Below, piece after piece: positions 1 to 32,218 of a stretch of DNA of 32,218 nucleotides. The position numbers were made by a program, and so were the translations under genes. Below the pieces are notes generated by a model, which was given only the letters and a program-made list of their open reading frames with translations, was not told where the DNA came from and made no database searches. Numbering within the stretch: the stretch's first letter is position 1; each line of letters begins with the position of its first letter. The DNA is from Kordia jejudonensis (GTDB lineage Bacteria; Bacteroidota; Bacteroidia; Flavobacteriales; Flavobacteriaceae): NCBI RefSeq assembly GCF_001005315.1, contig NZ_LBMG01000057.1:1-32218 (forward strand), in the 5' to 3' direction.

Positions 1-21
1 TCGGAAGATTTTTTCTTCCGA
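1..21 (-). terminator. Hairpin at window edge, possible terminator of the precursor peptide gene
   Basis: A perfect 8-bp inverted repeat (TCGGAAGA / TCTTCCGA) with a 5-nt T loop lies 36 bp past the stop of the minus-strand peptide gene at 58-279. Position and stem suggest a rho-independent terminator, but the U tract that would follow on the minus strand lies outside the window, so this stays tentative. Confidence 0.45.
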
Positions 22-57
22 CCATGACTGACCGAAGTTCGCCTAAATGATAAAACA

Positions 58-279
58 TTAGCAATCTGAAGTAAGAATGTAACATTCAAGTTGTCGAGTT
101 TCACAAACAATATGAGAATCTCCTGTTGGAATATTGCAAATAAAAGGGTCAAATGTGAAACATAAACCTGTAAGTCCTGGTGGCGGTGGCGGTGGCGGTG
201 GCATGCCTCCTTTTGCACGATCGAGTTTAGAAACAGATGTTTTGTTTAATCGTAAAGATGTAAGATTCTTTTTTTTCAT
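58..279 (-). CDS. Orphan RiPP-type precursor peptide, polyproline and Cys-rich core
   Basis: A 73-residue peptide with an N-terminal leader (residues 1-25) that begins MKKKNLTSLRLNKTSVSKLD and ends in a double glycine at 24-25. This is the pattern of Bacteroidetes class I lanthipeptide / 'natural product precursor' leaders. The core starts with eight prolines (27-34) and holds five cysteines at 40, 48, 59, 66 and 73 with several Ser/Thr, so thioether or disulfide formation is conceivable. The prolines come from a GGTGGC-type hexamer run on the plus strand, which may be slippage-prone. No lanthionine synthetase, protease or exporter lies in the visible neighbourhood. The precursor class is known from family knowledge; modification and product are unknown. 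Confidence 0.7.
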   Translation of the reverse strand: MKKKNLTSLRLNKTSVSKLDRAKGGMPPPPPPPPGLTGLCFTFDPFICNIPTGDSHIVCETRQLECYILTSDC

Positions 280-369
280 GATTAAATAGTTTAAGAATTA
301 ATAAAGAACAATCATATGAAATTAAAATTTGAAACCTCTACGGAAAACCCGTAATTAATATTTAAATGT

Positions 370-456
370 ATGAATATTTATACCATAAAAGAAGAACAGG
401 TTGATAGGTATGTTACACGCTAAGCCAATAGAAATATTCGCTTAATTGCGAGTATT
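370..456 (+). other. In-frame upstream extension of the next gene, broken by a TAA
   Basis: An ATG at 370 opens MNIYTIKEEQVDRYVTR, then meets TAA at 421-423. The same frame continues without another stop as ANRNIRLIASI into the ATG at 457. The stretch reads like a normal cytoplasmic N-terminus in front of a membrane helix. Either a nonsense change (CAA or AAA to TAA) shortened the gene, or a sequencing error is present, or translation really begins downstream. Confidence 0.5.
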
Positions 457-909
457 ATGTCGGTCGTGATATTGCTTTTATTCATGTTTACCTATAGTTA
501 CGGTGTGCACGACATCATTATGCTTCCGTTTACGATTATGATGACGGTAATTATCTTGTTTATTTACTTACTTTCATTCAATCAAATTGGAAATATTGCC
601 CAAAAAACTACGTTTCATATCTCTGAAACAAAAGTTGAAAAATTAGTCGCTAATGGAGAATTAAATCTTGCTAATCAGTTTGTAAATGCGCGAAATGAAG
701 CACGGTATGGCGCAAAAACGGATCAATCATTTCTTGTGAGCGAAATTGAATCAACCATTATAAAACCAACTGAAATTATCATTAAAAGTTACGATTATAA
801 TTTTTTTAATTCGAATGGAAAAATTATAATTCCGCAAGAAATACATGATTTTCAAACGGTAAAAGACTTCATTACAACGCATGCAGCTGCATTTAAGCTT
901 GAGGAATAA
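457..909 (+). CDS. Two-helix membrane protein, YcxB-like C-terminal domain
   Basis: From ATG 457 this encodes 150 residues: two hydrophobic helices (about 2-18 and 21-43), then a soluble domain of about 105 residues ending in a pattern (KSYDYNFFNSNGKIIIPQEI) like the C-terminal strand-helix part of YcxB-like / bacterial PH-like proteins. The 457 start leaves almost nothing before the first helix, whereas the frame extends upstream to ATG 370 apart from one TAA, so this may be a truncated or decaying gene. No biochemical role can be assigned; a membrane location is likely. It lies upstream of a lipoprotein gene on the same strand. Confidence 0.6.
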   Translation: MSVVILLLFMFTYSYGVHDIIMLPFTIMMTVIILFIYLLSFNQIGNIAQKTTFHISETKVEKLVANGELNLANQFVNARNEARYGAKTDQSFLVSEIESTIIKPTEIIIKSYDYNFFNSNGKIIIPQEIHDFQTVKDFITTHAAAFKLEE

Positions 910-910
910 T

Positions 911-1015
911 ATGCGGATTGCTGTTAAAATTATCCTAAGAATATACCTTTATATAGCGTTAGGTAATCGGTTTTCAATATATTTGAATCTTGAAATTTTC
1001 AAACACACACAATGA
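911..1015 (+). CDS. Possible 34-residue hydrophobic small ORF
   Basis: An ATG immediately after the stop of the previous gene opens a 34-residue frame (begins MRIAVKIILRIYLYIALGNR) whose TGA overlaps the ATG of the following lipoprotein as ATGA. The tight junctions on both sides would fit translational coupling, and the peptide is basic and hydrophobic. At this length the frame may be chance; no homologue is recognised. Confidence 0.25.
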   Translation: MRIAVKIILRIYLYIALGNRFSIYLNLEIFKHTQ

Positions 1016-1539
1016 AAAAAATATACTCTATTTTTACGCTTTTGATCATGACTGCAATCATATTAACGTCATGTCAACAATCGAAAAAGTTAGCTTCTTC
1101 TGACGAAATTGGCACGTATGCATTTAATGTGTTGACAAATTTAGAAAGTCTGTCTGAAAACGAATATATCAATCGTTTTTACACTTTTGAAGAATTGAAA
1201 TCGTATGTACTAGCTCATCCAGATGAGTTTGGAAAAGAGTTTTTAGAAAATTACAAAGTGATCACTAAGAAAGATTTCAATAGTAGACTTATTGCAGATT
1301 ACAACAAACTTCAACAAGAAGGAACTACTTTTCAAATTGACTGGAGCGAAATTGAGCCTGTAAATTATCAATATTGGCCAAGAGCTACCAATGGTGTTCA
1401 AAGCATGAAAGGCGATTTGTTTTTTACACACAATAAAAAAGCCTACAAAGTAACTGTGACTGCTTTTAAAGCGGGAACTGATTTTTATGTCACAAAAATT
1501 AATGATTTTTCTGCGGTAAAAGAACAGGCTAAAAAATAG
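1012..1539 (+). CDS. Putative lipoprotein of unknown function
   Basis: A 175-residue protein with a lipoprotein signal peptide: basic start (MKK), hydrophobic stretch, and the lipobox LTSC with Cys21 as the predicted lipidated residue. The mature part is hydrophilic with no recognised domain; it has regularly spaced aromatics and may be a small alpha/beta fold. It would sit at the cell envelope after Lgt/Lsp processing. It ends two bases before the convergent LOG gene, with no clear terminator between them. Function unknown. Confidence 0.75.
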   Translation: MKKIYSIFTLLIMTAIILTSCQQSKKLASSDEIGTYAFNVLTNLESLSENEYINRFYTFEELKSYVLAHPDEFGKEFLENYKVITKKDFNSRLIADYNKLQQEGTTFQIDWSEIEPVNYQYWPRATNGVQSMKGDLFFTHNKKAYKVTVTAFKAGTDFYVTKINDFSAVKEQAKK

Positions 1540-1540
1540 T

Positions 1541-2110
1541 TTATTTTAAATATTTTGATGTGACTTTCGGAACAAAATTCTGCATTCGATCTAGCAATCG
1601 TGTACTATCTGTTTCTATGATGAGCATGTCAAAGTTCTTTTCTTTGAGTAAACCTTTTTTCATCATGGTGTGCATCATTGCAATCAGTTCATCATAATAA
1701 CCGTTACTATTCAAAATTGCCACAGGATGTTTCATTTGTCCCAATTGCAATGCCGTAATGACTTCAAAAAGTTCTTCCATCGTGCCAAATCCACCTGGAA
1801 GCGCAATAAAACCTTCGGCTAGATCAATCATTTTCATCTTGCGTTCTACCATAGTTTTTGTGGTGTGCAACTCCGAAATACCAAGATGTGCTACTTCCCT
1901 ACTTTTTAGAAATTCAGGAATAATTCCAATAACTGTTCCGCCATTTTCTAATACAGTATTTGCGACAACGCCCATAATACCAACTTGCGAACCGCCATAA
2001 ATCAAGGTTATATTCTTTGTGGCTAACGCTTTTCCAAGTTCGCGTGCATCCGTTACAATTTTGTCATCATTTCCTAAACTGCTTCCGCAATATACTGCTA
2101 TACTTTTCAT
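1541..2110 (-). CDS. LOG-family (TIGR00730) nucleotide phosphoribohydrolase-like protein
   Basis: A 189-residue Rossmann-fold protein starting MKSIAVYCGSSLGND, the usual start of TIGR00730/LOG proteins. It carries GGSQVGIMGVVA (about 41-52) and the family signature PGGFGTMEELFE (about 97-108), whose Arg/Glu region binds and hydrolyses nucleoside 5'-monophosphates to a free base plus ribose 5-phosphate. In bacteria such enzymes act in nucleotide salvage or cytokinin-like chemistry; the substrate is not readable here. The ATG at 2108-2110 is chosen because the frame upstream is only the TTTTGGG array, which would add a meaningless PKTQN repeat. The array begins one base before the start codon, so the native promoter must lie more than 500 bp away or inside the repeat. 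Confidence 0.88.
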   Translation of the reverse strand: MKSIAVYCGSSLGNDDKIVTDARELGKALATKNITLIYGGSQVGIMGVVANTVLENGGTVIGIIPEFLKSREVAHLGISELHTTKTMVERKMKMIDLAEGFIALPGGFGTMEELFEVITALQLGQMKHPVAILNSNGYYDELIAMMHTMMKKGLLKEKNFDMLIIETDSTRLLDRMQNFVPKVTSKYLK

Positions 2111-2111
2111 T

Positions 2112-2633
2112 TTTTGGGTTTTGGGTTTTGGGTTTTGGGTTTTGGGTTTTGGGTTTTGGGTTTTGGGTTTTGGGTTTTGGGTTTTGGGTTTTGGGTTTTG
2201 GGTTTTGGGTTTTGGGTTTTGGGTTTTGGGTTTTGGGTTTTGGGTTTTGGGTTTTGGGTTTTGGGTTTTGGGTTTTGGGTTTTGGGTTTTGGGTTTTGGG
2301 TTTTGGGTTTTGGGTTTTGGGTTTTGGGTTTTGGGTTTTGGGTTTTGGGTTTTGGGTTTTGGGTTTTGGGTTTTGGGTTTTGGGTTTTGGGTTTTGGGTT
2401 TTGGGTTTTGGGTTTTGGGTTTTGGGTTTTGGGTTTTGGGTTTTGGGTTTTGGGTTTTGGGTTTTGGGTTTTGGGTTTTGGGTTTTGGGTTTTGGGTTTT
2501 GGGTTTTGGGTTTTGGGTTTTGGGTTTTGGGTTTTGGGTTTTGGGTTTTGGGTTTTGGGTTTTGGGTTTTGGGTTTTGGGTTTTGGGTTTTGGGTTTTGG
2601 GTTTTGGGTTTTGGGTTTTGGGTTTTGGGTTTT
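2112..2633 (+). repeat. (TTTTGGG)74 perfect heptanucleotide array
   Basis: Positions 2112-2629 are 74 uninterrupted copies of TTTTGGG, followed by TTTT. The phase was checked at each 60-base line and no unit deviates. The plus strand therefore carries 74 GGG tracts with T4 loops, strong G-quadruplex potential, and this strand is the template for the LOG gene starting at 2110. A 7-bp unit leaves all frames open on both strands, which creates large spurious ORFs. Perfect homogeneity implies recent expansion or active homogenisation. Confidence 0.97.
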
Positions 2634-2713
2634 AAAAATGTTAGTTCTAAATGTTTCATCCAAATGCAAACTACTAAACTTATAAACACAGAAGCTGCCT
2701 TTATTGCTCTTTG
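2634..2713 (+). repeat. 80-bp composite-repeat core, copy 1
   Basis: This 80-bp segment recurs at 3919-3998 with 78/80 identity; both differences are G/A. It joins the TTTTGGG array to the TTCTATG array. It has no credible coding content. On the minus strand it contains TAAGTTTA, one base from the Bacteroidetes -7 box, so it could carry promoter activity toward the LOG gene, but no -33 element is evident. Confidence 0.9.
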
Positions 2714-2769
2714 TTCTATGTTCTTTGTCCTATGTTCTATGTTCTATGTTCTATGTTCTATGTTCTATG
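2714..2769 (+). repeat. TTCTATG heptamer array, 8 units
   Basis: Eight 7-bp units: six perfect TTCTATG plus TTCTTTG and TCCTATG. The matching array in the second composite (3999-4012) has only two units, so the tract varies in copy number between otherwise near-identical loci. Confidence 0.92.
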
Positions 2770-2833
2770 TTTAATTGAAACTAATAATTTTACATTCAGC
2801 ATTTAACATTCAACATTTATAATTTCAAAATTC
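2770..2833 (+). repeat. Anchor TTTAATTGAAACTAAT plus CATTCAA-type units
   Basis: The anchor (2770-2785) is followed by three CATTCAA-like units and the tail CATTTATAATTTCAAA. The same order, with two units, occurs at 4013-4069, and the anchor recurs at 2888-2903. The tail also recurs at 26818-26833 beside another heptamer array. Confidence 0.85.
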
Positions 2834-2887
2834 GTTATTCGTTATTCGTTATTCTATATTCTTTGTTATTTGTTATTTGTTATTTGT
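2834..2887 (+). repeat. GTTATTC and TTATTTG heptamer arrays
   Basis: Three GTTATTC units (2834-2854), a short variant stretch, then about three TTATTTG-type units lead into the second anchor copy. The second composite locus lacks this block, so locus 1 looks like an extended form. The TTATTCG phase of the same unit recurs at 17973-18007. Confidence 0.85.
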
Positions 2888-2965
2888 TTAATTGAAACTA
2901 ATCTTTTTTCATTCAACATTCAACATTCAACATTCAGCATTCAACATTCAACATTCAACATTTAA
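2888..2965 (+). repeat. Second anchor and CATTCAA array, 8 units
   Basis: The anchor TTTAATTGAAACTAAT (2888-2903) precedes eight 7-bp units at 2910-2965: six CATTCAA, one CATTCAG, one CATTTAA. The array ends three bases before the prmC stop codon, so prmC is bordered by heptamer arrays at both ends. Confidence 0.9.
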
Positions 2966-2968
2966 AAT

Positions 2969-3841
2969 TTAAAAAGTTCCTCTTAACATTCGGTCAACGC
3001 CAAAAATATCTTTGCGCAATTCAACAGCTGTATATTCTTTATTTTTCAATAGTGAAACCATTTCTTTCCCTAAGTATTGATTGATTTCAAAGAATAAATT
3101 TCCACTAGATTGTAAGTTCGCTTTCGCGAGATCGGCTATTTTGTCGTAAAATACCAACGGGTTTTCATCTTCTACAAATAACGCAGAATCAGGCTCGTAT
3201 GCCAATACGTTTTTCTGCATCATTTCTTTTTCTAAATTTCGCACATATGGCGGATTGGACACAATGATGTCAAATGATGTTGGGTTTTCTTTGCTGAAAT
3301 TCAAATCTGTAAGTTGTAAAACATCCGCTTGTACAAACTGAATCTCAACTTGAATGATTTCAGCATTTTTCTGAGCAATTTGTAACGCTTCCGCAGAAAT
3401 ATCTATGGCGGTAATTTCCGCATTGGGAAGATTCTTTTTCAACGCAATCGGAATGCAACCGCTTCCTGTGCCAATGTCTAAAATTCGAAGCTTTCGCGTG
3501 ATTGCATCATTTTGTACTGTATCTAAAATCCATTGTACCAATTCTTCTGTTTCTGGTCGTGGAATTAGTGTATGTTCATTTACACAAAATTCCAATCCAA
3601 AAAAATGTGTTTTCCCTAATATATGTTGAATTGGTTTCTCCAGTTTCAATTCGCTCAAAGCGGCAAACATTGGAGTTTCTTGCTCTTTCGTGATCGTATA
3701 TTCAGGATCTAACGCCAAGGTAAAACGTACCAAACCAAAATAGGCTTCCGTCAACATGAAAAAGAAACTGTCTACTTCGTTTTTTCCGTAGATTTCATCT
3801 AATTCTTTGTGAAATATGCTTTGTATATCTTTTAATCGCAA
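2969..3841 (-). CDS. prmC: Peptide chain release factor N5-glutamine methyltransferase
   Basis: A 290-residue PrmC/HemK protein, which uses S-adenosylmethionine to methylate the GGQ glutamine of release factors RF1/RF2 in the cytoplasm. Residues 1-90 form the helical substrate domain. The Rossmann methyltransferase domain shows LDIGTGSGCIPIAL (about 121-134, SAM binding) and the hallmark catalytic NPPYV (about 196-200). Length and N-terminus (RLKDIQSIFHKEL) match flavobacterial PrmC. The start codon is TTG at 3839-3841: no ATG lies between it and an in-frame TAA at 3875-3877 within the array, and the next internal Met is too far in. The repeat array abuts this TTG, which may affect initiation. 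Confidence 0.93.
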   Translation of the reverse strand: MRLKDIQSIFHKELDEIYGKNEVDSFFFMLTEAYFGLVRFTLALDPEYTITKEQETPMFAALSELKLEKPIQHILGKTHFFGLEFCVNEHTLIPRPETEELVQWILDTVQNDAITRKLRILDIGTGSGCIPIALKKNLPNAEITAIDISAEALQIAQKNAEIIQVEIQFVQADVLQLTDLNFSKENPTSFDIIVSNPPYVRNLEKEMMQKNVLAYEPDSALFVEDENPLVFYDKIADLAKANLQSSGNLFFEINQYLGKEMVSLLKNKEYTAVELRKDIFGVDRMLRGTF

Positions 3842-3918
3842 GGGTTTTGGGTTTTGGGTTTTAGGTTTTAGGTTTTAGGTTTTAGGTTTTAGGTTTTAGG
3901 TTTTAGGTTTTAGGTTTT
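3842..3918 (+). repeat. Short heptamer array: TTTTGGG x2, TTTTAGG x8
   Basis: GGG (3842-3844), two TTTTGGG (3845-3858), then eight perfect TTTTAGG (3859-3914) and TTTT. It takes the same place relative to prmC and the 80-bp core as the 74-copy array does for the LOG gene. The shift to a uniform TTTTAGG block indicates that one variant unit spread by slippage or conversion. Confidence 0.95.
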
Positions 3919-3998
3919 AAAAATATTAGTTCTAAATGTTTCATCCAAATGCAAACTACTAAACTTATAAACACAGAAACTGCCTTTATTGCTCTTTG
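3919..3998 (+). repeat. 80-bp composite-repeat core, copy 2
   Basis: Same length and 78/80 identical to 2634-2713, same orientation, again between a TTTTGGG-type array and a TTCTATG array. It shows that the composite is a duplicated unit rather than chance low complexity. Confidence 0.9.
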
Positions 3999-4069
3999 TT
4001 CTATGTTCTATGTTTAGTTGAAACTAATAATTTCACATTCAACATTTAGCATTTATAATTTCAAAATTC
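3999..4069 (+). repeat. Composite repeat tail: TTCTATG x2, anchor, CATTCAA x2
   Basis: Two TTCTATG units (3999-4012), an anchor variant with one change (TTTAGTTGAAACTAAT), two CATTCAA-like units, and the tail ending AAAATTC at 4069. It is collinear with 2714-2833 but with fewer units in each array. From 4070 to the GNAT stop the sequence is ordinary AT-rich spacer. Confidence 0.88.
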
Positions 4070-4134
4070 ATCAAGTTGCTTCAAAGAATACTAAAATCTA
4101 TTACCCAAAAGCAAAGCGACCAAACACCTACAAA

Positions 4135-4614
4135 CTACAACTCCTTCAGCATCCAAACATCACATGAATAATGTCCTGTACTTCCAAGTGGTGCATCCAA
4201 ATGTTGAAATCCGAAGGTTTCATAAATATGAATCGCCGCTTTAAATTTTGGCGAAGATTCAAGGTAACAATGCGTATATCCAAAATCTTTCGCAGCTTGT
4301 AAACATTTAGCAAACAACAATTTACCATAGCCTTTCCCTCTAGTTTTTGGAAAAAAATACATTTTCTGTAATTCGCATACATTGTTTTTATTGTCGCGCA
4401 ATCCTTTTATTCCTCCGCCACCAACAACTTCTCCATCATCTTCTTCAATTACATAGTAAACTTCCCGTTCGCCTTGATATGTTTCAAACATTCTGTCTGT
4501 TTCAGGATCTTCATATGCTGTTCCTACTTTTGGCATACCAAACTCAGGAATAACCAATCGGATGCAGGCTGCCATTGCAGGATTGTCTTTTGGTTGTATT
4601 TCTCTGATAATCAT
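4135..4614 (-). CDS. GNAT family N-acetyltransferase
   Basis: A 159-residue single-domain acetyltransferase. Motif A, which binds the acetyl-CoA pyrophosphate, reads LQKMYFFPKTRGKGYGKLLFAKCL (here about 82-105, with the R-G-K-G-Y-G loop). The C-terminal part, with ESSPKF and a tyrosine in IHIYETFGF, is the usual motif B region. Some family members act on amino acids or small amines; the substrate cannot be told. It starts at ATG 4612-4614 and lies 44 bp after the pentapeptide-repeat gene on the same strand. Confidence 0.88.
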   Translation of the reverse strand: MIIREIQPKDNPAMAACIRLVIPEFGMPKVGTAYEDPETDRMFETYQGEREVYYVIEEDDGEVVGGGGIKGLRDNKNNVCELQKMYFFPKTRGKGYGKLLFAKCLQAAKDFGYTHCYLESSPKFKAAIHIYETFGFQHLDAPLGSTGHYSCDVWMLKEL

Positions 4615-4658
4615 ATTTCTATAATTGAAAGATTAAAAATTTAATGATTGAAATCGTC

Positions 4659-5231
4659 TTAACTTATTTTTATATCATAATTTGCTAACAATCCGTGAAT
4701 TTCAGCACGTGAAAATATTGCTTTTTTGAGTTGATTCAAACTAGGATTGATTGTATAATTATACGCCGTACTCAAATCGGCTTTTTCTAAATTAGTATTT
4801 TCAAAAATTGCGCCTTTCAAATTACAATCATCAAAAATAGAATTTTCTACATTCGTTCCTGTAAAATCTACATTTTGCAAGTTAGATGCTCTAAATGTCG
4901 TTTGCTTTATTGTCAAATGTGCAAAAGACGCCAATTCTAAGATACAGTCTTGAAATATTGCCGAAAACATAAAATCATTGCACACACTAAAATCTACGCC
5001 AAGTAACTTACAATTCACAAAATTAACTTCGGTAAATGTTGTGCTTTTTACTTTAGCATTCGTAAAATCACAGGTATCAAAAGTGCATTCTAAAAATGTC
5101 ATGGCTGTTACATACACGTCTTCAAACTTGCAATTTATAAACGTACAATTGTCGTATTCTCCTTTCGGAAATGTACGTTGCGTATAATCAATCGCTTTAA
5201 AAACTTGATCTTGATAGAATTCTTGACTCAT
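4659..5231 (-). CDS. Pentapeptide repeat protein
   Basis: A 190-residue protein made largely of A(D/N)LXX-like pentapeptides with F at the central position (for example CTFIN, CKFED, CDFTN, VNFVN, VDFTG, CNLKG, TNLEK). These fold into a right-handed quadrilateral beta-helix. The C-terminus (FSRAEIHGLLANYDIKI) resembles the closing helix region of McbG/Qnr-like members, some of which mimic DNA and protect gyrase. That role is only an inference; many pentapeptide proteins have no known function. No signal peptide, so cytoplasmic. It is divergent from the lipoprotein gene at 5399. Confidence 0.88.
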   Translation of the reverse strand: MSQEFYQDQVFKAIDYTQRTFPKGEYDNCTFINCKFEDVYVTAMTFLECTFDTCDFTNAKVKSTTFTEVNFVNCKLLGVDFSVCNDFMFSAIFQDCILELASFAHLTIKQTTFRASNLQNVDFTGTNVENSIFDDCNLKGAIFENTNLEKADLSTAYNYTINPSLNQLKKAIFSRAEIHGLLANYDIKIS

Positions 5232-5398
5232 TTTATGTTCGCTTCAGATAGAAATTATGTAGTTTTGTGATGCTGTGAAGATAGTAAATTTAGTTATTTG
5301 TTACGCGTTGTTTATTGTTCGTTTTTATGAAGATAAACGTTCCTAAACCAAACTTGATTTAGTTTTTCGCGACAGCAAGATTTAATACCATATATATT

Positions 5399-5860
5399 AT
5401 GAAAAAACTCATCTTTATTCCATTATTATTGTTGCTTTTCAACTGTGATGTGAAAAAAAAGCCATTATTTGTCGCTATTGAAAATGTAAAAGTTAATAAG
5501 GCAACGCTGATCAATGTTGAATTGACTGCGGAAGCTGTGTTTTTTAATCAAAATGATATTGGTGGCTCCTTAAAAAGCGATAATATTAAGGTATATGTAG
5601 ATGATGCATTTATTGCTGATGTAAGTTCAGAATCGTTTCCTGTGCCTGCCAATGGAAACTTTTCAATTCCGCTAAAAGTGGTTGTTCCGTTGAATGAAAT
5701 TTTTGAAAATAATAAAAACGGATTGCTAGAAGGCATCTTAAAAGCTGCACAACAACAGAAAATGACCATTAGTTATAAAGGAACAATTACCTACACAGCT
5801 TTGGGCTTTTCATATGATTATAAAGTAGATCAATCACAAGAAGTACAAGTAAAATTATAG
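5399..5860 (+). CDS. LEA14-like lipoprotein
   Basis: A 153-residue protein with a short lipoprotein signal (MKKLIFIPLLLLLFNC, Cys16 lipidated) and a single beta-sandwich of the LEA type 2 / water-stress-hypersensitive-response kind: alternating strands such as VKVNKATLINVELTAEAVFFN and a 'NFSIPLKVVVPL' strand. Such proteins are envelope lipoproteins of unknown role in Bacteroidetes. Its TAG stop overlaps the GTG start of ribD (TAGTG), so it probably heads the operon running to 9003. Confidence 0.8.
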   Translation: MKKLIFIPLLLLLFNCDVKKKPLFVAIENVKVNKATLINVELTAEAVFFNQNDIGGSLKSDNIKVYVDDAFIADVSSESFPVPANGNFSIPLKVVVPLNEIFENNKNGLLEGILKAAQQQKMTISYKGTITYTALGFSYDYKVDQSQEVQVKL

Positions 5861-6906
5861 TGCAACATACTCACGAAACATACATGAAACGTTGTTTGCA
5901 ATTGGCTGCAAATGGTTTGCCTATAGCAATGCCAAATCCGTCCGTTGGTGCAGTAATTGTACATAATAATGTAATTATTGGCGAAGGCTACACAAGTGCC
6001 TATGGTGGAAATCATGCGGAAGTAAATGCTGTCAATTCTGTAACAGACAAATCGTTATTAAAGGAAGTGACAATGTATGTTTCACTAGAACCGTGTAGTC
6101 ATTTTGGTAAAACGCCTCCGTGTAGCGACCTCATCATCAAACATCAAATTCCGAAAGTAGTTATTGGCACAATGGATCCGTTTGCCAAAGTAGCTGGAAA
6201 AGGAATTGAAAAGTTGCAAAATACTGGCTGTGAAGTAGTTTTAGATGTTTTGAAAGAAGAATGCATTGCATCAAACAAACGATTTTTTACATTTCATCAA
6301 TACAAACGTCCGTACATTATTTTAAAATGGGCGCAAACAAAAGATGGTTTTATTGATAAAATTAGAAACGAAAATGATCCGATTCAGCCCAATTGGATAA
6401 CGAATGAATTTTCACGGCAATTGGTGCATAAATATCGAAGTGAAGAAGCTGCAATTTTAGTAGGAACCAATACAGCAATTACAGACAACCCAAAGTTAAA
6501 TACACGCGATTGGCATGGTAAAAATCCTGTCCGTATCGTGTTGGACAGAACATTGCGAGTTCCTTCTAACAATGAATTATTGGATCAAACAATAAAAACG
6601 ATAGTTATTACCGCAGCAGAACACGAATCGCGAGAAAATTTACATTTCGAAACTATTGATTTTTCTAACAATATTCCAACACAAATTTGTGCTATTTTAT
6701 ACAAACATGAATTACAATCGGTAATTATTGAAGGAGGAAAACAAACGTTACAAACATTTATTGATGGTAATTTATGGGATGAAGCACGCGTTTTTACAGG
6801 AAATATATCTTTTCAAGAAGGAATTGAAGCGCCAACATTTCATGGAAAATTACATTCAAAACAAACTATTATAGACGATTTACTAGATATTTATACCAAT
6901 GATTAA
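5860..6906 (+). CDS. ribD: Bifunctional riboflavin biosynthesis deaminase/reductase
   Basis: A 348-residue RibD, which deaminates the GTP-cyclohydrolase product and then reduces its ribosyl side chain with NADPH in riboflavin synthesis. The deaminase domain (1-about 145) carries zinc ligands His52 and catalytic Glu54 in HAEV, plus Cys79 and Cys88 in PCSHFGKTPPCSD; the reductase domain follows (about 148-345), with ILKWAQTKDGFI and VIIEGGKQTL. GTG at 5860 is preferred to ATG 5884 because the N-terminal HETYMKRCLQLA aligns with the family. It overlaps the previous gene by one base and the next by eight, indicating cotranslation. Confidence 0.95.
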   Translation: MQHTHETYMKRCLQLAANGLPIAMPNPSVGAVIVHNNVIIGEGYTSAYGGNHAEVNAVNSVTDKSLLKEVTMYVSLEPCSHFGKTPPCSDLIIKHQIPKVVIGTMDPFAKVAGKGIEKLQNTGCEVVLDVLKEECIASNKRFFTFHQYKRPYIILKWAQTKDGFIDKIRNENDPIQPNWITNEFSRQLVHKYRSEEAAILVGTNTAITDNPKLNTRDWHGKNPVRIVLDRTLRVPSNNELLDQTIKTIVITAAEHESRENLHFETIDFSNNIPTQICAILYKHELQSVIIEGGKQTLQTFIDGNLWDEARVFTGNISFQEGIEAPTFHGKLHSKQTIIDDLLDIYTND

Positions 6907-7513
6907 AAACTTACTTTTCGATTTTGGAGATATTTTCATCAATCTAGACAAACCTGCGACCAATCGGGAGTTGCACAAGTTAGGAATTCAGGAATTCACA
7001 GCTGAAATGGTTGAAAAGAATCAAGCATACGAAAAAGGATTACTAACTACAGAAGCGTTTGTTGATTTTTACCATCAAGAATTTCCACACACAACCAAAG
7101 CCGATTTAATTGACGCTTGGAATGCTATTTTACTCGATTTCCCAAAACACCGACTAGAATTCATCAAACAATTGGCAAAAGACGGAACGTATCGTTTGTT
7201 ATTGTTGAGTAATACAAATGACTTGCATATTTCTTGGATTCAACACGATTGGGGAATGAAATTGTACAACGAGTTTAAAGATTGTTTTGAGCAATTTTAC
7301 CTTTCGCATGAAATCAATTTGAGAAAACCAGATGCAAATATTTACGAATTTGTCTTGCAGGAAAATGGTTTGAAAGCTGAAGAAACGCTCTTTATTGATG
7401 ATACAAAAGAAAACACTGACACAGCTGCTACTTTGGGAATTCACGTTTGGAATTTGATACCTGCCGAAGAAGATGTAGTTGATTTATTTACTCACAAAGC
7501 ACCTTTATTTTGA
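6899..7513 (+). CDS. HAD-superfamily hydrolase (YihX-like)
   Basis: A 204-residue HAD subfamily IA protein. Motif I is LLFDFGDIFINLD with the nucleophile Asp8; the usual second Asp is Gly, as in YihX-type sugar-phosphate phosphatases. Motif II Thr/Ser is in LLLSNTND (about 100-107), motif III Lys in LRKPDANIYEF, and motif IV is TLFIDDTKENTDTA. Residues between motifs I and II form the helical cap. Likely a small phosphometabolite phosphatase; in flavobacteria the position after ribD suggests, without proof, the dephosphorylation step of riboflavin synthesis. It overlaps the upstream and downstream genes. Confidence 0.88.
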   Translation: MIKNLLFDFGDIFINLDKPATNRELHKLGIQEFTAEMVEKNQAYEKGLLTTEAFVDFYHQEFPHTTKADLIDAWNAILLDFPKHRLEFIKQLAKDGTYRLLLLSNTNDLHISWIQHDWGMKLYNEFKDCFEQFYLSHEINLRKPDANIYEFVLQENGLKAEETLFIDDTKENTDTAATLGIHVWNLIPAEEDVVDLFTHKAPLF

Positions 7514-8370
7514 TATATCTTATTCTTAGCATTTGTATTTCCAGTTCGTTATTTGTCATATTTAAACTCTTTGACAAATACCAAGTAAATACTTTTCAAG
7601 CGATTGTTGTTAACTATCTGACAGCTTTTACTTGTGGATTTTTCTTTTATGGAAACGGTGTATCTATTACCGAAATGACCCAACGTCCATTTATGATTGG
7701 TGCCATTATTTTAGGATTTCTTTTTATCTCAATTTTTATGGTAATGGCAACCACTGCACAGCGCAACGGACTTTCAGTTGCTTCGGTGGCAAGTAAAATG
7801 TCGGTTGTAATTCCTGTGATTTTTGCGGTAATTGTATATAAAGAACAACTCAGTTTATTGAAAATTTCAGGAATCATATTGGCATTAGTTGCTGTATATT
7901 TAACAACTGTAAAAGATGATGGAAAAACCTTTGATCGTAAAAAATTATTATTCCCTATTTTACTATTCTTAGGCTCAGGAATCATTGATACTTCCATCAA
8001 ATACATGGAAACCGAATATGTAGCAGATGGCGAAACACCATTATTTTCTGCGGCAATTTTTGGTTGTGCATTTATTATTGGAATTGTAGTTGCTACGGTT
8101 CGTCGCGATTTTAAGATTACAGGAAAAACAATTTTAGGTGGAATTGCACTCGGAATCCCGAACTTCTACTCTATTGTCTTTCTGTTAAAAGCATTACGTC
8201 CTGAAAACTTGGGCGATAGTTCAACGGTTTTTCCGATAAATAATGTAGCAATTGTGATGCTATCCACGCTATTAGGAATTATAATTTTTAAAGAAAAACT
8301 TATTACAAAAAACTGGATCGGAATTCTCATTGCAATTATAAGTATTGTCATTATTGCGATTTCGGCATAA
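7510..8370 (+). CDS. EamA-family (DMT) membrane transporter
   Basis: A 286-residue integral membrane protein with about ten hydrophobic segments arranged as two EamA halves (about 1-130 and 145-285). The end of the first half (VIVYKEQLSLLKISGIILALVAVY) and of the second (IIFKEKLITKNWIGILIAIISI) show the characteristic EamA close 'E.L...  G..L'. It would export or import a small metabolite across the inner membrane; the substrate is unknown. The start is TTG at 7510, overlapping the TGA of the HAD gene (TTGA), consistent with translational coupling. Confidence 0.88.
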   Translation: MIYLILSICISSSLFVIFKLFDKYQVNTFQAIVVNYLTAFTCGFFFYGNGVSITEMTQRPFMIGAIILGFLFISIFMVMATTAQRNGLSVASVASKMSVVIPVIFAVIVYKEQLSLLKISGIILALVAVYLTTVKDDGKTFDRKKLLFPILLFLGSGIIDTSIKYMETEYVADGETPLFSAAIFGCAFIIGIVVATVRRDFKITGKTILGGIALGIPNFYSIVFLLKALRPENLGDSSTVFPINNVAIVMLSTLLGIIIFKEKLITKNWIGILIAIISIVIIAISA

Positions 8371-8388
8371 CATAAAACGTATTGACTT

Positions 8389-9003
8389 TTGGAACTAAAA
8401 GATACCTATAAAACTATTGATATTCCTTCGGAAGAAGTATTGTTTAAAGACCGAAACAGTAAATTCTTCGGATACGCTTTTCCTATTTCCAATGAAGATG
8501 ATGTCAAGACATATTTGGAAGCTTTGAAAAAAAGTCATCATTCTGCACGACATTGGTGTTATGCCTGGCAATTGGGTAAAAGTGAACCGTTTCGTTTTCG
8601 TGCCAATGATGATGGCGAACCTTCTAACAGTGCAGGAATGCCGATTTATGGACAAATTCAATCCTTTGACGTTACTAATATTTTAATTGTGGTTGTTCGT
8701 TACTTTGGTGGAACAAAATTGGGCGTTGGCGGATTGATTAACGCGTATCGTACTGGTGCACAATTAGCCCTAGAAGCTTCTGAAATTCTAGAAAAAACGA
8801 TTAACACTGATTATTTACTTGTGTTTGATTACAAAAACATGAACAAAGTCATGCGCGTGATCAAAGAACGAAACTTGAATATCATTACGCAAAAATTGGA
8901 AATGAATTGCAGAATTACCATTTCGGTACGTCAAAAAGATGCACAACAAATTTTTGAGTTGTTTGAGAATTTGTATGAGATTGAGATAAAAGAGTTGGAT
9001 TGA
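8389..9003 (+). CDS. IMPACT/YigZ family protein
   Basis: A 204-residue UPF0029/IMPACT protein. The N-terminal domain carries the family signature: HWCYAW near 60, DGEPSNSAGMPI near 75-86, and VVRYFGGTKLGVGGLINAYRT near 103-123. The C-terminal part is the DUF1949-type ferredoxin-like domain. Bacterial YigZ is a conserved protein of uncertain role, possibly binding ribosomes or nucleic acid by analogy with eukaryotic IMPACT. The start is TTG at 8389, 18 bp after the transporter gene; it is the last gene of the 5399-9003 run. Confidence 0.93.
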   Translation: MELKDTYKTIDIPSEEVLFKDRNSKFFGYAFPISNEDDVKTYLEALKKSHHSARHWCYAWQLGKSEPFRFRANDDGEPSNSAGMPIYGQIQSFDVTNILIVVVRYFGGTKLGVGGLINAYRTGAQLALEASEILEKTINTDYLLVFDYKNMNKVMRVIKERNLNIITQKLEMNCRITISVRQKDAQQIFELFENLYEIEIKELD

Positions 9004-9066
9004 ATTGATAATTTTCTATCAAAACATTTTAAAGTTGAGACTGTAATTCAGTAGATTGATTCTATC

Positions 9067-9960
9067 CTATTTCAAATTACTTTTTTGAACCCAACCGTAC
9101 TGATAAAAATCATAGCTCATCAAATTATTATATTTGTCGTTATTAATCAACATCACAAAACAAAATAATTCATCATTCTCATCTTTCCTTTCCGCAATTA
9201 CATAGCAGCTTGTTCCAACAGATAAGTATGATATCGCTTTATTTCCTTCATAAAAATAGGCATAATCATCTCTATTAAAATCGGCGTCAGTAGTTTTTGA
9301 TGGCTTAATTGTGAGATATACATTTTTTGTGACTTTCAAAGTGTCTTTAATCGTTGAGTTATCAGGAAATTCAGTTTGCATTACATACCCATATCTATCC
9401 GTTAGCGATACGCAAAACTCAGACGAATTCAACTTTTCGTAACCTGATATGTACTTATTCTTTTTATTTCTATAAGGTATAAAACAATCTGTAGAATTTT
9501 TAAATTCATAATCTTCAAGCAAATATTCATACTGTGCACAACACGGAAATTGAATTAGTTGAAAGCTTTTTAATTGATTATTTTCTATATTAATTTTAGT
9601 GAAATTTCCGAGCAATTTAATAACTGGGCGAAGTGAATCTTTTTCATTTACGTAAAAAGCAGCGATTGTTTTTTCAATTCCATCTGCCTCCTTATTATTA
9701 TAAATTATGTCTAACAAACCATCTCCATTAAAATCTAGTACATGATAATTTGAGAATTCTCCGTCTTTTGAAATCGCTGGAGTGTATAAGTTTACATATT
9801 TTGAATAAGCACGTTTCTTCAAAAGCGCTAATTTTTCGGTATCAGAAACCTTTGCTTCTATTTTGGAGAAATCGAAGTGTTTATATTCTTTTGGTGGAAA
9901 ACTTTGTCCAAAAGTATACGATGAAATTAAAAAGATTAGAACAAATATTATTTTTTTCAT
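9067..9960 (-). CDS. Secreted protein with an FG-GAP/VCBS-like calcium loop
   Basis: A 297-residue protein with a signal peptide cut after FGQ at about residue 19. Residues 75-86 (LDFNGDGLLDII) match the D-x-N-x-D-G-x-x-D calcium loop of FG-GAP/VCBS-like repeats, although only one clear copy is present. Two adjacent Cys in FPCCAQYEYLLE could form a disulfide. The C-terminal part, with YLSVGTSCYVIAER and a closing GWVQKSNL, resembles a bacterial SH3-like barrel. Probably periplasmic or exported; function unknown. It converges with the IMPACT gene across a 63-bp spacer. Confidence 0.65.
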   Translation of the reverse strand: MKKIIFVLIFLISSYTFGQSFPPKEYKHFDFSKIEAKVSDTEKLALLKKRAYSKYVNLYTPAISKDGEFSNYHVLDFNGDGLLDIIYNNKEADGIEKTIAAFYVNEKDSLRPVIKLLGNFTKINIENNQLKSFQLIQFPCCAQYEYLLEDYEFKNSTDCFIPYRNKKNKYISGYEKLNSSEFCVSLTDRYGYVMQTEFPDNSTIKDTLKVTKNVYLTIKPSKTTDADFNRDDYAYFYEGNKAISYLSVGTSCYVIAERKDENDELFCFVMLINNDKYNNLMSYDFYQYGWVQKSNLK

Positions 9961-10134
9961 TTAGTGTATATACAGCATTATATTTAGAAACTACGTGTAT
10001 TTTGTATAGTGGTGAAATCGTTTTATTTTACTTTCATTCATAATCAAAAAAACAAAAATCGTGTCACGTACTGAAATCTGAAGTATTTTTAATGTACTTT
10101 TTTTAAGAATAGATTCAACTTACAACACAAACAA

Positions 10135-10689
10135 TCACTTATCCTTCTTTTCATACTTCGCTATAGGCTCACTTACACAAACTTCTTGCTTCAATTTGGC
10201 TTGCCATTCGTGTTGTGTAGACATCATTTTACATAACTTTTCATGAGAATACACTTGATACCAAAGTTCCTTTTGAAAATCACAGACATCTTTAAAAATC
10301 ATTTCGGAATGAATCATGAGTTTCAAAATAAAATCGTCTTGTGGCGTACGATGATTATTTATAATTTGACTCAATTGTACAGGCGTAATACCCATATCGT
10401 TGGCAAAAACAGTTCTTTTAGAATAAATAGTATCAATATACTGTTGTAAAAATATTGAAAAGTAATGCTGTTTTTCGTGTATTGGCTGTTTGATAAATTC
10501 TTGCATTTTTAACTTTAACTGCATTAATTTAGCACGAATAACATCGTCTTTAGACAATCCTTTCATACGTTGCAAACGTGCTTCCATTAAAGCAGTTGCT
10601 TCCGATTGATATACAGTTTCTGAGGTATATCTGCTATCTACGCCAAATTCTGGAGTTGTATGTATGTTTTTATCCTTCGTCATGGTCAA
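10135..10689 (-). CDS. HTH protein, possible antitoxin partner of a GNAT-like gene
   Basis: A 184-residue cytoplasmic protein. Residues about 91-135 (FANDMGITPVQLSQIINNHRTP) form an XRE/HigA-like helix-turn-helix; helices before it (about 30-90) may dimerise. The N-terminal 30 residues look disordered. It overlaps the upstream GNAT-like gene by 20 bp, as expected of a coupled two-gene unit such as toxin-antitoxin, and two palindromes sit just before the first gene. That assignment rests on architecture only; it could be an ordinary regulator of its neighbour. Confidence 0.6.
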   Translation of the reverse strand: MTMTKDKNIHTTPEFGVDSRYTSETVYQSEATALMEARLQRMKGLSKDDVIRAKLMQLKLKMQEFIKQPIHEKQHYFSIFLQQYIDTIYSKRTVFANDMGITPVQLSQIINNHRTPQDDFILKLMIHSEMIFKDVCDFQKELWYQVYSHEKLCKMMSTQHEWQAKLKQEVCVSEPIAKYEKKDK

Positions 10690-11143
10690 ATCGATTTATC
10701 AAGTTTATTATTTCTGGCATTTCAATACTTAGTGTAAGTCCTGTAGCCATAAAGTTATAGGTATTTATATAATGTTTAGCAATTTCCGTTTTGGGTCGTA
10801 AGGAAACGCATGCCAATGCTGCATATTCTAAGATAGCAATTTTTGCTGCGTGTGTTATCAAATTTCCCGCAATGCCTTCAAAGGCTTTGTTTTTTCCTTT
10901 ATTTTCAACCGAAACCGTTAGCAATCGAATGTGTACGCGCCATTCGTTTGGTATTCTTTGCAATGAAATTAATCCTAATATTTCACTAGAATCAACCATG
11001 CATAATTTGTACACTTCATATTTCTTTTCTGTTTTCCAATTGAAGAAATAGCGTGCTTTGGTTATTTTTTGATATTCATTAGTTTGAACAGGCGTTATTT
11101 GCACACGATGCAAATTACCAGTTGCTATTTGTTTGATTATCAT
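10670..11143 (-). CDS. GNAT-like protein paired with the HTH gene
   Basis: A 157-residue protein with the layout of a Bacteroidetes GNAT-like family: a beta strand (KKYEVYKLCMVDSSEILGLISL, about 40-61), the strand HIRLLTVSVENKG (about 71-83), then AFEGIAGNLITHAAKIA (about 87-103) where the acetyl-CoA loop would lie, and a final YNFMATG. The classical R/Q-x-x-G-x-G loop is degenerate, so acetyl-CoA use is uncertain. It starts at ATG 11141-11143 and overlaps the HTH gene. A toxin role is speculative; GNAT toxins normally pair with ribbon-helix-helix antitoxins, here the partner is HTH. Confidence 0.55.
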   Translation of the reverse strand: MIIKQIATGNLHRVQITPVQTNEYQKITKARYFFNWKTEKKYEVYKLCMVDSSEILGLISLQRIPNEWRVHIRLLTVSVENKGKNKAFEGIAGNLITHAAKIAILEYAALACVSLRPKTEIAKHYINTYNFMATGLTLSIEMPEIINLINRFDHDEG

Positions 11144-11172
11144 TTTTAAAGATACGGATTTGTTTCCGGTTT

Positions 11173-11210
11173 TTGAAATTTATTTCAACTTTGTTTACAT
11201 TTTTGTAAAC
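11173..11210. promoter_or_regulatory. Tandem palindromes upstream of the GNAT-like/HTH unit
   Basis: Two inverted repeats lie four bases apart: TTGAAATTTATTTCAA (11173-11188, 7-bp arms) and GTTTACATTTTTGTAAAC (11193-11210, 7-bp arms). They sit 30-67 bp before the start of the minus-strand unit. On that strand a TTTC inside the first palindrome is followed after 20 bp by TATCTTTA, a near match to the -33/-7 promoter pair, so a protein bound here would block transcription. Binding by the HTH protein is inferred. Confidence 0.5.
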
Positions 11211-11317
11211 TAATTACGATATGATGTATCAGCGATTGATAAGTTGTAATTTTTACTCATCAAAAAGATAAAAAGATTTTTGAACTGCTTGATGATTGGT
11301 ATGAAAGTAAAATAAAG

Positions 11318-11351
11318 AAAGATGATAAAGAAAGTACACTTCATCATCTTT
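11318..11351 (-). terminator. Hairpin terminator of the Thr-rich peptide gene
   Basis: Arms AAAGATGAT (11318-11326) and ATCATCTTT (11343-11351) form a 9-bp stem seven bases beyond the stop of the minus-strand peptide gene, followed on that strand by the T-rich CTTTATTTTA. A plausible rho-independent terminator with a fairly long loop. Confidence 0.55.
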
Positions 11352-11358
11352 TATATTC

Positions 11359-11577
11359 TTATCGAATCAATCCGTTTAAATCGTCTACAATAGTATTTCC
11401 AACATTTACGACTGGTGTACTCGTTGTTTCAGGAGGAGTTGTAGTTGTTGTTGAAGTAGTATCGGTGGTATCTGTAGTTTCAGATGACTCGCCGCCATAA
11501 ATTTTAAATAGTTTGCTTGCAGTCAATTCTTTGATACATTTTGAATTTTTCAAATTTTTAATACATTTCATTTTCAA
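11359..11577 (-). CDS. GG-leader peptide with Thr-rich, Cys-free core
   Basis: A 72-residue peptide with a basic N-terminal region and ELTASKLFKIYGG (17-29), the double-glycine leader pattern of Bacteroidetes bacteriocin-type precursors processed by C39-peptidase ABC exporters. The core is dominated by Thr (TTDTTDTTSTTTTTPPETT, about 34-52) and contains no Cys, unlike the other two precursors in the window. It may be exported without thioether rings, or the Thr run may be a spacer. No processing or export gene is nearby. It has its own terminator hairpin, so it is probably monocistronic. Confidence 0.55.
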   Translation of the reverse strand: MKMKCIKNLKNSKCIKELTASKLFKIYGGESSETTDTTDTTSTTTTTPPETTSTPVVNVGNTIVDDLNGLIR

Positions 11578-11690
11578 ATAATTTAATGGTTTACAGTACT
11601 TAAATATACCCTTTTTGTATTAAAAAATGATCAAGTTGGTAAAGCTTTGCGCTACGTTTAGTGTTTCGTCTACACAATTACTTACACTAT

Positions 11691-12539
11691 TTAATCACAA
11701 CCACCGCAACCGCCACAACTACTGCATCCGCTATCGCAGCCACTGTCCCAAGAAGAACAACTTGAAGCATCAAATTCAGAATCGAATGAATCCATAGTGT
11801 CGGAAAATAAAGAATCAAAAGATTCGTGATCTTCAAATTCACAATCAAATAAGCAATTATCATCATAGAAATCTCCATAAAGATACCAATCATCGCCATA
11901 AGAATCAACACTTGTATATATTGATCTTTGCTGTTCAATGAGTACTTTGTCTATCTTTTTGAGCAGATCAAAATCTAAATTCTGTAATAAAAAAATATTT
12001 CCACCAATTGCTATTAAAAATTCTAAGGCTTTCTTCTGATCGTTTTTCAACAAATCGTTAATCTGCAAATTTACTTCCCGCAAATAGGTTGTAATTTCTT
12101 GATGAGCTTTCTTTCCTGCCTCAGTTAATTTAATGAATCGGAACAAGGAGATAAAAAACGAATCATTGAAATATGAGGTTAACTCTTTACTCCTTTTAAT
12201 ACTTTCTCTATAGCTTCTTTTTCCGCTGGAAGCTTCATATGTGATTTTTACAAAGTGCTTGAAAAGTATTTGAATAGATGCTTCTTGTGTAAAAGGTTTC
12301 AGAAAAATTACTTCATGATGCCTCGGAACGTACTTTTCAAAGTTTTTACCAGTTTCAACGTATGTATACAAACGCGCTTCATTTCTTGGATGTAGTTGCT
12401 TATTTTCTGTTACAATTTTGAGAACTTGCTTTAAAAGCAAATCCATAAAAGTAAATTTCAACAAGTCTTTGAGCTGTGCGGCACTTCCTTGTTGTATCAA
12501 AATTGTTTCTGCGGGTGTTATCCTAGAAAGTAGTTTCAT
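11691..12539 (-). CDS. Protein with acidic linker and Cys/Gly-rich C-terminus
   Basis: A 282-residue protein. About 205 N-terminal residues form a helical, Lys-rich domain; then comes an Asp/Tyr/Phe-rich acidic stretch (about 205-255) and a tail with six Cys in the last 22 residues, ending SSCGGCGGCD. Such Cys/Gly tails occur at the end of TIGR04222-type proteins, although the membrane helices of that family are not evident here. The tail could bind metal or be a modification substrate; this is inference. It shares a TAATG junction with the upstream glycine-rich-domain-like gene, and the two probably act together. Confidence 0.6.
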   Translation of the reverse strand: MKLLSRITPAETILIQQGSAAQLKDLLKFTFMDLLLKQVLKIVTENKQLHPRNEARLYTYVETGKNFEKYVPRHHEVIFLKPFTQEASIQILFKHFVKITYEASSGKRSYRESIKRSKELTSYFNDSFFISLFRFIKLTEAGKKAHQEITTYLREVNLQINDLLKNDQKKALEFLIAIGGNIFLLQNLDFDLLKKIDKVLIEQQRSIYTSVDSYGDDWYLYGDFYDDNCLFDCEFEDHESFDSLFSDTMDSFDSEFDASSCSSWDSGCDSGCSSCGGCGGCD

Positions 12540-13030
12540 TATTTTAAAAATCTTAATTTAGGAAGTATCCAATACTTACGCCTGTTTATTCTTGTAAAGT
12601 GAATTTCTTTAAATCTTGTTTCAACATCAACCCAAATATCTTTTGGTGGCTTTTTTAAAAAGATTGATTCATAAAATGCTAAAGTTCGCATGTATTGTTC
12701 TTTGAACAACATTTTTTCTTCAGCACCTTTTGTTGGTCCATGATGAATTTGTTTGTTGATGGTATTTTGACAAAAATCAATCCAATACGATTGTGTGTAT
12801 AACAAATGAAGATGCCAAACTTGATCTATTTGATCGGATGGTGTTTGTGGAAAATCTGAGATTGCAATCAAAAAAAGAAACTTTTTATATTCCAAAACTG
12901 TTCTTATAGAATATTCTAAAGTCCAATCGTTTTCTCTAGCAAGTCTATCTGTAAATGTAAATGAAGAATCTACATCATCAATTTCAAAACTTCGAATTTT
13001 ATCCCATAAAAGTTTTTGTGCTTCTGTCAT
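12539..13030 (-). CDS. Glycine-rich-domain-like protein (DUF1399/GRDP-type motif)
   Basis: A 163-residue protein containing PSDQIDQVWHLHLLYTQSYW (about 83-102), which resembles the VDxVWHxHxL motif of the GRDP/DUF1399 family, followed by a HHGPT segment. The His residues suggest a metal or ligand site, but no activity is established for the family. Its TAA overlaps the ATG of the Cys/Gly-tailed gene, so the two are cotranslated. In related proteins a comparable N-terminal domain and Gly/Cys tail can occur in one polypeptide, which makes this pair look like a split version. Confidence 0.6.
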   Translation of the reverse strand: MTEAQKLLWDKIRSFEIDDVDSSFTFTDRLARENDWTLEYSIRTVLEYKKFLFLIAISDFPQTPSDQIDQVWHLHLLYTQSYWIDFCQNTINKQIHHGPTKGAEEKMLFKEQYMRTLAFYESIFLKKPPKDIWVDVETRFKEIHFTRINRRKYWILPKLRFLK

Positions 13031-13082
13031 GTATCTGAATTATCACAATTATTTGACTGAATCTTTTAAAAAGTGTTACAAA

Positions 13083-13490
13083 TTAAAAGTCAATCGTCGA
13101 TAATTTTTCGATCAAATGCGCGGGACATTTCATAGGTCTTTTTGTCTTCATATTGATAAACGCCAAAACAGTGTTTCCTAGTGTAATAATTTCCTTACTT
13201 TCATTCAAAATTTCGTATTCAAATTCAATCTTAACTGACGGTAATTTTTTCAGTGTGGTTCTAACTGTCAGCACATCATCATAATATGCCGATTTTTTAT
13301 AATTAATCTGAATAGAAATTACAGGAAGCATCACACCAGCTTCTTCCATTTCTTTGTAAGAAATGCCCAAAGCGCGTAACCACTCAGTTCGCCCCATTTC
13401 TATAAACTGTACGTAATTGCCGTGATATACAACGCCCATTTGGTCGGTTTCGCTGTATCGAATTCTAGTTTTTATTTCGTGACTTCTCAA
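13083..13490 (-). CDS. YbgC/4HBT-family acyl-CoA thioesterase
   Basis: A 135-residue hotdog-fold thioesterase. The N-terminal signature RYSETDQMGVVYHGNYVQF (11-29) contains catalytic Asp16 and the YHGNY segment of 4-hydroxybenzoyl-CoA thioesterase/YbgC proteins; the rest is the long hotdog helix (WLRALGISYKEME) and beta-sheet. It likely hydrolyses short-chain or aromatic acyl-CoA in the cytoplasm; in flavobacteria it is often found next to dnaA. It is divergent from dnaA across a 204-bp AT-rich spacer. ATG at 13488-13490 fits the family start. Confidence 0.92.
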   Translation of the reverse strand: MRSHEIKTRIRYSETDQMGVVYHGNYVQFIEMGRTEWLRALGISYKEMEEAGVMLPVISIQINYKKSAYYDDVLTVRTTLKKLPSVKIEFEYEILNESKEIITLGNTVLAFINMKTKRPMKCPAHLIEKLSTIDF

Positions 13491-13694
13491 AGTATTTTTA
13501 TATATTTAGTAATGTTAACGAATTGTAAAAAAATTGTTTCCAAGCATGCGAAAAAAATTTAAGAAATTCAATAGCGTTCAAGTTTTTTTTTCACTTTTTT
13601 TTTCACATATTTGTTCACGCTAAAAAACGAAAGGAGAAAACCCCGAATTTTCTTTTTTTTCCTAACCTAAAGAATAACAATTTAACAGTAATAA

Positions 13695-15122
13695 ATGAGT
13701 GTAACTGCGCAATCAGTATGGGATAATTGTCTGTCTTTCATAAAGGACAACATTCAACCACAAGCATATAAAACTTGGTTTGAGCCTATAAAGCCTGTAA
13801 AGTTAACAAATAAAGCATTAAGCATTCAAGTTCCTAGTAAATTTTTTTACGAATGGCTTGAAGAACATTATGTGAAATTATTGAAAGTTGCGCTTGTTAA
13901 AGAATTAGGAAATACAGCACGTTTGGTATATATCATTAAAATGGAAAATACCTATGGAAATAAAAAACCGTTTACGGAAAAAATTCCAAGTGCCAATCGT
14001 AGCAATGTAAAAGCACAAGAAATTGATGTGCCTATCAAAAATAAAAGTCCTGAACTGAAAAATCCATTTATCATTCCTGGTATTAGAAATGTTAAGATTG
14101 AATCTCAGTTAAATCCAAATTATAATTTCGATAACTTCCTTGAAGGCGATTCAAACCGTCTGGCACGTTCTGCTGGAATGGCTGTTGCCAACAAACCTGG
14201 AGGAACATCGTTTAATCCACTATTGATTTTTGGTGGTGTTGGACTAGGAAAAACACACATTGCACACGCAATTGGTGTTGAAATTAAAGACAAATATCCT
14301 GAAAAAACGGTGTTGTATATCTCTGCTGAGAAATTTACACAACAATATATAGAATCTGTAAAGAAGAATACACGTAACGATTTTATACATTTTTATCAAT
14401 TGATAGATGTATTGATTATTGACGATGTACAATTCTTCTCTGGAAAATCTGGAACACAAGATGTGTTTTTCCACATATTCAACCATTTACACCAAAATGG
14501 AAAACAAGTGATTTTGACTTCTGACAAAGCTCCTGTTGACATGCAAGATATTGAGCAGCGCTTGTTATCGCGTTTCAAATGGGGACTTTCTGCCGAATTG
14601 CAAACACCTGATTTCGAAACACGTGTTTCTATTGTAAAGAATAAATTGTATCGTGATGGTGTAGAAATGCCAGACGATATTGTAGAATATGTTGCAAAAA
14701 ATATCAAATCGAATGTTCGTGAATTGGAAGGCGCAATTATTTCACTAATTGCACAATCATCTTTCAACAAAAAAGAAGTTACGATCGAATTGGCAAAACA
14801 AGTCGTTGAAAAATTCGTTAAGAATACCAAACGCGAAGTATCTATCGATTACATACAGAAAGTAGTTTCTGATTATTTCCAAATGGATGTTTCTACCTTA
14901 CAATCTAAAACTCGTAAGCGACATATTGTACAAGCAAGACAATTGGCAATGTTTTTTGCGAAGAAATTTACAAAAGCTTCTTTAGCAAGTATTGGTTCTC
15001 AAATTGGAAAACGCGATCATGCTACAGTATTACACGCTTGTAAAACGGTTGACAACTTATCCTCTACTGACAAACAATTTCGCAAATATGTAGAAGATTT
15101 AACCAAGAAACTCTCGCTTTAA
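13695..15122 (+). CDS. dnaA: Chromosomal replication initiator DnaA
   Basis: A 475-residue DnaA, the ATP-dependent protein that opens oriC. Domain I covers about 1-80 (DNCLSFIKDNIQPQAYKTWF). A variable linker follows. The AAA+ domain III (about 140-375) has Walker A GGVGLGKTH (180-188), Walker B LIIDDVQF (240-247) and the sensor 2 region near RELEGA. Domain IV, the DnaA-box-binding HTH, carries GKRDHATVLHACKTV (about 440-454). The spacer upstream (13491-13694) is AT-rich with T runs but has no cluster of TTATCCACA boxes, so the origin is not shown to be here. Confidence 0.98.
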   Translation: MSVTAQSVWDNCLSFIKDNIQPQAYKTWFEPIKPVKLTNKALSIQVPSKFFYEWLEEHYVKLLKVALVKELGNTARLVYIIKMENTYGNKKPFTEKIPSANRSNVKAQEIDVPIKNKSPELKNPFIIPGIRNVKIESQLNPNYNFDNFLEGDSNRLARSAGMAVANKPGGTSFNPLLIFGGVGLGKTHIAHAIGVEIKDKYPEKTVLYISAEKFTQQYIESVKKNTRNDFIHFYQLIDVLIIDDVQFFSGKSGTQDVFFHIFNHLHQNGKQVILTSDKAPVDMQDIEQRLLSRFKWGLSAELQTPDFETRVSIVKNKLYRDGVEMPDDIVEYVAKNIKSNVRELEGAIISLIAQSSFNKKEVTIELAKQVVEKFVKNTKREVSIDYIQKVVSDYFQMDVSTLQSKTRKRHIVQARQLAMFFAKKFTKASLASIGSQIGKRDHATVLHACKTVDNLSSTDKQFRKYVEDLTKKLSL

Positions 15123-15131
15123 TCTTATCAC

Positions 15132-15587
15132 ATGAAAACTAAAATTTTAATGGTTTGCTTAGGGAATATTTGTCGTTCTCCTTTGGCAGAAGGAATTTTA
15201 GCTTCCAAACTTGATCCAACGAAATTTGAAGTAGATTCTGCTGGAACTGCAGGTTATCATGTTGGCGAACTTCCCGACAAACGCTCGATGACTACTGCAA
15301 AACAACACGGACTTGATATTACCTACCAACGCTCAAGAAAGTTCGTTAGAAGTGATTTTCAAACGTTTGATTACATCTTTGCGATGGATCGATCGAATTA
15401 TGACAACATTCTCGCTTTAGCCACAACAGAACAAGATCGTGCAAAAGTGCATATGATTTTGAACCAAATTTCTCCAAATTCCAACGCAGAAGTACCAGAT
15501 CCGTATTATGGCGGCGATCAAGGTTTTGAAAATGTATATCAAATGCTTGACGAAGCTTGTTCAATTTTTGCTCAGAAGATTTCATAG
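15132..15587 (+). CDS. Low-molecular-weight protein-tyrosine phosphatase
   Basis: A 151-residue LMW-PTP. The P-loop CLGNICRS has nucleophile Cys9 and Arg15, and the general acid is the first Asp of PDPYYGG (near 120). These enzymes dephosphorylate tyrosine residues, in many bacteria on capsule or exopolysaccharide tyrosine kinases, but no such kinase is seen here, so the target is unknown. It begins 9 bp after dnaA, the common flavobacterial order, and is probably cotranscribed with it. Confidence 0.94.
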   Translation: MKTKILMVCLGNICRSPLAEGILASKLDPTKFEVDSAGTAGYHVGELPDKRSMTTAKQHGLDITYQRSRKFVRSDFQTFDYIFAMDRSNYDNILALATTEQDRAKVHMILNQISPNSNAEVPDPYYGGDQGFENVYQMLDEACSIFAQKIS

Positions 15588-15652
15588 AAAAAGCGCTCTA
15601 AAAGTATGTGTTATTTTTTTGTACCTTACTAAAAAAAACCAACCTACTTACT

Positions 15653-17041
15653 ATGAAAACTAAAACTCAGCTATACCTAGCACTGCTATTTCCTATTTTA
15701 TTATTTGCACAAGATGTATCATTACAATCATTTGCAACAGGATTTTCAAGACCTGTAGACATTAAGCACGCCAACGATTCTCGCCTGTTTATTGTAGAGC
15801 AAGATGGTGTAATTAAAATTTTAAATTCGACAGGAATTACAAATCCGACACCATTTTTAGACATTGATGCACGCGTAAACGCTACCGAAAACGAGCAAGG
15901 TTTATTAGGTTTGGCATTCGATCCTAATTACACAACAAACAATCGCTTTTATGTAAATTACATCAACAATAGTGGAAATACCGTTATTGCACGATTTACA
16001 ACTTCAGCAAACCCTAATATTGCCGATGATACAAGCGAAGAAATTCTATTGACAGTTTCGCAACCATATGACAATCACAATGGCGGCGCTCTTGCTTTTG
16101 GAACTGACGGTTATTTATACATAGCGTTAGGTGATGGCGGAAGCGGTGGCGATCCAGATAATTACGCGCAAAATTTACAATCACTTTTAGGAAAAATTCT
16201 CAGAATTGATGTCAGCGGCGCTACAGGATATACCATTCCATCAACAAATCCATTTGTTGGAAATCCTACAGGTTTGGACGAAATTTGGTCGTACGGACTT
16301 CGAAATCCGTGGAAAATGTCGTTTGATAGCGATAACGGAGAACTATGGATTGGCGATGTTGGACAAAACAGTAAAGAAGAAATAAACAATGTTCCGATCG
16401 TAAATGCTGGTTATAATTTTGGCTGGAAATGTTACGAAGGAAACAGCATATTCAATACTAATGGTTGCCCAGCGATGGCTTCAATTACATTTCCTGTGAA
16501 TGAATATAATTATGGCGGAAACCCTTTTAGATGTTCAATTACAGGTGGTTATAGATACAGAGGAACTGCGTATCCAGATTTTCAAGGATTGTACTTTTTT
16601 GCCGATTATTGCACAAGTGAAATTGGAACCTTGACAGAAAATGGCGGCGCTTGGACAATGACAATGAATGGTCCATTTTCGGGAAATATTGCTACGTTTG
16701 GCGAAGACATGAATAAAGAATTGTACGCCGCAGGTTTATCAAACGGAACAATTTATAGAATTATTGATACAACATTAGGTATTAATGAAAACTCACTTGC
16801 TGACAATTTTCAGATGTATCCAAATCCTGCGAATGATTTCTTCCAAATCAACAATCAAAATGTAGCTTCACAAATTGAAAAAGTAGCTTTGTATTCGTTT
16901 AGTGGAAAACTGATTTCAACAACGAATATCACTACTGAGAATCAAAAAATTACGATAGATCAATTGAGCAAAGGAATTTATATAGTACAAATAATTTTAA
17001 ATAATGATGTCAGCGTATATCATAAATTAGTCAAAAATTAG
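15653..17041 (+). CDS. Secreted PQQ-type sugar dehydrogenase with T9SS sorting tail
   Basis: A 462-residue protein. Signal peptide about 1-20 (LALLFPILLFAQ). A glucose/sorbosone-dehydrogenase six-bladed beta-propeller follows (about 24-380): RPVDIKHANDSRLFIVEQDG, EQGLLGLAFDPNY, HNGGALAFGTDGYLYIALGDGG and WSYGLRNPWKMSFD are family motifs. It oxidises aldose-type sugars with PQQ and calcium, if PQQ is available. The last roughly 75 residues (MYPNPANDFFQI ... LSKGIYIVQI) are a type A sorting domain for type IX secretion, so it is exported to the surface. ATG 15653 is preferred over GTG 15608 because the signal peptide begins there. It interrupts the usual phosphatase-methyltransferase neighbourhood. 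Confidence 0.92.
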   Translation: MKTKTQLYLALLFPILLFAQDVSLQSFATGFSRPVDIKHANDSRLFIVEQDGVIKILNSTGITNPTPFLDIDARVNATENEQGLLGLAFDPNYTTNNRFYVNYINNSGNTVIARFTTSANPNIADDTSEEILLTVSQPYDNHNGGALAFGTDGYLYIALGDGGSGGDPDNYAQNLQSLLGKILRIDVSGATGYTIPSTNPFVGNPTGLDEIWSYGLRNPWKMSFDSDNGELWIGDVGQNSKEEINNVPIVNAGYNFGWKCYEGNSIFNTNGCPAMASITFPVNEYNYGGNPFRCSITGGYRYRGTAYPDFQGLYFFADYCTSEIGTLTENGGAWTMTMNGPFSGNIATFGEDMNKELYAAGLSNGTIYRIIDTTLGINENSLADNFQMYPNPANDFFQINNQNVASQIEKVALYSFSGKLISTTNITTENQKITIDQLSKGIYIVQIILNNDVSVYHKLVKN

Positions 17042-17068
17042 TTTTATTTGTATTCAAACCCCATACGT

Positions 17069-17782
17069 ATGCAATCATCAAACGGAATTTTATATTTGAT
17101 CCCAACAACTTTAGGCGACAATGAACCTTTAGAGGTTTTACCTTTATCCGTAAAGAAAATTGTTGAAATCACTAATCATTATATTGTTGAAAACGAGAAG
17201 ACTGCGCGTCGTTTTATCAAAAAAATTACACCAAAAAAATCGCAACCTTCATTACAGATTCACGTGTTGAATAAATATACACAAGATCAAGAATTGCCTT
17301 CGTTTTTAGAAGCTATTTTTAATGGAAAAAATATTGGCTTGTTATCAGAAGCTGGTTGTCCTGGTGTTGCAGATCCTGGTTCGGAGATTGTAAAAATTGC
17401 ACATGAAAAGGGAATTCGAGTGGTTCCGCTGGTTGGACCTTCTTCAATTTTGATGGCAATGATGGCTTCAGGAATGAATGGTCAAAATTTTGCATTCAAC
17501 GGATATTTACCAATTGACAGTCACGAACGTAAGCGCGCCATTAAACAATTGGAAAAACGTGCTGGAGATTTCAAACAATCGCAGGCATTTATTGAAACGC
17601 CATACCGAAATGACAAGTTATTAGCTGATTTAACAGCAACTTTATCAGGAAATACACGATTGTGTGTTGCGTGCGACATTACCCTTTCTACAGAATTTAT
17701 AAAAACGATGACCATTAACGAATGGAAAAAAACAACTGTGAATCTTCATAAACGACCAACGATGTTTGTGATTGACAAATAG
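17069..17782 (+). CDS. SAM-dependent methyltransferase, RsmI-like (tetrapyrrole methylase fold)
   Basis: A 237-residue tetrapyrrole-methylase-fold protein related to RsmI, which 2'-O-methylates C1402 of 16S rRNA. Visible motifs: LYLIPTTLGDNEP at the start, LLSEAGCPGVADPGSEIV (about 95-112, the RsmI SAM-binding loop), and LVGPSSILMAMMASGMNGQNFAFNGYLP (about 127-154). It is shorter than E. coli RsmI (286) and belongs to the flavobacterial branch, so the exact rRNA target is uncertain. ATG 17069 is preferred over TTG 17048 because the family starts there. Confidence 0.88.
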   Translation: MQSSNGILYLIPTTLGDNEPLEVLPLSVKKIVEITNHYIVENEKTARRFIKKITPKKSQPSLQIHVLNKYTQDQELPSFLEAIFNGKNIGLLSEAGCPGVADPGSEIVKIAHEKGIRVVPLVGPSSILMAMMASGMNGQNFAFNGYLPIDSHERKRAIKQLEKRAGDFKQSQAFIETPYRNDKLLADLTATLSGNTRLCVACDITLSTEFIKTMTINEWKKTTVNLHKRPTMFVIDK

Positions 17783-17803
17783 GTCGCTCCGCTGTTGGAT
17801 ACT

Positions 17804-17839
17804 AGAGCGCTGACGCTTTTAGACTTGCTGACGCTCTTT
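17804..17839 (+). terminator. Weak terminator candidate after the RsmI-like gene
   Basis: AGAGCG (17804-17809) can pair with CGCTCT (17832-17837), and a nested AGCG-CTGA-CGCT hairpin (17806-17817) is followed by TTT. The octamer CTGACGCT occurs twice inside. It lies about 20 bp after the stop. The remainder of the 327-bp spacer up to 18109 holds only the repeats and the terminator listed separately. Confidence 0.35.
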
Positions 17840-17870
17840 GATAGCAAAATGATTAGACTTACTCAAAATA

Positions 17871-17913
17871 TCACTTCGAGTGGATTTGCAAAGCAAATTT
17901 GTATAGAGAAGTA
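17871..17913. repeat. Intergenic hairpin element of the 'CACTTCGAG...GAGAAGT' type
   Basis: TCACTTCGAG opens a segment whose outer arms ACTTC (17873-17877) and GAAGT (17908-17912) enclose a perfect ATTTGC-AAA-GCAAAT hairpin (17884-17898). The pattern is a common interspersed element in Flavobacteriaceae intergenic DNA, as remembered from that family; its role is not established. Confidence 0.55.
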
Positions 17914-17972
17914 GTTTGAAATCTATAAGCCTTCTAGTGTGTTTCGTTTTTTAGTTACTGTTCTCGTATTTT

Positions 17973-18007
17973 TTATTTGTTATTCGTTATTCGTTATTCG
18001 TTATTCG
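17973..18007 (+). repeat. TTATTCG heptamer array, 5 units
   Basis: One TTATTTG and four TTATTCG units in perfect 7-bp phase, followed by an A run and about 2.5 copies of the octamer CTTTCAAT. These are the same unit words as in the 2834-2887 block about 15 kb away. Confidence 0.9.
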
Positions 18008-18057
18008 AAAAAAGACAATCCTTGAATCTTTCAATCTTTCAATCTTAAAAATAAAAA

Positions 18058-18085
18058 AACCTCAGCATGTTTCCATACTGAGGTT
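18058..18085 (-). terminator. Terminator of the lysozyme-like gene
   Basis: Arms AACCTCAG (18058-18065) and CTGAGGTT (18078-18085) form an 8-bp stem; read on the minus strand it is followed by a run of seven T. It lies 25 bp beyond the stop of the gene at 18110-18748. Confidence 0.8.
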
Positions 18086-18109
18086 TTATGTTAACTAAAC
18101 TTGAGTAAC

Positions 18110-18748
18110 TTATACTCTTGCTTTTTTGTTGGCTTTTACAGAAGATACATCATATCCAGCGAAACGCTTCATATAATAACTTACTGTTGAACCATAAGCG
18201 TCGGCAAATCCTAGTTGCCCGCCACTTCTTAAATACTTTTTTACGCTTCCTGGCCCAGCCAAATGTGCAGCAGCCAAAATTCCTGACTCTGTAATGACTA
18301 CACCGTTGATTTTTTTACCAACTGAGCGTTTGATGTCTCTTCTTAGAATCCACTTATTTCTTGAGGTGTTTGCTTCAAAGGCTCTTTCTTGTAATTTTGG
18401 ATCGTTTAAGAATTTTGTAGGATTATAAATTCCTATCATTTCTAATGTTCCTTTTCCAAATTGATACTTTCCAAGATACCCTAAGGTATTTACCACGAAA
18501 TAATTTCCTTGTGATTCTTTAAATGCTAAAGCTTCTTTAAAGCCCAAATAATCATTTCCTGTATACGGAATTGGAACTCTCTCAGAATGCTTCTCATCTA
18601 GCGGTAGCACTGTAACTAGTCTAGATGATTTGTTATTGTTTTCAATGTTATTTTTAAGAACGTTGGTTTCTTTTTTTGAAGTGAAACCTAAACTTGCAAA
18701 TGTTAAAACAGCTATTAAAATTGAAAATTTTATTGCTCTTTTTCCCAT
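18110..18748 (-). CDS. Secreted lysozyme-like / lytic transglycosylase-like protein
   Basis: A 212-residue protein with a signal peptide or N-terminal anchor (about 1-22). The core about 68-170 looks like a lysozyme-like fold: ALAFKESQGNYFVVNTLGYLGKYQFG places Glu78 in the position of the catalytic acid, with YLGKYQF as the Gly-rich beta segment. GILAAAHLAGPGSVKKYLRSGG resembles the AAxHxxG..AVxxxL end of such domains. It probably cleaves or binds peptidoglycan in the periplasm. A -7-like box (18808-18815) precedes it and a strong terminator follows, so it is monocistronic. Confidence 0.72.
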   Translation of the reverse strand: MGKRAIKFSILIAVLTFASLGFTSKKETNVLKNNIENNNKSSRLVTVLPLDEKHSERVPIPYTGNDYLGFKEALAFKESQGNYFVVNTLGYLGKYQFGKGTLEMIGIYNPTKFLNDPKLQERAFEANTSRNKWILRRDIKRSVGKKINGVVITESGILAAAHLAGPGSVKKYLRSGGQLGFADAYGSTVSYYMKRFAGYDVSSVKANKKARV

Positions 18749-18807
18749 AAAATTTGTTTTCTTTAAGACTTACTAATTCACTGAATTACGCTTAAAATTT
18801 CAGCGTG

Positions 18808-18835
18808 CAAATATACACATTATTTTTTAATAATG
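18808..18835 (-). promoter_or_regulatory. TATATTTG -7 box with adjacent palindrome
   Basis: On the minus strand TATATTTG (complement of 18808-18815) fits the Bacteroidetes -7 consensus TAnnTTTG and lies 60 bp before the lysozyme-like gene. Just upstream is a perfect AT-rich inverted repeat CATTATT-TTTT-AATAATG (18818-18835), where a -33 element would be. The repeat could be an operator or a weak terminator of the DUF2279 operon. Confidence 0.5.
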
Positions 18836-18857
18836 GTTTATTTATGTTAAAATAACG

Positions 18858-19769
18858 TTAAAAGTAGATTCCGTGAAACTTTACTTTTCCTAACGTATTG
18901 ATTTCCAAAGTTGGGGCTGGAATTTTTATAAAGTTGACTACACTAAAAATACTATTTAGAAACTTAGAATTTGTCTGTATTTTTGTTAAATCAATATCAA
19001 TACTGAGATAAAACTGCCGAAAACGTTTTAGTTCTGGAAAAATTTCACGTTGTTTTTCAATAGTTCCTGCTACTAAACCTTCGGCGCCATAGCCAAAAGC
19101 GATATTGAACCATTTTGGTATTTTACTTTGTTTGAAGAACGAATGCACGTTTGCACTCAACCAGTAGGTTTGTCCGTTATAATCTTTTAAAACTTCTTCT
19201 AGAAAGCCATCGCCAAGTTTATTTGGGCGCAATTCTGCAAAGCGTGTCCGATGAAACGAATACTTTAGTTTGATGCGTTGTTCTTCCCACAATAATTCTT
19301 GTCCAACGTATAAGCCAGTTCCTAAGCCGTTTGCCAGCACATCTCCAAAAGAAGCTCCCCATTCAGCTGAAAAGCCATCCATGACTTCTACGGCTGTTAA
19401 AAAGCCAAAACCAAGCGTTGCACCATAAATGAGCTGATCTTTCTTAGAAACGCCACTCCATTGTAATACGTCTGCTCCTACTTTTCCAACATAGTACGAT
19501 GTCAATACATGTCCTGCTTTGTCCATTTGCAACCATTCATTGTTATCATTGATAAAACGAAACGACGAACGCGGAAAATCTGCATACCAAATTCTGTCCA
19601 AACCAACTAAGGTAATAGTAGCCAAAGAAGCTTCTGTGATCGCTACAAAATCACGTCGTGGTTTGTGTAAGGTGTCCGATTTTATCCAAAAACTCGGTGG
19701 TGTCAATTGTGCCGTTGCTACATTTACAAAACAGCATATGAAAAGTAATTTGAAAAGAAGTTTCATCAA
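18858..19769 (-). CDS. DUF2279 family secreted/outer-membrane-associated protein
   Basis: A 303-residue protein with a signal peptide (cut near VATAQ, about 20). The body matches DUF2279: FRFINDNNEWLQMDKAGHVLTSYYVGKVGAD and AEWGASFGDVLANGLGTGLYVGQELLWEEQ are the conserved blocks, with alternating hydrophobic segments toward the C-terminus. The family is restricted largely to Bacteroidetes and has no assigned activity; a membrane or outer membrane site is likely. It follows the MltG-like gene by 6 bp as the last gene of the dapF operon. Confidence 0.85.
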   Translation of the reverse strand: MMKLLFKLLFICCFVNVATAQLTPPSFWIKSDTLHKPRRDFVAITEASLATITLVGLDRIWYADFPRSSFRFINDNNEWLQMDKAGHVLTSYYVGKVGADVLQWSGVSKKDQLIYGATLGFGFLTAVEVMDGFSAEWGASFGDVLANGLGTGLYVGQELLWEEQRIKLKYSFHRTRFAELRPNKLGDGFLEEVLKDYNGQTYWLSANVHSFFKQSKIPKWFNIAFGYGAEGLVAGTIEKQREIFPELKRFRQFYLSIDIDLTKIQTNSKFLNSIFSVVNFIKIPAPTLEINTLGKVKFHGIYF

Positions 19770-19775
19770 GAAATA

Positions 19776-20339
19776 TTACTTGGTTTGTTTTTGAGAAATG
19801 TTATACACGCGATTTCTGAATTCTTCGGCAGATGTATTCCAAGGCATTTGATACGTTCCTGATTTATAGATTTCTTGAAATTTGAGCTTTTTTTCACTTA
19901 GAAATAACGAATCATTCAAAAATACAATCAAATCACTTTCGTTGGCTTCTATTTGAGTTGAGACTTGTTTTGCAATGACATCAATTTCATTTGTGTCAGG
20001 AATTACGACAGTTATCACATCACTTTTTGCCTGTAACGTTCGAACGATTTCAAGATTAGACATATCTTTTTTAATTGTAAATTTTCCAGCAATTACTTGT
20101 GTTCCGTATCCAAGTTTTTCTGCCACAATTCTAAAGCTTTCTTCGTCTTTCAACAAAGGAAATAATTCGTTTTGCAAGGTGTATGAATCTACTTTAGAAG
20201 GAATGTACACGTAGGCTTCTTCATTATTAAAAGCGGTATTTGAACCTGAAAAAACTTGAATAATATCATATACTTTTATTCCACAAAACACCAAACCTAG
20301 CATGGCAATGACAATTAATATTTTTTTGATGTAACTCAT
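19776..20339 (-). CDS. MltG-like (YceG) protein lacking the catalytic half
   Basis: A 187-residue protein whose sequence matches the N-terminal half of MltG, the endolytic transglycosylase that ends glycan strands: one membrane helix (about 5-25), then NTAFNNEEAYVYIPS, LLKDEESFRIVAEK, AGKFTIKKDMSNLEIVRTL (LysM-like subdomain) and MPWNTSAEEFRNRVYNISQKQTK. Full MltG proteins are about 340-350 residues and continue with the YceG domain holding the catalytic Glu (ETxxxxER motif); none of that follows. The next 6 bp lead into DUF2279, so the rest is absent, not frameshifted. It may be a truncated relic or a non-catalytic paralogue. Confidence 0.8.
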   Translation of the reverse strand: MSYIKKILIVIAMLGLVFCGIKVYDIIQVFSGSNTAFNNEEAYVYIPSKVDSYTLQNELFPLLKDEESFRIVAEKLGYGTQVIAGKFTIKKDMSNLEIVRTLQAKSDVITVVIPDTNEIDVIAKQVSTQIEANESDLIVFLNDSLFLSEKKLKFQEIYKSGTYQMPWNTSAEEFRNRVYNISQKQTK

Positions 20340-20860
20340 TCCGCTATTTTTTGATATAGGATTTCATTTTTAAACTCACCATTAACGAAAGTCCAATCGC
20401 GCTTGACGCCAATTTTCTCAAAACCTACACTTTCAAAAAGTTTGATACTTGCCAAATTGTCTTCACCTATGTTTGCAAATAATTGATGTACGTGCAAATG
20501 TTTGAATGCATATTCGCAGACCAACTGCAATGCTTCTTTCCCGTAACCTTTATGTCTGTGTTCGTTTTTTGCAATTAGCAATCCGACACCGACACGTTTA
20601 TTTTTTGGATCAAACTCAAAGAGATCTATTAAACCAATGGATTCTTTTTTATTGTTGACCATGACCAAGCGCAATTGTTTTGCTTCATAAATATCTTGAT
20701 GTGCATTTTCTAGATATTGCTTGATCAAAAATCGCGAATACGGCGTTTGTGTGGCACTAATTTCCCAGATAGATTCGTCATTTTCTATCCCGTAGATAAA
20801 ATCTAAATCTTCAGGCTCTAAAGCTCTTAGGTATAATTTTTCGCCTGTTAATGTTAGCAT
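20336..20860 (-). CDS. GNAT acetyltransferase, RimJ/RimL-like
   Basis: A 174-residue protein of the RimJ/RimL acetyltransferase type: LTLTGEKLYLRALEPEDLDFIY at the start, VGVGLLIAKNEHRHKGYGKEALQLVCEYAF (about 90-119) as acetyl-CoA motif A with the H-K-G-Y-G loop, and NLASIKLFESVGFEKIGVKRDW as motif B. Such enzymes acetylate protein N-termini, spermidine or small metabolites; the substrate is unknown. It overlaps dapF by 7 bp and the MltG-like gene by ATGA, the common flavobacterial dapF-GNAT-mltG order. Confidence 0.92.
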   Translation of the reverse strand: MLTLTGEKLYLRALEPEDLDFIYGIENDESIWEISATQTPYSRFLIKQYLENAHQDIYEAKQLRLVMVNNKKESIGLIDLFEFDPKNKRVGVGLLIAKNEHRHKGYGKEALQLVCEYAFKHLHVHQLFANIGEDNLASIKLFESVGFEKIGVKRDWTFVNGEFKNEILYQKIAE

Positions 20861-21633
20861 GTAATTTCTCCTTTAAATACTTGTGTTGCTTTTCCTTTTA
20901 GAAAAATATTGGTGTATGTTGTTCCTTCTTTTTGAAACGACACGTACAGCGTTCCGCCTTCTACTTGCAACGTTACTTCATTAGAATTTGTTTCCTGTAG
21001 TGAATTCATTGCCAACGCTACAGCTGTAACGCCAGTTCCACAGGAAAGTGTTTCATCTTCTACACCTCTTTCGTACGTTCGCACTCTGAATTCTGAATTT
21101 GAAATCTTTTTTACAAAATTCACATTTGTTCCTTCTTTAAAATAAGGCGCGCCATATCGAATTGCAGCACCTTCTTTTTTAATATCAAATTGCTCTATTT
21201 CTTCTTTAAATACTACATGATGCGGCGAACCTGTATCTAAAAAAACGTGATCTTCATGTTGTTCAACCGTTGATACATCTTGCATTTGTAAATCAACAAT
21301 ATCATTGGTTATTGTGGCATAATGTTTCCCATCAATTGCCATAAATGTCGTTTCGTATTGTATGACTCCGAGATAATTCGCGAAAGCGACGATACAACGA
21401 CCACCATTTCCACACATCGTACTTTCATTTCCGTCAGCATTGTAATAGACCATTTTAAAATCGTACAAATTGTCAGTTTCTAGCAGTATCAATCCGTCAG
21501 CACCTATGCCAAATTTTCGGTCGCACAAATGATTTATGAGTTTGGTATCGTTTTTGGGAAATTGTAATTGTCGATTGTCAATTAATACGAAATCATTTCC
21601 TGTACCTTGATATTTATAGAAAGAAAGTTGCAT
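20854..21633 (-). CDS. dapF: Diaminopimelate epimerase
   Basis: A 259-residue DapF, a cofactor-free epimerase that converts LL- to meso-diaminopimelate for lysine and peptidoglycan. The two catalytic cysteines are visible: Cys74 in NESTMCGNGGRC and Cys198 in ETLSCGTGVTAVALAM, with the N-terminal FYKYQGTGNDFVLID. ATG at 21631-21633 is chosen over an upstream start (21663), since the extra ten residues are not part of the family and would overlap the -7 box at 21653-21660. First gene of a four-gene operon running to 18858. Confidence 0.97.
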   Translation of the reverse strand: MQLSFYKYQGTGNDFVLIDNRQLQFPKNDTKLINHLCDRKFGIGADGLILLETDNLYDFKMVYYNADGNESTMCGNGGRCIVAFANYLGVIQYETTFMAIDGKHYATITNDIVDLQMQDVSTVEQHEDHVFLDTGSPHHVVFKEEIEQFDIKKEGAAIRYGAPYFKEGTNVNFVKKISNSEFRVRTYERGVEDETLSCGTGVTAVALAMNSLQETNSNEVTLQVEGGTLYVSFQKEGTTYTNIFLKGKATQVFKGEITC

Positions 21634-21652
21634 TTTGTGTATTTGATGGCGA

Positions 21653-21660
21653 CAAAAGTA
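21653..21660 (-). promoter_or_regulatory. -7 promoter box of the dapF operon
   Basis: On the minus strand TACTTTTG matches the TAnnTTTG consensus of the flavobacterial primary sigma factor, 19 bp before the dapF ATG. No clean TTTG is found at the expected spacing upstream, so only the -7 element is supported. Confidence 0.55.
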
Positions 21661-21692
21661 CAAAATAAAAGATAGGAAACCGCATTGGAATT

Positions 21693-21750
21693 CGTGTAAG
21701 ACATCACAATACCATTCAAATATGTAGTATTCGACAACCTGTCTTACGCG
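21693..21750. other. Long imperfect hairpin between dapF and htrA
   Basis: Outer arms CGTGTAAGAC (21693-21702) and GTCTTACGCG (21741-21750) pair over 10 bp with one G-T, and inside them AATAC (21708-21712) pairs with GTATT (21727-21731). The structure lies in the divergent dapF/htrA spacer. It could be an operator or transcript structure; no known RNA family is recognised. Confidence 0.45.
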
Positions 21751-21789
21751 GTAGTTTTTAAGTTGATTTTAACATACTTATGAAATTGA

Positions 21790-21812
21790 GTTAAAACGTC
21801 GTTAAAGTTAAA
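21790..21812 (+). promoter_or_regulatory. Three GTTAAA direct repeats upstream of the HtrA gene
   Basis: GTTAAA occurs at 21790-21795, 21801-21806 and 21807-21812, about 110 bp before the protease ATG; no TAnnTTTG box is obvious. A similar pair (GTTAAAA, GTTAAAA) lies near 18844-18862. They may be a site for a stress regulator or alternative sigma factor; unproven. Confidence 0.3.
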
Positions 21813-21923
21813 ATACGACTACAATATTTATGTAATTTTAAGTGTTAAACTCAGACAAAAACCATAAATAACACATTGAGGTTTCAATCAAAAAATTACT
21901 AACAAATAAATATTTTAAAAAAA

Positions 21924-23345
21924 ATGAAAAAATTTGCAAGTTTACTATTTGTGTCTATTCTTGGAGGCGTTATTAGTATTGGAGCTTATAAATTCTTTTC
22001 GGAATCCCCTGAAAAAGTTGAACAAGCTTCCGTTTTAGAACAATCTGCGTATGTCCCAACAAATTTTGTAAATAATCCTACGACGACAACGAATGCTGCT
22101 GCCGCTGGAATTGATTTTACAGAAGCTGCAGAAAAAACAGTGCATGCCGTTGTACACGTAAAAAATAAAATTACCAAAGTAGCACCGAGAAGCATTTGGG
22201 ATTTATATAATGGAACAGGACGTCCACAAACACAAATTGGCACAGGTTCTGGTGTGATCATTACGCCTGATGGACATATTGTAACAAACAATCATGTGAT
22301 TAAAGGTTCAAATGAGTTACAAGTGACCCTAAATAATAACAAAAATTACATTGCAAAAGTGATCGGAACTGATCCTTCAATGGATATTGCTTTGCTAAAG
22401 ATTGATGCAGACGAAGAGTTGCCTTATATTTCTTTTGGAGATTCTGACAATGCTAAAATTGGCGAATGGGTGTTAGCGGTTGGAAATCCTTTTAATTTGA
22501 CTTCTACCGTTACCGCAGGAATTATTAGCGCCAAAGGAAGAGATTTGAACGAAGGCGATAATTTACGCCAATCATTTATTCAAACAGATGCGGCAGTAAA
22601 TCCAGGGAATTCTGGTGGTGCATTGGTAAATACTAACGGAGAATTGATTGGAATTAACACTGCAATTACGTCTCAAACTGGTTCATATATAGGATATTCA
22701 TTTGCTGTTCCGAGTAATATTGCTCAAAAAATTGTAAGCGATTTATTGGAATATGGCGATGTTCAAAAAGGATTGCTTGGTGTTTCTGGTGGATCGTTAA
22801 ATTCAGTAGTTGCTGAAAAACTAGGTACTGACGAAACAGAAGGTTTTTATGTTGGAAAAGTCTTTGAAAATTCTGGAGCTTCAAAAGCTGGAATTCAAGA
22901 AGGCGACATTATTAAAAAATTAGACGATGTAAAAGTTGCTCGATTCTCAGATTTGTCAGGATATTTAAGTTCTAAACGCCCTGGAGATATTGTACAAGTA
23001 ACGGTTTTACGAGATGATGATTATGAAACAATTCCTGTAACATTAACAAAAGAAGAAATTTCTAATAGCGTGAATCTAATGAACATGAAATTAGAAAACT
23101 TAGATCCGCAAGAAGCTGAAAAGTACAGTATAGAATCTGGAGTAAAAGTAGTTGAAAATAACAACAGACAATTATACAGCGAACTAGGAATCACGCCAGG
23201 ATACATTTTAGTTGAAGTGAATGGGAAAAAAGTGAAATCGGCGCAAGGCTTAAAGAATATTATCGATTCCTATGGAGAAGACAAAATTCAAATCTTAGCA
23301 TTCTTAAATACAAAAGGACAATACGAGCGTTTTATCTTCCGATAA
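21924..23345 (+). CDS. Periplasmic HtrA/DegP-family serine protease
   Basis: A 473-residue HtrA protein, an envelope quality-control protease. One N-terminal membrane/signal helix (about 3-23), a trypsin-like domain (about 62-270) with catalytic His124 (NNHVIKG), Asp154 (SMDIALL) and Ser230 (NPGNSGGAL), then two PDZ domains (about 280-370 and 385-470). The triad is complete. The 290-bp upstream spacer holds the GTTAAA repeats and a hairpin, compatible with regulated expression. It is a single gene with a strong terminator behind it. Confidence 0.95.
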   Translation: MKKFASLLFVSILGGVISIGAYKFFSESPEKVEQASVLEQSAYVPTNFVNNPTTTTNAAAAGIDFTEAAEKTVHAVVHVKNKITKVAPRSIWDLYNGTGRPQTQIGTGSGVIITPDGHIVTNNHVIKGSNELQVTLNNNKNYIAKVIGTDPSMDIALLKIDADEELPYISFGDSDNAKIGEWVLAVGNPFNLTSTVTAGIISAKGRDLNEGDNLRQSFIQTDAAVNPGNSGGALVNTNGELIGINTAITSQTGSYIGYSFAVPSNIAQKIVSDLLEYGDVQKGLLGVSGGSLNSVVAEKLGTDETEGFYVGKVFENSGASKAGIQEGDIIKKLDDVKVARFSDLSGYLSSKRPGDIVQVTVLRDDDYETIPVTLTKEEISNSVNLMNMKLENLDPQEAEKYSIESGVKVVENNNRQLYSELGITPGYILVEVNGKKVKSAQGLKNIIDSYGEDKIQILAFLNTKGQYERFIFR

Positions 23346-23370
23346 AAAGTGCCATCTCTATATGTCAGAA

Positions 23371-23409
23371 AACCATCAGAATATTTTATATAATCTGATG
23401 GTTTTTTTT
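23371..23409 (+). terminator. Rho-independent terminator of the HtrA gene
   Basis: A perfect 10-bp stem, AACCATCAGA (23371-23380) with TCTGATGGTT (23394-23403), followed by six more T. With A-rich flank on the other side it could also stop the convergent precursor peptide gene. Confidence 0.9.
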
Positions 23410-23420
23410 GAATTACTTTT

Positions 23421-23648
23421 TTAACAAGTAATACCAACTTCTGTCACTCCAGAAACTGGTTGACAAGTTTGGGTATGGTAACAAGTAACATCCGTAACTG
23501 CACATTCAACAATAGAACAACGATATGGATACGACACACAATTCTTCTGTAATGTTTCTACTGCGCCACCTCTTATTTTTTGAGAGCTTACATCAGCAAC
23601 TTGCACTTTACTCAAACTTAACTTTGCATTAAAATTCTTTTTTTTCAT
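23421..23648 (-). CDS. Orphan RiPP-type precursor peptide, six-Cys core
   Basis: A 75-residue peptide beginning MKKKNFNAKLSLSKVQVADV with a double glycine at 27-28, the same leader pattern as the gene at 58-279 (LxLxKxxVxxL-type). The core has six cysteines at 37, 44, 49, 56, 62 and 75 among many Thr/Ser/Val. Even Cys number and Ser/Thr content would suit disulfides or thioether rings. No synthetase, C39 transporter or protease gene is nearby, so modification enzymes, if any, act in trans. Function unknown. Confidence 0.7.
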   Translation of the reverse strand: MKKKNFNAKLSLSKVQVADVSSQKIRGGAVETLQKNCVSYPYRCSIVECAVTDVTCYHTQTCQPVSGVTEVGITC

Positions 23649-23810
23649 GGTTTACTTATTTTTTCCCTACTCTTTTTACTATCAGGCTTTTCGGATTCCG
23701 CCCATATTATGAAAGCTTTCAAATGTAAGTTAATACGTATAAGTTTTGTTACCCGATAAAGTGCAATAAAAAAAGTGTTTCATTTGTTTACGAAAACGTT
23801 TGAAATTGTA

Positions 23811-23818
23811 TACTTTTG
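23811..23818 (+). promoter_or_regulatory. -7 promoter box of gap
   Basis: TACTTTTG matches TAnnTTTG, 37 bp before the gap ATG. A TTTG at 23783-23786 is the best -33 candidate, but its spacer (24 bp) is longer than usual. Confidence 0.55.
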
Positions 23819-23855
23819 CGCAAAATTGTAAACACAACTACACAAATTTAAGACT

Positions 23856-25304
23856 ATGAGTTTTAATGAAACTTACGAAAAGGAACTAACGTTTCAAGCA
23901 GACAGAAGACGTGCTACTGTTGAATTTATTAAAAATGTAAGCGATTTATGGTATGATAAATCAATTGAGCTTATTCTTTTTAGAAATCAATTAATTGACA
24001 GAAATGTTAGTGAAATTTTAAATTTACACGAATATGCAGGTCAATTTGTACAAAAACCGATCTCTATTTTCGATACTGTAGAAATTGCACAAGCCATTGC
24101 AAAAATTGATTTGCCACCTTCAAAAATTGATATTGGTAAATTAACCTACGAATATCACTTAGAAGACAATCAGTATGCAAACGCCACTTCGTTTGTAGTT
24201 GACAAGTTAAAAGACGCCAAAAAAACAAATGGAATTACACCTAAAGATGTGGTTTTATATGGTTTTGGTCGTATCGGACGATTATTAGCCCGCGAATTAA
24301 TGACACGCACAGGTCGCGGAAATCAATTACGCTTACGTGCCATTGTTACCCGCGGAAAAGTAAACGAAACTGTTTTAGAAAAAAGAGCTTCCTTGTTACG
24401 TAACGATTCTGTTCATGGAGATTTTCCTGGAACTGTGGGCATCGATGTTGAAAATTCAGCATTAATCATCAATGGAACTACAGTACATATCATTTCGGCA
24501 AACGGACCAGAAGAAATTGATTACACAACATACGGAATCAATAACGCATTAATTATTGATAACACTGGAGCATTTAGAGATAAAGAAGCTTTAGAAAGAC
24601 ATTTAGTGCCAAATGGAGCTGACAAAGTATTATTAACAGCACCAGGAAAAGGCGTTCCTAATATTGTATATGGTGTCAATCACAAAGAGCACAATCCTGA
24701 TGAAGTCCATGTTTGGTCTGCGGCTTCATGTACTACAAATGCAATTACGCCAGTTTTAAAAGCTGTTGAAGATTCTTTTGGACTCATTCACGGTCACTTA
24801 GAAACCATTCACGCATACACAAACGATCAAAATTTAGTAGACAATATGCATAGCAAATACCGTCGTGGTAGAGCTGCTGCACTAAATATGGTCATTACTG
24901 AAACAGGCGCTGGAAAAGCAGTTTCAAAAGCATTGCCATCGCTGGAAGGAAAATTAACTTCAAACGCAATTAGAGTTCCTGTACCAAACGGTTCTTTAGC
25001 AATTTTAAACTTAGAAGTTGAAAACGCAACTTCAAGAGATGGTGTAAACACTATTTTAAAGAAATATGCATTAGAAGGCGACTTGGTAGAGCAAATTAAA
25101 TACGAATTGAATGACGAATTGGTTTCTTCTGACATTGTTGGTTCTTCGGCACCATCCATTTTTGATAGTAAAGCAACCATTGTTCGTGAAGATGGAAAAA
25201 ATATCATCCTATATGTTTGGTATGATAATGAATACGGATACTCACACCAAGTAATGCGTTTAGCAAAGTATATCTCAAAGGTAAGACGCTACACATACTA
25301 TTAA
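23856..25304 (+). CDS. gap: Glyceraldehyde-3-phosphate dehydrogenase, long form
   Basis: A 482-residue GAPDH, converting glyceraldehyde-3-phosphate to 1,3-bisphosphoglycerate with NAD(P). The core has the Rossmann motif YGFGRIGRLLARELM (135-149) and the active-site SAASCTTNAITP with Cys292. About 125 residues precede the core, a helical extension typical of the long Bacteroidetes form and about 150 residues longer than the usual 330-residue enzyme; whether it works in glycolysis or gluconeogenesis cannot be read. Monocistronic, with promoter and terminator visible. Confidence 0.95.
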   Translation: MSFNETYEKELTFQADRRRATVEFIKNVSDLWYDKSIELILFRNQLIDRNVSEILNLHEYAGQFVQKPISIFDTVEIAQAIAKIDLPPSKIDIGKLTYEYHLEDNQYANATSFVVDKLKDAKKTNGITPKDVVLYGFGRIGRLLARELMTRTGRGNQLRLRAIVTRGKVNETVLEKRASLLRNDSVHGDFPGTVGIDVENSALIINGTTVHIISANGPEEIDYTTYGINNALIIDNTGAFRDKEALERHLVPNGADKVLLTAPGKGVPNIVYGVNHKEHNPDEVHVWSAASCTTNAITPVLKAVEDSFGLIHGHLETIHAYTNDQNLVDNMHSKYRRGRAAALNMVITETGAGKAVSKALPSLEGKLTSNAIRVPVPNGSLAILNLEVENATSRDGVNTILKKYALEGDLVEQIKYELNDELVSSDIVGSSAPSIFDSKATIVREDGKNIILYVWYDNEYGYSHQVMRLAKYISKVRRYTYY

Positions 25305-25328
25305 TAGAGCACTGAATAATATATTGAA

Positions 25329-25358
25329 AAGAGTCTCTTTGTTGAGGCTCTTTTTTTT
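25329..25358 (+). terminator. Rho-independent terminator of gap
   Basis: AAGAGTCTC (25329-25337) pairs with GAGGCTCTT (25344-25352) with one G-T pair, followed by a run of T to 25358. Confidence 0.9.
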
Positions 25359-25435
25359 GTGAACAAATCTCTTATGATTTCATACAATAAATAAAAATAT
25401 CTTCGTTTATTTGACAACTGTTATTTTAAACCTGA

Positions 25436-26041
25436 ATGACCATGAACGTGAAACACCTATTTCTAGCCATTACGCTTTGCTTTTCTATACTTGCAAGTGG
25501 ACAAAATGTAGCTAAAAATGCGAACCTAAAGTTAAAAGAAGGTCCAATCGAAGCGCAATTTGAGTTCATCATTAAGAATTCTAACAAATACCAAGATTAC
25601 AAAGTTGTAAAACGTGCTTGGATTGAAAAACTACAAAAGAACGTTGCTGACTCCATCAACGCAATTCGAAAAGATTACGATGCGGAAGTTGCCAAAGTTG
25701 CTACACAACAAACTGAAATTGAACAATTAAAAACTGATTTAGCGGCTGTTAATCAAAAGATAGCAGACTTAAATACCGAAAAAGACAGCATTTCGTTACT
25801 TGGGATACAATTGAGTAAAGGAACGTACCAAACACTCATGTGGGGAATTATTGCTGTGTTGGCAATATTATGGTTGTTTTTTGCCTACAGATTCAAATCG
25901 AGTAATGCGATTACCAAAGAAGCAAAAGCAAAACTTGCGGAAACGGAAGAAGAATTTGAAGAACATCGCAAACGTGCTTTAGAACGTGAACAACAAGTTC
26001 GAAGAAAACTACAAGACGAAATCAACAAAAACAAAAGCTAA
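25436..26041 (+). CDS. Coiled-coil membrane protein upstream of trmD
   Basis: A 201-residue protein with a signal peptide (MNVKHLFLAITLCFSILASGQ), a long coiled-coil region (about 65-120, KVATQQTEIEQLKTDLAAVNQKIADLN), one membrane helix (about 135-153, LMWGIIAVLAILWLFFAY), and a charged cytoplasmic helix to the end. Homologues sit upstream of trmD in flavobacteria and are sometimes misnamed as tRNA methyltransferases, but no methyltransferase motif is present. It lies 12 bp before trmD, so they are likely cotranscribed. Function unknown. Confidence 0.8.
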   Translation: MTMNVKHLFLAITLCFSILASGQNVAKNANLKLKEGPIEAQFEFIIKNSNKYQDYKVVKRAWIEKLQKNVADSINAIRKDYDAEVAKVATQQTEIEQLKTDLAAVNQKIADLNTEKDSISLLGIQLSKGTYQTLMWGIIAVLAILWLFFAYRFKSSNAITKEAKAKLAETEEEFEEHRKRALEREQQVRRKLQDEINKNKS

Positions 26042-26053
26042 TTTCCTTTACCG

Positions 26054-26731
26054 ATGCGCATAGATATCATTTCTGTAGTTCCTGATCTCATGAAAAGTCC
26101 TTTTGAAGCGTCTATCATGAAACGTTCCATTGACAAAGGAATTGTTGACATTCACTTCCACAACTTACGTGAATATGCTACGGACAATTATAAGTCTATT
26201 GACGACTATCAATTTGGTGGTGGCGCAGGAATGGTCATGATGATTGCGCCAATTGACAAATGTATTTCTGACTTAAAAGCACAACGCGACTATGATGAAA
26301 TCATTTATATGACTCCAGATGGAACAACATTGAATCAGGGAATTGCAAATGAACTTTCGCTAAAAGGAAATATTATGATTCTTTGCGGGCATTACAAAGG
26401 TGTTGACCAGCGTGTGCGCGATCATTTCATTACTAGAGAAATATCTATTGGTGATTACGTGCTATCTGGCGGAGAATTAGGCGCAGTTGTATTATGTGAT
26501 GCAATTGTTCGATTGATTCCTGGTGTGTTAGGAAATGAAACATCTGCTCTAACCGATTCGTTTCAAGACAATTTACTAGCGCCACCAGTATATACACGAC
26601 CTGCAACATACAACGATTGGGAAGTTCCTGAAGTATTACTCTCTGGAAACTTTCCTAAAATAGAAGCTTGGCGTGAAGAGCAAGCGTATGAACGTACAAA
26701 AAAGTTGCGTCCAGATTTGTTGGATGAATAG
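26054..26731 (+). CDS. trmD: tRNA (guanine37-N1)-methyltransferase
   Basis: A 225-residue TrmD, which places m1G at position 37 of tRNAs to prevent frameshifting. SPOUT-family features: [13 protein letters not shown] at the start, [26 protein letters not shown] (about 112-123), and the trefoil-knot SAM site [31 protein letters not shown] (about 131-161). The catalytic Asp follows in the linker SALTDSF. It precedes rplS as in many bacteria, although here a heptamer array and separate promoter divide them. Confidence 0.97.
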
Positions 26732-26734
26732 AAT

Positions 26735-26781
26735 TCTTGGGTCTTGGGTCTTGGGTCTTGGGTCTTGGGTCTTGGGTCTTG
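26735..26781 (+). repeat. TCTTGGG heptamer array, 6.7 units
   Basis: Six perfect TCTTGGG units (26735-26776) and TCTTG start four bases after the trmD stop. After a spacer, CATTTATAATTTCAAA (26818-26833) matches the tail of the composites at 2833 and 4069, so this is a third, shortened relative of that repeat family. Confidence 0.92.
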
Positions 26782-26841
26782 AAAAGTATGTTTTTCAATT
26801 TAAAATTTAGAATTCGACATTTATAATTTCAAAGAAAAGTA

Positions 26842-26871
26842 TTGCACATTCATAATAAATACTTATTTTTG
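26842..26871 (+). promoter_or_regulatory. Promoter of rplS
   Basis: TTG (26842-26844) and TATTTTTG (26864-26871) are spaced by 19 bp, matching the flavobacterial -33 TTTG / TAnnTTTG pattern. Transcription would begin near 26877, leaving a leader of about 65 nt before rplS. Confidence 0.7.
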
Positions 26872-26944
26872 CACTCAATTTTGGATTAACCTCTGGCGAT
26901 AGACGTGAATGTTGATTTGAATTAAATTATATAAAAAGTTTAAA

Positions 26945-27298
26945 ATGGAAGCTTTAATTAAATTTGTACAAGACGAATTTGTAACAAAAAAAGATTTTCC
27001 TGAGTTTGCAGCAGGAGATACAATTACGGTTTATTATGAAATCCGTGAAGGAGAAAAAACACGTACACAGTTCTTTAGAGGAGTTGTAATTCAACGTAGA
27101 GGTTCTGGATCTTCTGAAACATTTACAATCAGAAAAATGTCAGGAACAGTTGGTGTTGAGCGTATTTTCCCAGTTAATTTACCAGCACTTCAACGTATTG
27201 AAGTTAACAAAAGAGGTAAAGTTCGTAGAGCACGTATCTTTTACTTTAGAGGTCTTACTGGTAAGAAAGCTAGAATTAAAGAAAGAAGATTCAAATAA
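26945..27298 (+). CDS. rplS: 50S ribosomal protein L19
   Basis: A 117-residue L19, a large-subunit protein at the bridge with the 30S subunit. Conserved features: FVQDEFVTKKDFPEFAAGDTITVYYEIREGEKTR, FRGVVIQRRGSGSSETFTIRKMSGTVGVERIFP, and the basic end KARIKERRF. Length and motifs match the family. It has its own promoter and terminator. Confidence 0.98.
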   Translation: MEALIKFVQDEFVTKKDFPEFAAGDTITVYYEIREGEKTRTQFFRGVVIQRRGSGSSETFTIRKMSGTVGVERIFPVNLPALQRIEVNKRGKVRRARIFYFRGLTGKKARIKERRFK

Positions 27299-27320
27299 AA
27301 TCTTTCGAAATACACACATA

Positions 27321-27352
27321 AAAAAAGTCTTGCAATTTGCAAGACTTTTTTT
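27321..27352 (+). terminator. Terminator of rplS
   Basis: A 14-bp perfect stem, AAAAAAGTCTTGCA (27321-27334) with TGCAAGACTTTTTT (27338-27351), with a 3-nt loop and a trailing T tract, 22 bp after the stop. Its symmetry would also stop a transcript on the other strand. Confidence 0.92.
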
Positions 27353-27359
27353 GTTATAA

Positions 27360-27976
27360 ACAATTGTTAATAAAGTCCGTTTATATCTTGTTGATTTCTA
27401 ATTGATTATATTTCTTGCTTTTTCAAAAACTTATACTACATTTATAAAAGAATTTACAAAGAGAACGACGAAAGTCACCTTTTGTAAACACTAAAGAACG
27501 TTCTAAACAAGTTGTTATTTTAATATGTTTTTCGGAAGTACTTTTTGGGTACAGAAAATACAAAGAAAAATGTTTCTCCATTTCTAGCGTAGCTTGCTAC
27601 AACAGACTCAAGGAAAAGCGCCGAAATTTATTAGTATTGCTAAGATGCCGATAAAGCGTTACACATAAATGTTTTGTAAAGAAATATTCATATGTAAAAG
27701 GACAAATCACGAAAGTCGATTTGAACAAGTAGGTATATTAAAAAACAGCCGAAATATGTTTCAAAAAATGGTAAAATGCCAATACTAACGAAACTTATTT
27801 CAATACCGAAGTAACGTTTGTATTTTTTGGTAAGCAATTATCAAAATGTATAAAATTAACTTCAGAAAGCCATGTCAAGGTAAGTAATTACAATGATATG
27901 GCTTTTGTTATTATAAAAAATATAGTAACTTCTTAGGGTACTGATATAATAGCTACCAAAATCTCCTATCATTTTG
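27360..27976. other. Gene-free stretch between rplS and icd
   Basis: About 620 bp with no ORF that looks coding on either strand. It holds a perfect hairpin GTAGC-TT-GCTAC (27589-27600); recurring words CGAAAGTC (27469 and 27710), GCCGAAAT (27620 and 27748) and ATGCC (27645 and 27776), the last two about 130 bp apart, hinting at a decayed tandem duplication; and a stem AAAGCCAT / ATGGCTTT (27866-27873, 27898-27905) followed by TTTT, which could end a small transcript. No known RNA family is recognised. Confidence 0.4.
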
Positions 27977-27984
27977 TATATTTG
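27977..27984 (+). promoter_or_regulatory. -7 promoter box of icd
   Basis: TATATTTG fits TAnnTTTG, 53 bp before the icd ATG. No clear -33 element is present. Confidence 0.5.
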
Positions 27985-28016
27985 CATTTCGAAAAAATTA
28001 CATCTAATCAGATTAA

Positions 28017-30266
<2,250 letters not shown>

Positions 30267-30296
30267 CACAAAACATAAATAACAACATCAAAAAAA

Positions 30297-30328
30297 AGCT
30301 TCTTACATGCTCGTAAGGAGCTTTTTTT
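30297..30328 (+). terminator. Rho-independent terminator of icd
   Basis: AGCTTCTTAC (30297-30306) pairs with GTAAGGAGCT (30313-30322) with one G-T pair, flanked by A run and a 7-T tract, 31 bp after the stop. Confidence 0.92.
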
Positions 30329-30414
30329 ATACATGCTCTTCTAAAAACTGAATAAGTTAAATACATCAACACTTTTACATTCAAAATTTAGAATTCCACA
30401 TTTAAAATTTATTA

Positions 30415-30489
30415 GGGCGTTCCCAAAGGTCGTGCTATCCACTATATCTCCCGAAAAAAACGGGAGGATGCCGTTCCTATCACTAACGC
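30415..30489. repeat. Interspersed 'GGGCGTTCCC...TAACGC' element with hairpin
   Basis: GGGCGTTCCC opens and CACTAACGC closes this 75-bp segment, with GCGTT (30417-30421) complementary to AACGC (30485-30489) and a central CTCCCG-A7-CGGGAG hairpin (30448-30466). It matches a pattern remembered from many Flavobacteriia genomes (GGGCGT..., GCTATCC...TATATC, GATGCCGTTCCTATC...TAACGC). It is a known type of interspersed sequence of unknown role. Just before it, AAAATTTAGAATTC recurs from 26802. Confidence 0.6.
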
Positions 30490-30498
30490 AAAAAACCG

Positions 30499-30529
30499 TT
30501 TCTTTTCTACATAAAATAACGTATTTTTG
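30499..30529 (+). promoter_or_regulatory. Promoter of murQ, near-leaderless
   Basis: TTTC (30499-30502) and TATTTTTG (30522-30529) are spaced by 19 bp, a good flavobacterial promoter. The ATG of murQ begins only 4 bp after the -7 box, so the transcript would have almost no 5' leader. Confidence 0.6.
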
Positions 30530-30533
30530 AACT

Positions 30534-31355
30534 ATGGAATTTATCAAAACTACAGAACAAGATTCTAAGTACAATCATCTTGAAAAAATGAGTGTATCGG
30601 AATTATTGATCAACATCAACAATGAAGACAAAACTGTTCCGATTGCCGTAGAAAAAACAATTCCTCAAATAGAAAAATTAGTTACAAACATTGTAACTCG
30701 CATGAACAATGGTGGACGTTTATTCTACATTGGTGCTGGTACCAGTGGACGACTCGGTATTGTAGATGCTTCAGAATGTCCTCCAACATTTGGAGTGCCA
30801 CATGAACTCATTGTCGGATTAATTGCTGGTGGAGATACTGCCATTCGAAAAGCAGTTGAATTTGCAGAAGATGATACGAAACAAGGATGGAAAGACTTAC
30901 AACAACACAATATCTCAGAAAACGATACGGTTATCGGAATTGCCGCTTCTGGTACAACTCCTTATGTAATTGGAGCGCTTAAAGAATGTAACAACAATAA
31001 CATACTAACAGCTTGTATCACTTGTAATCAAGACAGTCCATTATCAAAAGTATCCAAACATCCAATTGAAGTTATTGTCGGACCTGAATTTGTAACAGGA
31101 AGCTCTCGTATGAAAGCGGGAACAGCTCAAAAACTAGTCCTTAATATGATTTCAACTGCAGTCATGATTCAACTTGGAAAAGTAAAAGGAAATAAAATGG
31201 TTGACATGCAACTTAGCAACCATAAGCTTGTAGACAGAGGTACGAAAATGATCATGTCTGAATTAAACGTATCTGAAGAAATAGCTACTGAATTACTAAA
31301 CAAACACAAAAATGTACGAATAGCAATATCAAACTATGACAAAAAGAACAAATAA
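30534..31355 (+). CDS. murQ: N-acetylmuramic acid 6-phosphate etherase
   Basis: A 273-residue MurQ, which removes D-lactate from MurNAc-6-phosphate to give GlcNAc-6-phosphate in peptidoglycan recycling. It is an SIS-domain protein with GAGTSGRLGIVDASECPPTFG (67-87; catalytic Glu81), AVEFAEDD near 108-114 (second Glu), GIAASGTTPYVIGAL, and TGSSRMKAGTAQKLVLNMIST as the signature block. It starts at ATG 30534 immediately after a promoter box and overlaps the next gene by 20 bp. MurNAc uptake and phosphorylation genes are not next to it. Confidence 0.95.
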   Translation: MEFIKTTEQDSKYNHLEKMSVSELLININNEDKTVPIAVEKTIPQIEKLVTNIVTRMNNGGRLFYIGAGTSGRLGIVDASECPPTFGVPHELIVGLIAGGDTAIRKAVEFAEDDTKQGWKDLQQHNISENDTVIGIAASGTTPYVIGALKECNNNNILTACITCNQDSPLSKVSKHPIEVIVGPEFVTGSSRMKAGTAQKLVLNMISTAVMIQLGKVKGNKMVDMQLSNHKLVDRGTKMIMSELNVSEEIATELLNKHKNVRIAISNYDKKNK

Positions 31356-31560
31356 AGAAGTATTAGGAAAAGGAATAAAAAACATGCTAGGATCTTTAAT
31401 TTGTATGTTTTTAGGTCCAATGGTAATTCACTCTGCTTTTAAGAACCAAGAACATTCATTATATATTCCTGTACTAATAGTAGGATTAACCATAGCAGCT
31501 TTTGCCATCATTCTAGCATTCAATGGTATACGTAAAATAATGAATTCGATGTTTAACTAA
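31336..31560 (+). CDS. DUF6095-family small membrane protein
   Basis: A 74-residue protein with two hydrophobic helices (about 15-34 and 44-65) separated by a short loop, and a basic N-terminus. It resembles the DUF6095 proteins that follow murQ in many flavobacteria. It overlaps murQ by 20 bp, so it is translated from the same transcript. Function unknown; inner-membrane location likely. Confidence 0.82.
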   Translation: MTKRTNKEVLGKGIKNMLGSLICMFLGPMVIHSAFKNQEHSLYIPVLIVGLTIAAFAIILAFNGIRKIMNSMFN

Positions 31561-31567
31561 AAAAGAA

Positions 31568-32077
31568 TTAAGAATTATTCAGTACCGCCTTTGGAGTAGT
31601 CGGATTATATCCAAAATTTTCATCTTCAACAACCACATCCAAACGATCCATAATATATCCTATAATTGCATAATGATGAATTGTATGTGCATTTGCTTGT
31701 GCTAGCAATGATCCTAAAGTATATTCTAAAGTAATATTTCCCTCCCCTAAATCATCTTCAACAGACAACAACAGTGAAAAGTCAAGTGCCTCTAAACCTC
31801 TTAACTTATCAGCTATTTGATCAATTTCAGAAATTGCACAATTACAATCATTTTCTATATCCTGATTTCTCGCACGAGAAGTTAAATTGACATACTTAGC
31901 GTCTAATCCGTCAAAAATACAATTATAAAAATCTAGCAAATGTCTAATATGCGAGCCTACACTTGAATAATAAGGGCCAACTTCCTTGCAGCAATAAAAA
32001 GAATCGTTCAATTCATTCAATAAATTTTTAGACTTATATAAAGTAGTTAAAAGAGAGTCAATTACAGTGGAATTCAT
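31568..32077 (-). CDS. DinB-like four-helix protein
   Basis: A 169-residue helical protein of the DinB/YfiT type. The metal-binding histidines are suggested by GSHIRHLLDFY (His43, His46) and HTIHHYAIIGYIM (His131, His134, His135), the usual places in the bundle. DinB-like proteins bind a divalent metal; some are thiol-dependent transferases, but the substrate here is unknown. It is convergent with the DUF6095 gene (7-bp gap). The 141 bp after it to the window end show no further gene. Confidence 0.78.
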   Translation of the reverse strand: MNSTVIDSLLTTLYKSKNLLNELNDSFYCCKEVGPYYSSVGSHIRHLLDFYNCIFDGLDAKYVNLTSRARNQDIENDCNCAISEIDQIADKLRGLEALDFSLLLSVEDDLGEGNITLEYTLGSLLAQANAHTIHHYAIIGYIMDRLDVVVEDENFGYNPTTPKAVLNNS

Positions 32078-32218
32078 ATGTAAGATTTATTCTGTTCAAT
32101 ATACTAAAAAAATGACCAATCAGAACACAATAATAAAATTATGAATGAAGTCAATTTTACAAATCATTCAGTTTAGTAATTAAAAGGTATTTAATTTAGT
32201 TCATTATTTGGATTTTGG

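What the first reader, a model, noticed from the sequence alone, without database searches (positions are those of the whole stretch)
2112..2633. A perfect 74-copy TTTTGGG array directly in front of a start codon
518 bp are 74 identical 7-bp units, with no deviation, starting one base before the ATG of the LOG-family gene. The unit resembles eukaryotic telomere repeats and gives the template strand 74 GGG tracts, strong G-quadruplex potential. A transcript reading into the gene would need a (CCCAAAA)n leader over 500 nt long. Since 7 is not a multiple of 3, gain or loss of a unit changes the frame of anything translated through it. Such length and purity suggest recent expansion and probable variation between cells.
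Basis: partly seen in the sequence, partly recalled or inferred. Interest (0 to 1): 0.8.

Follow-up and report, generated by a model that had tools for sequence, protein, structure and literature searches.

The report
Expanded seven-letter repeat before a gene
A marine Kordia bacterium carries a very long, perfect seven-letter DNA repeat right in front of a gene; it looks like an extreme case of short repeats that are common between genes in this genus and tend to face the same way at gene edges, and its exact length may be an assembly guess.

Summary
The array is there as assembled: 522 bp, 74.6 perfect TTTTGGG units, one base from the conserved ATG of a LOG-family gene, in a 217-contig Kordia draft. 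It is not alone: intergenic arrays of period 7 and 8 (and multiples), with many units, occur in four Kordia genomes sampled, including PacBio-sequenced K. antarctica. Nine of ten relatives keep LOG beside prmC; none has this array there, but five of nine gaps hold another period-7 array. CCCAAAA-like seeds precede the same start codons in some relatives, so local expansion fits best. In Kordia, arrays within 20 nt of a gene have their A/C-rich strand pointing into the gene, at starts (35 of 37) and at stops (55 of 72), the latter against background. The array's sense strand is only A and C: no promoter, no stop, no RNA structure, so LOG is probably little affected; but an upstream in-frame ATG (2659) reads through it into LOG. 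The count of 74 is doubtful: the two longest arrays seen in this genome are 522 and 505 bp, both perfect; the next is 200 bp. New member of a known kind.

The parts
2112..2633 (-). (CCCAAAA)74.6 array on the sense strand of LOG; TTTTGGG on the + strand
   Evidence: TRF 100% match; base count T300 G222
1541..2110 (-). LOG-family gene (PF03641, 'possible lysine decarboxylase'; LOG name recalled), start codon one base from the array
   Evidence: PF03641 E=4e-40; start matched in 9 relatives
1541..2659 (-). Longer open frame: ATG at 2659, linker, heptapeptide repeat through the array, then LOG in frame; probably not the real protein
   Evidence: translation without stop until the LOG stop
2634..2728 (-). 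95-bp linker next to the array, with copies at 3919-4013 (97%) and at G000:C174:31664-31758 (96%)
2708..2771 (-). (ACATAGA)9.1 array
   Evidence: as TCTATGT on +
2830..2888 (-). (AACGAAT)8 array, imperfect
   Evidence: as ATTCGTT on +
2910..2962 (-). (TTGAATG)7.6 array, just after the prmC stop codon
2969..3841 (-). prmC-like methyltransferase gene, TTG start
   Evidence: PF05175, PF17827; TTG at this place in the 10 relatives printed
3843..3919 (-). (TAAAACC)11 array running into AAAACCC units, abutting the prmC start
26735..26781 (+). (TCTTGGG)6.7 array right after a stop codon: T/G-rich in the sense of the upstream gene

Best explanation
The array is a heptanucleotide long simple-sequence repeat that grew in place, by strand slippage or unequal recombination, from a few A/C-rich units lying before the LOG start codon, inside a gap that was also lengthened by copies of dispersed Kordia intergenic modules. 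It is non-coding spacer between prmC and LOG, probably within one transcript. It is tolerated at that spot because its sense strand has only A and C: it makes no RNA structure, no stop, no start and no promoter, and leaves A-rich unpaired sequence at the ribosome site, which suits a phylum that starts translation without Shine-Dalgarno pairing. Shown: array, linker copies, absence in relatives, seeds at start codons, other period-7 arrays in the same gap, strand rule, lack of predicted RNA structure. Inferred: slippage as the engine, order of events, co-transcription, near-neutrality for LOG. The exact copy number is not secure.
For: Nine relatives with LOG and prmC adjacent have 66-337 bp between the prmC match and the LOG ATG against 858 here, without this array. 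Five of these nine gaps hold another period-7 array at a low TRF threshold (GAATAAA x7.1, CAATCAA x6.4, AAAAGTG x5.0, TTAGTAT x4.6, and a weak AAAACAC x2.3); shuffled gaps gave a mean of 0.39 and at most 2 in 100 runs. Seed-like AAACCCAAAACCCA before the prmC TTG in G001 and CCAAAAACCAAAACA before the LOG ATG in G008. Period 7 and 8 arrays above shuffles in four Kordia genomes. Arrays also in the PacBio genome of K. antarctica (G004, identified by its length 5,500,985). Sense RNA across the array: MFE -2 kcal/mol, the only helix in LOG coding sequence, no better than shuffles. Upstream adenines and low structure favour initiation in Flavobacterium johnsoniae (PMC6847099, passages seen).
Against: No reads, no second strain of the species, no expression data: slippage and neutrality are inferred. 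Slippage alone does not explain the strand rule at stop codons, which runs against local composition. The 95-bp linker next to the array has near-identical copies elsewhere in this genome, so the array edge may have arrived with a module rather than grown from a local seed. The other relatives show no clear CCCAAAA seed at LOG. An in-frame upstream ATG reads through the array.
Confidence: 0.6

Rival explanations
1. The array exists but its length is an assembly product: a short-read assembler or gap filler closed a repeat loop and printed a perfect array of about the insert size. (Not exclusive of the best explanation.)
For: In the 1.55 Mb of this genome read, plus the window, the two longest arrays of period 7, 8, 14, 16 or 21 are 522 and 505 bp, both 100% perfect, with different units and periods; the next are 200 and 146 bp. 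Longest in the stretches read of K. algicida 142 bp, K. antarctica 99 bp, G003 95 bp. 10 of the 65 gap-like matches lie within 600 bp of a contig end, 9 more could not be judged for lack of contig length; such ends make up about 5% of the genome, so the assembly tends to break at such DNA.
Against: The contig was not broken here; the sequencing method of this genome is unknown; only about 30% of this genome and 7-8% of three relatives were read; the array type itself is real in the genus.
Confidence: 0.4
2. A contingency locus: unit gain and loss switches production of an N-terminally extended LOG, or tunes LOG output.
For: At the present length an ATG at 2659 is in frame through the whole array with LOG; the array has no stop codon in any frame on either strand, since + has only T and G and - only A and C.
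Against: One length in three would be in frame by chance. The nine relatives printed start LOG at the internal ATG and lack the linker and array there. The upstream ATG lies in a linker present elsewhere; in the copy at prmC the same frame meets TAA in the CCTAAAA units (my reading). No fold is predicted for the sense RNA.
Confidence: 0.1
3. The arrays are parts or ends of a dispersed intergenic element (module with linker and palindrome TTAGTTTCAACTAA) that moves between gaps and carries the heptamers along.
For: 95-bp linker at 96-100% in three places of this genome and at 72% in K. algicida; 65 matches to the gap sequence in this genome (many are heptamer likeness only); similar order of blocks in several printed clusters.
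Against: Target duplications and constant ends were not searched for, and none struck the eye; units in the same gap differ between species; Y1 transposase matches occur in 6 of 11 and RVT_1 in 5 of 11 Kordia genomes and do not track the arrays.
Confidence: 0.25
4. A telomere-like or reverse-transcribed end addition: G-rich repeats added to 3' ends at breaks and then sealed.
For: Unit looks telomere-like (recalled); near both gene sides the T/G-rich strand runs away from the gene.
Against: Site is internal and between conserved genes; RVT_1 has 0 matches in this draft genome; many units lack G runs.
Confidence: 0.02

Closest known systems
Heptanucleotide long simple-sequence repeats of bacteria (Mrazek and co-workers 2007, not seen; as told in PMC4679880 and PMC4692102)
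   Same: Unit of 7, longer than chance, mainly intergenic, 7 the favoured length
   Different: Here many arrays are A/C- or T/G-skewed with a preferred direction at gene edges; period 8 too; extreme length as assembled
TAACTGA direct repeats before start codons (MacGregor 2015, PMC4679880; sections 3 and 12 and passages read)
   Same: Heptamer arrays within a few bases of start codons, forward orientation, mixed with other heptamers in some Flavobacteriia (Gramella, Aequorivita, Elizabethkingia); one reversed set just after a stop codon
   Different: Other unit; up to 43 copies there; no general rule for stop codons in what I read
GGGAATC and GGGGA(C/T)T G-quadruplex heptamers of Xanthomonas and Nostoc (PMC4692102; sections 10 and 11 and passages read)
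   Same: G-rich heptamers, mostly intergenic, with quadruplex potential, in Xanthomonas often as inverted pairs in close proximity
   Different: There up to 26 units, and in Xanthomonas mostly between the same genes in two species; here the place recurs but the unit changes between species

Membership tests
Heptanucleotide long simple-sequence repeat | Period-7 tandem array longer than chance | tested here: met
Heptanucleotide long simple-sequence repeat | Mostly outside coding sequence | tested here: met
   period-7 arrays: 17 of 18 intergenic in the three sets called unbiased
Heptanucleotide long simple-sequence repeat | Copy number changes by slippage | not testable with these tools
   no reads or sister strains; species differ at the locus
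TAACTGA repeat family | Unit TAACTGA | tested here: not met
   unit is CCCAAAA
TAACTGA repeat family | Within several nt upstream of a start codon | tested here: met
   one base before ATG
Phase-variable repeat (contingency locus) | Repeat inside the reading frame or between promoter elements of the gene | tested here: inconclusive
   conserved start is downstream of the array, yet an upstream ATG is in frame; promoter not mapped
Phase-variable repeat (contingency locus) | Length differs between cells of one culture | not testable with these tools
   no reads
Telomeric repeat | Lies at a replicon end | tested here: not met
   between LOG and prmC, which are neighbours in 9 of 10 relatives
Telomeric repeat | Telomerase-type reverse transcriptase | tested here: not met
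   0 RVT_1 matches in this draft genome; 5 of 11 in the genus, type not examined
G-quadruplex heptamer repeat | Four or more GGG tracts with loops of 1-7 | tested here: met
   TTTTGGG x74 on the + strand
G-quadruplex heptamer repeat | Folds into a quadruplex | not tested
   the folding tool used was not asked for quadruplexes

The most novel reading that the evidence does not exclude
Kordia marks gene edges with an actively made or maintained set of 7- and 8-bp arrays whose A/C-rich strand points into the gene on both sides, a direction-coded boundary system read at DNA or RNA level, of which this array is an overgrown case.
Probability: 0.1. Interest if true: 0.75.

Novelty: new member of a known kind. 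Interest (0 to 1): 0.42.

Why it matters
Heptanucleotides are reported as the favoured long repeat unit in most bacteria surveyed, but why seven, and what decides their place, is open. Kordia offers a genus where arrays with different units turn up in the same gap in different species and with a preferred strand direction at gene edges, so both questions can be tested by comparing strains. The array itself is a caution on trusting copy numbers from draft assemblies.

Tried and rejected
Rejected: telomere reading (internal, no RVT_1 in this genome); promoter inside the array (sense strand has only A and C); a structured leader; a reverse transcriptase or Y1 transposase as genus-wide driver (5 and 6 of 11 genomes). 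Led nowhere: Rfam search of the window gave three hits away from the array; paper searches for Kordia repeats listed nothing on the arrays; passages of PMC5525439 told nothing on this assembly. The built-in control of the pattern search (pattern read backwards) is no control here, since the reversed pattern fits the same arrays.

Against the strand rule as a general law: in 75 loci of other Flavobacteriaceae (all prmC neighbourhoods) arrays within 60 nt gave starts 5 in, 1 away and stops 6 in, 9 away; beyond 60 nt starts 0 in, 10 away and stops 3 in, 7 away, ties counted as away. So it was not seen there at stops. In Kordia it fades beyond 20 nt at stops and beyond 60 nt at starts. Other periods (such as 11, 12, 20) also exceed shuffles in some sets.

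Limits of the counts: my gene finder takes the first ATG of frames of 80 codons or more; it merged the 522-bp array into LOG, so that array is not in the strand counts, and it misplaces genes with TTG starts such as prmC. Dropped: arrays whose middle lies in a called frame, periods other than 7, 8, 14, 16, 21, arrays without a flanking gene. Within 20 nt includes overlaps of up to 50 nt. 41 of the 80 discovery stretches, and the window, were picked because they hold or adjoin arrays; of the 60 hold-out stretches the two C124 ends and C2 were near known matches, and several others came from contigs known to hold arrays, outside the known places. A figure (10 of 36 matches near contig ends) rested on a part list that I had picked unevenly; one search recounted all 65.

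Full report
OBSERVATION. The array stands at 2112-2633 with period 7, 74.6 copies and no mismatch; it holds 300 T and 222 G on the + strand. One T separates it from the ATG of a minus-strand LOG-family gene at 1541-2110. In gene sense it reads (CCCAAAA)n-A-ATG. It lies in an 858-bp gap between LOG and a prmC-like gene (2969-3841), and a second array (TAAAACC, then AAAACCC units, 3843-3919) abuts the TTG start of prmC in the same way. The rest of the LOG-prmC gap also holds heptamers: ACATAGA x9.1, AACGAAT x8, TTGAATG x7.6.

ORGANISM. The window is contig 171 of a 217-contig, 5.36-Mb draft. Handle G004 (5,500,985 bp) equals the complete PacBio genome of K. antarctica IMCC3317 by length (section 5 of PMC7477175 read). 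The species of the window is not known.

NOT ALONE. The 21-mer of three units was sought in 40 genomes: 9 have it, 8 of the 11 in the genus (own genome included) and 1 of 29 outside. In stretches chosen by contig and place rather than for arrays (800-kb scale for this genome, 160-400 kb for the others), non-coding DNA of G000, G003, G009 and G004 shows period-7 counts of 11, 5, 7 and 6 against shuffled means of 0, 0.2, 0.2 and 0, and period-8 counts of 12, 4, 1 and 2 against 0, 0.2, 0 and 0; other Flavobacteriaceae (75 prmC loci) show periods 7, 14 and 21 at 8, 16 and 8 against 0, 1.2 and 0.2, and one of period 8. Units vary greatly, and several printed clusters repeat a module of similar order with a linker. 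A 95-bp linker beside the array recurs at 97% at 3919-4013, at 96% on contig 174, and at 72% in K. algicida.

THE LOCUS IN RELATIVES. LOG and prmC are neighbours in nine of ten Kordia relatives; in G006 the matches lie about 10 kb apart. In the nine, 66-337 bp separate the prmC match from the LOG ATG, and none has this array. Five of nine gaps contain a different period-7 array at a low threshold, one of them weak, against a mean of 0.39 and a maximum of 2 in 100 shuffled sets; two more hold 9-bp arrays. Short CCCAAAA-like seeds lie at the same start codons in some relatives: AAACCCAAAACCCA before the prmC TTG in G001, CCAAAAACCAAAACA before the LOG ATG in G008; most relatives show none that clear at LOG. 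So the place and period recur while the unit changes, which favours repeated local birth and expansion.

STRAND RULE. For arrays of period 7, 8, 14, 16 or 21 in non-coding DNA I asked on which strand A+C exceeds half. In the discovery stretches, arrays within 20 nt of a start have the A/C-rich strand pointing into the gene in 30 of 32 (1 away, 1 tie), and within 20 nt of a stop in 35 of 47 (12 away). Array-free 40-nt windows near starts gave 521 in and 250 away of 844, near stops 290 in and 431 away of 770; Fisher p = 2e-4 and 5e-6, ties left out. On stretches fetched afterwards the rule held: 5 of 5 at starts, 20 of 25 at stops (4 away, 1 tie). Together: 35 of 37 and 55 of 72. At 21-60 nt it holds only for starts (19 of 22; stops 17 of 36), and farther away there is no bias (starts 22 of 39, stops 16 of 36). 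So arrays at the very edge are A/C-rich in sense before genes and mostly T/G-rich in sense after genes. At starts this agrees with the need for unpaired A-rich leaders in Bacteroidetes (PMC6847099, passages); at stops it goes against local composition and I have no good explanation. It was not seen at stops in 75 loci of other genera. The array of the finding follows the rule but is not in the counts, because the gene finder merged it into LOG.

FUNCTION. Since the sense strand has only A and C, no promoter can lie inside it, and LOG must be transcribed from upstream, probably with prmC. The RNA folds to -2 kcal/mol with its only helix inside LOG; 59 of 100 shuffles fold as well or better. LOG's own start is conserved, so I expect little effect of length on LOG. 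Against this stands one fact: an ATG at 2657-2659 is in frame through the whole array with LOG, giving a 372-residue frame with a heptapeptide repeat. One length in three would do so by chance, and the relatives printed lack the linker and array.

LENGTH. Among periods 7, 8, 14, 16 and 21, the two longest arrays in what I read of this genome are 522 and 505 bp (AACTAAAC x63.1, contig 112, before a gene whose protein I take for a hexapeptide-repeat protein), both perfect, and the next are 200 and 146 bp. K. algicida, K. antarctica and G003 reach 142, 99 and 95 bp in the stretches read. Of the 65 gap-like matches, 10 lie within 600 bp of a contig end and 9 could not be judged, where about 5% would be expected. 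Two unrelated units expanded to the same length, and perfect, is what gap filling would give; it is also what recent expansion could give. Only reads can decide.

KNOWN OR NEW. Heptanucleotides as the commonest long repeat, with slippage as proposed cause, are reported for 2007 work by Mrazek and colleagues as told in PMC4679880 (sections 3 and 12 read; passages) and PMC4692102 (sections 10 and 11 read; passages). Start-adjacent heptamers, mixed heptamers in Flavobacteriia, one reversed array after a stop codon, and inverted heptamer pairs in Xanthomonas are in those papers. I found no paper on the Kordia arrays or on a two-sided strand rule in the listings, in a library limited to open-licence papers. 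I file it as a new member of a known kind, with the strand rule as the part worth following.

Noticed in passing
L045:7882-8386 (G000:C112:127882-128386): Perfect 63-copy 8-bp array (AACTAAAC in gene sense), 505 bp, about 10 nt before a gene whose protein looks like a hexapeptide-repeat, gamma carbonic anhydrase-like protein (recalled, not tested); almost the same length as the array of the finding.
   Followed up: partly
1541-2659, minus strand: In-frame ATG upstream of the array; open frame of 372 residues with heptapeptide repeats running into LOG.
   Followed up: partly
2634-2728 and 3919-4013: Near-identical 95-bp linkers beside two heptamer arrays in neighbouring gaps, third copy on contig 174.
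   Followed up: yes
2969-3841, minus strand: prmC-like gene shows a TTG at the start position in the ten Kordia relatives printed.
   Followed up: partly
30424-30494, 26887-26914, 23664-23704: Rfam matches: Flavo-1 RNA, L19 leader of Flavobacteria, DUF805b motif.
   Followed up: no
26735-26781: Perfect TCTTGGG x6.7 array directly after a stop codon, T/G-rich in sense, as the strand rule predicts.
   Followed up: yes
L016:1300-2150: A module of several heptamer blocks is itself repeated in tandem, about four times by eye, on contig 152.
   Followed up: no
other Flavobacteriaceae loci L093-L167: Beyond 60 nt from starts all 10 arrays had the A/C-rich strand pointing away from the gene (ties counted as away), unlike Kordia.
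   Followed up: no
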